A stretch of DNA of 64,000 bases from Clostridia bacterium (GTDB lineage Bacteria > Bacillota > Clostridia > Christensenellales > CAG-917), in the NCBI GenBank assembly GCA_017618055.1, contig JAFZVB010000014.1, forward strand, positions 135,663 to 199,662. The letters run 5' to 3'. Shown here in pieces: positions 1-64,000 of the stretch. Below the pieces are notes generated by a model that had not been told where the DNA came from, searched no databases, and worked only from the letters and a program-made list of their open reading frames with translations. Every line of letters begins with the position of its first letter. Positions within the stretch are counted from its first letter, which is position 1. Made by a program: the position numbers and the translations under genes.

Positions 1-264
1 GAGTTAGATTTAGATGCAATGGAAGTCTATGAAGAAGGAACTCTTGTATCCACTATTTCAGTAACTATTAACCAACAAGTTGGTTACGAAATTACTAGAT
101 CAAGAGAAAAAGCAGGATTAACTCAAGTTCAATTATCTAAACTTTCTGGTATTGATCAAGCAGATATTTCTAAAATTGAAAGAGGTATAGGAAATCCATC
201 TTTAGAAAAACTTAAAAAAATTGCTAATGCTTTAAATGCAAAGTGTGAGTTTCATCTAAACTAA
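1..264 (+). CDS. HTH (XRE) DNA-binding protein, 5'-truncated by the window edge
   Basis: The reading frame is open from base 1, so the gene probably starts upstream; the ATG at 19 is only the first internal methionine. The C-terminal half is a clear helix-turn-helix of the Cro/C1 (XRE) type: SREKAGLTQVQLSKLSGI, then QADISKIERGIGNPSLEKL. The short length and an HTH at the C-terminal end fit a HigA-type antitoxin, with a toxin gene expected just upstream outside the window; this is inference. It converges on obgE with only 5 bases between the two stop codons and no visible terminator. Confidence 0.75.
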   Translation, partial: ELDLDAMEVYEEGTLVSTISVTINQQVGYEITRSREKAGLTQVQLSKLSGIDQADISKIERGIGNPSLEKLKKIANALNAKCEFHLN

Positions 265-269
265 TATAA

Positions 270-1541
270 TTATTCAACCCACTCAAATTCAACATCGCCT
301 ATTTCAACGATATCTCCTTCTTTCATTCCCATATTCTTAAGTTCAGTAATAACTCCTCTGTCCTTAAGCACTTTTTGCATAAATGCAAAACTTTCCGTAG
401 AATCTAATACAACGTTTTGGATTAAGAAGTCTACCAATCCTCCTGTTACTAGGTAAGTTCCATCTGGTAAGAGGTCTATTCTGTAACTCTGATCTTGCTT
501 TACTTCAAGTTCAAAGTCTTTGTCTACCTCAACTCTGGATGGTGGTGGTAATTGCTCTACTTGTTTCTTTATTTCTTCAAGCAACTCCTCTAATCCTTCA
601 TGTGTATAAGATGAAATTACAAATACTTTTTTCTTAATTGCTTTTTCAAACTTTTTAATAATATCTTTATCTTCAAGTAAATCAGCTTTAGAACATACCA
701 CTATTTGTGGTGTGGAAGCTAATTTTTCTGAATGTTTCTTTAATTCGTTATTAATGTTCTTGTAATCTTCTATAGGATCTCTGCCTTCACTGCCAGAAAT
801 GTCTACAAGATGTACAATGATTCTTACTCTTTCTATGTGTCTTAAGAAATAGTGTCCAAGACCTGCACCTTCACTTGCACCTTCAATAAGTCCAGGAATG
901 TCTGCTATAACAAAAGAACCTGTCATGAGCTGTACAACACCTAAATTTGGATTAATTGTTGTGAAATGATAATTAGCAATTTTAGGTCTTGCAGATGTTA
1001 ACACACTTAAAAGTGTGGATTTCCCAACATTTGGATATCCAACTAAGCCTACGTCTGCTATTGTACAAAGTTCAAGTGTTAATTGGTGTTGCTCTGTTTT
1101 TTCTCCTAATTGGGAGAAAGTTGGTGCTTGACGTTTGGAATGAGCAAATCTTGCATTGCCTTTTCCACCTCTACCGCCACGTAGTGCAACAAATGTTTCG
1201 CCTTCTTCATAAAGGTCTGCAACAACACTATTTGTTTGTGTATCTCTAATTACTGTACCAACTGGAACTTTAATAACTAAATTTTGTCCACTTCTTCCTG
1301 TACAGTTGTTTGGTTGGCCTTTTGCACCATCTTCTGCAATATATTTTCTTTGATATCTAAATGGAACTAATGTATTAAGAGATGAACTTGCTTCAAAGAC
1401 AATGTCTCCACCTGCACCACCATCTCCACCATCTGGACCACCATTTGGAACGTACTTTTCATGTTTAAATGAAACTGCACCATCTCCACCACGTCCAGCT
1501 TTTACAATTATTTTAACATAATCTAAAAAATCATTAGCCAT
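270..1541 (-). CDS. obgE: Obg family GTPase, ribosome assembly/stress
   Basis: Obg is an essential GTPase acting in large ribosomal subunit maturation and the stringent response. The 423-residue protein shows the glycine-rich Obg fold (about residues 1-157, GGPDGGDGGAGGD), the G domain with the P-loop GYPNVGKSTL, the DIPGLIEGA switch motif and the SKAD base-recognition motif, and a C-terminal OCT domain ending in EFEWVE. Length is normal for Gram-positive Obg. The start is supported by AAGGAG six bases upstream. It is the last gene of the leftward run after nfnB, 12 bases away. Confidence 0.97.
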   Translation of the reverse strand: MANDFLDYVKIIVKAGRGGDGAVSFKHEKYVPNGGPDGGDGGAGGDIVFEASSSLNTLVPFRYQRKYIAEDGAKGQPNNCTGRSGQNLVIKVPVGTVIRDTQTNSVVADLYEEGETFVALRGGRGGKGNARFAHSKRQAPTFSQLGEKTEQHQLTLELCTIADVGLVGYPNVGKSTLLSVLTSARPKIANYHFTTINPNLGVVQLMTGSFVIADIPGLIEGASEGAGLGHYFLRHIERVRIIVHLVDISGSEGRDPIEDYKNINNELKKHSEKLASTPQIVVCSKADLLEDKDIIKKFEKAIKKKVFVISSYTHEGLEELLEEIKKQVEQLPPPSRVEVDKDFELEVKQDQSYRIDLLPDGTYLVTGGLVDFLIQNVVLDSTESFAFMQKVLKDRGVITELKNMGMKEGDIVEIGDVEFEWVE

Positions 1542-1553
1542 TTGTTTCTCCTT

Positions 1554-2924
1554 TTACTTTGTAAAAGAGTCTAGCATTGCTTTAGCTGCTCTCTTACCAG
1601 CACCCATTGCAAGAATTACTGTTGCTGCACCAGTTTGTGCATCTCCACCAGCATATAAATTCTTTATATTAGTTTCTCCAGTCTCTGCATCTGCCTCAAT
1701 TGTTCCCTTTGGTGTGAACTTGAGATCTGGATAACTGTTCTTAATAATTGGATTTGGAGATGTTCCAAGTGCAACTATTACTTGGTCTGCTTGGATGTCA
1801 AACTCACTACCTTCTACTGGGATAGGACTTCTTCTTCCAGATGCATCTGGTTCACCTAATTCCATTCTAACACAAGTCATACCTGTAACGTTACCATTTT
1901 CTCCAAAAATACGAATTGGATTGGTTAGAATATCGAAAATTACACCTTCTTCCTCTGCATGATGGATTTCTTCTGCTCTTGCTGGCATCTCTTGACGGGA
2001 TCTTCTGTATACCAAATGAACCTCTCCACCAAGTCTTACAGCTGTTCTTGCAGCATCCATAGCAACATTACCAGCACCTACTACAACAACCTTCTTACCA
2101 CGCTTTACAGGGGTTATAGAAGATTTGTCATAGGCTTTCATAAGGTTAACTCTAGTTAAATATTCGTTTGCAGAATAAACTCCAGCTAAATTCTCACCTT
2201 CACAACGAAGGAATTGTGGCAATCCTGCGCCTGTTCCAATAAATACTGCGTCATTCTCTTCTAGTAATTCATCTATATAGATGCTCTTTCCAACAACAAC
2301 ATTTAATTTAATGTCTACTCCAAGTGCTGTTACTCTATCTATAACCTTTTGTACTAAGTCTTTTGGAAGTCTGAATTCTGGAATTCCATATACTAAAACT
2401 CCACCTGCTTTATGAAGAGCTTCGTATACTGTAACCTTTACACCTTTCATTGCAAGGTTTGCTGCACATGTTAAAGATGCAGGACCACTACCTATCACAG
2501 CTACCTTTCTATCTTTGAATTCGTTAGATTTAATATTACTTGTAATATTATTTAGTGCATAATCTGCAACATATCTTTCCAAATTACCTATAGCAACTGG
2601 ACCCTCTAATTTACCTCTAATACAAAGAGATTCACATTGTCTTTCTTGTGGGCATACTCTTCCACAAATTGCTGCAAGGTTATTGTCTTGTTCTAATATG
2701 GTTGCTGCGCCAGCGAGATCTTTTTCTTTGATTTTGCTTATAAATCCTGGAATATTAACATTTACAGGACATCCTTGTACACATTGAGGATTCTTGCAGT
2801 TTAAACATCTTTGTGCTTCTGCATATGCGATATCATCTGTATATCCAAGTGCAACTTCTTTGAAGTTGTTTCTTCTAATCTCAGGCTCTTGAGATGGCAT
2901 TAAATGTCTATTTATCTTCTCCAT
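1554..2924 (-). CDS. nfnB: NfnB / glutamate synthase small-subunit-like flavoprotein (NADPH side)
   Basis: The 456-residue protein belongs to the GltD/NfnB family. Two four-cysteine sets for [4Fe-4S] clusters lie at the N-terminus (Cys40, 43, 48, 52 and Cys87, 91, 97, 101). They are followed by an FAD Rossmann motif (VIGSGPASLTCAANLA) and an NADPH-binding motif (VVGAGNVAMDAARTAVRLG). No large glutamate synthase subunit is nearby. Instead the gene overlaps by 17 bases the 3' end of an NfnA-like gene. In clostridia this pair is NADH-dependent ferredoxin:NADP+ oxidoreductase, which couples NADPH, NADH and ferredoxin by electron bifurcation. The start has AGGAGG just upstream. Confidence 0.92.
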   Translation of the reverse strand: MEKINRHLMPSQEPEIRRNNFKEVALGYTDDIAYAEAQRCLNCKNPQCVQGCPVNVNIPGFISKIKEKDLAGAATILEQDNNLAAICGRVCPQERQCESLCIRGKLEGPVAIGNLERYVADYALNNITSNIKSNEFKDRKVAVIGSGPASLTCAANLAMKGVKVTVYEALHKAGGVLVYGIPEFRLPKDLVQKVIDRVTALGVDIKLNVVVGKSIYIDELLEENDAVFIGTGAGLPQFLRCEGENLAGVYSANEYLTRVNLMKAYDKSSITPVKRGKKVVVVGAGNVAMDAARTAVRLGGEVHLVYRRSRQEMPARAEEIHHAEEEGVIFDILTNPIRIFGENGNVTGMTCVRMELGEPDASGRRSPIPVEGSEFDIQADQVIVALGTSPNPIIKNSYPDLKFTPKGTIEADAETGETNIKNLYAGGDAQTGAATVILAMGAGKRAAKAMLDSFTK

Positions 2925-3753
2925 ATTCCCTCCTAAGATTACAAAGATGCTCTTGTTCTTCCTCTTTGTATACTTTTCCTCTGGCTATTGCTTCATCCCA
3001 GTCTACTTGGTGTCCGTCAAACTCTGGACCATCTATACATGCATATTTGGTCTTTCCACCAACTGAAAGTCTGCAACATCCACACATTCCAGTTCCATCT
3101 ACCATTATAGAGTTCATTGAAACGATAGTTTCAATATTGTACTCTTTTGTGAGATTACATACTGCTCTCATCATTGGTAAAGGACCAACAGCAAATACTG
3201 CATCATATTTCTTTCCACCATCTACAAGTTCTTTTATAACATCTGTTACAAATCCCTTCTTTCCATTGGAACCATCATCTGTAATGAGATATAAATTGTC
3301 TGAAGATTGCTTAAATTCATCTACATACATTAAAAGAGATATGTTTCTAGCACCAATTGCTACATCTACTTTCTTTCCTTCTGCTTTGAGTTGTTTTGCT
3401 TGAGGATAAATAACAGCAAGACCAATTCCACCACCAACTAAAAGTACACTTTCATACTTAGAAAGGTCTGTTGGATTGCCAAGTGGTCCAACAACGTCAT
3501 GGAGAGCGTCTCCAACTTGCATCTTGGAAAGCTTAAGTGTGGAGTACCCTATAGTTTGAACGAGTATACACACTGTTCCATTCTCACGAGAATAGTCACA
3601 AATTGTAAAAGGAACCCTTTCTCCTTCTTCATCTACTCTCAAAATTATAAATTGACCAGCCAAACAATGCTTAGAAATATATGGAGCGTAAATGTTATAC
3701 TCCACAACATTTGAGGCTAGATCTCTTTTATTTACAATCTCGTAATTCTTCAT
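2908..3753 (-). CDS. nfnA: NfnA-type FAD/NAD-binding [2Fe-2S] subunit
   Basis: This is a ferredoxin-NADP reductase-fold protein of the dihydroorotate dehydrogenase electron-transfer/NfnA family. It has an FAD-binding RVPFTICDYS motif, an NAD-binding GGGIGLAVIYPQ motif, and a C-terminal cysteine cluster (GMCGCCR ... KYACIDGPEFDG) for a [2Fe-2S] centre. Together with the overlapping nfnB it should form the bifurcating transhydrogenase NfnAB. I place the start at the ATG ending at 3753, which has AAGGA at good spacing. A longer reading from 3777 begins at the end of nth with no room for a ribosome binding site. Predicted length is 281 residues. Confidence 0.9.
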   Translation of the reverse strand: MKNYEIVNKRDLASNVVEYNIYAPYISKHCLAGQFIILRVDEEGERVPFTICDYSRENGTVCILVQTIGYSTLKLSKMQVGDALHDVVGPLGNPTDLSKYESVLLVGGGIGLAVIYPQAKQLKAEGKKVDVAIGARNISLLMYVDEFKQSSDNLYLITDDGSNGKKGFVTDVIKELVDGGKKYDAVFAVGPLPMMRAVCNLTKEYNIETIVSMNSIMVDGTGMCGCCRLSVGGKTKYACIDGPEFDGHQVDWDEAIARGKVYKEEEQEHLCNLRREYGEDK

Positions 3754-3777
3754 GTTTTTAGTCCTTATTATGCCCAA

Positions 3778-4416
3778 CTATTTTAAATTTTGCTCTTTTT
3801 TGTAAAACTTACAGTACTTTTTAAGCCCACATTCGTCACATTTTGGCTTTCTAGCATCACATGTATATCTTCCGTGAAAGATTAACAAATGATGTAAATG
3901 AGACCATTTTTCTTCGTCAAAAGCCTTCATTAAAGCGAGTTCTGTTGCCTCTGGAGTTTCCTCTTTTACGAGTCCAATTCTATTTGAAACTCTGAAAACG
4001 TGAGTATCCACTGCTATTGCATTTTTTCCATAGGCTTCTGCCATTACGACATTGGCTGTCTTTCTTCCAACGCCTGCAAGTTTCATTAGGTCTTCTCTAT
4101 TATCTGGAATTTCTCCGTTAAAGAGTTCAATAACAGATTTTGACATTTTTTGAAGATTCTCTGCTTTATTATGATAAAAACCACATGGATAAATAATTCT
4201 TTCCAATTCTGCTCTATCTATATTTGCGAGATCTTCTGGAGTTTTTACAACCTTGAATAAATCTTGAGTTACAATGTTTACCCTTTTATCCGTGCACTGT
4301 GCAGACAAAATTACTGCAACAATGAGTTCAAAAGGATTTAGATGATTTAATTCACACCCAGCATCTGGATGCATTTCATCCAAAATTTTGTAAATCTCAA
4401 GATTTTTTGAGGTCAT
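3778..4416 (-). CDS. nth: Endonuclease III (DNA glycosylase/AP lyase)
   Basis: Endonuclease III removes oxidised pyrimidines in base-excision repair. The 212-residue protein has the helix-hairpin-helix LAGVGRKTANVV with catalytic Lys119, catalytic Asp137 in AVDTHVFRVSNR, and a C-terminal [4Fe-4S] loop with spacing C-x6-C-x2-C-x5-C (Cys186, 193, 196, 202). Its ATG overlaps the stop codon of glyA by one base (TAATG). No strong ribosome binding site is visible, so translation is probably coupled to glyA. Confidence 0.96.
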   Translation of the reverse strand: MTSKNLEIYKILDEMHPDAGCELNHLNPFELIVAVILSAQCTDKRVNIVTQDLFKVVKTPEDLANIDRAELERIIYPCGFYHNKAENLQKMSKSVIELFNGEIPDNREDLMKLAGVGRKTANVVMAEAYGKNAIAVDTHVFRVSNRIGLVKEETPEATELALMKAFDEEKWSHLHHLLIFHGRYTCDARKPKCDECGLKKYCKFYKKEQNLK

Positions 4417-5672
4417 TAGTCTATAATATCGTTCTTATAGATTGGGAATCTTTCTGTTAAAGCTATAACTTTTGCCTTTACAGCCTCTATAGCTTCGCCC
4501 TTGCTGTCTATGATGTCAGCAATAAGATTACCTATTTCTACCATTTCAGTCTCTTTCATGCCCCTTGTAGTAACTGCAGGAGTACCAATACGTACACCAG
4601 AAGTTATTGTTGGCTTTTGAGGATCATTTGGAATTGAATTCTTATTAAGAGTGATATGCGCTTCGTCTAACCATGTCTCTAATTCTTTACCAGTTACACC
4701 AGTTCCAACAAGGTTCAAGAGCATTAAGTGGTTGTCTGTACCACCAGAAACGAGCTTTAAGCCACGTCCTAATAATGTGTCTGCAAGAACTTTTGCATTC
4801 TTTACAACTTGCTTTTGATATTCCTTGAAGTCATCAGATAAATCTTCTTTAAATGCTACTGCTTTTGCTGCAATAATGTGCATTAAAGGACCACCTTGTG
4901 AACCTGGGAAAATAGATTTATCTATTTTTTTGGCTAATTCTTCATCATTTGTAAGAATTATACCGCCTCTTGGACCTCTTAAAGTCTTGTGAGTTGTAGA
5001 TGTTACAAAGTCTGCATATGGGAATGGAGATGGATGAATTCCAGCTGCAACTAATCCTGCGATGTGTGCGATATCTACCATGAAATATGCTCCAACAGAT
5101 TTTGCTATCTCGCCAATTCTCTTGAAATCTATGATTCTTGGATATGCACTTGCACCAGCAACTATCATCTTTGGCATAACTTCTTTTGCCTTTGCTTCTA
5201 ATCCATCATAATCAATATATCCTGTATCTGGATTTAAACCATATCCTACACAGTTAAAGATTTTACCAGAAAGATTTACCTTAGAACCGTGTGTTAAGTG
5301 TCCACCTGCATCTAGAGATAATCCTAAAATGGTGTCTCCTGGTTGTAAAACTGCATAATATACTGCAAAGTTTGCATTTGAACCAGAATGTGGTTGAACA
5401 TTAGCAAAATTACAATTGAACAATTTCTTTGCTCTGTCTCTTGCTAAATCTTCTGCAACGTCTACAAATTGGCAACCACCATAGTATCTGTGTCCTGGAT
5501 ATCCTTCTGCATACTTGTTTGTATAGAATGAACCAGCAGCTGCCATAACTGCAGGAGAAACTATATTCTCACTAGCTATAAGTTCAATGTTGTGTTGTTG
5601 ACGGTCTAGCTCTTTCTTCATGGATTCATATAATTCTGGATCCTGTTCTCTTATAACTTTTAAATCTACCAT
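4416..5672 (-). CDS. glyA: Serine hydroxymethyltransferase
   Basis: This PLP enzyme converts serine and tetrahydrofolate to glycine and methylene-tetrahydrofolate, the main source of one-carbon units. The 418-residue protein has the full family pattern: [25 protein letters not shown], and the PLP lysine (Lys229) in [20 protein letters not shown] sits eight bases before the ATG. A small terminator-like hairpin separates it from trxA upstream, so it may have partly independent expression; nth follows with a one-base overlap. Confidence 0.97.
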
Positions 5673-5691
5673 TTTTATCCTCCTAAAAAGT

Positions 5692-5714
5692 AAAAATACA
5701 CCATAAAGGTGTAT
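5692..5714 (-). terminator. Hairpin after trxA
   Basis: Read on the minus strand just after the trxA stop, ATACACC pairs with GGTGTAT around a five-base loop and is followed by a T-rich run. It would attenuate read-through into glyA, whose ribosome binding site follows. Confidence 0.6.
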
Positions 5715-5717
5715 GTA

Positions 5718-6035
5718 TTAGTTTATTTTGCTTAATACCCAGTTCTTGAGAGTATTAAAATCTTTGTATCCAATTGATCTATCTAATACCTCTCCGTCTT
5801 TAATTAAGACTAGATTTGGTATTGTGTTTACACCAAACTTAATGGTGAGTTCTTCGTTTTCATCTACGTCACATTTTCCAACTACTACAGTTCCATCTAA
5901 TTCGTCTGCGAGTTGAGAAACGACTGGTCCAAGCATTTGGCATGGTCCACACCAAGTTGCCCAGAAATCTATTAAAACTACATCATTGTACTTCACGATA
6001 TCTTCATAATTGTTGTTTGTAATTTCAATTGCCAT
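5718..6035 (-). CDS. trxA: Thioredoxin
   Basis: A 105-residue classical thioredoxin reducing protein disulfides in the cytoplasm. The active site WCGPC (Cys29, Cys32) follows LIDFWAT, and the cis-proline region VNTIPNLVLIKDG is intact. No thioredoxin reductase gene lies within the window. AAGGAG precedes the ATG at normal spacing. It sits 13 bases after the RseC-like gene; the pairing of a thioredoxin with a cysteine-rich membrane protein may reflect a shared redox role (inference). Confidence 0.95.
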   Translation of the reverse strand: MAIEITNNNYEDIVKYNDVVLIDFWATWCGPCQMLGPVVSQLADELDGTVVVGKCDVDENEELTIKFGVNTIPNLVLIKDGEVLDRSIGYKDFNTLKNWVLSKIN

Positions 6036-6048
6036 AGTATTTCTCCTT

Positions 6049-6639
6049 TTATTCTTCGTCTACTGTATCATAGAACTCATTTTCATCTAAATCTTTATCT
6101 TCATCTAATCCATACTCAGATTTTTCTTCTTCTGGATAGTCATATTGAGATTTAGGTTCGTTTTTCTTTTTTATACCGATATTGGCAGCTTCAAGCAATC
6201 TTTGTTCTTCTTCCTTTGCCTTTTGGACTTCTAGTTCTGTCATAATCCTTGTCATCTGTGGTGCAAACTTGTCATTCTTTCTAACAACGAATTTGTCTAC
6301 AAGATATGTAATAACAAATCCAAGAACAACACCGCCAAGTGCAAGACCTAGTGCAAGCCACACATTGTATATAAAACCAAGTCCTAATCCAATACCTGCA
6401 AGTACTAATGGAATGGCGTATACAAGAGCAGCTGCAGTGATAACTATCTTGTCTGACATATGGACTTCAACAAAGTCTCCAACATCAGCATGTAAGGTGT
6501 TTTCAAGCGTTACAGAAACCTTGCCAGTTGGAGTAACAGCACACATATGACAGGAGTCACAAGCAGCATGTCTATCAAACTCAACAACGGCTCTTTTGCC
6601 TTTGCTTTTTAACTTAGCTACAACACCTCTTTCTACCAT
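6049..6639 (-). CDS. RseC/MucC-like membrane protein
   Basis: The 196-residue protein matches the RseC family (SoxR-reducing system/positive regulator of sigma-E). It has a short N-terminal domain with a cysteine motif CDSCHMC (Cys27, 30, 33), two membrane segments at about 68-90 and 93-114, and an acidic, tyrosine-containing C-terminal tail of about 60 residues. In clostridia such proteins often occur near electron-transport genes; the function here is not certain. There is no clear ribosome binding site: the start follows the hisS stop by four bases, suggesting coupling. Confidence 0.8.
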   Translation of the reverse strand: MVERGVVAKLKSKGKRAVVEFDRHAACDSCHMCAVTPTGKVSVTLENTLHADVGDFVEVHMSDKIVITAAALVYAIPLVLAGIGLGLGFIYNVWLALGLALGGVVLGFVITYLVDKFVVRKNDKFAPQMTRIMTELEVQKAKEEEQRLLEAANIGIKKKNEPKSQYDYPEEEKSEYGLDEDKDLDENEFYDTVDEE

Positions 6640-6643
6640 TTTT

Positions 6644-7894
6644 TTATTTGCTTAAATATGCACAAATATCATCTAATTTGATTTGTTCAGATGTAGAATT
6701 TGCCATATCTTTAATTTCAACTACGCCACTTTCAAGTTCAGAATCTCCTATAACAACTACATATTCAACTCCGATTTTATTAGCGTATTTCATTTGTGCT
6801 TTAACAGATCTATTCATCAAATCTGTCTCTGCTTTGATTCCACATGATCTAAGTCTATCAACTATTTGAGTTGCTTTTGCTTTAGCATTTTCTCCCATAG
6901 GAGCAATATAAATCTTGGATATTTCTTTTTCTGCCTTTAATGAATTTGTATTTTCTAATACTAGTATTAGTCTTTCAAGTCCACATCCAAATCCAACAGC
7001 TGGTGTATCTTTTCCACCAAGCTCTGAAACTAAGCCGTTATATCTTCCACCACCACAAACTGTTCCTTGTGCACCTATGTCTGTGCTAACAAATTCAAAT
7101 ACAGTTCTAGTATAATAATCTAACCCACGAACTATTTGTGGATTTACTTCATATTCAATTCCTCTAGCATCTAAATTAGCCTTAACACCTTCAAAGTGTG
7201 CTTTACAATCCTCGCAAAGATAATCTGTAACCTTTGGAGCATTAGCTGTAATAGCCTTACATCCTTCCTCTTTGCAGTCTAAAATTCTTAATGGATTCTT
7301 ATTAAATCTTTCTTTACATTGGTTACACATTTTGTCTAAATTTGAACCAATATATTCCATTAAAGCTTTGTTATAATTCTTTCTGCATTCTGGGCAACCA
7401 ATACTGTTTATGTATAGTCTAATTGCTGTAAGACCAACCTTCTTTAAAAGAGTATTTGCAAGAGAAATAATCTCACCATCTGCCTCAGGTCCTTCTGCAC
7501 CAAACATCTCAACTCCGAATTGGTGATGTTCTCTTAATCTTCCGTTTTGAGGTCTTTCATATCTAAATATTGGAGAGATATAATATGCCTTCATAGGAAG
7601 AACTACTTGATCCAAAGCATTTTCTATATAACTTCTTACAACTCCAGCTGTTCCTTCTGGTTTAAGTGTAATGCTTCTATTACCCTTGTCTTCAAAGGTA
7701 TACATTTCCTTGGTAACTATATCAGTTGTCTCTCCAACACCTCTTAAAAAGAGTTCTGTGTGCTCAAAGATAGGAGTTCTAATTTCCTTGAACCCGTATA
7801 ATGATGCAACTTCTCTTGCTGTGTTCTCTACATAGTGCCATTTGTATGCTTCTTCTGGAAGCATGTCTTTAGTGCCTTTTGGAATGTTAATCAT
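6644..7894 (-). CDS. hisS: Histidyl-tRNA synthetase
   Basis: A class II aminoacyl-tRNA synthetase of 416 residues that charges tRNA-His. Visible family motifs are GTKDMLPEEAYKW at the start, motif 2 (FRYERPQNGRLREHHQFGVE), the histidine-specific motif GLDYYTRTVFEF, and motif 3 (AVGFGCGLERL), followed by a C-terminal anticodon-binding domain. A cysteine-rich insert (CPECRKNY, CNQCKERF, CKEEGCK, CEDCKAHF) lies in the insertion domain and may bind metal, as in some clostridial HisRS. The start lies one base after the hslU stop, with AAGGAAG within hslU. Confidence 0.96.
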   Translation of the reverse strand: MINIPKGTKDMLPEEAYKWHYVENTAREVASLYGFKEIRTPIFEHTELFLRGVGETTDIVTKEMYTFEDKGNRSITLKPEGTAGVVRSYIENALDQVVLPMKAYYISPIFRYERPQNGRLREHHQFGVEMFGAEGPEADGEIISLANTLLKKVGLTAIRLYINSIGCPECRKNYNKALMEYIGSNLDKMCNQCKERFNKNPLRILDCKEEGCKAITANAPKVTDYLCEDCKAHFEGVKANLDARGIEYEVNPQIVRGLDYYTRTVFEFVSTDIGAQGTVCGGGRYNGLVSELGGKDTPAVGFGCGLERLILVLENTNSLKAEKEISKIYIAPMGENAKAKATQIVDRLRSCGIKAETDLMNRSVKAQMKYANKIGVEYVVVIGDSELESGVVEIKDMANSTSEQIKLDDICAYLSK

Positions 7895-7895
7895 G

Positions 7896-9224
7896 TTAAA
7901 TTATATACTTCCTTAGATTTGTATTTTGCAATGTGGATGCAAGGTGTGCATCTACATATTCTTTTGTTATTTCTACGTTTTTTGTTGTGCCGTCATCGGA
8001 TTCAAATAGAATATCCTTTAAGAGATTTTCCATAACTGCATGTAATCTTCTTGCTCCGATGTTCTCTGTTTCTGCATTTGCAAGGTAACTTGCTTTAGCA
8101 ATTTCTCTTATAGCCTCATCTGTGAATGAAAGTGTTACTCCGTCTACCTTTAAAAGTTCTTGGTATTGCTTAATAACAGCATTATCTGGTTCTTTTAAGA
8201 TACGTACAAAATCATCCTCTGTAAGAGGTTGTAAATCTACGTGAATTGGGAAACGTCCTTGTAATTCAGGAACTAAGTCTTCCATCTTAGAGATATGGAA
8301 AGCACCAGCTGCTATAAAGAGAATGAAGTCTGTTCTAATTGCACCATACTTTGTTTGTACTGTACTACCTTCAACAATTGGAAGTAAGTCTCTTTGTACA
8401 CCTTCTCTTGAAACGTCTGGACCGTGGTCTCTGCCACTCTTTCCTGCTACCTTGTCTATTTCATCTAAAAAGATAACACCATCTTCTTCTGCTCTCTTAA
8501 GAGCATCTGATGTAATGGAATCTTCATCTACAAGTTTTCCTGCTTCTTGGTCTTTGAGCATATCTAAAGCTTGCTTTACAGATAATTTTCTTCTCTTTGT
8601 TTGCTTTGGCATCATGTTTCCAAAGATTGAACCAAGGTCTATTGTGTTTCCTGGTTGGTTTCCTGGACCACCAACAGAAATGGATTTTGGTTGTTGAGGA
8701 ACATCTACCTCAATTTGAATTCCATCTAAGTGTCCGTTTCTAATATCTGAAAGCAATTCTTCTCTTAACTCTGCATCTGATTTATTACCAGTATCTCCCT
8801 TCTTTCTAATTGGAAGTAAGATTTCTAATAATTTCTTTTCTGCAATATCTGTTGCCTTTGGCATAACCTCTTTGTACTTTTCATCTCTTACAAGACGAAT
8901 TGCATCATCTACGAGGTCTCTTATCATAGACTCTACGTCTCTTCCAACATAACCAACTTCTGTAAACTTTGTTGCTTCAACTTTTACAAATGGTGCATGA
9001 ACTATCTTTGCAAGTCTTCTTGCAATTTCAGTCTTACCAACACCTGTTGGTCCTTTCATGATAATGTTCTTAGGAGTAATTTCTTCTCTAAGTTCTGGAG
9101 AAAGTTTACTTCTTCTATATCTGTTTCTTAAAGCTATAGCAACTGCTACTTTTGCATCATGTTGGCCAATAATATATCTATCTAGCTCTGTAACAATCTG
9201 TTTAGGTGTCATAATATCTTCCAT
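7896..9224 (-). CDS. hslU: HslU ATPase of the HslUV protease
   Basis: This AAA+ unfoldase (442 residues) feeds substrates to the HslV peptidase. Visible are TPKQIVTELDRYIIGQ at the start, Walker A GPTGVGKTE, the pore motif GYVGRDVES, Walker B VIFLDEIDK, sensor LQGRFPIHVDL, and the C-terminal tail ending NTNLRKYII that docks into HslV. The intermediate domain holds a Lys/Arg-rich stretch. AGGAGG lies upstream of the ATG. It is 12 bases downstream of hslV, the usual hslVU order. Confidence 0.96.
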   Translation of the reverse strand: MEDIMTPKQIVTELDRYIIGQHDAKVAVAIALRNRYRRSKLSPELREEITPKNIIMKGPTGVGKTEIARRLAKIVHAPFVKVEATKFTEVGYVGRDVESMIRDLVDDAIRLVRDEKYKEVMPKATDIAEKKLLEILLPIRKKGDTGNKSDAELREELLSDIRNGHLDGIQIEVDVPQQPKSISVGGPGNQPGNTIDLGSIFGNMMPKQTKRRKLSVKQALDMLKDQEAGKLVDEDSITSDALKRAEEDGVIFLDEIDKVAGKSGRDHGPDVSREGVQRDLLPIVEGSTVQTKYGAIRTDFILFIAAGAFHISKMEDLVPELQGRFPIHVDLQPLTEDDFVRILKEPDNAVIKQYQELLKVDGVTLSFTDEAIREIAKASYLANAETENIGARRLHAVMENLLKDILFESDDGTTKNVEITKEYVDAHLASTLQNTNLRKYII

Positions 9225-9236
9225 AGTTCTTCCTCC

Positions 9237-9770
9237 TTAGACTGTTTCAACAGTAATGTGGTCGTTTGTGTAAACACAAAGTTCACTTGCTATCTTTAAA
9301 GATCTAGTTGCTATCTCTTTTGCATCCAAGTCTGTTGCAGAAAGTAATGCCCTTGCAGCTGCTAAAGCATAGTTTCCACCAGAACCAATTGCACATACGC
9401 CACCTTCTGGTTCAATAACTTCACCTGTACCAGAAAGAACATACATACTATCCTTGTCTGCAGCGATTAATAATGCTTCAAGTTTTCTAAAAGCAGTTCC
9501 ATCTCTCCACATCTCAGCAAGTTGAACAGCTGCTCTCATTAAATTGCCTGAATATTTTTGAAGCATTTCTTCAAATTTTTCACTTAAAGCAAAAGCATCT
9601 GAAACTGAACCAGCAAATCCTACAACGACTGTATCATTGTAGATTCTCTTTACCTTGATTGCGTTTCCTTTCATAATAACGCTTTCACCCATTGTGACTT
9701 GACCATCTCCAGCTATTGCTGTGAGGCCATTGCGCTTTACTGCGCAGATTGTTGTTCCACGAAATTCCAT
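9237..9770 (-). CDS. hslV: HslV peptidase of the HslUV protease
   Basis: The proteasome-like peptidase subunit (177 residues). The catalytic threonine pair is at residues 6-7 (MEFRGTTICAV), followed by GDGQVTMG and VGFAGSVSDAF. A four-residue stretch between Met1 and the TT pair must be removed if the N-terminal threonine mechanism applies; similar short extensions occur in other Gram-positive HslV/ClpQ proteins. AGAGGT precedes the ATG. It follows topA after a 147-base gap that can fold (see the separate entry). Confidence 0.95.
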   Translation of the reverse strand: MEFRGTTICAVKRNGLTAIAGDGQVTMGESVIMKGNAIKVKRIYNDTVVVGFAGSVSDAFALSEKFEEMLQKYSGNLMRAAVQLAEMWRDGTAFRKLEALLIAADKDSMYVLSGTGEVIEPEGGVCAIGSGGNYALAAARALLSATDLDAKEIATRSLKIASELCVYTNDHITVETV

Positions 9771-9815
9771 ATTCTACCTCTGTAATTTCATTATATACTA
9801 TGCGTATATATCTTT

Positions 9816-9904
9816 CTAGAGCCTGATTTCGTTTATAAGCGATTTTAGACAAAACCCCAACAACTTATACGTTTCTCCCTTAAAATTCGTTGTATGGGCT
9901 CTAG
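9816..9904 (-). other. Foldable intergenic segment between topA and hslV
   Basis: Two nested inverted repeats close this 89-base segment. The outer arm CTAGAGCC (9816-9823) pairs with GGCTCTAG (9897-9904). An inner arm around 9830-9839 (CGTTTATAAG) pairs with CTTATACG (9864-9871) with a small bulge. There is no T-run like that of a terminator. It may be an RNA processing site, attenuator or small structured RNA; I do not recognise a known family. Confidence 0.4.
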
Positions 9905-9917
9905 TTGCCTTGAGAAG

Positions 9918-12053
9918 TTATTCTTCTTGCGGTCTTTCCACGTGCTTACACAATCTATTTGTGCAAACATAAATTGTTCCATCTTCCTTCTCTACGGCCT
10001 TCATAAATCCACCACAGGTTGGACAAAGTTTTGGTGCTGGTTTATCCCAAGTCATAAAATCACACTTAGGATTACTTGTATTATTTACACAACCATAATA
10101 TGTCTTTCCTGTTTTGGTTATTTTCTTTACTATACTTCCACCACATTTTGGACATGTACCAACTGGTTCTACTATCTTTTGGATGTGTTTACATCTTGGA
10201 TAATTAGAACAAGCTAGGAATTGTCCGTATTTGCCTTCTTTAACAAGCATAGGAGCACCACAAACACTACATGTGATATTAGAAACAATACCTTGTTGTT
10301 TTGGTGTTGGTGTTCCGTGTGCTTTGTCTAGCTCTTTCTTTAAATGTGGGTAATATTTAGAAACTAGTTCTAAACATGTCATATTGCCTTCTGCAATCTT
10401 ATCTAATGCACCTTCCATTCTTGCTGTGAATGTGAGGTCCATAATGTCTTTGAAGTTATTCTCCATATATTCACAGACTTCTTTTCCTAAATCTGTTGGA
10501 GATATAGACTTGCCTTTCTTTTCTGTATATTCTCTCTTAGAAAGAACTGTGATGATACTTGCATATGTACTTGGTCTGCCAATTCCATTTTCTTCCATTG
10601 CTCTAACTAAAGTTGCATCATTATATCTTTGTGGTGGCTTTGTGAACTTTTGTGTTGGCATAATCTTTTCCAAGAAAAGTTTTTCATTTTCTGTAAGATT
10701 TGGAAGAGTTTTCATTTCTTCGTCTTCATCATCTTTCTTTTCTTCTGTTACAGAATAGATTCTTGTGAAGCCTGGGAATTTAACAGATCTGCCTTTAACA
10801 ACAAAACCAAGTTTTTCTCCGTTTGTGCAATCTGCTTGGATATGAACGGACATTGTATTATACAATGCTGGAGTCATTTGGGATGCAAGATATCTCTCAT
10901 ATATAAGTGTGTAAAGCTTATAAAGTTGAGTTGGAAGTTGATCCTTTAATGATTCTGGTGTTCTATCTAAGTGTGTTGGACGAATTGCCTCGTGTGCATC
11001 TTGTGCAGCATCTGAAGTCTTATATTGGTTTCCTTTTGTTGGAACATACTCTGGTCCTAACTTCTCTTTTAAATAATTCAAAGTTAATGCTTGGAAATCT
11101 GGAGATGTTCTAACTGAGTCTGTACGGATATAAGTTACTAAAGCAATTAATTCGCCATTAGCAAGTTTTACACCTTCATATAATTGTTGTGCAACACGTG
11201 AAGTTTGGTCTGCTGTCATGTTAAGCTTTTGGCTTGCTTCTTGTTGCATTGTTGAAGTTGTGAATGGTGGTTGAGGATAAACTTTCTTAATAGATGAATC
11301 TATATGGTCTACCATATAATTTGCACCTTGCATTAAAGCTGTAACTTCTTTTGCTTGTTCTTCATTCTCAACTTTAATCTTCTTGCCATTTCTATCTGCA
11401 AGATTTGCTTTAAATGTATTAGACTTTGTCTTCTTTGCTAAATCTTTTGTTAAAGATGCAGCAATAACCCAGTATTCTTCTGGAACGAAAGCTTCTATTT
11501 CTTTCTCTCTATCTACTATCATTTTTAACGCTGCAGATTGAACACGACCAGCAGAAAGACCTGGTTTTAATTTTTTAGAAATAATTGGGGAAATTTTATA
11601 TCCAACTAGTCTGTCTAATAATCTTCTTGCTTGTTGAGAGTCTACCAAGTCCATATTAATGGATCTAGAATGATCTAAAGCATGTCTAATTACATTTTCT
11701 GTAATTTCGTTAAATTCAATTCTGCAATCTGGATCTTTGATTCCTAAAACTTCTTGTAAATGCCAAGATATAGATTCACCTTCTCTATCTGGGTCGGTTG
11801 CGAGGTAAACTTTAGAATATTTACCAGAGTTAATTTCGGCTTTCAAGTCGTCTACAATTTTCTTCTTATCTGGAGAAATTTGATACAAAGGAGCGAAATC
11901 ATGGTCTATGTCAATACCTAAAGATTTTGTTGGTAAATCTCTAACATGACCTTTAGTAGCCTTAACTACTGCATCTCCTTTTAAATACTTTTCAATAGTT
12001 GGCGCTTTTGATGGAGACTCAACTATAATTAAGCACTTTTTTTTGTCTGCCAT
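9918..12053 (-). CDS. topA: DNA topoisomerase I
   Basis: A type IA topoisomerase (711 residues) that relaxes negative supercoils. The N-terminal TOPRIM domain shows CLIIVESPSKAPTIEKYL and the metal motif DPDREGE. The catalytic tyrosine lies in ALVTYIRTDS. The C-terminus carries three four-cysteine zinc ribbons (starting CSVCGAPM, CPKCGGSI and CPTCGGFM). Full length for the family. It is the first gene of the leftward run; hslV and hslU follow, as in many Bacillota. AAGAAGG lies upstream of the ATG. About 210 bases of very AT-rich DNA precede it and probably hold its promoter. Confidence 0.97.
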   Translation of the reverse strand: MADKKKCLIIVESPSKAPTIEKYLKGDAVVKATKGHVRDLPTKSLGIDIDHDFAPLYQISPDKKKIVDDLKAEINSGKYSKVYLATDPDREGESISWHLQEVLGIKDPDCRIEFNEITENVIRHALDHSRSINMDLVDSQQARRLLDRLVGYKISPIISKKLKPGLSAGRVQSAALKMIVDREKEIEAFVPEEYWVIAASLTKDLAKKTKSNTFKANLADRNGKKIKVENEEQAKEVTALMQGANYMVDHIDSSIKKVYPQPPFTTSTMQQEASQKLNMTADQTSRVAQQLYEGVKLANGELIALVTYIRTDSVRTSPDFQALTLNYLKEKLGPEYVPTKGNQYKTSDAAQDAHEAIRPTHLDRTPESLKDQLPTQLYKLYTLIYERYLASQMTPALYNTMSVHIQADCTNGEKLGFVVKGRSVKFPGFTRIYSVTEEKKDDEDEEMKTLPNLTENEKLFLEKIMPTQKFTKPPQRYNDATLVRAMEENGIGRPSTYASIITVLSKREYTEKKGKSISPTDLGKEVCEYMENNFKDIMDLTFTARMEGALDKIAEGNMTCLELVSKYYPHLKKELDKAHGTPTPKQQGIVSNITCSVCGAPMLVKEGKYGQFLACSNYPRCKHIQKIVEPVGTCPKCGGSIVKKITKTGKTYYGCVNNTSNPKCDFMTWDKPAPKLCPTCGGFMKAVEKEDGTIYVCTNRLCKHVERPQEE

Positions 12054-12265
12054 ATATACCTTCTTTTCGTTATTACTACCCTATAAAATTTGCCATAATA
12101 ATTTATATATAATATATATAACTATAATGTGAGCAAATCTTTGTCTATTTAGGGTATCATTTACTACATAAAAAATCAATTATTTTATGTCCTATTTTTG
12201 ATACAGTTTTTGCTCAAATTATATTTGAATTTTCTATATTTTATTCCAAAAATATTAAAACATAA

Positions 12266-12799
12266 TTAAAAATCATACTTTCTTATGAAAGAGGATTTGC
12301 GATGTAATTCTGCAATGGCGGTGTGAATTTTTATATTCTCTTCTTCCAATCTTCTCACATTAATTTTGAATCTTTCTATTCTTTTTTGTAATCTACTCAA
12401 TTTATTCATATCATTTGCAATGTTTTCAAAAGCTAGCAAAAATCCTATATATTTATCATCTGGAGGAAATTCCAGCCCTAAAGACATAATTGAAACAACT
12501 ACACCGCACTTACTTAATATATACGGAAGATTATTGGGATTTACTACAAAATTTTTAAAACTATATATTTTTTCCGTCTCTTCCAACGTTAATGGATATC
12601 TACATTCTTTATCTAAGTCTTCTTCATGTTCTTCACACATATTATGATATTCCAAAGGATCCACTCCTAAAAACTCAGCAACATCTGTTTCCAACATTAC
12701 CAATTCATTTCTGACTAAATATATTTTTTCTTTGATTTCTTCTTTTATTAAATTAACTCTATTTTTATCTATTTTATTTTTCTTTGTTTTCTTTTTCAT
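12266..12799 (-). CDS. Unknown protein, third gene of an ATPase/TOPRIM-like module
   Basis: I do not recognise this family. The protein (about 177 residues from the ATG at 12799; a GTG start three codons earlier is possible) starts with a very basic segment (KKKTKKNKIDK). It looks largely helical, with a coiled-coil-like C-terminal third (LSRLQKRIERFKINVRRLEE). Its 5' end overlaps the 3' end of the TOPRIM-like gene by about 26 bases, so the two are probably translationally coupled. It may be an accessory subunit or sensor of the module. Low complexity of the N-terminus limits what can be said. Confidence 0.65.
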   Translation of the reverse strand: MKKKTKKNKIDKNRVNLIKEEIKEKIYLVRNELVMLETDVAEFLGVDPLEYHNMCEEHEEDLDKECRYPLTLEETEKIYSFKNFVVNPNNLPYILSKCGVVVSIMSLGLEFPPDDKYIGFLLAFENIANDMNKLSRLQKRIERFKINVRRLEEENIKIHTAIAELHRKSSFIRKYDF

Positions 12800-13328
12800 A
12801 TTTTTCACACCCCATTATCTTTTTAAAATAATTATTAAAAACAAGCATCAAATTACTTTTTCTTTTTGCTTGAATAGTAGCATCTAGTGATTTAATTATA
12901 GAATTATCTATTTCTTTTAAAGCACCAAACTTTTTGGCTTCTTTTACCTTATCCTTATCTTTGATTATCTTGCCTAAAAATACTTCTTCAACGTTTCTAC
13001 AAAACCAAACCAAATCATAATTATTCACAGCACAATACTGTGATATTTCTTCATTTAATGCTATATGTTTTGGATTAGTAAATATATCATCCGTATCTAT
13101 GCAATAAATAATGTGTATATTTGCAAAATTTTTGGATTTCTTTCTAATACTATCTAGAACTGTCTTGTTCTTATATTTATGTTTTCCATCCAAATAGACA
13201 TAGTCTATCTTTGTTTCATTATCTATTACATAGATTGTCTGTAAGATTTTGTTGATATAAAAAACATCTGTTTTAGATTTACTATTTGTTTCAACACATA
13301 CTAATAACAGCCTATTCGCTTGTTCCAT
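12774..13328 (-). CDS. TOPRIM/RloB-like protein next to an SMC-like ATPase
   Basis: The roughly 184-residue protein looks like a reduced TOPRIM fold. A hydrophobic strand and acidic residue (LLLVCVETNSKS) stand near the start. A later strand ends in the Asp-x-Asp motif IIYCIDTDD, and WFCRNVEEVFLG resembles the conserved third motif of RloB-type proteins. The assignment rests on motif reading only. Its start (ATG ending 13328) lies inside the 3' end of the upstream ATPase gene, 17 bases of overlap. ATPase plus TOPRIM pairs of this layout occur in OLD/Gabija, RloAB, AbiL and PARIS anti-phage systems; which one this resembles most cannot be told here. Confidence 0.6.
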   Translation of the reverse strand: MEQANRLLLVCVETNSKSKTDVFYINKILQTIYVIDNETKIDYVYLDGKHKYKNKTVLDSIRKKSKNFANIHIIYCIDTDDIFTNPKHIALNEEISQYCAVNNYDLVWFCRNVEEVFLGKIIKDKDKVKEAKKFGALKEIDNSIIKSLDATIQAKRKSNLMLVFNNYFKKIMGCEKYEKENKEK

Positions 13329-14583
13329 CTCCAAATACCCCTAAGAAACTAAATGACTCGATATTAAATGGTGAATATTTAATAACGCCCTTTCTGTATA
13401 CGCTAGATGCAGAACTGTTCCCCATTTGTACCCAAGAAGTAATCTTTGAATCTTCAGATAAAAAATCTATTGAGTATTTGCCCTTTTGTAAAACATCCAT
13501 TGGTCCAAGATTGTGAGTTGTAAATACAAATTGCCCATCAGAGTATTCTCTTATGTAGTCAACTAATTTAATGAGAACAACATCATGAATATTTGCATCA
13601 AACTCATCAATAAAAACTATTTTTCCTTCATCCGCATCACGAATGGAGGCATATAAGTCCATCATTTTTTTTATTCCGGAACTTTCATATTTTCTTGCAA
13701 TTCTTCTCCCATCTTTATAAACAAGAGTTAATGTGCATATGTATTTATCATTTTTTTCTTCCTTTACTATATCAATGTACTCTAAATCATCTTTAAAGAC
13801 TTTTAAAAATCTAGTTAAATTACCTATTCTCTTTTCAAATAGATTATAAAATGATTTAGGAACAAGATAATCATTCTTTTGGCTATCTAAATATTGTGTG
13901 TTTAAATCATCTACTTTGTTAAAGTAGTTATCATATGAATTAAACATTGCTCTTATATTTAAGGCAAAGTTCCATACAGTTGAAATTTTACTATATACTG
14001 AGCTATCTTCCTTTTTAGAAGGTCTATATGTTATGAAATTGCTAAACGCAATAGATGGAACAGACTGTGTTTTTAATAGATTCTTTGTCATATCATAGAG
14101 GTCTTTGCTTTTGCACAAAGTCAATTCCCCTTCTATAACGCTATAAATATTCTGCCATTTTGAATTATCATTTAATCTTGTTCCATGTAATTCTTTTAAT
14201 TCCTCAGAGGAAATATATGCTTTTCCATTATCATTTTTGACAACTATAGAATGCAATAATACTCTTTTCGGAATACTATCTTCACATTCGGCAAAAGTCA
14301 TTGTAATACTAAAAGTAGATGTTAATTGATTGATTAAATTTTCTAGCAAACCATTGCTGTTAGATATAGTAATAAAATCTCTTTCTAGAACAAGACTCTT
14401 ATATAAAGCAACAGCACAAACTATACCTGTTTTACCAGAACCATTTGATCCATAAATAGCTTTTACATTATTTGTTCTAACATTAATTGTCTTTGAAAGA
14501 ATTTTGTTGCTAAATTGTAATTCAATCTCTTTATCTAAATTCTTAATTCCAGACAACTTCATAGATAATAGTACAAAACTCAT
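13312..14583 (-). CDS. SMC/ABC-like AAA ATPase (AAA_15/AAA_21 type)
   Basis: The 423-residue protein has Walker A AIYGSNGSGKTG near the N-terminus, a long middle region, a signature-like YESSGIKKMMDLY, Walker B KIVFIDEFDANIH, and an H-loop FVFTTHNLGPMD. This is the RecF/OLD-like layout of anti-phage ATPases. I start it at the ATG ending at 14583, preceded by AAGGAGG; the longer frame from 14646 runs through the promoter. It heads a three-gene unit with the overlapping TOPRIM-like gene and the helical protein behind it. A well-matched promoter lies directly upstream. Confidence 0.85.
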   Translation of the reverse strand: MSFVLLSMKLSGIKNLDKEIELQFSNKILSKTINVRTNNVKAIYGSNGSGKTGIVCAVALYKSLVLERDFITISNSNGLLENLINQLTSTFSITMTFAECEDSIPKRVLLHSIVVKNDNGKAYISSEELKELHGTRLNDNSKWQNIYSVIEGELTLCKSKDLYDMTKNLLKTQSVPSIAFSNFITYRPSKKEDSSVYSKISTVWNFALNIRAMFNSYDNYFNKVDDLNTQYLDSQKNDYLVPKSFYNLFEKRIGNLTRFLKVFKDDLEYIDIVKEEKNDKYICTLTLVYKDGRRIARKYESSGIKKMMDLYASIRDADEGKIVFIDEFDANIHDVVLIKLVDYIREYSDGQFVFTTHNLGPMDVLQKGKYSIDFLSEDSKITSWVQMGNSSASSVYRKGVIKYSPFNIESFSFLGVFGDGTSE

Positions 14584-14614
14584 AATCAATATACCTCCTT
14601 TTAGGCTTAACTTT

Positions 14615-14643
14615 ATTATAGAATAATACAAATCTTTTGTAAA
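14615..14643 (-). promoter_or_regulatory. Sigma-A type promoter for the 12.3-14.6 kb module
   Basis: On the minus strand, TTTACA (14638-14643) and TATAAT (14615-14620) are separated by 17 bases, about 25 bases before a strong ribosome binding site. The module therefore has its own promoter, independent of the signal peptidase gene upstream. Confidence 0.7.
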
Positions 14644-14796
14644 CAATTATTTTACATTTTGTATAGTTAATGTACTAAAAATGGGATATATACTAAAAAT
14701 ATGCATTAAAATATTGAGTTTTTCGTATTTTTGTGTATAAAAAATCGTCTCCTCAAACCGAGAAAAGAACAATTATACCATCTTTTTTATCTATTA

Positions 14797-15831
14797 TTAT
14801 CCTTGGAATCCACCTATGTCAGACTCTTCAAAATCTGAGTAGTCTATCATATCTTCAAGTGTAGGTGCAGACTTTGGAAGTACGGATGTATCATAAGATA
14901 CTTCAACTGGTTTAAGTCTAAATGGAGGAACATATTTTACAGCTTCCTCTTTTATCTCTTGTGTTGCACCAGCTTGTGGTCCTTGCTTTAAAAGATCTTG
15001 AATTCTTTGTTGTATTCTGTGCTCTTCTTCAAGCTTTGCTTTATCTATTTCTTGCTGTTCTCTTGCGGCAGCAGCTGCCCTTTGTGCTTCATCTAGTTTG
15101 AACATTTCTTCTTCTATGTTCTCTAGTTCTTTTTCATTATCTCCTGGCAACTGATTTCCGTTTAATTTCTCAATGTAATCCTCTGCAATCTTCTTTCTTT
15201 GATCTTCTGAAAGTACAATTCCTTCTTCTTTAACATCTCTCATCCTATCCATTACTATTCCAGCTATGAATAATCCAAAGATTATTAGAAGTGGGAGAAC
15301 AATACATACAAAGTATCCAGCGAAACCAGAAAGCATAAATGTAAATACGTGCATTGTACGTACATACTTTGCTTTTATATTCTTAGGATATAAAACCCAG
15401 TTATCTTGTTCAACAGTTGGATTATCTCCTTTTGTATAGAAACCAATTTTGTTTCCAAGAGCATCTGTATTATAACCAACTATTCTATGTGTAATGTTTT
15501 GTCCAGCAAGTGGACCAGAAGGTGCAACGAAGGTTATAACATCACCATAATTAAGTTCGTTTACATCTGTAACAGCCTTACACATAATAACTTCTTTAGG
15601 CTTGATTGTTGGGTCCATGGAATCTGTTGCAACATAGAAGAAATTGTATCCTAATACTTGTACGTCTTTACCTTGTCTCTTCTGAAGAACAACAACTACA
15701 ACAGCAGCAACAACAATTAAGAAAACCAATACCTCAACGATGGTTGAAATAATATCAAAGATTTTTCTTCCTTTGGATTTTGGTCTTTGATGTTTCTTAG
15801 GTTTAATGCTTTGCTTTGTTAAATCTTCCAT
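14797..15831 (-). CDS. ER-type (SipW-like) signal peptidase I with long tail
   Basis: A membrane signal peptidase of the Ser-His (ER/SipW) type. The nucleophile is Ser71 in YVATDSMDPTIKP. His115 in NITHRIVGY replaces the lysine of ordinary Lep-type enzymes, and GDVITF and YTKGDNP complete the family boxes. Membrane segments lie at about 25-49 and 160-190. Unlike usual SipW (about 190 residues) the protein is 344 long, with a tail of about 145 residues rich in Glu, Gln and Ala. The start of the tail (LSEDQRKKIAEDYIEKL) resembles the tail of the other signal peptidase of this locus. It is 56 bases downstream of the DUF2357 gene. Confidence 0.88.
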   Translation of the reverse strand: MEDLTKQSIKPKKHQRPKSKGRKIFDIISTIVEVLVFLIVVAAVVVVVLQKRQGKDVQVLGYNFFYVATDSMDPTIKPKEVIMCKAVTDVNELNYGDVITFVAPSGPLAGQNITHRIVGYNTDALGNKIGFYTKGDNPTVEQDNWVLYPKNIKAKYVRTMHVFTFMLSGFAGYFVCIVLPLLIIFGLFIAGIVMDRMRDVKEEGIVLSEDQRKKIAEDYIEKLNGNQLPGDNEKELENIEEEMFKLDEAQRAAAAAREQQEIDKAKLEEEHRIQQRIQDLLKQGPQAGATQEIKEEAVKYVPPFRLKPVEVSYDTSVLPKSAPTLEDMIDYSDFEESDIGGFQG

Positions 15832-15850
15832 AAACTCAATTTATTATATA

Positions 15851-15879
15851 AATTGAAACCCCCAATTTTTAGGAGTTTG
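15851..15879 (-). terminator. Weak hairpin after the DUF2357 gene
   Basis: AAACTCC and GGGGTTT can pair (one G-T) on the minus strand, followed by a loose T-rich stretch. It may partly reduce transcription into the second signal peptidase gene. Confidence 0.35.
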
Positions 15880-15887
15880 CAATTATA

Positions 15888-18863
15888 TTATTCGTCATCA
15901 TTTTCGTCTTTATTTTCTATTCCAAAATTGCCTAAAGCGTTTTGGATAGAGCCAAAGTCTACTGGCAAATCTCCTACACTAACCTTCGTTTCATCTATTG
16001 GTTTAAAGGTCTTTTGCCTACCAGATTTCTTTGAATATTTTTGATTTATTGTTGTTGGAGAAAGTGCATTAGGATCTCTCTTTGTTGTTGGTTTTGCTTC
16101 ATGTGTTACAACAACTGGAACTACTGCAGGTTGAACTTGTTCTTCTACAGATTTTTCCTCTTTCTTCTTTCTCTCTTTCTTTGGTTTTTCTGGTTTAATT
16201 TCTACAGATTGACCGTATGGATCTTGTACTGGTTCATTGTATCCAAGTTTGCCAAGATTTGCTCTTTGAGCACCAAATGTGTTACCAAGTAAGTCTCTTG
16301 TACTTAATCTATCTACAGGTGTATCTCCTACTCCAACTTTGCTTTCGTCTACAGGTTTATACACGTGTGTTTGCTTTGCAATTAAAGATGCTTGTTGTGC
16401 TTTCTTTCCTCTTTGTGTGGTGATAGCCCAAGGATCTTTTTTAACTTCTGGCTTTGGTTGTTCAACCTTTGGTTGAATTGTGCCCATTAGAGGAATATTA
16501 TCTTCATAATTATCCTCAGTATCCTCTTCTCCTAAACCTCTATATCTAGGAGCATTTGCATCTGTATGAAGTGTGAATCCGAGACCTGTATCGTCTAGTC
16601 CAGCAAAGCCTAAATTATACTTAACTGGAGCATCTCCAACTTGAGATTTCTTGATATCTACAGGCTTGAATGTCTTAATTGTCTTAACAGAAGGAACACT
16701 CTTTTCTACCTTCTTAACACCTGGTCTTTCTGCCCATGGGTTGAAGTCTTCTGGAGATGGTGTAAGTGTTGGAACTTGAATTGGTTCTGGTTTCTCTTCT
16801 TCTTTTACAACTGGAACTACAGGAGCCATTCTCTTGAAACCTGTCATGGAGAATCCATATGCAGAACCTGTTAAATCTCCCTTTAGACCATAGTCTACAG
16901 GTGCATTACCAACTCCAACCTTTCTTTCATCCACAGGCCTGAAGTTTCTCATTGCTCTCTTTGGCTTGGAGGTTGGTTTTTCTATTTCTTCTGCAGCCTT
17001 CTTTGCCTTTTCTATAGCAAGTTCTTCTTCTGTCTTTGGTGTTTCTTCTACAACTTCTTCTTGAACTTCTTCTGGTTTATCTGCAACTACATTAATAGGT
17101 GCTTCTTGAACTGGTGTTTCCTCTACTTCTGGGACTTCAAATTCGTTAATACCTTCAACCTCACCAGTTGTCATGTTAAGACGTCCTAAGAGAATTAATC
17201 TCTTAGCTCTTTCCATTTCGTCTATTTCTCTACGAATTCTATCTAAATCTTTGTCTTCAAAGTCTAGTTTTTCGTTCTTATCAAAGAATAATTCTGGATG
17301 GTTTTCTGCAAATGAACCTGTTCCGAATAGAGACCTTGCTGCTTGGTCTTGGTTGAACTTATCTCTAAGAGATGGCATGCCAAATAGTTCGGCTTCTCTG
17401 TCTCTTTGTTCTTTGAGAGCATTTGCTCTTCTGTCCAAGTCTTCTTGTCTCTTTCTTCTGAGTTCTTCTTGTCTTTCTTTTTCAAGTTCTTCTTGTTTAA
17501 TTGCCCTATATGAGATAAGACAGCGGTCTATTGCGTCTTTAATACGGTTAATTTCTGTTTGTCTTAATCTATCTTCTTCTGGGCGTTTATATAACTTACG
17601 AACATCAAAGAGGTTTTGGTCAAACTTCTCAGCATCTGGTTCTTCATCCATATCTGGAAGATCTTTAGGGGGAGCTGGAGTTTCTAGGTCTCTATCTACT
17701 TCCTTTTCTTTTTCAACCTCTTTTTCTACTTCTTCTTGTTCTTTTTCCTTCTCTTCTGGAGGTTTTTCGGCCTCAGTTGGTTCTTCTTTTACTTCCTCTT
17801 CCTTCTCTGCCTCATTCTTTAGTTCATCCTCATCTGCCTTTTGAGAATATTCGTCATGTTGAACATTGTCTGCTTTGAAGTCCATTTCACCAAGTTTGAT
17901 GAAATCTGCAAAAGCAGCATCTTCCATATCAAAGTCTGTTTCGTGCTCGTCATACATACTCTCAAAGAGCATTGTATTAAGAGTTACCATATCCTTTAAT
18001 TGTTCAACATTTTCTGAGGTGAGGTCTAAATCTGTAATATCATCACTAGCATTAAAACCAGCAGTAACGTTATAAGTTTCAATGAACTGCCAAAGAACTA
18101 GAGCCTTTTTGAAGTTAGGTTCCTTTAAGATAACGTTTGTTCTTGTAATAGGAGGTCTAACTGGAGCAGAGTTTCTCATTTGCTTTGCAAATGGTGATGA
18201 CAAGAAGTCTGTAATAATACGGTCCATTCTTGCAATACGTTCAATCTTCTCCATAGTCTCTGGGTCCAATCTCATGACTTCATCAAAGCCGAGTTGAGCC
18301 ATATATTGAGAACGATATGTTACCTTTTTCTTTGGGAGTGAGAATTTAGATTCAGCATCTAATTCAAGAACGTCTTGTGTAGCACTAGCCTTTTTAATTT
18401 TATCATAACGCATAGTTACGAAGTCTTTAACCTTCAAAAGTAGCGTATAGATAAATCTATTTTCGTAAATTTCGAAAGATTCTTCCTTTGTAATATTCAA
18501 GATTTTAGAAGGAATAACCGTACCATCTTCTTCAACCTTTGAAATCATGTTAGTATGCTGAGCAAGGTGTTTAACAGATTCTGTTGAGATTGAACGAGCA
18601 AGAGATACGTCCACGATATCTTCTTCTTGAACGATGAACTTACGAGGATTTCTAACGATATGGTCTAGATTTGGAAGAATACCTTCAATGGTATCAATCC
18701 AGTCTACTGAAATTTCTTGAATTAACTTTTTTCTTTGGAGTTTGAATGAATTGGCACCGTTTTTAACCCTATCACGGTACTGTTCATAGAACTGTTCTCC
18801 TGAAAGAACAGAAACTATCTTCTTTGCATACTGCATATACTGTTCACGAGTTATACCAGCCAC
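15888..18863 (-). CDS. DUF2357 (McrC-side) protein with long repeat-bearing tail
   Basis: The 991-residue protein begins with a DUF2357-like domain (about 1-330). Diagnostic stretches are NPRKFIVQEEDIVDVSLARS, ESVKHLAQHT, GTVIPSKIL and ESFEIYENRFIYTLL. DUF2357 proteins normally pair with McrB-like ATPases and end in a PD-(D/E)xK nuclease; here I see no nuclease motif. Instead come a Glu/Lys/Pro-rich region (about 350-420), a charged coiled-coil stretch (about 450-600), and four copies of a motif like F-K-P-V-D-x-x-K-V-G-V-G-x-x-P-V near residues 640, 730, 833 and 951. No membrane segment is seen. The start is GTG with GGAGA at good spacing. The partner ATPase is 27 bases upstream. Confidence 0.75.
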   Translation of the reverse strand: MAGITREQYMQYAKKIVSVLSGEQFYEQYRDRVKNGANSFKLQRKKLIQEISVDWIDTIEGILPNLDHIVRNPRKFIVQEEDIVDVSLARSISTESVKHLAQHTNMISKVEEDGTVIPSKILNITKEESFEIYENRFIYTLLLKVKDFVTMRYDKIKKASATQDVLELDAESKFSLPKKKVTYRSQYMAQLGFDEVMRLDPETMEKIERIARMDRIITDFLSSPFAKQMRNSAPVRPPITRTNVILKEPNFKKALVLWQFIETYNVTAGFNASDDITDLDLTSENVEQLKDMVTLNTMLFESMYDEHETDFDMEDAAFADFIKLGEMDFKADNVQHDEYSQKADEDELKNEAEKEEEVKEEPTEAEKPPEEKEKEQEEVEKEVEKEKEVDRDLETPAPPKDLPDMDEEPDAEKFDQNLFDVRKLYKRPEEDRLRQTEINRIKDAIDRCLISYRAIKQEELEKERQEELRRKRQEDLDRRANALKEQRDREAELFGMPSLRDKFNQDQAARSLFGTGSFAENHPELFFDKNEKLDFEDKDLDRIRREIDEMERAKRLILLGRLNMTTGEVEGINEFEVPEVEETPVQEAPINVVADKPEEVQEEVVEETPKTEEELAIEKAKKAAEEIEKPTSKPKRAMRNFRPVDERKVGVGNAPVDYGLKGDLTGSAYGFSMTGFKRMAPVVPVVKEEEKPEPIQVPTLTPSPEDFNPWAERPGVKKVEKSVPSVKTIKTFKPVDIKKSQVGDAPVKYNLGFAGLDDTGLGFTLHTDANAPRYRGLGEEDTEDNYEDNIPLMGTIQPKVEQPKPEVKKDPWAITTQRGKKAQQASLIAKQTHVYKPVDESKVGVGDTPVDRLSTRDLLGNTFGAQRANLGKLGYNEPVQDPYGQSVEIKPEKPKKERKKKEEKSVEEQVQPAVVPVVVTHEAKPTTKRDPNALSPTTINQKYSKKSGRQKTFKPIDETKVSVGDLPVDFGSIQNALGNFGIENKDENDDE

Positions 18864-18890
18864 AAGTCTTTCTCCAAATTCTAATATATA

Positions 18891-20411
18891 TTAGAACAAC
18901 TTCTTTAATCTTTGTAAGTATTCTTTACATTCACCCATAGAATCTTCACCGAAGAGTTCTGAGAGGTATAAGCACAAACCATCAATCTCATCACGAATGT
19001 AGGACAAGTTCAATGATTCAAACTTTCTAAGAATCTTATTACAGAGAACGTAGTCTAATCCATCTAATTCTGTACCACCACAACCAATGTATGAAGGAAC
19101 GAATTCTTTTAACTGTTTTACAATACGGTTACCAAATGCCAAACGGAAGTGTTTAATAACGTAGTCATCCAAAGTATTAATCTTATCTAGATTTTCTTGG
19201 GAAACTTTGTTCTTCTCTTTTGCTTCGTTAAACAAATCCTCTAAGTGTGTTGCACTCATCCAAATTGTATCTTGGTATGGAGCTTCAAAAGGAACACCTT
19301 TAGAGTTAATGTTAATTGGCATAGCTCTGTCGTAAACCTTATCTGAAATAGCGAATGTGGAGTCATCGTTATTAGCTGTTCCAATAAACCACATGTTTTG
19401 AGGTAATTGGAAACGGCCTTTTTCAATATGTTTAGGGTCATTAGGCCATCCAGATGGAACCAAGTCTACGATCCACTCATCTCTTGATGGCATTTCTAGA
19501 ATAGAAAGCATTTCAGCGAAGTAGTACTCAACTCTAGCGATGTTCATCTCGTCCAAGATTGTGAGGTAAATGTTTTTATTCCATGTAGCCTCATACATCT
19601 TCTTCAAAACTTCGGTTTCGTTGAAACGCTTGGTGAATTCGTTGAAGTATCCGAAAAGCTCTGTTCTATCACGCCATGATGGCTGAACAGATGCAATAGT
19701 TGCTGGGTTATTAAAGAAGATACCCATAGCGTGTGGAAGGGACGTTTTACCTGTACCAGAAATACCTTGTAAGATTAGAAGACGAGTTGTACTGAATCCA
19801 GCAATGAACAATCTAATAATTCTTGGTTCGTAGTAAAGACGCATCTTTGAACATGCGAAATTTCTGAACATATCACAAAGTTGTTCAAGTGTAATGGAAT
19901 CATCATACATTGGATCTACGTAATCTGCATAAAGTTGGTCAATTTCTGTAAGTTTGTAGAAACGAGATTCACCAGCAGCCTTAGCTTCTTCTTCACCAGG
20001 TTGACCTGAACCCTCTTCACCTTCTTCACCGTTATAGTTACCAATATCTGAAACTTTCATACCGAGAATTCTATCTTTCTCAGCAGACATCTTTATAATT
20101 TGCTTCTTTAAGTTAGCACATTCCTCTACTAAATCCTGAGGAAGTACAACATTTCTATTAATTCTAAGTAGTTTTCTTATTCCGAACACAGCCAGAACAA
20201 CGAGAGCAATGATAGCGACAACAATAAGTATAACGAAAATCATACCTACAGCCTTTTCGCCTGTGGACATTCCACCAAATAAGGAGAATGCTTCCACATA
20301 ACCTTCGTTGTAGAACATATGTATAAAGCCTCTAAAGATTGCACCTAATCCGTTGTCATAGAATGCTCCAAGGAAAGCTCTTAGAAATGTAAATACATTT
20401 TGAATATTCAT
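18891..20411 (-). CDS. Membrane-anchored McrB-like AAA+ ATPase
   Basis: A 506-residue protein with an N-terminal part containing one strong membrane segment (about 55-78) and an acidic Gly/Glu linker (about 126-148), then an AAA+ domain of the McrB/MoxR branch. Walker A is GISGTGKT (216-223), Walker B is ILDEMN (285-290), and sensor 1 lies in WFIGTANNDD with an arginine in SDKVYDRAMP. The stretch PSWRDRTELFGYFN is typical of McrB-like partners of DUF2357 proteins. A membrane anchor is not expected for a restriction motor. There is no DNA-recognition domain. It lies between signal peptidase and DUF2357 genes, so a role at the membrane is inferred. Confidence 0.85.
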   Translation of the reverse strand: MNIQNVFTFLRAFLGAFYDNGLGAIFRGFIHMFYNEGYVEAFSLFGGMSTGEKAVGMIFVILIVVAIIALVVLAVFGIRKLLRINRNVVLPQDLVEECANLKKQIIKMSAEKDRILGMKVSDIGNYNGEEGEEGSGQPGEEEAKAAGESRFYKLTEIDQLYADYVDPMYDDSITLEQLCDMFRNFACSKMRLYYEPRIIRLFIAGFSTTRLLILQGISGTGKTSLPHAMGIFFNNPATIASVQPSWRDRTELFGYFNEFTKRFNETEVLKKMYEATWNKNIYLTILDEMNIARVEYYFAEMLSILEMPSRDEWIVDLVPSGWPNDPKHIEKGRFQLPQNMWFIGTANNDDSTFAISDKVYDRAMPININSKGVPFEAPYQDTIWMSATHLEDLFNEAKEKNKVSQENLDKINTLDDYVIKHFRLAFGNRIVKQLKEFVPSYIGCGGTELDGLDYVLCNKILRKFESLNLSYIRDEIDGLCLYLSELFGEDSMGECKEYLQRLKKLF

Positions 20412-20539
20412 AATCTTACTATTTTCTTTTTAATCTACGAGTTTTTTCACGTCTATATGTGAAAATACTGTGTTTAGACAAAATTATCTTTGTACTGTGA
20501 GCTGTGAGTTTACCAAAAAAGAAAGAAGAATAAGGTTAA

Positions 20540-21457
20540 TTATTCCTCGTCCTTTTTATCTGCATCTTCTGCCACTTCTTCTTGAACTTCTTCTGATGAT
20601 TCTTCTGTTGGTGTTTCAGCGTCTGTAGGCTCTTCATTAGCCTCTTCTACTGATTCCTCGGCAGATTCTTCAACAGGAGCTTGTTGTTGTTCTGGAAGTG
20701 AAATGCCTTGAGATGCAAGATATTCTTGAGCGAGTCTTGCCTTTTCTTCTTCTGATAAATCATTAACTGCAACTTCTTGAGCTTTTGCAACCTTGTTCTT
20801 AACAAGTGAGTAGATAAGAACAGCAGCATATGCGACAAAGAGTAAGATTAATGGGAGTACGATAACTAGGAAGTATCTAATACTCTTTCCTGAAGCTGTC
20901 ATGTGTTCTTCATCATTCAACCAGTTGTTAATCTTACCTACACCCTTAAGTATCTTACCATAGGATTCAGAATTCCATTTGCCATCTGCACCCTTAACAC
21001 CTGGTGTTCCCCAAGTTGCGATAATGTTAGATTGTCCAACTAATCTTGTATCTGCGCTTGCTTCATGGTCACCTTGAGTTCTATATGAGTGTGTTCCGTT
21101 AGCACCATCTATAACTTCGATAATTCTGTGGGTGTTAACATAGGAAGTTTGTCCCATAATAACTCTGAATGTAATAACTTGACCAACTTGAAGTACTGTA
21201 GATCCATCATATTGTTTACAAACAATCATATCACCTACTTCAAAGGTACCTGACATAGAATCTGTTTTAACAGCAAGGAAATAATTCTTTCCAAGATGTG
21301 GTAGATTATCACTATTCGTTGATTGTGAAATTGACACTACTGATAAAACTAATGCGAATAAAATAATCAAAACACAAACCACATTCAAAACCCAATTCAA
21401 TGCAGTTTGTACTTTCTTTTGTTGAGGAGTTAACTCCTTTTTTGCTTTGCTAGGCAT
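20540..21457 (-). CDS. ER-type (SipW-like) signal peptidase I, first gene of the unit
   Basis: The 305-residue protein is a Ser-His signal peptidase. Ser67 lies in AVKTDSMSGTFEVGDM and His110 in YVNTHRIIEV, with VGQVITF and YRTQGDHE boxes. Membrane segments are at about 19-43 and 194-219. The last 85 residues are a cytoplasmic-looking tail starting NDLSEEEKARLAQEYLASQG and ending in a Glu-rich stretch. In Bacillus this enzyme class processes TasA-like matrix proteins. AAGGGG precedes the ATG. It is the first gene after a perfect promoter and a roughly 210-base leader; the AAA+ gene follows after 128 bases. Confidence 0.9.
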   Translation of the reverse strand: MPSKAKKELTPQQKKVQTALNWVLNVVCVLIILFALVLSVVSISQSTNSDNLPHLGKNYFLAVKTDSMSGTFEVGDMIVCKQYDGSTVLQVGQVITFRVIMGQTSYVNTHRIIEVIDGANGTHSYRTQGDHEASADTRLVGQSNIIATWGTPGVKGADGKWNSESYGKILKGVGKINNWLNDEEHMTASGKSIRYFLVIVLPLILLFVAYAAVLIYSLVKNKVAKAQEVAVNDLSEEEKARLAQEYLASQGISLPEQQQAPVEESAEESVEEANEEPTDAETPTEESSEEVQEEVAEDADKKDEE

Positions 21458-21668
21458 AAAAATACCCCTTAAATAAAACCTCTCACCATAAAACCCTAGA
21501 CTTCTTGTCCTTTTAATGCTTATGCACTTGTGTTTATATACATGAGCTCATATGCAGGCTGAACGTGCCATACCTAATGTCCTTTTAACGTAATAATACG
21601 CTTCACACGATCAACTTTGTTGTTCCGTTGGGCATATAACCCAACAGTATAGACTTATAACTATACTT
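21458..21668 (-). promoter_or_regulatory. Structured 5' leader of the signal peptidase/AAA+/DUF2357 unit
   Basis: The predicted transcript starts near 21668, immediately at two abutting hairpins: AGTATAG with CTATACT (21646-21667) and GTTGGG with CCCAAC (21627-21645). An 11-base repeat TTAAAAGGACA occurs twice (21578-21588 and 21506-21516). Two tiny reading frames overlap by ATGA: MARSACI (21548-21571) and MSSCI (21534-21551), on a 10-base palindrome ATGAGCTCAT. I match it to no known riboswitch. The layout suggests leader control, but this is inference. Confidence 0.4.
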
Positions 21669-21674
21669 ATTGAA

Positions 21675-21703
21675 ATTATAATTAATAAATATACGGGTGT
21701 CAA
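21675..21703 (-). promoter_or_regulatory. Perfect consensus sigma-A promoter
   Basis: TTGACA (21698-21703), 17 bases, TATAAT (21675-21680) on the minus strand, an exact match to both consensus boxes at ideal spacing. It drives the signal peptidase/AAA+/DUF2357/signal peptidase unit and is the best-matched promoter seen in the window. Confidence 0.85.
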
Positions 21704-21915
21704 GAGTCGAAAATGACCATAATCCCCTATTTTCTTAACTTTTTAGAACAAAATTATTAATTTCACCTCATAATTACTCTATTTTTAATCATTTTCTCCC
21801 ATATCATCTTCATCTTTTTCATTTACGAATGAGTTATTTCGGTTAAAAAGAAGAAAAGTACCTCTTTTTAGAGATTGTTAATGTGATAACTCTTAATTAT
21901 GGTGATGAGTATCAA

Positions 21916-22698
21916 TTATCTTTTAGGACAATTATTAAAGGTCAACTTTGTGTCTTTTATAACACTTTTCCAAAAATTAGTAGAAAAATAATCCAATATG
22001 AACTCAGGGAAAGCACTTAATACAAAAACAGTCTCGGGTAAATATGATGAATATTCCTGATCGAAAATCGTACTGGGAGTAATATGTTTTCTGTAATATG
22101 TTTCTATAAAATCATCTAACTCAAACAAACACTTAATTCTCATTTGGAAAATGTTTAAAATATTTTTCCATTTATTTTTGTCATATTTTTTTGTTTCAGC
22201 TGTTTTTGGATTTGCTCCAGTTAGGGTTTTATAATCTTTAATGTTCTTTCTGTCAACTATACAACCAGTAATTGAATCACAATAACCTTCTTTATAATCT
22301 CTTAATGCCTCAACCATTGGATAACTTAAATACATTTTCCCATTCTCTGTTTCATTATTAAAAAAATCCAATAATTCTCTAATTACTTGAATGGGGTTTG
22401 TTAACTTCTTTAAGTTTGCTTGTTGTATATCCAAATCAAAGAACATATATGTTTCAGAAACTTGTTGTCTTGTAACTCCATCCAATTTCTTGGCATTATC
22501 TGGGTCTTCTCTTAATAATTCAATTAAATCCAAATTCTCATCTTTTTTTAGTATTTGATATAACATATAGATATTTAGTTTTGCAGAAAGAGATATTATA
22601 CGAAAATCCGCATCCTTAAAGAAGATATTTTGCACATTCCCAAAATATCCCAAATCTCTTTCTCCTTCACAAATAAATATCTTTATATCCTTAGCCAC
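21916..22698 (-). CDS. TOPRIM-like protein paired with an SMC-like ATPase
   Basis: A 260-residue protein of a family I cannot name firmly. The N-terminal strand and acidic motif IKIFICEGERDLGYFG and the later strand with Asp-x-Asp, TYMFFDLDIQQ, look like the two metal sites of a TOPRIM nuclease, as in RloB, DUF4435/AriB or AbiL second subunits. MYLSYPMVEALRDY follows at the place of the third conserved block of RloB-like proteins. The gene overlaps the upstream ATPase gene by eight bases. It is not closely similar to the other TOPRIM-like protein at 12774-13328, so the two modules seem independent. Function as an abortive-infection effector is inference. Confidence 0.65.
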   Translation of the reverse strand: MAKDIKIFICEGERDLGYFGNVQNIFFKDADFRIISLSAKLNIYMLYQILKKDENLDLIELLREDPDNAKKLDGVTRQQVSETYMFFDLDIQQANLKKLTNPIQVIRELLDFFNNETENGKMYLSYPMVEALRDYKEGYCDSITGCIVDRKNIKDYKTLTGANPKTAETKKYDKNKWKNILNIFQMRIKCLFELDDFIETYYRKHITPSTIFDQEYSSYLPETVFVLSAFPEFILDYFSTNFWKSVIKDTKLTFNNCPKR

Positions 22699-23788
22699 TG
22701 AAACATCCTGCCTTGTACATTTTTTGTAAATTATGAGCTTTGCGTAGTTCTTTATCCGTAAGATTTACTAGAGCATTAATTTTGTTGTTTTCAATATGGA
22801 AATAACAATCTGGTCTAAGAATATCATTGGATAATAAGTCCGTATTATGTGTTGTTAATAAAACTTGAGCCTTTAATAAACTTACTGTCTTCAGTATGTC
22901 TTGAGATAATTCAAAGTGATAAAAAGCATCAAATTCATCCATAAATACAAAAGAGGTTTCTTGCATACGAATATACCAGTAATAGAACAATGTCATACTC
23001 ATAGTCCCAGTTGAAGCAATTCTAGAAAACTCTCCCATTTTATTCCCAAACTTAACAACCAATATTTTTTGCCCCAAATTATCTACAACATCTAAGTCAT
23101 AATTGATGTCTTGTTGTTTAAGGAAAATTTCAAATTCTTTAACTTTATTCTTTTTTATAATACCTTGTGTAATATCTTCTATTCCAGAAACAAGTCCTTG
23201 ATATCTATTTTGCTGTAGAGAGTAGAATAAGAGCATATGATTTACAAAATAAGAAAAATCATTAAATACTTTATTCTGTTCATTGTCTACCAACAAGGAA
23301 CTATTCATAATGTATTTAACTCTAGAAATGTTTGAGTCCGTTTTTAATTTCAATGATTCCGCTCCTTCTAGTGACACATATCCATTATTTGAATCATAGT
23401 TATAATTAATGACTTCGTTTCCATCTATGATGACTATTTCATTAGTTAAAGTTTGAGCATCTTTTTTTGAATATTTATATATTAGCTCATGACCGGAAAA
23501 ACTAAAATAGTATTCAAAATCTGCAGTAGGTTTATTTGAACTAAGATTAAGATAATATAAATATTTGTCCAACATCTTCTCATTATCTGTCAAATGAATA
23601 ACTATATCAAAAATAGCCAAACCTAGATTTGATTTTCCAGAACCATTAATCCCATAAAATACACCTGTTTTTATACAATTGTCTTTTATTAGATGTTCAT
23701 TGAATTCAAAATGAAGAGGTTTAGATAAATCCAATTCAGTTCTTGTTTTAAAGTTTTTAAAATTAGTTACTATGAATTTCTTAAGCAT
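22691..23788 (-). CDS. SMC/ABC-like AAA ATPase (AAA_15/AAA_21 type)
   Basis: The 365-residue protein begins MLKKFIVTNFKNFK, the typical start of RloA/AbiL-type ATPases. It shows Walker A VFYGINGSGKSN, a signature region IASTGTMSMTLFYYW, Walker B SFVFMDEFDAFYH and H-loop VLLTTHNTDLLSND. It is shorter than the 13312-14583 ATPase and differs in sequence. GGAG lies nine bases before the ATG, and a good promoter lies 30 bases further up. With the overlapping TOPRIM-like gene it forms a two-gene candidate defence module. Confidence 0.85.
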   Translation of the reverse strand: MLKKFIVTNFKNFKTRTELDLSKPLHFEFNEHLIKDNCIKTGVFYGINGSGKSNLGLAIFDIVIHLTDNEKMLDKYLYYLNLSSNKPTADFEYYFSFSGHELIYKYSKKDAQTLTNEIVIIDGNEVINYNYDSNNGYVSLEGAESLKLKTDSNISRVKYIMNSSLLVDNEQNKVFNDFSYFVNHMLLFYSLQQNRYQGLVSGIEDITQGIIKKNKVKEFEIFLKQQDINYDLDVVDNLGQKILVVKFGNKMGEFSRIASTGTMSMTLFYYWYIRMQETSFVFMDEFDAFYHFELSQDILKTVSLLKAQVLLTTHNTDLLSNDILRPDCYFHIENNKINALVNLTDKELRKAHNLQKMYKAGCFSG

Positions 23789-23820
23789 TTTTGCATTCTC
23801 CGATACCTTTTTGTAACTAT

Positions 23821-23849
23821 ATTATCTCATCTATATTTGACAAAGTCAA
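23821..23849 (-). promoter_or_regulatory. Promoter of the second ATPase/TOPRIM-like pair
   Basis: TTGACT (23844-23849), 17 bases, GATAAT (23821-23826) on the minus strand, about 33 bases before the ATG. The pair has its own promoter. Confidence 0.65.
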
Positions 23850-23956
23850 CAATGTTCGTATTTTTTTTACGGATAATTCGGAAATATTTTTCGGATGATT
23901 TTTTTGTGATTGGGTTTCTTCATTTATGTAGATATACGAATAAGTTAGTCAAAAAT

Positions 23957-24064
23957 CAATTCTGGGAGAAAAATTAAATAATCCCAAAAGGAGTTAAATA
24001 TGAAAAAGAAAGGTTTGATTATAGCTACAATAGTAATGGTGCTCCTACTCGCAGTATCCCTTAA
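23957..24064 (+). repeat. Left arm of a 1.1-kb-spaced inverted repeat (5' leader plus signal peptide)
   Basis: This segment matches the reverse complement of 25214-25319 at about 90% by eye, with one two-base indel. It covers the leader (CAATTCTGGGAG ... AAAGGAGTTAAAT) and the first 21 codons of the SipW-cognate gene. A leader stem TGGGA/TCCCA just before the ribosome binding site is kept in both copies although its loop differs in length. Confidence 0.85.
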
Positions 24065-24075
24065 TTCATATTTTT
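24000..24075 (+). pseudogene. Truncated second copy of the SipW-cognate secreted protein gene
   Basis: On the plus strand an intact ribosome binding site and ATG are followed by a signal peptide that matches the one at 25278 in 20 of 21 residues (MKKKGLIIATIVMVL...). After AVSL the frame changes into unrelated AT-rich residues, without the TYAWF motif or a mature domain. It then runs into the terminator of the opposing gene. Codon differences from the intact copy are mostly synonymous, so it was probably once a full gene and lost its body by deletion or rearrangement. Confidence 0.75.
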
Positions 24076-24139
24076 TAAATCATATGTTTGATGTTTTTGA
24101 GGTGTCAATATTTATAAATTTTTCTTGTTTAAAAAATAC

Positions 24140-24168
24140 AAAAAAAGGATCGCCATTTCTGACGACCC
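24140..24168 (-). terminator. Terminator of the SipW-cognate gene
   Basis: GGGTCGTC pairs with GGCGATCC (two G-T pairs) and is followed by seven T on the minus strand, about 25 bases after the stop codon at 24193. Confidence 0.75.
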
Positions 24169-24192
24169 TCTTCATAGTTATTAGTTTATGCA

Positions 24193-25278
24193 CTATTGGC
24201 CACCAACTTTAGTATTGGTAATTGAGAATAAAATTCCACATTCTGAACCAAGTGCTGAGTTAATACAGTCTGTATCTGTTCCATCATAGAAGATATAGAT
24301 TTCTACTTGGTGAACTGTATCTGCAGCCATTGCTGTATTAGTTGTTCCAAATGGAATATCGATTTCTTTCCATCCAGCATTTAGTACTGTTGTATCTGTG
24401 TATGTTGCAACATTATAATGAGCATTTAATGCAGCACCAACTGTACTTGCTTGTGAAATATTTGTCTTTGTTGTGTTATATGTGATAGCAGTATTTTCAC
24501 CATATGTGGTATAAATTTGACCACCAGCAAATGAACCACCATCAATACTATAATAACAATATAAAGCAGCTTCTACACCAATAGCATTCTTGTTTGTGCC
24601 TGGATTTACAAACAATGAAACGGTGATTGTATCAATTGTTGCAATAGATGGAGAAACACCGAGAACAAAGTGTAAGTAGTCTGTATTTTGAATTGCAGCT
24701 TCAACTGATGTTGCATCATAAACTGCTGAAGAAGAACCACTTGCCTTAATAATTGTTTCACCAGAAGATGTTCCTGGAGTGAACTTTCCTGCTGTACCAG
24801 CTGTTCCAGAAGCAGTGTATGTTGTTGTCTCAGAAGTATATGTTGATTGGTTTTCTGATGTAATTGCGATATATGCATCATTAACTCTTACATAATGTCC
24901 TGGTGTAACTGATGCTGTTTGGTCTGCTGTATAAGATAATGTACTTGGTGTACCATAACCTGTTGCTTTTGCAATAGATGCTAAAGATAATCCTGTATTA
25001 AGTTCAAATCCCATTCCTGGATCACCTGTCCATGGTGTTGCTGAATCAGCCCAAGTTAAAGAACCAGAAACAAATGCATCTTGGTTTGCGCCTGCTGCAT
25101 ATGTGTTATCTGCTTTCATACCAACTTTAACGTCAGCACCAGCTGCTGCTTTAACAGTAATGCTTTCAATTGTTGTTGCTGCTGTGGTTGTGAACCATGC
25201 ATAAGTTGCTGTAGTAAGTGATACTGCTAATACAAGTACCATTACTATTGTTGCTATAATCAAACCTTTCTTTTTCAT
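24193..25278 (-). CDS. SipW-cognate secreted protein, CalY/TasA-like
   Basis: The 361-residue protein has the SipW-type signal sequence: MKKKG, a hydrophobic core (IIATIVMVLVLAVSL), then TTATYAWFTTTA, the T-Y-A-W-F motif of TasA/CalY-like substrates. The mature part is very rich in Thr, Ala, Ser and Gly, poor in Lys and Arg, with beta-strand-like pieces and two cysteines near the end (TDCINSALGSECG). It is a candidate substrate of the two ER-type signal peptidases encoded 3-10 kb away, and may be a fibre or matrix protein (inference). AAGGAG precedes the ATG. The 5' end lies in an inverted repeat. Confidence 0.85.
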   Translation of the reverse strand: MKKKGLIIATIVMVLVLAVSLTTATYAWFTTTAATTIESITVKAAAGADVKVGMKADNTYAAGANQDAFVSGSLTWADSATPWTGDPGMGFELNTGLSLASIAKATGYGTPSTLSYTADQTASVTPGHYVRVNDAYIAITSENQSTYTSETTTYTASGTAGTAGKFTPGTSSGETIIKASGSSSAVYDATSVEAAIQNTDYLHFVLGVSPSIATIDTITVSLFVNPGTNKNAIGVEAALYCYYSIDGGSFAGGQIYTTYGENTAITYNTTKTNISQASTVGAALNAHYNVATYTDTTVLNAGWKEIDIPFGTTNTAMAADTVHQVEIYIFYDGTDTDCINSALGSECGILFSITNTKVGGQ

Positions 25279-25319
25279 ATTTAACTCCTTTTGGGATCTT
25301 AATTTTTCTCCCAGAATTG
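25214..25319 (-). repeat. Right arm of the inverted repeat
   Basis: Partner of 23957-24064. It contains the leader, ribosome binding site and signal-peptide codons of the intact SipW-cognate gene. Confidence 0.85.
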
Positions 25320-25390
25320 TTTTTCACGATTTTTGCTACCCTAGTTCTGGGCATAGTACTCCAGTTCTAGTTAAATATATAATATTATAT

Positions 25391-25420
25391 ATTATATGAA
25401 AGATAAATAATTTATTGGAA
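25391..25420 (-). promoter_or_regulatory. Candidate promoter of the SipW-cognate gene
   Basis: TATAAT (25391-25396) with a weak -35 TTCCAA (25415-25420) at 18 bases, about 110 bases before the ATG. It lies outside the inverted repeat. Confidence 0.4.
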
Positions 25421-25636
25421 AAATTTTTGTAATTATTCAAAATTTTCTTGGTTTTTGGTATTATTTTATTTATTTCTGCATAAATATAATATTCTTTTAA
25501 CATTATTATTGTATTATTATGCGCTTTTTTGTTGTTTTGTCTTAATTTCACTTTTATTTTTGCATAAACACCTATTATATTTGTATAAAAGTATATTAAT
25601 TACTATATCCTGCGCATATATACGTGTGTATATGAA

Positions 25637-25660
25637 TTTTGCCAGATTAACCTGGCAAAA
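25637..25660 (-). terminator. Hairpin after the 25688-26860 gene
   Basis: A perfect nine-base stem TTTTGCCAG/CTGGCAAAA lies about 30 bases after the stop codon. The T-run is short, so termination may be incomplete. Confidence 0.5.
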
Positions 25661-25687
25661 AGATATAATATTTTTTATATATTTATT

Positions 25688-26860
25688 TTAAAGTACTTGG
25701 AAGTCTATTCCAAGGGATACATAACTATCAAGAGCATCATCATTGCAATCAAAGTCACTTCCCTCTATCCATACAACGACAATGAATCTAACGACTTCTT
25801 CTGGAACCAAATATGATTGATATTCAAATACTGTGTCCTCACTTGCAAATGGAATTGTATCTTTAAAACCATTCATCACATCGAATTCATTCCATTCGTA
25901 ATCTAAATCAAACTTTTTGTTTGCATCATCAACCATCTTATTTGGATATGCCCACTTCTCTGGAACACTTGTTGGCTTGTTTCCATCTTCATCTGTCATA
26001 TTAAATAATTGGTATTGCATATCAATTACTGCTTCATTAGATGTAGCTGTTGCATATACACCAGAATGTTTTGTATCTTCTATGTGATCTGCTATGTTTC
26101 CGAATTCTTCTATCCACATTACTCTAACTGCATCTACTATTCCATAATTCCTTGTTTGTCCACTAGCTTCAACTTTCATTCTAATATTGAAGTCAATGTT
26201 TTCAGTCATAATACTAGATGTATTTTTAAGCATAAATGAGAATGCAATGTAGAGATCATCCTTTGTAGAAAGCATACCATTTACAGATTCATCTTGAGAT
26301 GTTGAAGAAATCATTGCAACTAGTTCTTCATAATTTGGAACAGTTTGCTCAGATAACTCATTTTTCTCATATTCAGGATTATAAGATATGTTCCACATAT
26401 TATCTGGACCATCAACATTTAGTTTAGGAGCCCAAATATCACCATCACTAGAAAGTGAGATTGTTCTTTCATCTTTTGATGTTGCTGTGATACGAATGGA
26501 GTTCTCTTCTATGAACAATAACATGACATAAACAACAGATGTTAAGAGCAAAGATAAAACAAGGATAAGAGCAAGAACTCTTGTAACCTTCTTTCTAGTT
26601 AACTCTCTCTTTACTCTCTTGTTTGCAATAATGGAATCTTCCCATTCCTTTTGCGCTTTCTCTTTTGCACTTAGGGATTCTCTCTCTGCTTTTGCATTCT
26701 CTTTGGCACTTTTCTTGTCTTTCTTACCCTTCTTTTCCTCTTTTTCTGCATTCTCTGCATTATTAGATTGAGCAACTTCTTCGTTTTGCTCTGCTGGATT
26801 TGAAGTCTCTTGAGACTCAACTGCCTCGTTTTGAGTTACATCCCTCTCTTCATCTGCCAT
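25688..26860 (-). CDS. Single-pass membrane protein with exported beta-rich domain, unknown
   Basis: I do not recognise the family. The 390-residue protein has a cytoplasmic N-terminal part (1-90) rich in Glu, Lys, Ala and Asn, one membrane segment (about 94-116), and an exported domain starting ITATSKDERTISLSSDGDIW. The exported part looks beta-rich and ends with EVVRFIVVVWIEGSDFDCND. That ending recalls the IYIFYDGTDTDCIN end of the adjacent SipW-cognate protein, so the two may share a fold. The membrane segment lacks the SipW cleavage motif. It is 24 bases after the degenerate EAL gene, with AAGGAG before its ATG, so the two are an operon. Confidence 0.7.
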   Translation of the reverse strand: MADEERDVTQNEAVESQETSNPAEQNEEVAQSNNAENAEKEEKKGKKDKKSAKENAKAERESLSAKEKAQKEWEDSIIANKRVKRELTRKKVTRVLALILVLSLLLTSVVYVMLLFIEENSIRITATSKDERTISLSSDGDIWAPKLNVDGPDNMWNISYNPEYEKNELSEQTVPNYEELVAMISSTSQDESVNGMLSTKDDLYIAFSFMLKNTSSIMTENIDFNIRMKVEASGQTRNYGIVDAVRVMWIEEFGNIADHIEDTKHSGVYATATSNEAVIDMQYQLFNMTDEDGNKPTSVPEKWAYPNKMVDDANKKFDLDYEWNEFDVMNGFKDTIPFASEDTVFEYQSYLVPEEVVRFIVVVWIEGSDFDCNDDALDSYVSLGIDFQVL

Positions 26861-26884
26861 AGGATTCTCTCCTTAGTACACTTC

Positions 26885-28753
26885 TTAGAAGTTATGCCAT
26901 GTTCCATCTTCGTCAAAATAGCCGTATGGAACCCATTTGTTTATTCTTTCGTCAAAGTATCCGTTATCTACCCACTCGCCATCTTCGTTTTGATATGAAT
27001 AGTCTATCCATCTACCTTGCTCATCATAGTATCCGTTATATACTGTACCATCTGCTGCAACCCATTGACCTTTCTCGTTGTAATGTCCTTCTTCAAGTTC
27101 ATCAAACTCTTCATAGTCTACCCAGTTGCCATTCTCGTCCCAGTAACCATTATAAATGTTTCCATTTTCATCAACCCATTGATGTTTCTCATTATAATGA
27201 CCTTTTGGTTCGTCATCCTCTTCTGGTACTTGTTGTTCTTCTTTAACTTCCTCTTGCTTTGGTTCTTCTTGTGGAACTTCAGTGGTAGGAGTTTCTTGTG
27301 TTTCTTCTTTTATTTCGTCAACAGGCTCTTCAACATCATTTTCTTCTTCTTGCTTTTGTGCTTCAAGCGCTGCTTTCTTTGCTTTTATTCTTTCTTCTTT
27401 CTCTTTGGCTTCTTGTGCTTCCCTTGCTGCATCTTCTTCGTCTGCTTTCTTTTCATCAAAAACTGGCTTTACAGCTTTGCCTTCTCCAAGAACCTTTTCG
27501 CTTTCGTATGAAGATACTTCTTCTTCCTCTGCTTCAGAAATAATAACTTCTGCTTCTTTGGATTTGAACTTAGGTGCTTGTCTGCCAAGATTTAACTTCA
27601 TTCCGAAGCTTCCACTACCTCCAAATGGATCTCCTCCAAATAAAGATGTCTCTTTTGCATATGCATTTGCTGCTTCTTCGTAAAGTTTTCTTTCTCTTCT
27701 TGTATCTTTATCTTCTTTTTGTACATCAAAAAGTGCTGCTTTCTCTGCTCTCTTTGCTGCTCTTATCTCTTCTGCTCTCTTTGCTGCTTCCTTTTGCTTC
27801 TCAAGTCTTACTTGGTATGGAGATTTAGTCATCTCTGGCTTTGGAGCTTCAGGTGCAATAACTTTTCCAGCGGCTGCATCTTCTTTTGCTTTCTTAATTG
27901 CTTCCATTCTTGCTTTCTCTTTGGCAATCTCTTCTTTTCTTCTTGCTTCCGCTTTCTCTGCTTCTATCTTTCTAAGATATTCTTCCTTTTGCTTTGCACT
28001 TAGTGCAGGAAGAGATAATATCTCTCTAGTTACCCATCTTGTTAATTTTGCAACTGCTTTTCCAGTATAAAGGTTTACTCCCTCTTTTCTGAATCTTGTC
28101 ATTTGGCTTGGAGTATCTACTCCTTCCATAATGAGACTCATCTTGTTTGCACTGCAATATTTAACAAGCATGCTAAGTAATCTCTTCTTTTGAGGTGTTG
28201 CATCAAAATAAATTGCTTCGCATCTTAGGTAATCAAAATTGTATCTTGCAAATAAGTCTAATTCGTTAAACTCTTCACCAAATCCGTAAACACATGTTTT
28301 AAAGCCCATTCTTCTTAATCTGTCATATCTAACTTTTGCTTCTTTTGGAAGAGCTAATAATGTGTTTGCATTGAAAGAGATTATAAGGTTTGCTTTTTTG
28401 TATCCTTTTTCTCTTAATGTTGCTTGGAGTATTTCTAAGTCTCTATCTGATCCCAAGAATCTTGTTGTAATTGGGAGATTGTATTGTACATCTGGAATGT
28501 AGAAGTTTTCTCTCATTACTTGGTTGTAATTTCTGAGTTCGTCTAAAGCAATTAGATTGAGTTCGTTAATACGTACGGAATTTTCTGCAATAAAGAAATA
28601 GTTCATAACATTCATTCTTCCAACATATCTGTCATTGAGAATTTGGAATGCATCTACAAACTGAACTTTCTTGGATTTAACATTAACAACTGCACGATAG
28701 AAAAAGTCTATAGGCTTATATCCTTTTCTCATTGCATATGTTGTTGAAATCAT
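26885..28753 (-). CDS. Degenerate EAL-domain protein with aromatic/glycine repeat tail
   Basis: Residues about 1-250 align in outline with an EAL (c-di-GMP phosphodiesterase) domain. Sequence around YRAVVNVKSKKVQFVDAFQI stands where family members have the EAL motif, LIMEGVDTPSQM matches the EGVET box, and LYTGKAVAKL the terminal GxxF/Y-x-x-P box. The catalytic acids are mostly replaced: EAL reads DAF and the DDFG box reads YGFGEE. It is therefore probably a binding or structural domain, not an enzyme. A long charged Glu/Lys/Ala coiled-coil region follows (about 250-510). The last 100 residues hold repeats such as GHYNEKGQWV and NGYWDENGNWVDY. No membrane segment or signal peptide is visible. 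Confidence 0.7.
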   Translation of the reverse strand: MISTTYAMRKGYKPIDFFYRAVVNVKSKKVQFVDAFQILNDRYVGRMNVMNYFFIAENSVRINELNLIALDELRNYNQVMRENFYIPDVQYNLPITTRFLGSDRDLEILQATLREKGYKKANLIISFNANTLLALPKEAKVRYDRLRRMGFKTCVYGFGEEFNELDLFARYNFDYLRCEAIYFDATPQKKRLLSMLVKYCSANKMSLIMEGVDTPSQMTRFRKEGVNLYTGKAVAKLTRWVTREILSLPALSAKQKEEYLRKIEAEKAEARRKEEIAKEKARMEAIKKAKEDAAAGKVIAPEAPKPEMTKSPYQVRLEKQKEAAKRAEEIRAAKRAEKAALFDVQKEDKDTRRERKLYEEAANAYAKETSLFGGDPFGGSGSFGMKLNLGRQAPKFKSKEAEVIISEAEEEEVSSYESEKVLGEGKAVKPVFDEKKADEEDAAREAQEAKEKEERIKAKKAALEAQKQEEENDVEEPVDEIKEETQETPTTEVPQEEPKQEEVKEEQQVPEEDDEPKGHYNEKHQWVDENGNIYNGYWDENGNWVDYEEFDELEEGHYNEKGQWVAADGTVYNGYYDEQGRWIDYSYQNEDGEWVDNGYFDERINKWVPYGYFDEDGTWHNF

Positions 28754-28834
28754 TTGCTTCTCTTCCTTTATACTTACTCTCTATGTACAAGTACAAAAAC
28801 ATGCCCAAATATGTGTACATAGTTATACATATAT

Positions 28835-28863
28835 ATTTTATCAAAGATAAATATAATATGCAA
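28835..28863 (-). promoter_or_regulatory. Promoter of the EAL-like gene
   Basis: TTGCAT (28858-28863), 17 bases, TAAAAT (28835-28840) on the minus strand, about 80 bases before the ATG. Confidence 0.55.
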
Positions 28864-28914
28864 GAATGAAATTGCTATCTTTCAAAGAATATGTGTGTTT
28901 ATCACACATAAAAG

Positions 28915-28935
28915 AAAAAACTCCCAATCTGGGAG
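28915..28935 (-). terminator. Terminator of the tRNA pair
   Basis: CTCCCAGATTGGGAG forms a hairpin followed by six T, starting eight bases after the CCA end of tRNA-Leu. Confidence 0.85.
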
Positions 28936-28943
28936 CTTAATCT

Positions 28944-29030
28944 TGGTGCCGGAGATCGGACTCGAACCGATACGCTTTTGAGGGCGAGGGATTTTAAGTC
29001 CCTTGTGTCTGCCAATTCCACCACTCCGGC
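28944..29030 (-). tRNA. tRNA-Leu (UAA anticodon)
   Basis: An 87-base gene with acceptor stem GCCGGAG/CTCCGGC, a long variable arm as expected for a class II tRNA, anticodon TAA within GGGACTTAAAATCCC, T-arm GGTTCGAGTCC and an encoded CCA end. It shares a transcript with tRNA-Cys. Confidence 0.95.
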
Positions 29031-29060
29031 ATGTGGTTTTCAGAATTGCCTTTGGTATTT

Positions 29061-29134
29061 TGGAGGCACCATCCAGAATCGAACTGGAGATAAAGATTTT
29101 GCAGACCTCTGCCTTACCGCTTGGCTATGGTGCC
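29061..29134 (-). tRNA. tRNA-Cys (GCA anticodon)
   Basis: A 74-base gene with acceptor stem GGCACCA/TGGTGCC, anticodon GCA in GGTCTGCAAAATC, T-arm CAGTTCGATTCTG and an encoded CCA end. It lies 30 bases before tRNA-Leu. Confidence 0.95.
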
Positions 29135-29147
29135 ACAATGCTTAATC

Positions 29148-29176
29148 AATTTATCACAACTTAACCTAAAATGCAA
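29148..29176 (-). promoter_or_regulatory. Promoter of the tRNA-Cys/tRNA-Leu transcript
   Basis: TTGCAT (29171-29176), 17 bases, TAAATT (29148-29153), with the -10 box ending 14 bases before tRNA-Cys. Confidence 0.6.
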
Positions 29177-29199
29177 GAGATTTTTATTACAATTTACAT

Positions 29200-29235
29200 A
29201 AAAAATTCGTTAGCTCACTTTTGCAAACTAACGAA
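29200..29235 (-). terminator. Terminator of the nusB-xse-ispA run
   Basis: TTCGTTAG and CTAACGAA form a perfect eight-base stem followed by six T, 26 bases after the ispA stop codon. Confidence 0.85.
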
Positions 29236-29261
29236 CTTCCTATTCTCTTTTAATTATCTAA

Positions 29262-30095
29262 TTAATACTCGCCTCTAGACATATCATCTGCAAGAGCATT
29301 AAGACCGTCTCTAACTTGAAGTTTCTCTGCTGCCTTCTTTGCTTCTCCCATATAATACACAACATAACTTCTTGCTTTTTGTTCTCCAGCAAGTTTTGCA
29401 ACTGAGATATCATCCTTCTTCATATCTCTTATGTCATCTAAGATTTGGAATGCTGCTCCAAGGTTTTGTCCGTAATTGCAAAGAATCTTTACAGTTCCTT
29501 CACTTGCACCTGCAAGAATACCACCTGCTGCAAATCCTGCTTCAAAAAGTTTTCCACTCTTATATTGGTTTAGACCAATAAGAGAACGAATATCTTTTCC
29601 GTTTCCGTTAATGTCTAAGTATTGTCCGTATATCATACCTTTGTATCCTGCACATTCTGCTATCTTAAATGCTGCTTTGTTAAACAAAGGATCATCATAT
29701 CTTACAACACCATCTAAAAGAGTTTCCATTGCATAATTTAAAAGTGCATCTCCACAAAGAATAGCATTTGCTTCTCCATATGCCTTATGTACAGTTGGCT
29801 TTCCTCTTCTAAGTGTATCATTGTCCATTGCTGGTAAATCGTCATGAACTAAGGAGTAACAATGGATTAATTCTAATCCAAGTGCAAGTGTTCTGAGTTT
29901 ACTATCTAATTTCTTAACATCTCCTCCAACTGCTTCTGCACCAAGATAAATAGCTGCTGGTCTCAATCTTTTTCCACCAGTTAATGTTGCATATCCCATC
30001 ATTTCTACAAGTTGTTGTCCAACTTGTGCACTCTTGCTATTTAAAAGCAAGAATAAGTCATGCTCTATATGAGCACAGAATTCTTGTCTGCTCAT
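29262..30095 (-). CDS. ispA: Polyprenyl (geranyl/farnesyl) diphosphate synthase
   Basis: A 277-residue trans-prenyltransferase that condenses isopentenyl diphosphate with allylic diphosphates, feeding quinone, undecaprenyl and other isoprenoid synthesis. The first aspartate motif is DDLPAMDND and the second is FQILDDIRD; GGKRLRPA and GEANAILCGDALL are also typical. Small residues before the first motif fit a C15 product, but chain length cannot be fixed by eye. Its start overlaps the xseB stop (ATGA), as in Bacillus, where xseA-xseB-ispA are also adjacent. Confidence 0.94.
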   Translation of the reverse strand: MSRQEFCAHIEHDLFLLLNSKSAQVGQQLVEMMGYATLTGGKRLRPAAIYLGAEAVGGDVKKLDSKLRTLALGLELIHCYSLVHDDLPAMDNDTLRRGKPTVHKAYGEANAILCGDALLNYAMETLLDGVVRYDDPLFNKAAFKIAECAGYKGMIYGQYLDINGNGKDIRSLIGLNQYKSGKLFEAGFAAGGILAGASEGTVKILCNYGQNLGAAFQILDDIRDMKKDDISVAKLAGEQKARSYVVYYMGEAKKAAEKLQVRDGLNALADDMSRGEY

Positions 30096-30316
30096 TTCTC
30101 TATATTTAACTCCTCTGTGAGATTATTGATTTCGTCTGTGAGTAAAGATAACTTTCCTTTCTCTGCTTTTAATTCGTCTACACATTCTTTGGAAACTTTG
30201 ATTCCATCTTCAAATAGTTGAATAGCTTGGTCTATGGAAACATCTCCTTCCAATGTCTTTACTATCTCTTCTAGTTTTTGGAGAGATTCTTCAAAAGTGT
30301 TTTTCTTTTCTGCCAT
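30092..30316 (-). CDS. xseB: Exodeoxyribonuclease VII small subunit
   Basis: A 74-residue helical protein with the typical start TFEESLQKLEEIVKTLE and QAIQLFEDGIKVSKEC. It binds the XseA subunit of exonuclease VII, which degrades single-stranded DNA. It lies one base after xseA and overlaps ispA. Confidence 0.95.
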   Translation of the reverse strand: MAEKKNTFEESLQKLEEIVKTLEGDVSIDQAIQLFEDGIKVSKECVDELKAEKGKLSLLTDEINNLTEELNIEK

Positions 30317-30317
30317 C

Positions 30318-31529
30318 TTATTTCTCCTCTTTTTCTATTTTTTTAACTTCTGCACTAATTGTGCCATCCTTTCCTCTAATATCTATTTCATCTCCAACGT
30401 TTACATTATCCACACTTGTTACTCTCTTTCCATCTTTGGATACAGAATAAAAACCTCTGCCAAATGTTTTTAAAGGAGATAATTGATCTAGTGCTGCATT
30501 AAGTTCTCTATACTTTCCTTCCTTGTTTTGCAAAATTAAGTTTGTATTTTCTTTTAACCTGGAAGTGAGTGCAAGTATCTTATTCACCTTTCTTGTATAG
30601 AAAGTAGTACTTGCTGTAGCGAGTCTATGACTAAGAACTTGAACTCTACTAGATTTTCTTTCAAATTGATTATTGCACAAAGATACTATTCTTTGCATAT
30701 TCTCTTTTACTTGGTCTACCAAACCATACCAGTCATAGCCAACCTTCTCACCAGCTGCTGTTGGAGTTGGTGCTCTATAGTCTGCAACGAAATCACAAAG
30801 AGAATAATCTGTCTCGTGTCCAACTGCAGATATAATTGGAGTCTTCATATCATAAATAGTTCTTACCAAGGTTTCATCATAGAAAGGTGCTAGGTCTTCA
30901 AGAGATCCTCCACCTCTTGCAATGATGATAACATCATATCCAAGTTTGTCACAATTCTTTAAAGCTGTAACAATATCGGCTGCTGCTCTATCACCTTGGA
31001 CTAGAACATTTCTTACTACGATATTTATAACTGGGTTATTCTTTCTAATGGTTGTGTTTATATCTCTAATAACAGCACCAGTCTTGGAAGTGAGTACTAA
31101 AACATTCTTTGGAAATTCTGGAATTGGTTTCTTATGAGATTCATCAAATAAACCTTCGGATTCTAATTGCTTTTTTAACTTTTCAAACTCTAAGAACAAT
31201 AATCCTTTACCAGTTGGCATAAATTCACTAACCACAAAAACTATTGATCCGCTCTTGTTCCAGAAGTCTACCTTACCTCTTGCGATAATACTTGTTCCCT
31301 CTGCAATTGCATCTTTTGGAGATGCTCCCCAGATACAACATTTGATTTGTGCTTCTTTATCTTTAAGGGTGAAATATCCATTTCCGTTTGTAATCTTAAA
31401 ACCACTAACCTCTCCAAAAACATAAAGGTTCAAGAAAAAAGGATTCTCATAAAATGACGACTTAATAATCGCATTCAATTCCTTAACTTGTATAGATTTT
31501 TCAAGAAGTGAATTTACATCCCCTAACAT
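30318..31529 (-). CDS. xseA: Exodeoxyribonuclease VII large subunit
   Basis: The catalytic subunit (about 403 residues) has an N-terminal OB fold (VFGEVSGFKITNGNGYFTLKD) and the catalytic region with DVIIIARGGGSLEDLAPFYDE and SAVGHETDYSLCDFVADYRA, followed by a coiled-coil arm that binds XseB. I set the start at the ATG ending at 31529, which has AAGGA seven bases upstream; an ATG eight codons earlier lies in the terminator-like hairpin after nusB. Confidence 0.94.
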   Translation of the reverse strand: MLGDVNSLLEKSIQVKELNAIIKSSFYENPFFLNLYVFGEVSGFKITNGNGYFTLKDKEAQIKCCIWGASPKDAIAEGTSIIARGKVDFWNKSGSIVFVVSEFMPTGKGLLFLEFEKLKKQLESEGLFDESHKKPIPEFPKNVLVLTSKTGAVIRDINTTIRKNNPVINIVVRNVLVQGDRAAADIVTALKNCDKLGYDVIIIARGGGSLEDLAPFYDETLVRTIYDMKTPIISAVGHETDYSLCDFVADYRAPTPTAAGEKVGYDWYGLVDQVKENMQRIVSLCNNQFERKSSRVQVLSHRLATASTTFYTRKVNKILALTSRLKENTNLILQNKEGKYRELNAALDQLSPLKTFGRGFYSVSKDGKRVTSVDNVNVGDEIDIRGKDGTISAEVKKIEKEEK

Positions 31530-31551
31530 AATTTTATCCTTAAAGTAAATC

Positions 31552-31574
31552 AAAAAAGGGCGAACCCCTTTTAA
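31552..31574 (-). terminator. Attenuator-like hairpin between nusB and xseA
   Basis: Directly after the nusB stop, AAAAGGGG and CCCTTTTTT can pair with a TTCG loop, giving a short stem that merges with a six-T run. It may reduce transcription into xseA. Confidence 0.55.
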
Positions 31575-31575
31575 A

Positions 31576-31968
31576 TTATTTTTCTATTTTTGCGAGAACA
31601 CCATTTACAAATTTTCCAGATTTTTGTGTTCCATATTTCTTTGCAAGTTTAACACACTCGTTAACAACAATTCCTTTTTCAAGTGCTGTGTACTTTAACT
31701 CATAGACACCAAGAGTGAGAACTGCCTTGTCTGTTTTAAATACTCTTTCTGGTGTGTAACCGGTGATTGTCTCAACTAAGATTTTTTGAATTTCATCATA
31801 GTTTTTCATGACACCTTCATAAGTATTTTTTATGTACTCTTTATCACTTTCATCAAAGTCTGTATCCATCAAAAAAAGTTCAAGATCTTCATCGTCTTTT
31901 TGGAGTGTAAACATGTACCCAAAAACAAGCTTAAAAACATCTTCTCTAGCAACGATTCTTTTACCCAT
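31576..31968 (-). CDS. nusB: Transcription antitermination factor NusB
   Basis: A 130-residue all-helical RNA-binding protein that acts with NusE on rRNA operon transcription. Typical stretches are AREDVFKLVFGYMF, the helix around ETITGYTPERVFKTDKAVL, and IVVNECVKLAKKYGTQKSGKFVNGVLAKI at the end. It follows the Asp23 gene by eight bases, the usual Asp23-nusB-xseA order of Bacillota. Confidence 0.94.
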   Translation of the reverse strand: MGKRIVAREDVFKLVFGYMFTLQKDDEDLELFLMDTDFDESDKEYIKNTYEGVMKNYDEIQKILVETITGYTPERVFKTDKAVLTLGVYELKYTALEKGIVVNECVKLAKKYGTQKSGKFVNGVLAKIEK

Positions 31969-31976
31969 TTTTTCAC

Positions 31977-32303
31977 CTATTGAACAATGACTAAAACGAC
32001 TGAAACATTGACGGATTGAACCTTATATTTTGTGGCTGCTTCAACGGCTTGAATAATCTTCTCTTGAGCAAGTGAAACTACATCTGGAACTACATACCCA
32101 TACTTGATTGCAACAGAGACATCTATTGTAACTTTGTCATTAGGCAAGAAATTTACAACAACACTTTTCTTCTTTGTTGACTTCTTAGACTCTGGTGAAG
32201 TATTGATAATTTCAAGACCTTCTACATCACTTGTTGCTTTATAAACAAGAGATGAAATTACGTCTGAAAAAACGGTTAAATTATCGTTAGTATTTTTCTT
32301 CAT
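31977..32303 (-). CDS. Asp23/Gls24 family protein
   Basis: A 108-residue protein of the alkaline-shock family. It begins near NLTVFSDVISSLVYKATSDVEGLEI, with VDVSVAIKYGYVVPDVVSLAQEKI later, the core of Asp23 domains. These proteins are associated with envelope stress in Gram-positives; the exact role is unclear. The ATG ending at 32303 has AGGAG eight bases upstream, so I discard a longer frame that starts 20 codons earlier. It begins the leftward run to ispA. Confidence 0.88.
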   Translation of the reverse strand: MKKNTNDNLTVFSDVISSLVYKATSDVEGLEIINTSPESKKSTKKKSVVVNFLPNDKVTIDVSVAIKYGYVVPDVVSLAQEKIIQAVEAATKYKVQSVNVSVVLVIVQ

Positions 32304-32799
32304 TTTTATGTCTCCTAGATGTGAGTTCAATGAGATTATAACATAGTATTTTTCACAATACAACCATAATTATTTTACGTAATAGTTTATTCTTAACTCC
32401 TATATAACTATATATATTATTTATTATTAATATAAGTATACAAATAAAATACACGCACACGTGCGCGCGTATGCTATGCACACTATCAAAAACCTATACT
32501 TTAACGATACAAATCGGCACTTTAAATGCGTTTTTTGTCTTTAATAAAAACGACATATTTGTCGCATATTTGTTCATTTTTGAATATATTTCATAATTTT
32601 TAACTATTTTTGGCTATTCTTAAATTATTTTCATTTAAATTATTTCTCTATTTTCTCACTATTTTTTGGAATAAAAAAATGCCCAATTTAAATGGCCATT
32701 TTAATAATAATTTTTGAGTCTATTTTATACTATATTTCCTATCTATAGATACATGTTAAAAACTATCAAAATAAAGTAATTATCTTCCTTCTCTATAGG

Positions 32800-32966
32800 T
32801 TATTTCTTAGTTATAATTTTTGTAATTATAAGTTTCATACTATACTCACTTGTGTCTCTCTCAAGCTCTCTCAATCCACTCATCTCATTCTCCAACATAC
32901 TTCTAAATAATCTTTATCCAACCTTGCAACATCTCTCAAAATGGCTTCTATATATTGCTTGTTCAT
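32800..32966 (-). pseudogene. Possible frameshifted or split mini-gene
   Basis: Two short minus-strand frames touch by ATGA. The first is 28 residues (32880-32966, starting MNKQYIEAILRDVARLDK). The second is 27 residues (32800-32883, starting MSGLRELERDTSEYSMK). Both have a coding-like, helical, charged composition that the surrounding DNA lacks; read as one frame with a shift, they would give a single roughly 55-residue helical protein. There is no strong ribosome binding site. I cannot name a family. Confidence 0.3.
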
Positions 32967-33156
32967 CTTCTTATTCTTGCTCTCTTCACTGACTTATTTT
33001 AAAGCTAAAATCTAACTAATTTTTCTGTCATTTTTTAGGGCATTTTTCACACTAATTTTTTATCAATTTTTAACCCAATTTTTTAACGCAATTTTATCAT
33101 AAATTTTCTTAATTTTTTATACCAATTTTCGGCTTGTATTTTTCTTCAAGAGCAAC

Positions 33157-33182
33157 AAAAAACCTAGCCCTTACGAGCTAGG
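33157..33182 (-). terminator. Terminator of efp
   Basis: CCTAGC and GCTAGG form the stem with a short loop and are followed by six T on the minus strand, about 25 bases after the efp stop. Confidence 0.85.
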
Positions 33183-33205
33183 CAATTTGTATCAATTTCT
33201 AACAA

Positions 33206-33769
33206 TTAGACACGAGACATGTACTCTCCAGATCTAGTGTCAACTCTAACTGTGTCTCCTTCATTAACGAACATAGGAACTTGAATCTCAAGACCAGTTT
33301 CAAGTGTTGCTGGCTTTGTTCCTGGTGTTGCTGTGTTGCCTCTTAATGCTGGTTCACAAACTGTGATCTTTAACTCTACAAAGTTTGGTGGATCAATTGA
33401 GAATGCTTTGCCATCAAAGAACTTAACTGTTACTGTGTCGTTCTCTCTGATGTAGTTTAATGCATCCTTAACTTGGTCATATGAAAGTGGAACCATGTCA
33501 TATGTTTGGCTATCCATGAAGTAATAGAAATCACCATCAGTATAACTATATTGCATAGTCTTTGTTTCAATTGTTGCAAGCTCAAACTTTTCTGTTGGGT
33601 TGAATGTTTGTTCAAGAACTGCTCCTGTTACTACATTCTTAAGTTTGGTTCTTACAAATGCTGCACCCTTACCTGGTTTAACATGAAGGAAGTCTACTAC
33701 TACCATAATGTTGTTGTTGTAAAGGAATGTTACGCCTTTTCTAATGTCTCCTGCCATTATTTGTGCCAT
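33206..33769 (-). CDS. efp: Elongation factor P
   Basis: A 187-residue translation factor that relieves ribosome stalling at proline stretches. The KOW-like first domain has the modification loop [16 protein letters not shown]. The last domain carries [17 protein letters not shown], the typical EF-P ending. AGGAG precedes the ATG. It follows an M24 peptidase gene, as in many Bacillota. Confidence 0.96.
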
Positions 33770-33809
33770 AATTGTTTTCTCCTATATTTAAATTAAAATT
33801 ATTTATTTC

Positions 33810-34508
33810 TTATAAAATTATAAGTTCTCTTTCTATCTTGCTAAGTGGTCCGTCTTGTCCAATTATATACATGTCCTCAATACGTACACCCATCTTGCCT
33901 GGAAGATAAATACCTGGTTCAACAGTTACTACTTCTCTGTCTTCAAGTATCTCATCGCTTCTTGTATTGAGTGTAGGAGCCTCGTGTATCTCACATCCAA
34001 CTCCATGTCCGGTTCCATGAATATAATACTCACCGTATCCTTCCTCAGCAATTATATCTCTTGCTATTTTATCTATTGCTCTGCAACTAAATCCTGCCTT
34101 TAAAGCACTTGCTGCTTCTGCTTGGGATTTCTTTACAATTTCATAGATTTTCTTTTGCTCGTCATTTACATATCCAAATCCAAAGGTTCTTGTAAAGTCT
34201 GAACATTGTCCGCCATAGATAGCTCCGATATCTAATGTTACTAGCATGCCTTTTTCAAGTTTCTTATCTTTCTTAGGAACATGATGTGGTTCACATCCAC
34301 TCTCCCCAAATGCTGCTATAGTGTTGAAAGATAATCCTTCTCCACCTTCTTCAATAACAAACTTGTATACTAATAGAGCAAGGTCTAATTCGGTCATGCC
34401 CTCTTTGATATATCCATTTAAAATCTTGTCATAAACAACATCAATAATACGTACTGCTTCAAGTATGTTCTTAATGTCTTCATCTGTCTTTATAAGCCTA
34501 CTTGGCAT
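33810..34508 (-). CDS. M24 family metallopeptidase, catalytic domain only
   Basis: A 232-residue protein with the pita-bread fold of Xaa-Pro aminopeptidase. The five metal ligands are visible in [28 protein letters not shown] and VTVEPGIY. Family members next to efp are usually about 350 residues, with an N-terminal creatinase domain that is absent here. The start at 34508 is supported by AAGGAG eight bases upstream, inside the end of rny, so the shortness is not a mis-set start. It could be a minimal PepP/PepQ or methionine aminopeptidase-like enzyme; the HGTGHGVG context favours proline peptidase. Confidence 0.85.
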
Positions 34509-36114
34509 ATTCAACACTCCTTACTTCTCTTATAACATTAACCTTTATTTGTCCTGGATATTCAAGTTCTTCTTCAAGTTTCGTTGCAATTTCTTTTGCA
34601 AGGAATACTGTTGCTTGATCTCCAACCTTCTCTGGTTTAACCATAACTCTGATCTCTCTACCAGCTTGTACTGCGAAGGATTGTTCAACACCATCAAATG
34701 ATTTTGCAATGTCTTCAAGCTTCTCAATACGCTTTACATAGTTTTCAAGAGATTCTCTTCTTGCACCTGGTCTTGCGGATGAAATAGCATCTGCTGCTTG
34801 TACAAGAACTGCTTCTATTGTTGTTGGCTCTATATCATTGTGGTGTGCTGCAACTGCGTGAATTACATCTCCACTTTCATGATATTTCTTTAATAAGTCT
34901 ACACCAATACTTACGTGTGTTCCCTCTACTTCATGGTCTATTGCTTTGCCTAAGTCATGTAAGAGTCCTGCACGTTTTGCTGTCTTAGGATTAATACCAA
35001 GTTCACTAGCCATTGCAGCTGCAAGCATAGCAACTTCTACTGAGTGTCTTAGTACGTTTTGTCCGTAACTTGTACGATACTTTAATCTTCCAAGAATCTT
35101 TGTGAGCTCTGGGTTTAAAGAAGGAATACCAACCTCAAATACTGCTTCTTCTCCAGCTTCTTTTATGGTTTGCTCTATTTCTTTTCTAACCTTCTCTGCT
35201 ACTTCTTCAATTCTTGCTGGATGTACTCTACCATCTGAAATAAGCTTTTCTAATGTTAATCTTGCAATCTCTCTTCTTACAGGATCAAAACTTGAAAGTG
35301 TTATTACATCTGGTGTGTCATCTATAATTACATCCACTCCTGTTGCACTTTCTAAGGCTCTAATATTACGTCCCATACGGCCAATAATACGTCCTTTCAT
35401 TTCTTCGTTTGGAAGTGCTACGGATGAAATTGTATTCTCTGTTGTTTGGTCTGCTGCACAACGTTGAATTGCTGTTGCAATAATGTTTTGTGCTTCTTTG
35501 TTTGCGTTCTCTTTTGCTTCTTCAATGATTCTCTTAGCTTCTTGTGCGGATTTCTCTTTTACACCTTGAATAAGAGAGTTCTTTAATTCTTCACTTGCTT
35601 CGTCTCTTGTTAGACCTGCTACTCTTTGAAGTTCAGCATCTATTTGTTGTTCCTTCTCTGCAAGTTCTGTTTCTTTGTCTTGGAGTTTTCCTTTTTGTGT
35701 GTCTAGTTCTTTTCTTGTGTTATCTAATTCAAAAAGTTTCTTCTCTAAGTTGTTTTCCTTAATGTCTATGGCTTCTTGTTTTTTGTCTAAACTGATTTCC
35801 CTTTGATTTAAACGGTTATCTGTTCTTTGCCACTCTTGTTTCTTTTCTTTTGTTTCGTTTTCGAAGTCTGCCTTCATCTTATTCACTTGTTCCCTAGCGT
35901 CTAAGATTCCTTCTTTTCTAGTGTTTGCGGCTTCGAGTTTTGCTTCTTCTAGAATTCTTGCTGCTTCTTTTTTAGCTACGCCGATTTTACTCTTGGTGTA
36001 TAATCTATATCCAAATAGACCGATTAGTCCTCCTACAACGAAGGTACCAATTGCTATTCCTGCAATCTCACCAGCGCCTAGTGCAGCAAGCAATGTTAAT
36101 AAATTGCTTGTCAT
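34498..36114 (-). CDS. rny: Ribonuclease Y
   Basis: A membrane-anchored endoribonuclease that starts mRNA decay in Bacillota. The protein (about 538 residues) has an N-terminal membrane segment ([18 protein letters not shown]), a long coiled coil, a KH domain ([21 protein letters not shown]) and an HD domain ([11 protein letters not shown] ... [12 protein letters not shown]). I choose the ATG ending at 36114, which has GGAGG seven bases upstream; the upstream ATG at 36129 has no such site. Its end overlaps the M24 peptidase start by 11 bases. Confidence 0.95.
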
Positions 36115-36250
36115 CACTGACTCCTCCATATATATAATCAGTAGCCATTTAATAATTATAATCTATTATTAACTATTAAAGACTCTGTCAATGTAAATTA
36201 TAAAACAATATCTTGTTTTAAGTCAATATAATATTTGTTTCACAAAACAT

Positions 36251-36281
36251 AAAAAATCCAGGGCTTTTACTTTTCCCTGGA
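36251..36281 (-). terminator. Terminator of the GGDEF gene
   Basis: TCCAGGG and CCCTGGA form a perfect seven-base stem followed by six T, starting ten bases after the stop at 36292. Confidence 0.9.
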
Positions 36282-36291
36282 TATTGTCTTT

Positions 36292-37413
36292 TTATCTTCC
36301 TGTTATATTGTATTTTTTCTTCATTTCTCGCTTGAAATTGTACATTGCTGTATCCGCCATTCCAAAGACATCTAAGTATTTTAATCCGGATTCATATATA
36401 CCGTACCCACGTGCCACAGAGAAAATCAATGTATGTCCTTCAAACTCGTCTTCTGTATATAGCATAGTGTCGTCAAATTGTTTCATTCTTTCTTCAAAGT
36501 GTTCAAAGTCTTCACCTTGTACTATTGCTATGAACTCATCTCCTCCAACGTGGAATAACTTGGATGTCTTAAAGATCTTTGGAAGTTCTTGTCCGCATTT
36601 AATAATTAAATGAGATCCATAATGATGTCCATATGTATCATTGGTATTCTTAAGATTGTTAACATCCATCATAACAACTGCAAATGGCTCTAGTGTTCCA
36701 TCTAAATATTTTTGTCCGAGTTCATCTGTTGCTTCTACATATGAACGTTCATTTAAAAGACCTGTGAGTTCGTCATAGTATGTAAGTTTTTCTAGTTTTT
36801 CTTGGGCTTTGTGTTCACTCATTGTAACTCTATAATGTCTAATTGCTATTAATTCTAGAACAATTACAAATGCAGCACTAACAACTGCATTCTCTACAGC
36901 ATATGTATTGGTATAGAATGTGGATTTATTCACTATTGTATAGATAACAATACTAAGTACAGATGCAAAGAAAGTGATACCAAAGAATCTTGGCTCTAAA
37001 ACGAATAATCCAGCTATGGTCATTAAAAGAACCATATACATCATTGGTGATATTCCAATCTTTAAATCCAAAATACATTCCAAAGTAACTAAGGCTATAA
37101 TGAAGAAAACGAAGAAATGAATATGTTGTGCAAGTTTTATACTATCTATTCTAATCTTGAGTTTATTTAGAACGAGAATGGTTATCATGGACAACCCAAA
37201 TACTAGAAGTAAGATGTAGTCTACTAAATAAATGTAGTCTTCAACTTTTCCTGCAGTGTTGTCATCAAAGTTCCAATATACTGTTGCCGCAAGAGCAAAT
37301 AGAGATATTATTATTGCAAAGGCAAGAGTAAGTCCCCAGTACTTTTCAAAGTGCTTGCCTATAATATCCATTATTCTATATTTTTCTTCTCTAGATACCT
37401 TTTCTATCTTCAT
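36292..37413 (-). CDS. Membrane GGDEF-domain protein (diguanylate cyclase-like)
   Basis: A 373-residue protein with an N-terminal region of about six membrane helices (about 30-200) and a C-terminal GGDEF domain. YYDELTGLLNERSY and the intact active-site loop HVGGDEFIAIVQG are visible, so c-di-GMP synthesis is plausible. The inhibitory RxxD site five residues before GGDEF is not present (KTSK there). No sensor domain is recognised. GAGG precedes the ATG. The window's other c-di-GMP-related gene is the degenerate EAL protein at 26885-28753. Confidence 0.88.
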   Translation of the reverse strand: MKIEKVSREEKYRIMDIIGKHFEKYWGLTLAFAIIISLFALAATVYWNFDDNTAGKVEDYIYLVDYILLLVFGLSMITILVLNKLKIRIDSIKLAQHIHFFVFFIIALVTLECILDLKIGISPMMYMVLLMTIAGLFVLEPRFFGITFFASVLSIVIYTIVNKSTFYTNTYAVENAVVSAAFVIVLELIAIRHYRVTMSEHKAQEKLEKLTYYDELTGLLNERSYVEATDELGQKYLDGTLEPFAVVMMDVNNLKNTNDTYGHHYGSHLIIKCGQELPKIFKTSKLFHVGGDEFIAIVQGEDFEHFEERMKQFDDTMLYTEDEFEGHTLIFSVARGYGIYESGLKYLDVFGMADTAMYNFKREMKKKYNITGR

Positions 37414-37482
37414 AAATTTGCCTCAATTTTTTAGATAGTAATATTTTTACACAAAATTAAAATATAAACAAGTATGTTTATA

Positions 37483-37510
37483 AAAATAAATGCCCTCAAT
37501 TAAGAGAGCA
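37483..37510 (-). terminator. Terminator of the SPFH gene
   Basis: TGCTCTC and GAGGGCA pair (one G-T) and are followed by a T-rich run, about 27 bases after the stop. Confidence 0.65.
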
Positions 37511-37537
37511 TCTATATTTAATTAAATTGGTTTTAAA

Positions 37538-38497
37538 TTATTTTGTTTCTGTTACTGTTTCTTTTAAACTTGCAAGAAGTCCTGTAACATTTCCAATTTC
37601 TGTTGGAACAACTATCTTTGTAGCCTTTCCATCTGCAACTTTCTTAAGAGCTTCAAATCCTTCAAGTGTTACATATTGTGGAATTGGCTTTGCATTGTTG
37701 ATAAGTTCAATTGCTCTTGCTTTACCTTCACCTTCTGCAATGAGTGCTGCTTTTTCTGCTTCTGCTGCCATAATTCTTGCTTGCTTTGCTGCATCTGCTG
37801 CAAGGAGTTGTGCTTCTCTATCTGCTTGTGCTCTTAAAATCTTACTTTCTTTTTCACCTTCTGCTATAAGAATTGCACTCTTCTTCTCACCTTCAGCCTT
37901 AAGAATAGATTCTCTTCTTTCACGTTCTGCTCTCATTTGTTTTTCCATTGCTTCTTGGATGTCTTTTGGAGGAAGAATGTTCTTGAGCTCTACTCTGTTA
38001 ATCTTAATACCCCAAGGATCTGTTGCTTCATCTAGAATTATTCTCATCTTGCTATTAACTGTATCTCTACTTGTTAATGTTTCATCTAATTCAAGTTCAC
38101 CAACGATGTTACGAAGTGTTGTTGCTGTTAAATTCTCAATTGCAGAAATAGGATGCTCTACACCATATGCATAAAGCTTTGGATCTGTAATTTGGAAATA
38201 AACAACTGTGTCTATTTGCATAGTAACGTTATCTTTTGTAATAACTGGTTGTGGTTTGAAATCTGCTACCTTTTCTTTTAAGCTAATTGGCTTACTTGCT
38301 TTTTCAAAGAAAGGAATAATGAGATGGAAACCAGTATTAAGTGTACGGTTGTACTTACCTAATCTTTCTACAATTATTGCATTTGCTTGTCTAACAACTT
38401 TAGCACAAGAAATAAAGATTATTGCTGCAACGAATACTAATGCTGCGATTACTATTCCTGCGATTGCTCCACCAGATAAACATAAAATACCTAACAT
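37538..38497 (-). CDS. SPFH/stomatin-like membrane protein
   Basis: A 319-residue prohibitin-fold protein. An N-terminal membrane segment (AGIVIAALVFVAAIIFI) is followed by the SPFH core (VVRQANAIIVERLGKYNRTL, GIKINRVELKNILPP) and an Ala/Glu-rich coiled coil with AEGEKKSAILIAEGEKESKI. It resembles QmcA/YbbK, proteins that scaffold membrane domains. It is one base downstream of an NfeD gene, the standard partner. Confidence 0.92.
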   Translation of the reverse strand: MLGILCLSGGAIAGIVIAALVFVAAIIFISCAKVVRQANAIIVERLGKYNRTLNTGFHLIIPFFEKASKPISLKEKVADFKPQPVITKDNVTMQIDTVVYFQITDPKLYAYGVEHPISAIENLTATTLRNIVGELELDETLTSRDTVNSKMRIILDEATDPWGIKINRVELKNILPPKDIQEAMEKQMRAERERRESILKAEGEKKSAILIAEGEKESKILRAQADREAQLLAADAAKQARIMAAEAEKAALIAEGEGKARAIELINNAKPIPQYVTLEGFEALKKVADGKATKIVVPTEIGNVTGLLASLKETVTETK

Positions 38498-38498
38498 T

Positions 38499-38972
38499 TT
38501 ACTTTACCTCCTCTATATCATTTTTATTTTCTACTTTTTCTGCAATGAGTTTATTACCCTCTATTGCAACAATTTTTACTATTTCGTCTTTTTCTAGGAC
38601 TGTTTCATCTTTGCTCTTTACAGACCAAACAACATCTCCAATCTTTGCCGAACCGAGGTTATCAAAGTCTGCACCTTCTATTAAGCGCACATACATACCA
38701 ATAATTAAATCCATATTAGTATTTGTGTTCTTGCCTTCATGTTTTTTGAGCCATTTCTTAACAAAAGGTCTAAATGCAAAGAATAAGATTACAGACAATC
38801 CTGCAAAGAGAATTATTTGTCCCCACCAAGGGAATCCTGGAATAAAGGATAATGCAAGAGTTACACCACCGGCTATTGCAAACCAGAAGGATACAAGTTG
38901 TGTCGTTGAGAATTCAACTACGAGTGCAAGTACTGTTACACCTAGCCAAACCCAAACCATGTAATTATCCAT
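38499..38972 (-). CDS. NfeD-like membrane protein
   Basis: A 157-residue short NfeD protein: three membrane segments in the first 85 residues, then the C-terminal OB fold (IGMYVRLIEGADFDNLGSAKIGDVVWSVKSKD). It works with the SPFH protein encoded just downstream, probably in organising membrane domains. AAGGAGG precedes the ATG, and an extended -10 promoter lies upstream. Confidence 0.9.
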   Translation of the reverse strand: MDNYMVWVWLGVTVLALVVEFSTTQLVSFWFAIAGGVTLALSFIPGFPWWGQIILFAGLSVILFFAFRPFVKKWLKKHEGKNTNTNMDLIIGMYVRLIEGADFDNLGSAKIGDVVWSVKSKDETVLEKDEIVKIVAIEGNKLIAEKVENKNDIEEVK

Positions 38973-39003
38973 ATTGATTCCTCCTTTTTATTCTTTGGCT
39001 AAT

Positions 39004-39032
39004 ATTATACCATATATTTCTTAAAGAAATAA
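39004..39032 (-). promoter_or_regulatory. Promoter of the NfeD-SPFH pair
   Basis: Extended -10 TGGTATAAT (TATAAT at 39004-39009) with a weak -35 TTATTT 17 bases upstream, about 35 bases before the ATG. Confidence 0.55.
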
Positions 39033-39068
39033 AGATATTTAGACGTTCAAGGTCACAAATTGTTACCT

Positions 39069-39100
39069 TGATAATTGTTGCGACAATGTCGCCACTTTTT
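39069..39100 (-). repeat. 32-base direct repeat, copy downstream of the DUF1016 gene
   Basis: Identical to 39838-39869 inside the DUF1016 gene. Read on the minus strand it encodes KVATLSQQLS, the same residues as in the gene, before a stop codon. It contains the dyad GCGACATTGTCGC. It lies 20 bases after the stop of the gene, so it may be a remnant of a second copy or a recombination footprint. Confidence 0.85.
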
Positions 39101-39120
39101 GTTTCAGTATAAATAGACTA

Positions 39121-40155
39121 TTATTTTTTATTGTCAAGTAAACCCTTAGCACGACTAATTGCCATCTTTAATTTCTTTTCTAATAAATCTTTAGGTGGTA
39201 ATTTTGTCAAATATTGAGCAACTCTTATATTCCCTTTATCTAAATCCATTAATTTAATTGTTTCATCAGATTTTTCTGCACATAGTATTAGCGCTAGTGG
39301 TGGTTCTTCACCTTTTGCCCTTTCGTTTTTATCAAGCCATTTTAAATATAATTCAACTTGACCCTTATAATCTGGTTCAAACTCTCCCAACTTTAACTCA
39401 ATCATTACTAATCGCCTTAAAGTTCTATGATAAAACAATAAATCAATGTAATAGTCTTTATTATCCAAAATGAAATGCTTCTGTCTAGCCAAAAATGCAA
39501 AATCTGTTCCCATTTCAAGAATAAACTGTTCCAGTTCAACTAATATCGCATTTTCTAAGTCTTTTTCACTAAATGTATTTTTTAAATCTAGAAAATCAAG
39601 CACATATGGATCTTTTAGGAATAAATCTATTGACATTTTCTTTTTATCATTCAATTGGACCAAATCATTTTTTATGGTCTCCTCAGGTTTTTTTGAAATT
39701 AATGTCCTTTCATAAAGCATTGATTTTTTTCTTTCTCTCAATGTTCTTACATCCCAATTTTCGTTTATACTCATTATTGTATAAAACTCTCTCTTGGTCT
39801 CATCCTTTATTGGTAATAACTCAACAAAATGCGACCATGATAATTGTTGCGACAATGTCGCCACTTTTTCAGCATTTGGAAATTCATTATAAAATTTTAT
39901 CATTCTGAATAATGTCGATTTATTAAAGCCGTTTCCATATTCGGTTTGTAATTTATTACCAATTACTTCTATGACCTTTTGGCCATATTCTGCTTTTTCA
40001 CCTCTAAGAATATTTTCTTCCAAACATTTTCCAATGGACCAATTCATTGCAATAATCTCAGAATTAACCATGATTTTGGCTCTATATTTTCTCAATTCAA
40101 TTATTTGAGATATTTGGTCATAAACATTATTAACTAGTTTTATTTCTTTATTCAT
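39121..40155 (-). CDS. DUF1016/YhcG-type PD-(D/E)xK nuclease
   Basis: The 344-residue protein matches the YhcG family. The N-terminal DUF1016 domain has NWSIGKCLEENILRGE, YGNGFNKSTLFRMIKFYNEFP and KVATLSQQLSWSHFVELLPI. The C-terminal nuclease domain has YIDLLFYHRTLRRLVMIELKLGEFEPDY, which fits the Asp ... Glu-x-Lys signature. Family members occur in defence islands and near restriction systems; this one is solitary between NfeD and recA. AAGGAG precedes the ATG, and the recA terminator lies just before it. Confidence 0.9.
   Translation of the reverse strand: MNKEIKLVNNVYDQISQIIELRKYRAKIMVNSEIIAMNWSIGKCLEENILRGEKAEYGQKVIEVIGNKLQTEYGNGFNKSTLFRMIKFYNEFPNAEKVATLSQQLSWSHFVELLPIKDETKREFYTIMSINENWDVRTLRERKKSMLYERTLISKKPEETIKNDLVQLNDKKKMSIDLFLKDPYVLDFLDLKNTFSEKDLENAILVELEQFILEMGTDFAFLARQKHFILDNKDYYIDLLFYHRTLRRLVMIELKLGEFEPDYKGQVELYLKWLDKNERAKGEEPPLALILCAEKSDETIKLMDLDKGNIRVAQYLTKLPPKDLLEKKLKMAISRAKGLLDNKK
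39838..39869 (-). repeat. 32-base direct repeat, copy inside the DUF1016 gene
   Basis: Second copy of the repeat at 39069-39100; here it encodes the start of the conserved motif VATLSQQLSWSHF. Confidence 0.85.
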
Positions 40156-40175
40156 ATTTTCTCCTTATTTTGCAT

Positions 40176-40230
40176 AAAAAAAGCTAAGGATTAAGAACGC
40201 CCTTATAAGACTAGTCCCTTTCTCCTTAGC
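40176..40230 (-). terminator. Terminator of recA
   Basis: GCTAAGGA (minus strand, 40223-40230) and TCCTTAGC (40183-40190) form a perfect eight-base stem with a 32-base loop, followed by seven T, about 28 bases after the recA stop. Confidence 0.75.
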
Positions 40231-40257
40231 CTATCCGTTGTTTCTTTACGTAATCTA

Positions 40258-41268
40258 TTAATCGTCTATATTGAATTGTCCTGGACGAATATTTGCTCTT
40301 ACTGCTTTCTCAATTTCATCTACAAGTTCTGGATTGTTCTTTAACCATTCAATGGTCTTCTCTCTTCCTTGTGCAACTCTTTCTTCATTGTAGCTGAACC
40401 AGCTTCCACTCTTTTGGATTACTCCGCATGCAACTGCCATATCTACCAAAGATCCGAGTTTGCTAATTCCTTGTCCGTAAAGGATATCAAAGGATGCTGC
40501 TTTGAATGGAGGTGCTACTTTGTTCTTAACAATCTTAACCTTAACTTTGTTACCAATTACTTCACTTCCGTCTTTGATTGCCTCACCTTTTCTGATGTCC
40601 ATTCTAATTGTTGCATAGAACTTTAATGCCTTTCCACCTGTGGTTGTCTCTGGGTTTCCATACATTACACCAACTTTATCTCTTAATTGGTTAATAAATA
40701 TAACACAACAGTTTGCTTTAGAGATAATACCTGTGATAACTCTCATCGCCTTGGACATAAGTCTTGCTTGTGTTCCTACAAGAGCATCTGACATCTCACC
40801 ATCAATTTCTGCTTGTGGTGTTAGAGCTGCAACTGAGTCTACAACAATAATGTCTATGGCACCACTTCTAACAAGCTTTTCTACGATATCTAATGCTTGT
40901 TCACCAGAGTCTGGTTGTGAAAGATATAAGTCTTCAATGTTAATGCCAAGTTGTTGTGCATATACTGGATCTAAAGCATGCTCTGCATCTATGAATGCTG
41001 CAATACCGCCAAGTTTTTGTGCTTCTGCAATACATGAAAGTGCGAGTGTGGTCTTACCACTTGATTCTGGTCCGTATATCTCAATGATTCTTCCTCTTGG
41101 TACACCACCAACTCCTAGTGCCATGTCTAGTGGTAAACAACCTGTTGGTATAACGTCTATTGGTTGAATCTCACTATTCATACGCATGATAGCTCCCTTA
41201 CCAAATTGCTTTTCAATTTGTTGAAGCGCTTGCTCTAAATTCTTTTTCTTTTCTTCAGATGATGCCAT
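40258..41268 (-). CDS. recA: Recombinase RecA
   Basis: The 336-residue strand-exchange protein has Walker [14 protein letters not shown], Walker [13 protein letters not shown], the DNA-binding loops, and [14 protein letters not shown]. The C-terminal tail is short and acidic ([10 protein letters not shown]). Its ribosome binding site GAGGAG lies in the last codons of the small upstream gene, two bases apart, so translation is probably coupled to it. No clear LexA box was found upstream. Confidence 0.97.
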
Positions 41269-41270
41269 TT

Positions 41271-41453
41271 TTATTTCTCCTCATTTTTATAATCTATTTT
41301 ATGTTTTTGTTTTCTACAGTATTTTTTTCTGTTTTTTTGAACTAGGTGTGGACTTCTTAGTTGACCTTGGAAATGGTCGTAGGCTCTTACTGTTACTTCG
41401 CCTTCAATTACTTGTCCAGTTCTAGTATCTTTTACTTTAACTTTACGTTTCAT
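41271..41453 (-). CDS. Small basic protein, first gene of the recA transcript
   Basis: A 60-residue reading frame of unknown family. It has a good ribosome binding site (GAGGTG, seven bases before the ATG) and ends two bases before recA, supplying recA's own ribosome binding site. The first half looks like a small beta domain ([20 protein letters not shown]); the second is basic ([13 protein letters not shown]), as in nucleic-acid-binding proteins. A TATAAT with an extended TG lies about 35 bases upstream of its ATG. It could be a real regulator or only a leader for recA translation. Confidence 0.6.
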
Positions 41454-41500
41454 TTTTATTCACCTCGTTCACTTTTCTTCATGGTTCCATTATAACATAT

Positions 41501-41533
41501 AAAAATAAAAAACGTGTCCCAAATATAGGACAC
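41501..41533 (-). terminator. Terminator of the cinA run
   Basis: GTGTCC and GGACAC form the stem, followed by six T on the minus strand, about 40 bases after the cinA stop and just before the recA promoter region. Confidence 0.75.
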
Positions 41534-41574
41534 AGATAGGTATTTTCTAAGGTGTTTTGATATTTTTTGAAAAA

Positions 41575-42282
41575 TTATAGTCTTAAAATATCGCCTTTTA
41601 GGTATCTAATTAGGAAATAAAGAGCAAGGTTTGCAACAGACTCTCTAATTGTATTTCTATCTCCTTGAAGCATTCTATCAAAGACTGTAATAAAGTCTCC
41701 AGATCCAACTCCAATATATACAAGTCCTACAGGCTTTCCTTCATCCCCAGTTGGACCAGCAAGTCCAGTTGTAGCAAGACCTATACAGTTTGGTCCTTTG
41801 CCTCTTAAAAGACCGGAAACCATTTCATATGCAGTCTCTTTAGATACTGTTCCCTTTTCTGCTAATGTTATAGAAGAAACTCCCAATCTAGACATTTTAG
41901 AGAATCTACTATAGCAAACAATTCCTTCGTAAAGGTTGTCGCTTATTCCTGGAATAGAACAAAGTTTAGAACAAATTTCGCCACCTGTTATACTCTCTGC
42001 AACAGATATAATCCTTTTATTTAGTTTTAAAAGTTCTGCCGCTAGTGCTGGAAGAGATATATCTTGAGAAGCATAAGCATAATCTTCAAATGCATTCCAA
42101 ATCTTTGTCTTAACTATTTCAAACTCAATTGGTTTTAATGTTTCAGACTTCATTTGTATCTTGCAATCTAGATTATTCTCACTAATGGCAATATCCACAC
42201 CTTCCCTGCCTGGAATGTTTTTAATAATGGCACGGACTTCTTCTTCTCTTAATCCACAAATCTTTAATAATGCTCTTTCCAT
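41575..42282 (-). CDS. cinA: Short CinA: KH-like plus nicotinamide-nucleotide amidase domain
   Basis: A 235-residue protein. Residues about 80-235 are the CinA C-terminal (PncC) domain with VAESITGGEICSKLCSIPGIS, GTVSKETAYEM and ATTGLAGPTGDEGKPVGLVYIG; PncC deamidates nicotinamide mononucleotide. The first 75 residues resemble the small KH-like domain of full-length CinA. The molybdopterin-binding-like N-terminal domain (about 170 residues) of usual Bacillota CinA is missing, and the upstream DNA is pgsA, so it was not split off nearby. It lies one base after pgsA and upstream of recA, as in Bacillus. Confidence 0.88.
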   Translation of the reverse strand: MERALLKICGLREEEVRAIIKNIPGREGVDIAISENNLDCKIQMKSETLKPIEFEIVKTKIWNAFEDYAYASQDISLPALAAELLKLNKRIISVAESITGGEICSKLCSIPGISDNLYEGIVCYSRFSKMSRLGVSSITLAEKGTVSKETAYEMVSGLLRGKGPNCIGLATTGLAGPTGDEGKPVGLVYIGVGSGDFITVFDRMLQGDRNTIRESVANLALYFLIRYLKGDILRL

Positions 42283-42283
42283 A

Positions 42284-42931
42284 TTAGTCTTCTTTCTTCT
42301 CTTCCTCGTGTTTTGGTTCTTCTTCTTTAAATACGTGTCTATTCTTTACTATATAGTTTACACCAGAATATAGAGCAAGTGCTGCGCCTATATAGAATAT
42401 TATTGTACCCGCCCATGCAAAGAAGTATGGGACATTTGGAGCTTTAACTGGAGCCATAATAAGAACTGTCATACCAACGTCTAAGAAAATTGTCTTAAAC
42501 TTTCCAAAAATGTCTGCTGCTAGTACTACGTTCTTTGCTGCTGCAACTGCTCTAAATATAGATACAACTAATTCTCTTGTTGTTATAAGCCCACCAATTA
42601 CTGCAAGGACTAAGACATCATGAGGATATAAAATATATCCTCTTTCTAGGAATCCTGCACTCCAGACCATTAGGAAAAGCATAATAATAATTACAACTTT
42701 ATCTGCAAGTGGATCTAGGAATTTTCCAAAGTCTGAAACCGTCTTTGTCTTTCTTGCTATGGCACCATCTATGAAATCAGATGCACAAAGTATTGCAAAT
42801 AGAACACAGGATGCAATTAGTAGTCCTAATTGTGCTCCCTCTATATAAAATGCGAGAATATATAATATAACTGTTGGGATAATTAGTATTACCCTTAATA
42901 ATGTTATTTTAGTTGCGAGTGTTAGTTTCAT
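42284..42931 (-). CDS. pgsA: CDP-diacylglycerol-glycerol-3-phosphate 3-phosphatidyltransferase
   Basis: A 215-residue integral membrane enzyme of phosphatidylglycerol synthesis. The CDP-alcohol phosphotransferase signature is visible as SDFIDGAIARKTKTVSDFGKFLDPLADK, with the Asp pairs that bind metal. About five or six membrane helices. The tail is charged (EEEPKHEEEKKED). It overlaps the rimO stop codon by four bases. Confidence 0.94.
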   Translation of the reverse strand: MKLTLATKITLLRVILIIPTVILYILAFYIEGAQLGLLIASCVLFAILCASDFIDGAIARKTKTVSDFGKFLDPLADKVVIIIMLFLMVWSAGFLERGYILYPHDVLVLAVIGGLITTRELVVSIFRAVAAAKNVVLAADIFGKFKTIFLDVGMTVLIMAPVKAPNVPYFFAWAGTIIFYIGAALALYSGVNYIVKNRHVFKEEEPKHEEEKKED

Positions 42932-44232
42932 TGTACTGTCCTTCCAAATAAATATGAACCTTTGTATGAAGTTATCTCCACATCATAGGTTTTTCCTTCT
43001 TCAACAAGCTCATCGGATGCAAAATAGATTACTCCGTCTATGTCTGGTGCTTGATATTCAGTTCTTCCTATGAAAGATTGTGTATCATAGTCTATACCAT
43101 CTGAAATAACCTTTATAACCTTTCCAACAAGATTCTTGTTCTTTTCTTTCATTATATTGTTTTGTATCTTTTGTATTTCTTTTAGTCTTCTCTTTGTATC
43201 TTTTGGATCACATTGCTCATATTTTGCTGCAATTGTTCCTTCTTCCTTTGAATATGCAAAGAATCCAGCATAATCTAATTGAGATTTTTCCATGAACTCT
43301 TTAAGTTCATTAAAGTCTTCTTCACACTCTCCTGGGAAACCAATAATGAATGTTGAACGGATTGTAATTCCTGCTTTCTTTAGTTTATTAACTAAAGCGT
43401 ACATCTCTTCCTTTGTATAATGCCTATTCATCTTCTTAAGAATTTGGTTAGAGGCATGTTGGAATGGGATGTCTACATAATTACAAATCTTCTTTTCATT
43501 CTTTATCTTTTCTATGAGTTCATCTGTGAAAGAATCTGGTTCTAAGTATAATAATCTAATACGTTCAAAATCCAACTTACATAAAGCGTCTAAAAGCTCT
43601 ATAAGCATTGGTTTTTTATCTTTAGATAAATCCTTGCCGTAATTGGTAACGTCTTGTGCAACGAGTATTAGCTCCTTTACGCCGTCATCTGAAAGCTTTC
43701 TTGCCTCAAGGAGCAAGTCTTCCATCTTTTCAGAACGATATCTTCCTCTTATATATGGTATTGCACAGTATGAACAGAAGTTGTCACAACCATCTGCAAT
43801 CTTCAAATATGCATAATGGGATGGAGTTGTAAGCATTCTGTGGGATATGAAAGAATCCCCTCCATTTATACATGCATACTTCTCTCCCTTTGTGATTCTA
43901 TCTACAACTTCTACGATTTTATCGTAGTCTGCTGTTCCTAAATATGCATCTACCTCTGGAATATCTTTTTTAAGGTCTTCTAAATATCTTTGTGGCATAC
44001 AACCTGTAACGATTATTTTCTTACCTTTTTCTTTATAAGAAAGAGCATTAAATATTTCTGAGATGGATTCCTTTTTTGCACTGTCTATAAAGGCACAAGT
44101 GTTGATGATTATAACATCACTTTCTTCTTCGGTTCTAGCAAAGGTATGACCTGCAGAGATTAGTCTTGAGAGCATCTTCTCTGTATCTACACGATTTTTA
44201 TCACAACCTAATGACACTACACCTATTTTCAT
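42928..44232 (-). CDS. rimO: Ribosomal protein S12 methylthiotransferase RimO
   Basis: A 434-residue radical SAM enzyme that methylthiolates an aspartate of ribosomal protein S12. The N-terminal cluster-binding domain starts KIGVVSLGCDKNRVDTE, with cysteines in NTCAFID and TGCMPQRY. The radical SAM motif is CDNFCSYCAIPYIRGRYRSE, and the C-terminus is a TRAM domain. The SLGCDKNRVD start separates it from MiaB. AAAGGG precedes the ATG. Confidence 0.94.
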   Translation of the reverse strand: MKIGVVSLGCDKNRVDTEKMLSRLISAGHTFARTEEESDVIIINTCAFIDSAKKESISEIFNALSYKEKGKKIIVTGCMPQRYLEDLKKDIPEVDAYLGTADYDKIVEVVDRITKGEKYACINGGDSFISHRMLTTPSHYAYLKIADGCDNFCSYCAIPYIRGRYRSEKMEDLLLEARKLSDDGVKELILVAQDVTNYGKDLSKDKKPMLIELLDALCKLDFERIRLLYLEPDSFTDELIEKIKNEKKICNYVDIPFQHASNQILKKMNRHYTKEEMYALVNKLKKAGITIRSTFIIGFPGECEEDFNELKEFMEKSQLDYAGFFAYSKEEGTIAAKYEQCDPKDTKRRLKEIQKIQNNIMKEKNKNLVGKVIKVISDGIDYDTQSFIGRTEYQAPDIDGVIYFASDELVEEGKTYDVEITSYKGSYLFGRTVQ

Positions 44233-44298
44233 TTTGTCCCTTTATAATATTAGTGCCCACTTTTATGTGAGCATTTTAATATTTTATATTAAATTATA

Positions 44299-47200
44299 TT
44301 ATTCTTCGTCTCCGTCTTCATCTTCACCAGATTCGGCTTTTCTTATCATTTCTTCAACTTCAGCTGCTGAAATGACAAGCTTTATTCTACTCTTGTTATC
44401 CTTTGGACCGAATATTCCAAGTTGTTGTGCTTTATCAAAAGCCTTCGCTGCTCTTGGCCATCCAAATCCACTTCTTCTTTGAATCATAGAAATGGATAAT
44501 CCTTCTTCACTTTCAAGTGCTATTCTTAATGCTTCAATGACATCTTCATCTAAAGCATTTGGATTGTCTTTCTTCTTATTAGAAGAATCTTTATCTCCAG
44601 CATCCTCTTTTTCTTCGTTCCAAATTGCATCTTTAATGGATTGATCGAAGTCTGTGTCGTTATTTTGTTTTACGAAATCTACAATTCTAGATACTTCATC
44701 ATTAGAAATGAATCCACCTTGTATACGAGCTGGGTTTGCCATTGTAGGATCTCTATATAATAAGTCGCCCATACCAAGTAACTTCTCTGCACCCATAGAA
44801 TCTAGAACTGTTCTACTATCTTGGATGGATGTAACCTTACATGCAATACGTGTTGGAAGGTTATTCTTAATTGTACCAGAGATAACGTCTACGGAAGGTC
44901 TTTGTGTTGCAAGAACCATATGAATACCCATAGCACGAGCAAGTCTTGCAATTCTATTAATTGCATCTTCTACTGCCTTTTGTCCAAGCTGCATTAAGTC
45001 TGCCAATTCATCAACAACAATTAATATCTTTGGAAGTTTTTGTAATCCAGCATCTTCAGCCTTCTTGTTATATTCATCCACGTCTCTGCAATGATTATCT
45101 TGTAAGAATTGCATTCTTCTAACCATTTCATTAACTGCCCAGTTAAGAGATCTAATAGCCTTGTCTACATCACAAATAACTTCATCTGTTAAAAGGTGTG
45201 GAATGCCATTATATGCACCAAATTCTGTTCTCTTTGGGTCTATAAGAATTAATCTTAATTCTTCTGGTGTTGCTTTGTATAATAATGAGCATAATAAAAT
45301 ACCAATACAACAGGACTTACCAGCACCAGTTTGTCCAGCAATAAGAATGTGTGGGAACTTAGGGAAATCATAAACGTGAATCTTTCCGTATAAGTCTTTA
45401 CCAACACCAATCGCATATGGTCCTTTAGCCTTAAATTCTTGAGAATTTACTATCTCACTAAATGTAACAATAGATCTCTTCTTGTTTGGAACTTCTATAC
45501 CTACATAGTTTGTTCCTGGAATTGGAGCAAGAATACGTACACTCTCTTTTTCCATACACATTGCAAGGTCTGTTTCATAAGAAAGAATGGTCTTTACACT
45601 CTTTCCTTTTGGCATTTGAACATCACATGTATAAAGTGTGAAGGTCGGACCTGTTGTTGTTCCTACAACCTTACATTGAATTCTGAAGAAGTTAAACTTC
45701 TCCTCTATTCTCCTACTCATCTCGTCATAGTCTTCATCTTGTTGCTCTGCTGGTCTTGGAGGATCGAGTAATGAAATAGGAGGTCTCTTATATGGTCTCA
45801 TTGGCTTCTTAGGTTTAACTTGTTCCATACTAATTTGAACAGGCTTTGGAGCTTTAGCAAGTTCTTCCTTGCCAATCTTTTCCATTTCTTTAACTGCCTT
45901 TTCAAATCTCTTGTCTTTAATGGACTCTTTCTTTCTCTTTTCTTCCTTTTCGGCTTCAATGAGTTGTCTTTCTATATCTGTATATCCAACTGGTCTATCT
46001 AAGATAGAACTACGTTCCACAGGCTTTGCAACTGGTTGTGCTGGCTGTTGTACAGGTTGTTGTGGTACTGGAGGCCATAACTGTTGAACCGGTTGTTGAA
46101 CTGGTTGTTGTGGTGGGACTTGTTGGACTGGTTGCTGTACATATACAGGTTGTACAGGTTGTTGAATATATATAGGCTGTACTGGTTGTACAACAACTTG
46201 TTGTTGAGGTGGTTGTGGAGGTGGGGTTGGTTGAGCTTGTTGAATTGGTTGTGGTGCAACTTCTTTATTTGCTTGCTCTTGTAATACCCTGTTCCCTTGA
46301 GGATTTGTAAAGTAATTAATAACCTGCTCTTGTTGTGGCTGTTGTGGATAAACAGTTTGTTGTACCTTTTCTTGTTGTGGTGGTTGTGCAGGCATTGAAA
46401 TCTTTGGTGTTGTTGGCTCTACATATGCTTCCGCCTCAACTTCCTTCTCTACATTCTCTTCTACCTTTGGCTTAATATCTTCACCCTTAGCAGCTCTATT
46501 AACTGCTCCTCTTAATCCGGATGTTGCTGTTGTATCTTGTGCCATTTGCTTTTCTGCATTAATGTCTGGTGTCTCCATCTTATGTGTTGGTTGTACAACA
46601 GTATTTTGTGGTTCCTCTGGCTTAGGAGTATTTAATTCTCTAAATAATTTTGCTTGTTCTGCTTTTAAATCAAAGAAAGAAGGCATTGCACTGTTAGTAT
46701 TCTCTTCGTTTCTCTTTCTACGTTCCTCTTCTTCCCTCTTAGAAGCAGCCATTACATCATCCAAAGTATAATTTGGAACATCTCTTGCTGGTTCATCTGT
46801 ATATCTAGAAATAAACTCTTGTCTTTGTGCTTCTTCATTCCAACCAAGCTTTTCTCTAAAGTCTGATTTCTTTACAGCTCCATAAGATGCTCCTATGTCA
46901 TTAAGAGCAAGGTTTGGATCTCCAGCAATTCTATATCTGTCCATTAAATCTGGAGAAGGATCATCTCCAAATAAGATATCTCTTGCCAAATCTTGTTGGG
47001 TTTCATATCCACCCTCTAACTTGGATTGCTCATATCCTTGTAAACTTTCATTTAATATGTTTACGGATGTTGTGCGCATAGGTGTATATCCATCTGCACC
47101 TACAGCATTCTTATCTGCAAGTCTTGAATCTGCCCCAGCAACGTCTAAAGCAATAGATTGGCTTCCATTACTTCCAAAAGAAGTAATTGTTGGAGAGGAT

Positions 47201-47769
47201 GTTAAGTCTATCTTCTCTTTCTTTTGCTTCTTATTACCTTCTTTAGAAGATGAGGAATATGTTACATTATGACGTAAGTATGGGAAAATGTATGCAAAGA
47301 ATAACATTGTAAAGAATCCAATACATACAACTATTAATGCACCAACTGGAGTAATAACTTTCATTAAAGGCCAAGATGGAATACCAAATAATACACCACC
47401 TGCTGTTGAACCTGCGTAATATGTATCTCTTAAATAACCACCATATCCGTTGCCAACCATCTCTGGAGAACTTGTATAAATATGAAGTGCCCAAATGGCA
47501 ACAACGAATAATGAAATGTGCTTGAGTAAATTTTTAATAGATCTCTTTCTTCTAATGTTGAAAACAAGAGTTACACCTAAAATTAACAAAGCAAAAGCAT
47601 AACCATATGCAGCCAAGCCAAATGTTCCTGTCCAGAATTGTTTTAGTGAGGAACCAACCTTAGAAAAAGCTCCAAAACATGAGAGAGCCATAAGAAGTGC
47701 AACGACTATAAATAGAATGCCAAATATCACTCTTTGTATTGTATTTGCACGAACTTTTCTTGTATCCAT
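44299..47769 (-). CDS. ftsK: FtsK/SpoIIIE DNA translocase
   Basis: The 1156-residue motor pumps DNA through the septum during division or sporulation. It has four N-terminal membrane helices (about 12-180). A long linker (about 180-690) contains a Gln/Pro/Val-rich stretch of repeats near 490-590 (VQQPVQPV-like). The motor domain has Walker A LIAGQTGAGKSCC and Walker B KILIVVDELADLM, and the C-terminal gamma winged helix reads SMIQRRSGFGWPRAAKAFD, the DNA-orientation sensor. The linker is much longer than that of Bacillus SpoIIIE (about 790 residues in total). A promoter lies upstream. Confidence 0.95.
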   Translation of the reverse strand: MDTRKVRANTIQRVIFGILFIVVALLMALSCFGAFSKVGSSLKQFWTGTFGLAAYGYAFALLILGVTLVFNIRRKRSIKNLLKHISLFVVAIWALHIYTSSPEMVGNGYGGYLRDTYYAGSTAGGVLFGIPSWPLMKVITPVGALIVVCIGFFTMLFFAYIFPYLRHNVTYSSSSKEGNKKQKKEKIDLTSSPTITSFGSNGSQSIALDVAGADSRLADKNAVGADGYTPMRTTSVNILNESLQGYEQSKLEGGYETQQDLARDILFGDDPSPDLMDRYRIAGDPNLALNDIGASYGAVKKSDFREKLGWNEEAQRQEFISRYTDEPARDVPNYTLDDVMAASKREEEERRKRNEENTNSAMPSFFDLKAEQAKLFRELNTPKPEEPQNTVVQPTHKMETPDINAEKQMAQDTTATSGLRGAVNRAAKGEDIKPKVEENVEKEVEAEAYVEPTTPKISMPAQPPQQEKVQQTVYPQQPQQEQVINYFTNPQGNRVLQEQANKEVAPQPIQQAQPTPPPQPPQQQVVVQPVQPIYIQQPVQPVYVQQPVQQVPPQQPVQQPVQQLWPPVPQQPVQQPAQPVAKPVERSSILDRPVGYTDIERQLIEAEKEEKRKKESIKDKRFEKAVKEMEKIGKEELAKAPKPVQISMEQVKPKKPMRPYKRPPISLLDPPRPAEQQDEDYDEMSRRIEEKFNFFRIQCKVVGTTTGPTFTLYTCDVQMPKGKSVKTILSYETDLAMCMEKESVRILAPIPGTNYVGIEVPNKKRSIVTFSEIVNSQEFKAKGPYAIGVGKDLYGKIHVYDFPKFPHILIAGQTGAGKSCCIGILLCSLLYKATPEELRLILIDPKRTEFGAYNGIPHLLTDEVICDVDKAIRSLNWAVNEMVRRMQFLQDNHCRDVDEYNKKAEDAGLQKLPKILIVVDELADLMQLGQKAVEDAINRIARLARAMGIHMVLATQRPSVDVISGTIKNNLPTRIACKVTSIQDSRTVLDSMGAEKLLGMGDLLYRDPTMANPARIQGGFISNDEVSRIVDFVKQNNDTDFDQSIKDAIWNEEKEDAGDKDSSNKKKDNPNALDEDVIEALRIALESEEGLSISMIQRRSGFGWPRAAKAFDKAQQLGIFGPKDNKSRIKLVISAAEVEEMIRKAESGEDEDGDEE

Positions 47770-47814
47770 TAACTCCCTCTTGATATATGTAAAACTATTT
47801 TAATACATTAAAAT

Positions 47815-47843
47815 ATTGTAGCATATAAATCTTTTTTTCGCAA
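47815..47843 (-). promoter_or_regulatory. Promoter of ftsK
   Basis: TTGCGA (47838-47843), 17 bases, TACAAT (47815-47820), about 45 bases before the ftsK ATG. Confidence 0.6.
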
Positions 47844-47854
47844 TAGGTTAATAT

Positions 47855-47892
47855 AAAAAAATAAACAAATAAGTGAGTAAAAATACTCACTT
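47855..47892 (-). terminator. Terminator of the M16/dUTPase-like pair
   Basis: AAGTGAGTA and TACTCACTT form a perfect nine-base stem with a T-rich tail, about 37 bases after the stop at 47929. Confidence 0.8.
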
Positions 47893-47928
47893 AAGTGCCA
47901 AAATAAAATATTTATGTTTTATGAAACG

Positions 47929-48360
47929 TTATTTTTTCTTATTCATTTCGCTTAATTCATACCCTTTTTTCTCAGATGTTCCATATTGTCTTTTGAAATT
48001 TTCCTCGTTCTTTAAAAGGTATCTTGCGAACAATTCTTCGGATGTCATTCCACTTCTTAAGCACATAGCTACAAAAAAATGAAGTATGTCTACTATCTCA
48101 TCCCTAACATTATCAATGTTAACCTCTTTAGGATTCTTCCACCACTTGAAGTTTACCTCTGCAAGTAATTCTGCAAGTTCAGAGAGCATTGCAAGTGTTT
48201 CTTTTTGAATCCATTCCTCCATAGAAATACCATCTAAATGTCTATTCTTTTGAATATCATCATCTAATGCTTTTTGCATAGCAAAGATTGTATCTAATTT
48301 ATCTGCATCTGCACCGATTTTTTTACATGCTTCTTTAAGTTTTTCCTTATCAATTTCCAT
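47929..48360 (-). CDS. dUTPase-like all-alpha NTP pyrophosphatase
   Basis: A 143-residue helical protein of the dimeric dUTPase/MazG superfamily. The metal-binding pattern is ETLAMLSELAELLAEVNFKWWK followed by VRDEIVDILHFFVAM, which matches the ExxE ... ExxD arrangement. The WWK segment is characteristic of the dUTPase-2 type. It would hydrolyse dUTP or another NTP; the substrate is inferred. AGGAG precedes the ATG, 13 bases after the M16 peptidase. Confidence 0.85.
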   Translation of the reverse strand: MEIDKEKLKEACKKIGADADKLDTIFAMQKALDDDIQKNRHLDGISMEEWIQKETLAMLSELAELLAEVNFKWWKNPKEVNIDNVRDEIVDILHFFVAMCLRSGMTSEELFARYLLKNEENFKRQYGTSEKKGYELSEMNKKK

Positions 48361-48373
48361 AATAACGCTCCTC

Positions 48374-49633
48374 TTATAATCCGAATTTTTTCTTTACATC
48401 TAATGTTATTTCTTTGCCTAGTAATGACACACCTGCCTTACTAAAATCTAATGTATATTTTGCAACATCCATGATGTCATCTATAGTTACTTTTGAATAC
48501 TTTTCAATGTAATCATTATAGTCCAATGCTTCGTCATAAAATGCTGCACTATTAACTGCTTTCATCATAGATGAAATACTCTCTTGTCCGAATGCGAATG
48601 CAGTTTTAATCTGTGTTTTTACAAGATCCATTTCTTCTTGTGTTAATCCTTTCTTTAAGAACTTTTTAGACTCAGAAATAATACCTTCTAGCATCTCCTC
48701 TGTTCTATCTGCATTAAAGGATGAAGAAATGTTAAATACACCAACATTACTAAAAGATACTGCACTTGTATTTATAGAATAACAAAGTGCTTTCTTTTCT
48801 CTTAATTGTTGATATAGTCTAGATGAATATGATGAGCCAAAGATAGAACTAAATATTTTAAGTGTAAATAGATTATCATCCATAGCTGCAAAACCTGGAA
48901 GGAATATCTCCAAATAGTTTTGTTGGATATCTTTCTTTGAAATAACTACACCAGCATTTGTTTTAATTTCTGGAATCTCATATACCACATTTTCTCTCTT
49001 AAATGAATTAAGACAATATTTTTTAATTAAAGCAATAGCATCTTCTCTAGTCATATTGCCTGCAATGGTAATAATTGTATTATTTGCTGTGTAATGAGTA
49101 TCTCTATACTCTCTAACGTCCTCTGGAGTCAATTTAGCAAGAGATTTTCTTGTTCCGAGTATTTCCTTTGCCAAAGGTGAACCTTTGAAATAAAGCGAAG
49201 ACACGGCACTATAAACTATATCTCCATTATCATCCTTGGATTCTTTTATTTCCTCATATACAACTTTTCTTTCACTCTTGAAATCTTTTTCTTTTATACA
49301 TGAATTGAAATACATATCCGATAGGATATCCATTACTTCATCTGCCTTTTCTGCTAGGCATAGTGCGTAGTATGATGTATTTTGTTTAGTTGTATATGCA
49401 TTAGAATTTGCGCCAAGTTTATCTAGTTCAAAAGTTGTTTGATATGCATCTCTCTTCTCTGTGCCTTTAAAAGATAAGTGTTCAAGGAAGTGAGAAATAC
49501 CTTGTTGTTCTGGTTTTTCTATAATTAAACCTGCCTTGGCTGTGAACATAATTCCAACCGTTAAAACATTAGGATTATAGTAATGAGCAAGGGTTAAACC
49601 ATTATCAAACTTTATTAATTCTACTGGATTCAT
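48374..49633 (-). CDS. M16 family zinc peptidase (pitrilysin/processing-peptidase type)
   Basis: A 419-residue protein with the inverted zinc motif HFLEH in GISHFLEHLSFKGT, the downstream glutamate region around KVVYEEIKES, and the C-terminal partner domain with LREKKALCYSINTSAVSF. Length fits bacterial single-unit processing-peptidase-like enzymes such as Bacillus MlpA. No signal peptide, so it is cytoplasmic. AGGAG precedes the ATG. Confidence 0.93.
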   Translation of the reverse strand: MNPVELIKFDNGLTLAHYYNPNVLTVGIMFTAKAGLIIEKPEQQGISHFLEHLSFKGTEKRDAYQTTFELDKLGANSNAYTTKQNTSYYALCLAEKADEVMDILSDMYFNSCIKEKDFKSERKVVYEEIKESKDDNGDIVYSAVSSLYFKGSPLAKEILGTRKSLAKLTPEDVREYRDTHYTANNTIITIAGNMTREDAIALIKKYCLNSFKRENVVYEIPEIKTNAGVVISKKDIQQNYLEIFLPGFAAMDDNLFTLKIFSSIFGSSYSSRLYQQLREKKALCYSINTSAVSFSNVGVFNISSSFNADRTEEMLEGIISESKKFLKKGLTQEEMDLVKTQIKTAFAFGQESISSMMKAVNSAAFYDEALDYNDYIEKYSKVTIDDIMDVAKYTLDFSKAGVSLLGKEITLDVKKKFGL

Positions 49634-49703
49634 ATTGTCTCCTGTTAACTACTAGTAGTTATTATACACGAAATTGACTAAAAATAAAAGAGATAATGCC
49701 TAA

Positions 49704-50273
49704 TTAGATTACATTTCTTACATCTGCCTCCACAATATTAAACCTAATAAACTCCGGGATAGATTGTTCTTTGGCTTCTTCTAGAACTTTTTCATCTTTT
49801 GTAGCTTTTGATAAAACTATTAGACTGCTTGGATAAACCACATCATGCAATTTAAATTTTCTAATATATGAATATTTTTCACATAATGGAATATTATTGA
49901 TTCTACTAATGTAATCAACCATTGCTAATAAATAAAAGCATTCAGGGTACCATTCTCTTTCATATAAAACAGTTATCTCATCTTTCTTCAATTGTTCAAC
50001 AATGAAGTCATAATCACCTAATCTCTTAAGTGAATGACATACACTACTTCTATAATTATCGAAAGATGGTCTTTCTATTACATATGGTTCTAGTATTTTT
50101 TCCATAGATACATTCAACCCCTTGGCTATTTTATATACCGTCTCAGCACTACACTTCTCCAAACTCGTCTTTCCATTACAAAGATCATTTAGTGTCATGT
50201 AAGGAATATTGTTTTCCTTTGCTAGACGATACTTGCTTATATGCTTTTGCTCCATTAATGTGTTTATTATCAT
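49704..50273 (-). CDS. XRE-type DNA-binding protein with conserved C-terminal domain
   Basis: A 189-residue protein. The N-terminal HTH is HISKYRLAKENNIPYMTLNDLCNGK. The rest (SFDNYRSSVCHSLKRLGDYDF ... YSYIRKFKLHDVVYPSSLIVL) is a domain I do not recognise, seen in solitary regulators or antitoxin-like proteins. No toxin partner is adjacent. A palindrome overlaps its own promoter, so negative autoregulation is likely. AAGG lies six bases before the ATG. Confidence 0.8.
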   Translation of the reverse strand: MIINTLMEQKHISKYRLAKENNIPYMTLNDLCNGKTSLEKCSAETVYKIAKGLNVSMEKILEPYVIERPSFDNYRSSVCHSLKRLGDYDFIVEQLKKDEITVLYEREWYPECFYLLAMVDYISRINNIPLCEKYSYIRKFKLHDVVYPSSLIVLSKATKDEKVLEEAKEQSIPEFIRFNIVEADVRNVI

Positions 50274-50293
50274 ATTGCACCTTCTTGTAAAAT

Positions 50294-50322
50294 ATTATAA
50301 CGGCATATCGTTATATTTTCAA
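50294..50322 (-). promoter_or_regulatory. Promoter with operator palindrome for the XRE gene
   Basis: TTGAAA (50317-50322), 17 bases, TATAAT (50294-50299). Between and across these lies the perfect dyad ATAACG-(6)-CGTTAT (50297-50314), placed where a bound repressor would block RNA polymerase. Confidence 0.75.
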
Positions 50323-50404
50323 GTCTTTTTTAGATGCATTTTCTTCGCACATCAGTCATAGTTTAATATAAATATTATGGTTGTCAATGCCAAAAACGGG
50401 ACAT

Positions 50405-50441
50405 AAAAAAGGATGTCCTATTTTTCGTACAGAACACCCTT
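50405..50441 (-). terminator. Terminator of pnp
   Basis: AGGGTGTTCT and AGGACATCC form an imperfect stem followed by six T on the minus strand, about 26 bases after the pnp stop. Confidence 0.6.
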
Positions 50442-50466
50442 GTTTTTTATTTAATTATTATAATAA

Positions 50467-52581
50467 TTATGCTTTCTTGATGATTTGTTTGAGTTTTAAG
50501 TCTACACGGTGTTTCTCGTCTATCTTAATAACCTTAACAAGTACTATGTCATCTACGTTAACAACATCTGTTACTTTCTCAACTCTTTGTTCTGAAAGCT
50601 TTGAAATGTGAATCATTCCTTCTTTTCCAGGTGCAAGTTGTACGTTTGCTCCGAATTGACCTTTGTCGTTTTCAAGAATCTTCACTACTTTACCTTCGTA
50701 AATGTCACCAACTTCAACATCTTTGCAAATCACTTGGATAATGCTCTTTGCTTTTTCAATTGCTGCCATATCTGAAGATGATACATAAACCATTCCAGTT
50801 TCATCTAAGTCAATCTTTACACCAGTTTGTGCAATAATCTTGTTAATTGTCTTTCCACCGGATCCGATAATGTCTTTAATCTTATCTACATCTACTTGGA
50901 AGGAAACAATCTTTGGAGCGTACTTGCTTAACTCTGCTCTTGGTGCTGGAATTGCTTCTGTTATCTTATCTAAGATAAAGAGTCTTCCTTGACGTGCTTG
51001 TTCAAGTGCTCTTTCAAGAATTGCTCTGTCAATACCTTTAATCTTAATATCCATTTGGATTGCTGTGATACCATCTTTTGTACCAGCAACCTTGAAGTCC
51101 ATATCGCCTAAGAAATCTTCAAGACCTTGGATATCTGTCATAACTGCAACTTTACCATGTTCTACATCTTTGATTAAACCCATTGCTACACCAGCTACAG
51201 GTGCGCTAATAGGTACACCAGCGTCCATTAATGCGAGTGTGCTACCACATACGGAAGCCATAGATGTTGAACCGTTACTGGATAAGATATCACTTACCAT
51301 TCTAATTGCATATGGGAATTCTTCTTCAGAAGGAAGAACTGGTTCTAAGGAACGTTCTGCTAATGCTCCGTGTCCAATTTCTCTTCTTCCTGGGCTCTTT
51401 AATCCCTTTGCTTCACCAGTTGTATATCCTGGCATATTGTATTGGTGCATATATCTCTTATATGCTTCGTCATCTAATCCTTCAAGCTTTTGTGCATCTG
51501 TTAATGTACCAAGTGTACATGTTGTTAAAGCTTGTGTTTGTCCACGCGTGAATACACCAGAACCATGGACTCTTGGGAGGATACCAGTTTCAATCCAAAT
51601 TGGACGAATTTCTGTTAATGCTCTTCCATCTGGTCTTACACCGTCATTGATAATCTTTGCACGAACTTTTTCTTTCTTTACATAGTAAAGAGAATCTAAG
51701 ATATACTTAATTTTCTTTGGTTCGTCATTGAAATCATCTACAAAGTGTGCGAGAACATCTTCATCTAACTTATCCTCTGCTGCATCTCTTGCAGTTCTGT
51801 CAAAGTTATTTAAAACTTCATCCATCTTTGTGGATGCATATTCTCTAACTGCATTGTCTATTTCTTCTGGAATGTGTTCAAGTTCAATTTCTTGCTTTGG
51901 TTTTCCAACTTCTGCAACGATTGTGTCTATGAATTCAATAATTTTCTTGATTTCTTCATGACCAAACATAATAGCTTCAAGCATTTCAGTTTCAGATATG
52001 ATATCTGATCCAGCTTCAACCATTAAGATTGCATCTCTTGTTCCAGCAAGGTTAAGTTGTAATCTGCTTCTCTTTCTTTCTTCAACTGTTGGGTTAATGA
52101 CATATTTGCCATCAATCATACCAACAACTACAGAGCCTGTAGGACCTTCAAATGGGATATCTGAAATAGAAAGTGCGATTGAACTTCCTACCATTGCCCA
52201 TACTTCTGGTAAAATCTCTGGGTCTACGGATAAAACTGTAGCAATAACTGTTACGTCATTGTACATTCCCTTTGGGAATAAAGGACGGATAGGACGGTCT
52301 ATTAATCTTGAAGTTAAGATAGCCTTATCACTTGCCTTTCCTTCTCTCTTCTTGTATCCACCAGGAATCTTTCCTACTGCATACATCTTTTCTTCATAGT
52401 CTACTGTGAGTGGGAAGAAATCTTGTCCCTCACGAATTTCTTTGTTCATTGTGGCGTTAACCATAACAACTGTGTCTTGGCAACGTACGATACAGCTTCC
52501 ATTTGCTTGTCCGCAATATGCACCTGTTTCAACTGTTACTTCTTTTCCACCGATAACTGTTTTAAAAATTTTCTTTTCCAT
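50467..52581 (-). CDS. pnp: Polynucleotide phosphorylase
   Basis: The 704-residue 3'-5' phosphorolytic RNase has two RNase PH domains (RSLIDRPIRPLFP-type motif in SRLIDRPIRPLFPKGM; second with GGRREIGHG-like SPGRREIGHGALAER), a helical linker, a KH domain (DIIGSGGKTINKIIAQTGVK) and a C-terminal S1 domain (GDIYEGKVVKILENDKGQFGANVQLAPGKEGMIHIS). Full length. It follows rpsO with a strong hairpin between, the common arrangement. Confidence 0.97.
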   Translation of the reverse strand: MEKKIFKTVIGGKEVTVETGAYCGQANGSCIVRCQDTVVMVNATMNKEIREGQDFFPLTVDYEEKMYAVGKIPGGYKKREGKASDKAILTSRLIDRPIRPLFPKGMYNDVTVIATVLSVDPEILPEVWAMVGSSIALSISDIPFEGPTGSVVVGMIDGKYVINPTVEERKRSRLQLNLAGTRDAILMVEAGSDIISETEMLEAIMFGHEEIKKIIEFIDTIVAEVGKPKQEIELEHIPEEIDNAVREYASTKMDEVLNNFDRTARDAAEDKLDEDVLAHFVDDFNDEPKKIKYILDSLYYVKKEKVRAKIINDGVRPDGRALTEIRPIWIETGILPRVHGSGVFTRGQTQALTTCTLGTLTDAQKLEGLDDEAYKRYMHQYNMPGYTTGEAKGLKSPGRREIGHGALAERSLEPVLPSEEEFPYAIRMVSDILSSNGSTSMASVCGSTLALMDAGVPISAPVAGVAMGLIKDVEHGKVAVMTDIQGLEDFLGDMDFKVAGTKDGITAIQMDIKIKGIDRAILERALEQARQGRLFILDKITEAIPAPRAELSKYAPKIVSFQVDVDKIKDIIGSGGKTINKIIAQTGVKIDLDETGMVYVSSSDMAAIEKAKSIIQVICKDVEVGDIYEGKVVKILENDKGQFGANVQLAPGKEGMIHISKLSEQRVEKVTDVVNVDDIVLVKVIKIDEKHRVDLKLKQIIKKA

Positions 52582-52649
52582 TTTTCTCCTTTCTGAGTAT
52601 CTCTATCATACTCCATTTATGTATTGGCACTTTCCGTACCTTATATTAC

Positions 52650-52680
52650 ATATAAAAGGGGGCTATTAAACTCGCCCCCT
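52650..52680 (-). terminator. Strong hairpin between rpsO and pnp
   Basis: AGGGGGC and GCCCCCT form a perfect seven-base stem with a ten-base loop and a short T-run. It ends or attenuates rpsO transcription and could also be an RNase processing point upstream of pnp. Confidence 0.8.
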
Positions 52681-52695
52681 AAAAGTGTTTTTATC

Positions 52696-52959
52696 TTATT
52701 TACGAATACCAAGTTCTGCAATAATTGCACGATAACGTTCGATGTCTTCTTTGATAAGATAGTCTAATAAGCCTCTTCTCTTACCAACCATTAATAACAA
52801 ACCTCTACGGCTGTGATGGTCTTTTGGATTGGCTTTTAGGTGTTCTGTCAATTCGCTAATTCTATATGTTAATAAAGCGATTTGAACTTCTGGTGATCCT
52901 GTGTCGTTTTCTGAACGAGCATACTTTTTGATAATTTCTGTTTTTGTTTCTTTGTTCAT
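52696..52959 (-). CDS. rpsO: Ribosomal protein S15
   Basis: An 87-residue small-subunit protein that binds 16S rRNA early in assembly. Typical stretches are [47 protein letters not shown] and a final helix [20 protein letters not shown] precedes the ATG. Confidence 0.97.
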
Positions 52960-53101
52960 TTTTTATTCTCCTTCTTTGAACATTTTATTCGCTAACGACT
53001 AAGTAAAAACTTGGAGTATTGTCTGAACTGAGCCGAAAGTACGTGTAAATATTAACAATTTATTTTATAAAAGTAAACTAATTTTTAGTAATATTTAATA
53101 A

Positions 53102-53683
53102 TTATATGTCCACTCTATCAATAAAATATTTTCTTACCCAATTTGGAATCGCTCTAACGAGGTAATTGTCATCCTTTATTGCATAAACACATAGTTTCAA
53201 TTCACTATGTGAATTATCATACAAATAAAGTATATCTGCAATATTCCAACTATATTCAATCCTTTCTAGGCTTTTATAGTATCTATTTCTTACCTTTTCT
53301 TCTGGAACATCATGTCCACCTTCAGAAACTCTACCACAAACTCTAGACACATTGATATCTGGGTTTTCAGTTGCAATGTAGAAGAAATGAATCAAATACC
53401 CTGCTTCTTTGCATCTTTTGTAGAAGTCATCTTTATGAGTTGAAGAATTAACTGTTTCAATAAGAATATCTTTTTGTTCTTTAAGAGCTTTATTCATTAA
53501 TTCATCAGCATATGCAAAGGCCTTCTTATATCTTTTAACATCATCTTTTACATCACTAAAAAGCTCATGAGCTATTGAATCAGCATTAATGAGAACATAA
53601 TTTTTATTGAATAATTCAATAAATTCACTTATGAAAGTACTTTTACCACTTCCATTTGGGCCGGCAACAATATATAAATTCAT
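53102..53683 (-). CDS. Zeta-toxin family kinase
   Basis: The 193-residue protein has Walker A IVAGPNGSGKSTFISEF and the zeta-toxin fold pattern (ADSIAHELF, IETVNSSTHKDDFYKRCKEAG, RVSEGGHDVPEEKVRNRY). Zeta/PezT toxins phosphorylate UDP-N-acetylglucosamine and so block cell wall synthesis. Chromosomal copies like this are often less toxic or act as plain kinases. It starts one base after the ribbon-helix-helix gene, so the two form a toxin-antitoxin unit. Confidence 0.88.
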   Translation of the reverse strand: MNLYIVAGPNGSGKSTFISEFIELFNKNYVLINADSIAHELFSDVKDDVKRYKKAFAYADELMNKALKEQKDILIETVNSSTHKDDFYKRCKEAGYLIHFFYIATENPDINVSRVCGRVSEGGHDVPEEKVRNRYYKSLERIEYSWNIADILYLYDNSHSELKLCVYAIKDDNYLVRAIPNWVRKYFIDRVDI

Positions 53684-53684
53684 A

Positions 53685-53933
53685 CTACTTCTTCAAGTCA
53701 ATGTTTTTAACGATATTAGATTCCGCAACAGAATATGGGACAACCTTAAAAGATTTCTCTAAATTCAATGCTTGTTCAAATGAACCAGTAAAATCAACTT
53801 TCTCATTTCCAATACTTTCCTTAAGAACAATTTGAATAAAATTACTTAAAGATCTATCGTTCTCTTCTGCCTTTTTCTTTACTTGCTCTAATAATTCAGA
53901 GTCCAATGTAATACTAATAGCTGTCTTTCCCAT
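53685..53933 (-). CDS. Ribbon-helix-helix antitoxin
   Basis: An 82-residue protein: an RHH fold (AISITLDSELLEQVKKKAEE, then RSLSNFIQIVLKESI) followed by a tail of about 35 residues that probably binds the toxin. It precedes the zeta-type toxin gene. RHH antitoxins usually pair with ParE/RelE, while zeta partners are usually epsilon or an XRE (PezA), so the pairing is notable. A perfect dyad lies in the promoter, as expected for an autoregulating RHH protein. Confidence 0.88.
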   Translation of the reverse strand: MGKTAISITLDSELLEQVKKKAEENDRSLSNFIQIVLKESIGNEKVDFTGSFEQALNLEKSFKVVPYSVAESNIVKNIDLKK

Positions 53934-53963
53934 ATGAAAACCTCATTTATCATATTTTATAAT

Positions 53964-53992
53964 ATTTTATACGATAAAATCATATTTTGCAA
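53964..53992 (-). promoter_or_regulatory. Promoter and operator of the toxin-antitoxin unit
   Basis: TTGCAA (53987-53992), 17 bases, TAAAAT (53964-53969). A perfect dyad ATTTTAT-CGT-ATAAAAT (53964-53980) covers the -10 box. The 10-mer AAAATATGAT also occurs twice on the minus strand around it. These are good candidate antitoxin sites. Confidence 0.7.
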
Positions 53993-54008
53993 CTATTTAT
54001 AAAAAATA

Positions 54009-55406
54009 CTAAAAATTAATTTCAAAAAATTCTTTTTTCTTTGCGATTATCTCATCAAAACGGAGGATGTATTCTTTGGGTTCTTTAAAATCAAATTGAC
54101 GTACAATTAAATCTCTTTCCTTAATTAGTTTTGAGCTAGAACCTGCACCACATGCAATGATAGAAGTATCATCTTCCATAATGTCTACATTGTATACACA
54201 TTCCTTGCCTGGTTTGGCATAAGAAACGTTTTCCAAAGATCCAGCTGTGTACTTTTGTCTGTACATATAATATGGATTGTATCCGTTATCCTCTAAATAC
54301 TTAAAAGAGAAGTTAATCATATTAAAGACTTCGGTATTTCTTTCGTTATTATTATACCCTTCCACTTTAAGATCACTGCCCGCTTTTATGTATAAAGTAT
54401 GTACTGTAATACTTGCTGGATTTAGCTTTACAGCCTTCTTTATATTATTCTCAAAGTCTTTTAGACTTTCTCCTGGAAGTGCAGCAATTAAATCCATATT
54501 TATATCGAATTTGTCTTTAACAAGATTATAAGCATTTAACGTGTCTTGATTTGTATGCTTTCTTCCTATGGCTTTTAGAGTTCTATTTAAAAATGTTTGT
54601 GGATTAATACTTAATCTAGTTACTTTATATTTCAACAATAAATCAACCATTTCTGGTGTAATTGTATCAGGTCTTCCAGCTTCAACTGTGAACTCTTTTA
54701 CCCTCATATTTAGAGTCTTTAAAATCTTTTCTAGAAGGTCTATTGGAAGAGATGTTGGTGTACCTCCACCTATATAAATAGACCTCAGTTTTATCTTGTT
54801 TTCACGAATATACCTCTTCATTAATCTTATCTCTTTTATGAGCTTTTCTGTATATTCTTCAAGTATTGCTTTTTGCTTATTTATAGGTGTTGAAATAAAT
54901 GAACAGTATGCACACCTAGATGGACAAAATGGGATATGAACATAAAAATCTATTTTATCATTGTTCCTATTTTTAATTGCATTTTGTGTATTTACAGTAT
55001 CTTTAATTACCTTTAGTTTCTCATATGAGACATTGAAATCATATGTAAATACCTCATCTGCGTTCTCTCCAAACTCTCTATAAAGCTTTGTTGGTCTTAT
55101 TCCAGTAAGACATCCATATGGGAGATTTACTCCTGTTATGAACGAAATAACCTTATATAAAGCCATTTTTAGATATCTTTTCTCTAATCTTTTAAATTCT
55201 AGTTCGGAATTATAATCAAATTGGTATCTATATATTTTTATAAAGTTTTCAAACGTGGATGCTTTGATTTTAACTTCCAAAACGCCATTATAATACTCAA
55301 ATGACATAGAAATATCTACGTTCATATCCGTAAATTGCTCAAACATTCTAACTAGTTCAAGCAAATCATTCTCGTATTTAACTGGATTTAGTTCTAGTTT
55401 TATCAT
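54009..55406 (-). CDS. hemZ: HemZ-type radical SAM coproporphyrinogen dehydrogenase family protein
   Basis: A 465-residue protein with an N-terminal domain typical of HemZ (about 1-150, LPYGCLTGIRPTKLYREFGE) and a radical SAM domain with HIPFCPSRCAYCSFIS (CxxxCxxC) and IYIGGGTPTSLP. HemZ proteins resemble oxygen-independent coproporphyrinogen oxidase; in anaerobes without haem synthesis the role is unclear, and no other haem gene is in the window. It lies two bases after the MBL hydrolase gene. Confidence 0.9.
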   Translation of the reverse strand: MIKLELNPVKYENDLLELVRMFEQFTDMNVDISMSFEYYNGVLEVKIKASTFENFIKIYRYQFDYNSELEFKRLEKRYLKMALYKVISFITGVNLPYGCLTGIRPTKLYREFGENADEVFTYDFNVSYEKLKVIKDTVNTQNAIKNRNNDKIDFYVHIPFCPSRCAYCSFISTPINKQKAILEEYTEKLIKEIRLMKRYIRENKIKLRSIYIGGGTPTSLPIDLLEKILKTLNMRVKEFTVEAGRPDTITPEMVDLLLKYKVTRLSINPQTFLNRTLKAIGRKHTNQDTLNAYNLVKDKFDINMDLIAALPGESLKDFENNIKKAVKLNPASITVHTLYIKAGSDLKVEGYNNNERNTEVFNMINFSFKYLEDNGYNPYYMYRQKYTAGSLENVSYAKPGKECVYNVDIMEDDTSIIACGAGSSSKLIKERDLIVRQFDFKEPKEYILRFDEIIAKKKEFFEINF

Positions 55407-55407
55407 A

Positions 55408-56019
55408 TTACCACGCTATAGGATTACAATTTCTCTCTTGTTCTAGGCTTGTTTCTGGTCCATGTCCAGGATAACACTTGTAATTTCCCTTCAAACCAAA
55501 CAATTTGTTTATTATAGAGTCTTTTAATGCATTCATATCTCCATCTGGGAAGTCTGTTCTGCCAAAGGAACAAGCAAAAAGCGTGTCTCCTGTAAAGATA
55601 TTGTCCCCTAAAACATAACAAACTCCACCTTTAGAGTGTCCTGGTGTATGAATCACAGATATATCTAATCCTGCAACAGTAAATGTATCGCCACCTTCTA
55701 AAACAACATCTGGAACAAAAGGAGGAACTTTTAAGCCAATTGCAAATCCAAGATTCTTATATGAAGTAATTTTGTCTACATCATCCTTGTGTATATAAAC
55801 TTTTGCACCTTTATCTTGGTAATATTTAACGGCACTTATATGATCTGCATGTGCATGAGTGATTAAAACGGCCTCTATTGTTACATTTCCGTTGTCTTGT
55901 ATAAGTTTATCAATTCTGTCTTCATTTGAGCCAGGATCAACTAAAAAGCCTACATTGCCATTTGTAACAAGGTATGTGTTTGTCTCTAATTCAGTTGTTT
56001 GTACGCTAAATATGTTCAT
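55408..56019 (-). CDS. MBL-fold hydrolase (glyoxalase II-like)
   Basis: A 203-residue metallo-beta-lactamase-fold protein with metal ligands ITHAHADH, HTPGHSKGGVCY, FTGDTLFACSFGRTD and CYPGHGPET. It resembles YcbL/YqgX-type small hydroxyacylglutathione hydrolase-like enzymes; the true substrate is unknown. Its start overlaps the relA stop (ATGA). Confidence 0.92.
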   Translation of the reverse strand: MNIFSVQTTELETNTYLVTNGNVGFLVDPGSNEDRIDKLIQDNGNVTIEAVLITHAHADHISAVKYYQDKGAKVYIHKDDVDKITSYKNLGFAIGLKVPPFVPDVVLEGGDTFTVAGLDISVIHTPGHSKGGVCYVLGDNIFTGDTLFACSFGRTDFPDGDMNALKDSIINKLFGLKGNYKCYPGHGPETSLEQERNCNPIAW

Positions 56020-58190
56020 CTTGTTACACTAACAACTCCCTTTAAGGATTTTAATTTATTCATTAGTGTCTCAATCTCGTCTAAACTGTGTATTGTAACA
56101 GTAACTATAATATCTGCAAGTTGGTCTTTATTAGTTGTGGCTGTAACACTAACAATAGAAAGGTCCATATTTGAAATAACTGTTGTAATATTTGCAAGTA
56201 ATCCGCTTCTGTTCTCGGTTTTAAGTTTTAATGTTGCTTCATAACTGTCAGATTGTGCAATATCCCATTCAACATCTACAAATCTTTCTTTTTCAAGCTC
56301 TAGTATGTTTGGACAATCTTTTCTATGTATTACAACGCCTCTGGATCTAGATACAAATCCAACAATATCGTCTCCTGGAATTGGAGAACAACATCTTGCC
56401 ATACGTACAAAGAAATCTGTATTACCAGATACAAGAACACCATTTTTGCTTCTTTTTCTAAGAGTTTTTGTTATAGATTGATGTTCTTTTTCTGCAATTG
56501 TCTCAATTTCTTCAATGGTCTGAATAACGTGTTTCTTCTTAAATGCATCTATGAGTTTATTTAAAATTTGTGCAGTTGTAACGCCACCAAATCCAACTTG
56601 TGCATACATATCTTCTAAACTTGCAATTGTTAATCTCTTGCAAATTGCATCTAATTCTTCTGTTTGTTGTAATAACTCTGGAAGCTTGTATCCTTTACGT
56701 TTTGCTTCAATTTCAAGCATTTCACGTCCACGCTTAATGTTTTCTTCTTTGTTTTCTTTCTTGAAGAATGAACGGATTTTGGATCTTGCTTGGGCCGTGG
56801 TGACGAATTTTAGCCAGTCTAGAGATGGTCCTGCAGATGAATTGTTGGTTAAAATCTCAACAACGTCACCAGTTTGAAGCTTTGTATATAATGGAACCAT
56901 CTTCTTATTGACCTTTGCACCTATGCAATGATTACCAACTTCTGTGTGGATCTTATATGCAACGTCTACAGGTGTACTGCCAATTGGAAGGTCTAAGAGC
57001 GCTCCCTTTGGAGTATATATAAATATTTCATCCTCAAAGACGTTAACTTTAACGGCTTCCATAAAGTCTGAAGCACCTTTAACGTCAGATTGAGAATCCA
57101 TAACCTCACGTAACCATTGAATCTTTTGTTCGGATGCTGGATCTACGTTTCCTTCCTTGTATTTCCAGTGTGCAGCTACACCGTACTCGTCTATTTTGTG
57201 CATTTCATAGGTTCTAATTTGAATCTCAAAAATCTCACCAAATGGAGTTATAACGGTTGTGTGTATTGATTGGTAATTGTTTGCTTTTGGAACTGAAATA
57301 TAATCCTTAACACGTCCTGGAATTGGTTTCCACATTGTGTGAACCTCACCAAGCAATGTATAACACTCTTTTACATCGTCTACAATGATTCTAACGGCCT
57401 GTAAATCGTAAATTTGGTCTATTCCAATATCTAAGTTCTTTAGTTTTTTATAGACGCTCCAGAGGTGTTTTAACCTTCCATTTACTTCGCCATGTATATG
57501 TAATTCTTTTAATTTGTCTTCAATTTGTTTACAAATGGTGTCTAAGAAGTCTTTTCTTTCACTAACTCTTCTAGAAACTGCTTCGCTAAGTTCTTTATAT
57601 TCCATTGGATATAAATATTTCATAGCCAAGTCTTCTAGTTCACATTTGAAGAAAGAAATACCAAGTCTACCAGCTAAAGGAGCATATATATCCATTGTTT
57701 CTCTAGATATTCTTTGTTGCTTGTCTGGTGGAACAAAATCTAAGGAACGCATATTATGAAGTCTATCTGCAAACTTTATAATAATAACCCTTAAATCCTT
57801 TGCCATAGCCATGAATAACTTTCTTAAGTTTTCTGCTTGGGCTTCTTCTTTATTTGTTCCTAAATCTAGGTGGTCTAACTTTGTTACGCCTTCAACAAGT
57901 TCAAATACTACATCTCCAAACTCTGCTTGGATTTCTAAAGGTGTAACTGGAGTATCTTCTAAAACATCATGCAAAAATGCGGCTTGAATAGTTACTGCAT
58001 CTATACCAAAATCTGCAAGTATGTCTGCAACAGCACAAGGATGTGTAATGTAATCCTCGCCACTTGCTCTCTTTTGTCCTTCATGAGCTTTTTTAGCAAA
58101 TAAATATGTGCGCTCTAAATCTGGATACTTGTCTGGATAAGTTTCCTTTAATTTCTTTAATAGTGCATCATAATCAAATTTCTTGCTCAT
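56016..58190 (-). CDS. relA: Bifunctional (p)ppGpp synthetase/hydrolase
   Basis: A 724-residue Rel protein. HD hydrolase (ITHPCAVADILADFGID, AAFLHDVLEDTPVT), synthetase (DLQAVRIIVDDVKECYTLLGEVH, PKANNYQSIHTTV), TGS (FIYTPKGALLDLPIGSTPVDVAY), zinc-finger-like region (ARCCSPIPGDDIVGF) and ACT domain (TKTENRSGLLANITTVI-like) are all present. Both catalytic domains look intact. It controls the stringent response. Its start overlaps the recJ stop (ATGA). Confidence 0.95.
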   Translation of the reverse strand: MSKKFDYDALLKKLKETYPDKYPDLERTYLFAKKAHEGQKRASGEDYITHPCAVADILADFGIDAVTIQAAFLHDVLEDTPVTPLEIQAEFGDVVFELVEGVTKLDHLDLGTNKEEAQAENLRKLFMAMAKDLRVIIIKFADRLHNMRSLDFVPPDKQQRISRETMDIYAPLAGRLGISFFKCELEDLAMKYLYPMEYKELSEAVSRRVSERKDFLDTICKQIEDKLKELHIHGEVNGRLKHLWSVYKKLKNLDIGIDQIYDLQAVRIIVDDVKECYTLLGEVHTMWKPIPGRVKDYISVPKANNYQSIHTTVITPFGEIFEIQIRTYEMHKIDEYGVAAHWKYKEGNVDPASEQKIQWLREVMDSQSDVKGASDFMEAVKVNVFEDEIFIYTPKGALLDLPIGSTPVDVAYKIHTEVGNHCIGAKVNKKMVPLYTKLQTGDVVEILTNNSSAGPSLDWLKFVTTAQARSKIRSFFKKENKEENIKRGREMLEIEAKRKGYKLPELLQQTEELDAICKRLTIASLEDMYAQVGFGGVTTAQILNKLIDAFKKKHVIQTIEEIETIAEKEHQSITKTLRKRSKNGVLVSGNTDFFVRMARCCSPIPGDDIVGFVSRSRGVVIHRKDCPNILELEKERFVDVEWDIAQSDSYEATLKLKTENRSGLLANITTVISNMDLSIVSVTATTNKDQLADIIVTVTIHSLDEIETLMNKLKSLKGVVSVTR

Positions 58191-60448
58191 GGTCTTGTGT
58201 TTTGATATGTTACAGAACTGTTTCTGTCCTTTTTGTCATAGTTTATTTCAATTCTGCCTTTATCATTGAAAGTAATTACATTAAGCTCAGTGAGAATTTG
58301 ATAAACCACTAAGAATGTAAAATAACTTACATTCAAACTCTTTTTTATGTTCACATAAATAGCACTTAATGAATTGAGTCTTAATCCTCTCATCATAAGT
58401 TTCTTTATTTCAGTATATACTGAATTAATGGTATTGTCTAAAATTATTACTTTTTGCCCTTTGTAATCATCTAAAGCATATACTTCTTCGCAAGTTTTTA
58501 AAATGGTTGAGAAATAGTTTGTAGATATAGGGTTACCTGCAATTATTACTCTTTCAAAGTAAGAATAATCCATGTCTACCTTAGGACAAATAAGTATGCT
58601 GTTTTCTGGGTTAAGTGTCATTGGTTCGCCAATAGATACAGAGTAATCCTTTGCTTGTGGGATATCTTTTAATAATTGCTCGTAATCTTCGTTGGAGAAA
58701 CAAATAAACAAATTACCATAGTTTGCATTAAGTTTTTCCTTAACTGCACCAGCAGAAATAACAGGGATATTGGCCTTTTCTGCAATTCCTAATTGTGGGA
58801 TGTTTAAAGTTTGCGCATTGCCGTAATCTATATCAACTTTCGTAACTCTAACCGTCTTAATTGTGCATTGTGCATACTCTCTGTTTTGGTAAATATTGTT
58901 AGATAATGTTACTTCAAGCTCTGCACCACCTTCTAAAGATCCTATCTTGTTAAGGCAGTTAAACCCAATTATTTCGTAGTCTCCTTTTGCATACTTTATA
59001 TGGTTGCTAAATCCTATTCTATCGAACTTGAAATCGTCTGCAATAACTCTAAATACCGGCTTTGGATTACCAAATCCAGTTGGTTCAAGTAATTCCAATT
59101 CCTTGGAGAACGCTAATAGCGTATTGTCTAATTGGAGGTCTGTATCATAGTGTTCTTTGAGTAAGAATTCTGAGTCATCATGTTCTGCAAGCAATATATC
59201 ATTTGCTCTCTTCTTAAATTCTTCTAAATTCTCTTTTGCAATGGTTACACCAGCCGCTTGTGCATGGCCACCATAAGCTGCCAATAAATCTGAAAGTCTT
59301 GTTAAAAGGTCGAATATATTTACAGACTTAATACTTCTACTACTTCCTCTAAGCAATCCGTCTTCTTTCTTAGCAAGTAATATGGTTGGTCTCTTAAAGA
59401 CTTCCATAATCCTACTTGCAGCAATTCCTATAACACCAGCTTCCCAATCATCTTTTTCAAGAATGATAATTCTTGTTTTGTTAAAGTTTACCTTCTTTAA
59501 CATCTCCATTGCTTCAGAAACTACCTGCTCACAAATTGCTTGCCTTCTAGAATTAACTTCACCTAGTTCTTCAACTAACATCCTTAAAAGGATAGGATCG
59601 TTGGATACAAACAAATCTACGACCTTCATAGCAGAATCTAATCTTCCTGCCGAATTAATTCTTGGAGCTAATCTAAACATTACTGTGTAACTGCTAATAG
59701 TCTCATCTCCAAGCAATAATTTTATACCAAGTCTTGGTTTTTCTTTAATTTGCTTTAATCCGTAATATGCAATAATTCTATTCTCTCCTGTTAAAGGAAC
59801 AAGGTCTGCAATGGTTGCTAAAGCACAGATGTCAAAGTATTGGATTACTTCTTCTCTAGAAGATAATGCTTCAACAAGTTTTAATGCCACACCTGCACCA
59901 CAATAATCATAGAATCCCTTTCTCTCTATCTTTGGGTCTACAATAATACAATCTGGAAGAACGTCTTGTGGTTCGTGGTGGTCTGTTACAATAATGTCTA
60001 TGCCATGCTCTTTAAGATATTGTGCTTCTGCGACTGATGTTATACCACAGTCTACAGTAATTACTAGAGATGGCTTAGAAGACGTTAAAATACTATCTAT
60101 GGCTGTAGATGAAAGACCGTAACCATCTACATTCCTATTAGGAATATAATAGTCTACAGGAGTTTTGCCTTGTAGATATAACATTAATATGGAAATAGCT
60201 GAAATACCATCGCAATCATAGTCTCCAAATATCAAGATTTTCTCTTTCTTTTCTATGGCTTTCTTAATACGGGTTACTGCTTCTTTCATTCCCAAAATTG
60301 AGAATGGATCTTGCATGTCATCTATAGATGGGTGTAAGTATTTCTTAGCATCCTCTATATTGTCTAAACCACGTGCTAAAAGAAGAGAACCAAATCTCTG
60401 AGAAATCCTTAAGCTTGAACAATAATCTTGTAGTACTCTATCTTCCAT
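58187..60448 (-). CDS. recJ: Single-strand DNA exonuclease RecJ
   Basis: A 753-residue DHH-family 5'-3' exonuclease used in recombination and repair. Motifs include FGDYDCDGISAIS, VTVDCGITS, VTDHHEPQDVLPD, the second domain GGHAQAAGVTI, and an OB-like region. A long C-terminal extension (about 190 residues after 560), usual for Bacillota RecJ, is present. It lies before relA, as in Bacillus. Confidence 0.94.
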   Translation of the reverse strand: MEDRVLQDYCSSLRISQRFGSLLLARGLDNIEDAKKYLHPSIDDMQDPFSILGMKEAVTRIKKAIEKKEKILIFGDYDCDGISAISILMLYLQGKTPVDYYIPNRNVDGYGLSSTAIDSILTSSKPSLVITVDCGITSVAEAQYLKEHGIDIIVTDHHEPQDVLPDCIIVDPKIERKGFYDYCGAGVALKLVEALSSREEVIQYFDICALATIADLVPLTGENRIIAYYGLKQIKEKPRLGIKLLLGDETISSYTVMFRLAPRINSAGRLDSAMKVVDLFVSNDPILLRMLVEELGEVNSRRQAICEQVVSEAMEMLKKVNFNKTRIIILEKDDWEAGVIGIAASRIMEVFKRPTILLAKKEDGLLRGSSRSIKSVNIFDLLTRLSDLLAAYGGHAQAAGVTIAKENLEEFKKRANDILLAEHDDSEFLLKEHYDTDLQLDNTLLAFSKELELLEPTGFGNPKPVFRVIADDFKFDRIGFSNHIKYAKGDYEIIGFNCLNKIGSLEGGAELEVTLSNNIYQNREYAQCTIKTVRVTKVDIDYGNAQTLNIPQLGIAEKANIPVISAGAVKEKLNANYGNLFICFSNEDYEQLLKDIPQAKDYSVSIGEPMTLNPENSILICPKVDMDYSYFERVIIAGNPISTNYFSTILKTCEEVYALDDYKGQKVIILDNTINSVYTEIKKLMMRGLRLNSLSAIYVNIKKSLNVSYFTFLVVYQILTELNVITFNDKGRIEINYDKKDRNSSVTYQNTRP

Positions 60449-60461
60449 ATTACTCTAGTAG

Positions 60462-60488
60462 AAAATGCCCCCGAATTATCCGAGGGCA
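60462..60488 (-). terminator. Hairpin between secF and recJ
   Basis: TGCCCTCGGA and TTCGGGGGCA pair over ten bases (two G-T) around a TAA loop, followed by TTTTC. It lies between the secF stop and the recJ start, so recJ-relA-MBL-hemZ may have their own start. Confidence 0.65.
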
Positions 60489-60495
60489 AAATCTG

Positions 60496-61728
60496 TTATT
60501 TCTTTTTCTTAAATTGTGTGTTTTTCTTGCTATACTTATAAATTGTATTTGCCTTCGCTTTTTGAGCTTTAGCCTTCTTAGCTTCATCACTAGAAGGCTT
60601 ATCTCCACCTAACTCAGCGTCCACCTTGTTATTCTTCTTTCCTACTGCTTTAGAATTTACTTGGCTAGCATCTCCTGCTACATAGTTCTCTGTTTCAATT
60701 CCTCTCTTGATTCTGATCTTTTCAAGAGTCTTTTCCCAAGAGTAACTCATTGTTGCCCAGAGTGGAGTTGCAACGAAGATTGATGAATAGAAACCTGCTA
60801 CTAAACCAAGAATGATTGGTACACAGAATTCTTGCATACTGTCTCCGCCTAAAACTGCGAGGAAGAATACTGTTGCGAGTGTTGTGAATGTTGTGAAGAT
60901 AGAACGTCTCATTGTTGACTTAATTGCTTCATCACCGATTGCATTGTAATCTATGTTCTTCATTCCCTTGAATGGCCTCATAAGTTCACGTACTCTATCG
61001 AAAATAACAATAGTATTGTTAATTGAGTAAGATACGATAGTTACCATTGCTGCAACGTAAGATGTGTTAATAGGAATATTTCTGCACCATACTGTTAAAC
61101 AGAACATGATAACAACGTCATGGATCAATGCTATAATAGCTGCAATACCAGAAATGAATGTGAATCTGATGATGATGTAAATTAAGATAAGAGCAACTGA
61201 AATACCAACTGCAAGACCTGCGGATGAAAGCAAGTTCTTTGCTGCTGTAGATGAAACGGATTCGTATGTGATAACAGATTCATCTGTTCCTAACAATTCA
61301 GCAATTTGTGCCTTAACTGTTTCATTCATTTGGTTCATTTCCTCGTCATCTGCAGTAATGTTTCTGTATCTAATTTGTACAGATACGTGTCCATTATTAG
61401 AGTTTTCTAACTTTTGAACATAACTGACATGGATGTAGTTTTCACCAACATGATTCTTTTCTACCTCTGTTTCAATCTTTTGTGCCCATTCATCATAATT
61501 GACGTCTGTTCCCTTTGCTGCTGTTAAATCTACAGTAACTTTAGAACCACCTTCAAAGTCAATACCGATACCAACTGCATCAATATATCCACCGGAAAGT
61601 GTTTCGCCTAAGCCAACAATAACAGCGATTGTTACAAGTATAATAACGATTGGTAATATTAACCAAAGACGATATTTTTCATCAAATCTGAATTTTGACT
61701 TCGTAAAGTCTAATGATACACCTTTCAT
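60496..61728 (-). CDS. secF: Protein translocase subunit SecF
   Basis: A 410-residue RND-type membrane protein that uses the proton gradient to finish Sec export. First membrane segment IILVTIAVIVGLG, periplasmic domain with GIDFEGGSKVTVDL, five further helices with HDVVIMFCLTVW and YSINNTIVIFDRVRE. The C-terminal tail (about 90 residues, Lys/Ala-rich, ending KKNTQFKKKK) is longer than usual. GGAGG precedes the ATG, overlapping the secD stop. Confidence 0.94.
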   Translation of the reverse strand: MKGVSLDFTKSKFRFDEKYRLWLILPIVIILVTIAVIVGLGETLSGGYIDAVGIGIDFEGGSKVTVDLTAAKGTDVNYDEWAQKIETEVEKNHVGENYIHVSYVQKLENSNNGHVSVQIRYRNITADDEEMNQMNETVKAQIAELLGTDESVITYESVSSTAAKNLLSSAGLAVGISVALILIYIIIRFTFISGIAAIIALIHDVVIMFCLTVWCRNIPINTSYVAAMVTIVSYSINNTIVIFDRVRELMRPFKGMKNIDYNAIGDEAIKSTMRRSIFTTFTTLATVFFLAVLGGDSMQEFCVPIILGLVAGFYSSIFVATPLWATMSYSWEKTLEKIRIKRGIETENYVAGDASQVNSKAVGKKNNKVDAELGGDKPSSDEAKKAKAQKAKANTIYKYSKKNTQFKKKK

Positions 61729-63095
61729 GCGTCCACCTCCGAAGTCTCTAATTCTATTGCAGGAGCTTCACTTTTCTCCTCTTCTTGTTCTTCAATCTTA
61801 CCTCTCTTTAATCCGTACAATTTTTCATTTGTACTATTTAAAGGTACGAAGCACTTAAGAATTAACCTTGTTACAACAAGAGCAGTAAACATTGAAAGAA
61901 TGATACCTATGAATAATGTTACAGCAAATCCAACGATTGATGTTGAAGTTGCGGAACCTACTATCCAAAGAACTACTGAACCGATGATTGTTGTTACGTT
62001 ACCATCTATGATAGCTCCAGTAGAACGTTTGAAACCGGTCTTAATAGATGTTTGAATAGACTTGCTTGAAATCTTGAATTCGTCTCTAATTCTCTCAAAT
62101 ATAATAACGTTGGCGTCAACAGCCATACCAATGGAGAGTAAGATACCTGCAATACCTGCGAGTGTAAGTTGTACCCATGGAAGAACTGCACAGAACCAAA
62201 GTAATAATGTGATGTAAATTAAGAGAGCGATGTCTGCAGCAACACCAAGTAAACGATACATTAATACCATGAAGATAAGGATTACGCCAATACCGCAAGC
62301 ACCAGCAATAAGTGCCCACTTAATAACGTCTTGTCCTAATGTTGCAGAAATTAAACTTTGTGAATAAACTGTTAAATCTACACCAAATGTACCGGATTGG
62401 AGTTTTGTTGCGAATTCATTTGCTTCTTCATAAGAATATCCAGAATTGTTTGAAATGATTGCTCTACCATCTGCAATTTCTGATTGAACATTAACTGCTG
62501 TATAGAAAGCATCATTTACATAAATGTAAATAGACTTATTTAAATACTCTTTTGTTACTTCAGCGAATTTCTTTGTACCAGCTGCGTTGAATTGTAATGC
62601 GATAACATATTGATTGTTGTTATCTACAGAAACATACGCATTGTCTAAGTGCTCTTTACCAGAGATAAGAACTTCATATTCACTCTTGTCTGTAGATTGT
62701 GCACTTCTGAATTCAAGAGATGCTGGTCTACCGATTAAGTTAAGAAGTCTTTCTGGATCATCTACGTTAGGGACTTGAACTGTAATGTAGTGTACCCCTC
62801 CGTTTTCGCTTGTAGTGACGGATGCTTCGGTATAACCTTTATCAATTAACAAGGATTGTAATGAACTTACAGTACCGTTAATTCTTTGATCGAGGTTACC
62901 AATGCCGTCATCTGTTACTCTGTAAACGGCTTCAATACCACCGCTTAAGTCCATACCTAAGGAAATTGTCTTTGCATAGCCATGATAGTCATATACTGAT
63001 TTTCCTATTGGGAAATCAACAACAGCAAAAACTATCATCAAAGCGATGAAAACACAAATGATAGATAGGACGACTATTGATTTTGTTTTGCTCAC
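61725..63095 (-). CDS. secD: Protein translocase subunit SecD
   Basis: Partner of SecF. First membrane segment VVLSIICVFIALMIVFAVV, LGMDLSGGIEAVYRV, the large exported domain, and helices with LTLAGIAGILLSIGMAVDANVIIFERIRDE. I prefer a GTG start (ending 63095), which has GGAGG at nine bases. The ATG six codons earlier (63113) contains that site and has no ribosome binding site of its own. Predicted length is 456 residues. Confidence 0.93.
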   Translation of the reverse strand: MSKTKSIVVLSIICVFIALMIVFAVVDFPIGKSVYDYHGYAKTISLGMDLSGGIEAVYRVTDDGIGNLDQRINGTVSSLQSLLIDKGYTEASVTTSENGGVHYITVQVPNVDDPERLLNLIGRPASLEFRSAQSTDKSEYEVLISGKEHLDNAYVSVDNNNQYVIALQFNAAGTKKFAEVTKEYLNKSIYIYVNDAFYTAVNVQSEIADGRAIISNNSGYSYEEANEFATKLQSGTFGVDLTVYSQSLISATLGQDVIKWALIAGACGIGVILIFMVLMYRLLGVAADIALLIYITLLLWFCAVLPWVQLTLAGIAGILLSIGMAVDANVIIFERIRDEFKISSKSIQTSIKTGFKRSTGAIIDGNVTTIIGSVVLWIVGSATSTSIVGFAVTLFIGIILSMFTALVVTRLILKCFVPLNSTNEKLYGLKRGKIEEQEEEKSEAPAIELETSEVDA

Positions 63096-63229
63096 GTTTA
63101 AGTGCCTCCGCATATGTATACGTTATAAATAAACATAATAATTATAGTTAGGAGTATAATAATAGTCAAATCATTTTTAATGATAATAAGGCTAAAATGG
63201 AGTTATTGAAAGTATTTAAAAATATGTAA

Positions 63230-64000
63230 TTATTCTTCGTTTTCTACCGAATAAATATCTAAAGAAGATGTGAGTCTCTTTCTCATTAAATCACATCCTA
63301 ATTTGTGGCACTTATTTAAAGAACCAGCATAATGTAAGGAATTGGCTGCACAACCACCAGAGCAATAATACTTTGCAATACAGGTTGAACAATCATCTTT
63401 TGTATAAACATTAACATCAAAGAACTTCTTTTGGATGTCTGGATTAAATGTTCCATCCATTACACTACCCATTAAATATTCTTTGTCTGTTACGAATTGG
63501 TGGCAAGGATAAATATCTCCAACTGGGGTTACTGCAACATATTCACTTCCAGCACCACATCCTCTTAATCTCTTTAAGACACAAGGACCAGTTTTGAGAT
63601 CTATCATATAGTGGAAGAAATTGAACCACTTATCCCCCTTTCTACGTATGACGTACTCCCTAGAAAGCTTGTCATATTCGTCATAAATTCTTGGGATATC
63701 TTTTTCTGTTATTGCAAGTGGATCACTCTCATCCAAAACTACAGGTTCAACGGAGATTTGATCAAAACCTTTATCGTTAAGATAAAGAACATCTTCAGCA
63801 AAGTCTAAATTATTGGCTGTGAATGTGCCTCTAATATAGTACTTTTTATCTCCTCTAATCTTTCTAAATTCAATTGCATTTTTAAGGGTTATTGCTTGGG
63901 ATCCTGAACCATTTGGAGTGACTCTTAATTTATCATGAATCTCTTGTCTTCCATCTATAGAAATAACAACGTTTTCCATATTGTCATTAAGCCACTCTCT
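63230..64000 (-). CDS. scfB: SCIFF-peptide radical SAM/SPASM maturase, C-terminal part
   Basis: The frame is open through base 64000 (REWLNDN precedes the first in-window ATG), so the N-terminal half with the CxxxCxxC motif is outside. Visible is the radical SAM barrel end (VVISIDGRQEIHDKLRVTPN) and a SPASM domain rich in cysteine: LRGCGAGSEYVAVTPVGDIY, PCHQF, DDCSTCIAKYYCSGGCAANS and KCHKLGC. The SPASM arrangement and the position beside secDF match the clostridial SCIFF (six cysteines in forty-five residues) thioether maturase. Its small precursor gene, scfA, would lie outside the window. Confidence 0.85.
   Translation of the reverse strand, partial: REWLNDNMENVVISIDGRQEIHDKLRVTPNGSGSQAITLKNAIEFRKIRGDKKYYIRGTFTANNLDFAEDVLYLNDKGFDQISVEPVVLDESDPLAITEKDIPRIYDEYDKLSREYVIRRKGDKWFNFFHYMIDLKTGPCVLKRLRGCGAGSEYVAVTPVGDIYPCHQFVTDKEYLMGSVMDGTFNPDIQKKFFDVNVYTKDDCSTCIAKYYCSGGCAANSLHYAGSLNKCHKLGCDLMRKRLTSSLDIYSVENEE

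Follow-up and report, generated by a model that had tools for sequence, protein, structure and literature searches.

A probable CoCoPALM-type locus of Clostridia joins a membrane-anchored McrB-like GTPase to SipW-type signal peptidases and predicted fibre proteins

A McrB-like AAA+ protein and a DUF2357 protein are encoded between two signal peptidase genes in the window, the whole 64,000-nucleotide stretch of clostridial DNA analysed here, and the same gene set recurs with secreted proteins in other Clostridia. The reading that we favour, and hold to be somewhat better than an even prospect, is that the AAA+/DUF2357 pair, encoded by a locus of the CoCoPALM type, is a motor that runs on GTP and is dedicated to a surface fibre of the TasA/camelysin kind. 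That the pair shares its locus with peptidases and secreted proteins, and does so repeatedly in Clostridia, suggests a role in building or sorting the fibre. The gene set, the motifs, the predicted topology, the conservation and the homology between anchored and secreted proteins are all read from sequence; the hexamer, the use of GTP, the formation of a fibre and the nature of the powered step are what we infer. If the reading is right, defence machinery has been recruited for another cellular task, with a restriction motor becoming a motor for secretion or fibre assembly, and SipW-type fibres would have an energy source.

Table 1. Promoter match and genes of the locus, in window coordinates.
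Feature	Position	Strand	Supporting detail
Degenerate EAL-domain protein with charged tail	26885..28753	-	PF00563 2.2e-19; active-site residues lost
Membrane-anchored, probably uncleaved paralogue of the secreted protein	25688..26860	-	TM 99-117; predicted base or nucleator
SipW-type secreted protein, predicted fibre subunit	24193..25278	-	Signal end TATYAWFT after hydrophobic stretch
Promoter match TTGACA-17-TATAAT, exact, sigma-70-type	21675..21703	-	Consensus match only
S26 signal peptidase A, ER/SipW-type, 305 aa	20540..21457	-	TIGR02228 4.4e-15, above cut-off; TM 23-41 and 197-215
McrB-like AAA+ GTPase, NxD branch, membrane-anchored, 506 aa	18891..20411	-	TM 58-76, then short heptad segment; AAA domain about 190-500
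DUF2357 (McrC N-terminal-like) protein without nuclease, 991 aa	15888..18863	-	PF09823 7.9e-8, above cut-off; long charged tail
S26 signal peptidase B, ER/SipW-type, 344 aa	14797..15831	-	TIGR02228 2e-17, above cut-off; TM 31-49 and 175-193

The core runs head to tail from 21457 to 14797 on the minus strand, in the order peptidase A, AAA+ protein, DUF2357 protein and peptidase B, and lies behind an exact consensus promoter match, just as the first-pass annotation of this DNA had described it. The gaps between successive genes are 128, 27 and 56 bp. The exact TTGACA-17-TATAAT arrangement occurs once in the 64-kb window, against 0.05 copies expected, and the ATG of peptidase A is found approximately 220 bp downstream of it. 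A weak hairpin (15878-15856) separates the DUF2357 and peptidase B genes, so transcription of the core as a single message is, from the sequence, plausible only. The first-pass annotation had the extent of the core right and missed its upstream continuation (28753-24193), where the genes for the EAL-like protein, the anchored paralogue and the secreted protein all point in the same direction as the core. Across the genome there are exactly two matches to TIGR02228 and one to DUF2357, all of them at this locus.

The AAA+ protein is related to McrB both by hhalign (97%, E 4.7e-11) and by profile search against the PDB (entry 6hz4, 8.7e-9), and its Walker A and Walker B motifs are intact. The NxxD of McrB is replaced in it by N347-x-D349, after which come D/E and an invariant Ser. 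Among 26 relatives with identities down to 23%, D349 never varies and N347 is present in at least 90%; in the 15 closest relatives all of these positions are invariant. Judged by these motifs the protein belongs to the NxD branch of the McrB GTPases; its earlier description as a McrBC-derived ATPase was sound as to McrB kinship, and the label is corrected here to the McrB GTPase branch. The anchoring in the membrane that had also been proposed was borne out, in the form of a single transmembrane helix that is conserved in 16 relatives and is followed by positive charge, an arrangement from which the AAA domain should face the cytoplasm. A heptad-like segment, LxxExxNLKxQIIKLxxEKDRIL, is conserved in the N-terminal part of the protein.

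The DUF2357 protein owes its label to the Pfam match, which spans residues 58-160; the conserved columns of the family end near residue 260, beyond which the protein is charged, partly proline-rich and variable, with residues 300-500 highly charged. No PD-(D/E)xK nuclease region is visible in the family alignments, which have no conservation past residue 260, in agreement with the lack of a visible nuclease noticed in the window protein; nor were nuclease genes found among the locus-map neighbours or the top flank families. Comparison with McrC by structure search, by PDB profile and by hhalign to the single-sequence E. coli protein returned nothing, and the structure model of the DUF2357 protein is a moderate one (pTM 0.51). 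Its tail carries four copies of KPVDExKVGVGDxPVD, at residues 644, 735, 838 and 956 (window 15888-17000). Outside the window protein only the nearest relatives (L032, L034 and L070) retain the repeat, which is a possible docking motif.

The two peptidases, each with a pair of transmembrane segments, score above the TIGR02228 cut-off (63.5 and 55.9 bits against 51.85) and keep Ser71 and His115, the ER/SipW-type pair that is invariant in 22 aligned S26 peptidases. Their scores against the SipW equivalog NF046067 (81.5 and 62.2 bits) are below its curated cut-off of 190. The likely substrates are encoded upstream. The secreted and anchored families are homologous (hhalign 97.9%, E 5e-13) and have a C-terminal WxEGxD signature in common; the TxAWF signal end was found in 231 secreted proteins, and the anchored paralogue is without a motif of this type. 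The window's secreted protein is not matched by TIGR04088, the model of the SipW-dependent signal peptide, which matches 2 of 14 family members (best E 0.028), and no secreted protein matched the camelysin/TasA family in Pfam. A model of the anchored paralogue's ectodomain (pLDDT 77, pTM 0.77) has as its best structural match the TasA fibre 8aur (Z 6.3, rmsd 3.3, 133 aligned), level with unrelated Ig folds, and lower matches to the Pyrobaculum bundling pilin 7ueg (Z 5.7) and to FimA (Z 5.6 to 5.3); the score being modest and the Ig folds tied with it, the likeness to TasA is a lead and not proof. Foldseek gave no significant match for this model, and profile searching of the PDB found no match to the anchored paralogue.

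Two further observations concern the same genome. The C-terminus of the EAL protein (window 26885-27100) has aromatic/glycine repeats that resemble the EAGR box of mycoplasmas, at 23.1 bits under the Pfam cut-off of 27. A second array of SipW-type proteins (L166, C1:292000-308000) is accompanied by a 2651-aa protein and has no peptidase of its own; as the genome's only two ER-type S26 enzymes sit at the window locus, they might serve this array in trans.

The constancy of the gene set was assessed in 118 loci around relatives of the AAA gene, taken both from the order to which the window genome belongs and from Clostridia records that cover uncultured Clostridia, Christensenellaceae and Ruminococcus, and labelled with iterated HMMs. 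The counts that follow refer to the 68 that contain close AAA relatives with 4 kb on either side, and they are not independent, since some loci may represent one genome twice (L037 and L079, for example). DUF2357 adjoins AAA in all 68; an S26 peptidase is no more than five genes away in 65, a member of the anchored/secreted family is present in 63, a SipW-type secreted protein with the TxAWF signal end in 59 and the EAL protein in 41. A frequent order runs from EAL through the anchored paralogue, one or more secreted proteins, a peptidase, AAA and DUF2357 to more secreted proteins, another peptidase and a large protein. Among 200 genomes of the order, ER-type S26 enzymes occur in 27 of the 28 that have a close AAA relative compared with 74 of the 172 others (Fisher p 3e-8, kinship ignored). 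The first-pass annotation had looked to repeated co-occurrence with ER-type peptidases for support and to their absence beside homologues for its undoing; the loci and the genomes alike show co-occurrence. Its wider proposal, that the pair has been reused for the biogenesis of SipW-type proteins, is supported by these counts and by the missing nuclease region, and fails in holding the composition to be undescribed, a point taken up below.

The close AAA family is present in a minority of genomes of the wider class. In uncultured Clostridia, many of them from animal guts, the gene set is widely distributed, with at least 586 confirmed matches. Elsewhere in the phylum the matches are 1e-42 or weaker and probably represent other McrB families. 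Carriage of the AAA gene on plasmids was considered and rejected, there being no plasmid record that covers 80% of it. Some of the large proteins at the ends of loci are of adhesin type, with InlB-type repeats and a CBM26 starch-binding module or with an M26 N-terminal region. In a Ruminococcaceae locus (L112, 11743-15591) the InlB-type repeats and CBM26 are combined with a hydrophobic N-terminus ending STYSW, and through the starch-binding module of this one locus the gene set may bear on how such bacteria hold food particles. A sister arrangement, AAA-DUF2357-AAA, is found in L047 and L050 and also in L053-L055, L065 and L066. No S26 gene lies alongside this branch (L047, L050, L055), so the link between motor and signal peptidases does not hold throughout. 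Both AAA copies in L047 and L050 look identical in the GTPase core and unlike at the N-terminus, a pattern that gene conversion could leave, and large surface-type proteins follow the arrangement, with MBG/YDG in L047 and a transglutaminase in L065.

These observations suggest a scheme in which the N-terminal helix of a hexameric NxD McrB-like GTPase would fix it to the cytoplasmic side of the membrane, where the GTPase and its nuclease-free DUF2357 partner would make up a motor. Fibre subunits would be exported with SipW-type signal peptides and cut by the two flanking ER-type peptidases, the uncleaved paralogue would remain in the membrane to serve as base or as nucleator, and some species may add a large adhesin. 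Hydrolysis of GTP would most likely drive a step at the membrane in which subunits are released, ordered or loaded, and the motor would engage cytoplasmic tails, either those of the anchored subunit or those of the peptidases.

The main rival to this scheme is membrane quality control, in which the AAA+ protein would act as a dislocase and extract from the membrane those SipW-type precursors that stay uncleaved or misfold, with the DUF2357 protein as adaptor and the fibre as the motor's client and not its product. A cytoplasmic AAA domain on a single transmembrane helix, as predicted here, would suit that task, as would the strict link to signal peptidases, but the conserved set includes no protease gene and in McrBC the stalk of McrC plugs the pore of the ring (PMC6624300, PMC7680126), an architecture ill-suited to the threading of substrates. 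We consider quality control unlikely. The McrC stalk has also been proposed to turn in the McrB pore (PMC6624300, PMC7680126), and by analogy the motor could be a membrane-fixed rotary GTPase whose DUF2357 stalk turns in the pore and, geared to the tails of anchored subunits, drives the growth of a TasA-type fibre from inside; we regard so specific a machine as decidedly unlikely.

We also weighed a type IV-like restriction or abortive system, whose membrane form would sense or block phages and whose effectors would be the peptidases and secreted proteins. It would accord with the McrBC ancestry and with the PADLOC profile PDC-M26A, which matches the window AAA+ protein at 1.1e-35 and all 15 aligned family members. 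Two candidate defence cassettes are, moreover, right beside the locus: three genes (AbiL-like ATPase, uncharacterised protein, PDC-S05) between peptidase B and topA (12266-14646), and the pair PDC-M12A/B (21916-23788; 3e-138, 4e-63) between the secreted protein and peptidase A genes. The former is absent from L070, where the AAA protein is 98% identical (DNA 86%) and the flanks are only 11 bp apart, so either the window genome has gained it or L070 has lost it; L032-L034 have comM-like and dprA genes at its position. The set has no nuclease, and when 92 flanking proteins were compared with PADLOC and Pfam they proved to be mostly housekeeping with few defence-like matches, the ShosA matches being probably dprA. 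With sampled flanks of this kind we rejected a defence island as the setting, and homologues lying mostly in such islands with an intact nuclease, the pattern that the first reading of the DNA had set against itself, are not what was found. A defence role in general seems to us very improbable. Least credible of all is a scaffold for envelope or division, with a transmembrane/coiled-coil N-terminus like that of FtsB/FtsL, envelope shaping under the EAL-like protein and the secreted proteins placed in the wall: FtsL/DivIC matches to the AAA+ N-terminus in some members, the EAL neighbour in 41 of the 68 loci and a GGDEF protein elsewhere in the window point that way, but the matches are all weak and below cut-offs, and 27 loci have no EAL gene, while hardly any lacks S26.

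A GTP-driven motor for a surface fibre, the reading that we prefer, can be set beside four kinds of known system. McrBC of E. coli (PMC6624300, PMC7680126) likewise joins an AAA+ GTPase domain to a DUF2357-type partner, but has a DNA-binding domain, NxxD and a nuclease where the window pair has a membrane anchor, NxD and no nuclease. CoCoNuT (PMC11090510) and the PADLOC candidate PDC-M26 have in common with the window locus an NxD-branch GTPase and the PDC-M26A profile match; HEPN or other nucleases, RNA-binding domains and a conserved defence context were not found for the window locus. In TasA/TapA/SipW of Bacillus and SipW-BsaA of Clostridium perfringens, according to the passages drawn on here (PMC9674648, PMC10151520, PMC7395162), a SipW-type peptidase cleaves secreted beta-sandwich subunits and a minor subunit starts or anchors the fibre, as we propose for the window locus. 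In TasA fibres the subunits join by donor-strand exchange and TapA is the starter; assembly is described with TapA and SipW and, in those passages of PMC9674648 and PMC10151520, with no motor. Those systems have one peptidase and the window locus has two, and its subunits diverge too far to be recognised by the SipW and TasA family models.

The closest counterpart is CoCoPALM, a name that Bell et al. 2024 (PMC11090510) gave in one paragraph to McrB GTPases of the NxD type that have a membrane/coiled-coil N-terminus and signal peptidases linked to them, so the initial claim that no system of this composition had been described was mistaken; literature searches for later work on CoCoPALM brought up the naming paper and its preprint alone. 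The window locus resembles it in the NxD McrB-like GTPase, the N-terminal transmembrane segment, the DUF2357 partner, the linked signal peptidases and the predicted pilus role, and on its sequence features is probably of CoCoPALM type. Of the FtsB homology the window family gives only the weak FtsL/DivIC matches, of the N-terminal coiled coil the heptad-like segment, and of the coiled coil in the McrC homologue the highly charged residues 300-500. PMC11090510 names no substrates, anchored subunit or EAL protein. What is new here, as far as gene content and homology indicate, is which proteins are the likely substrates and how constant the gene set is, and a system named without substrates is thereby supplied with candidates that can be tested.
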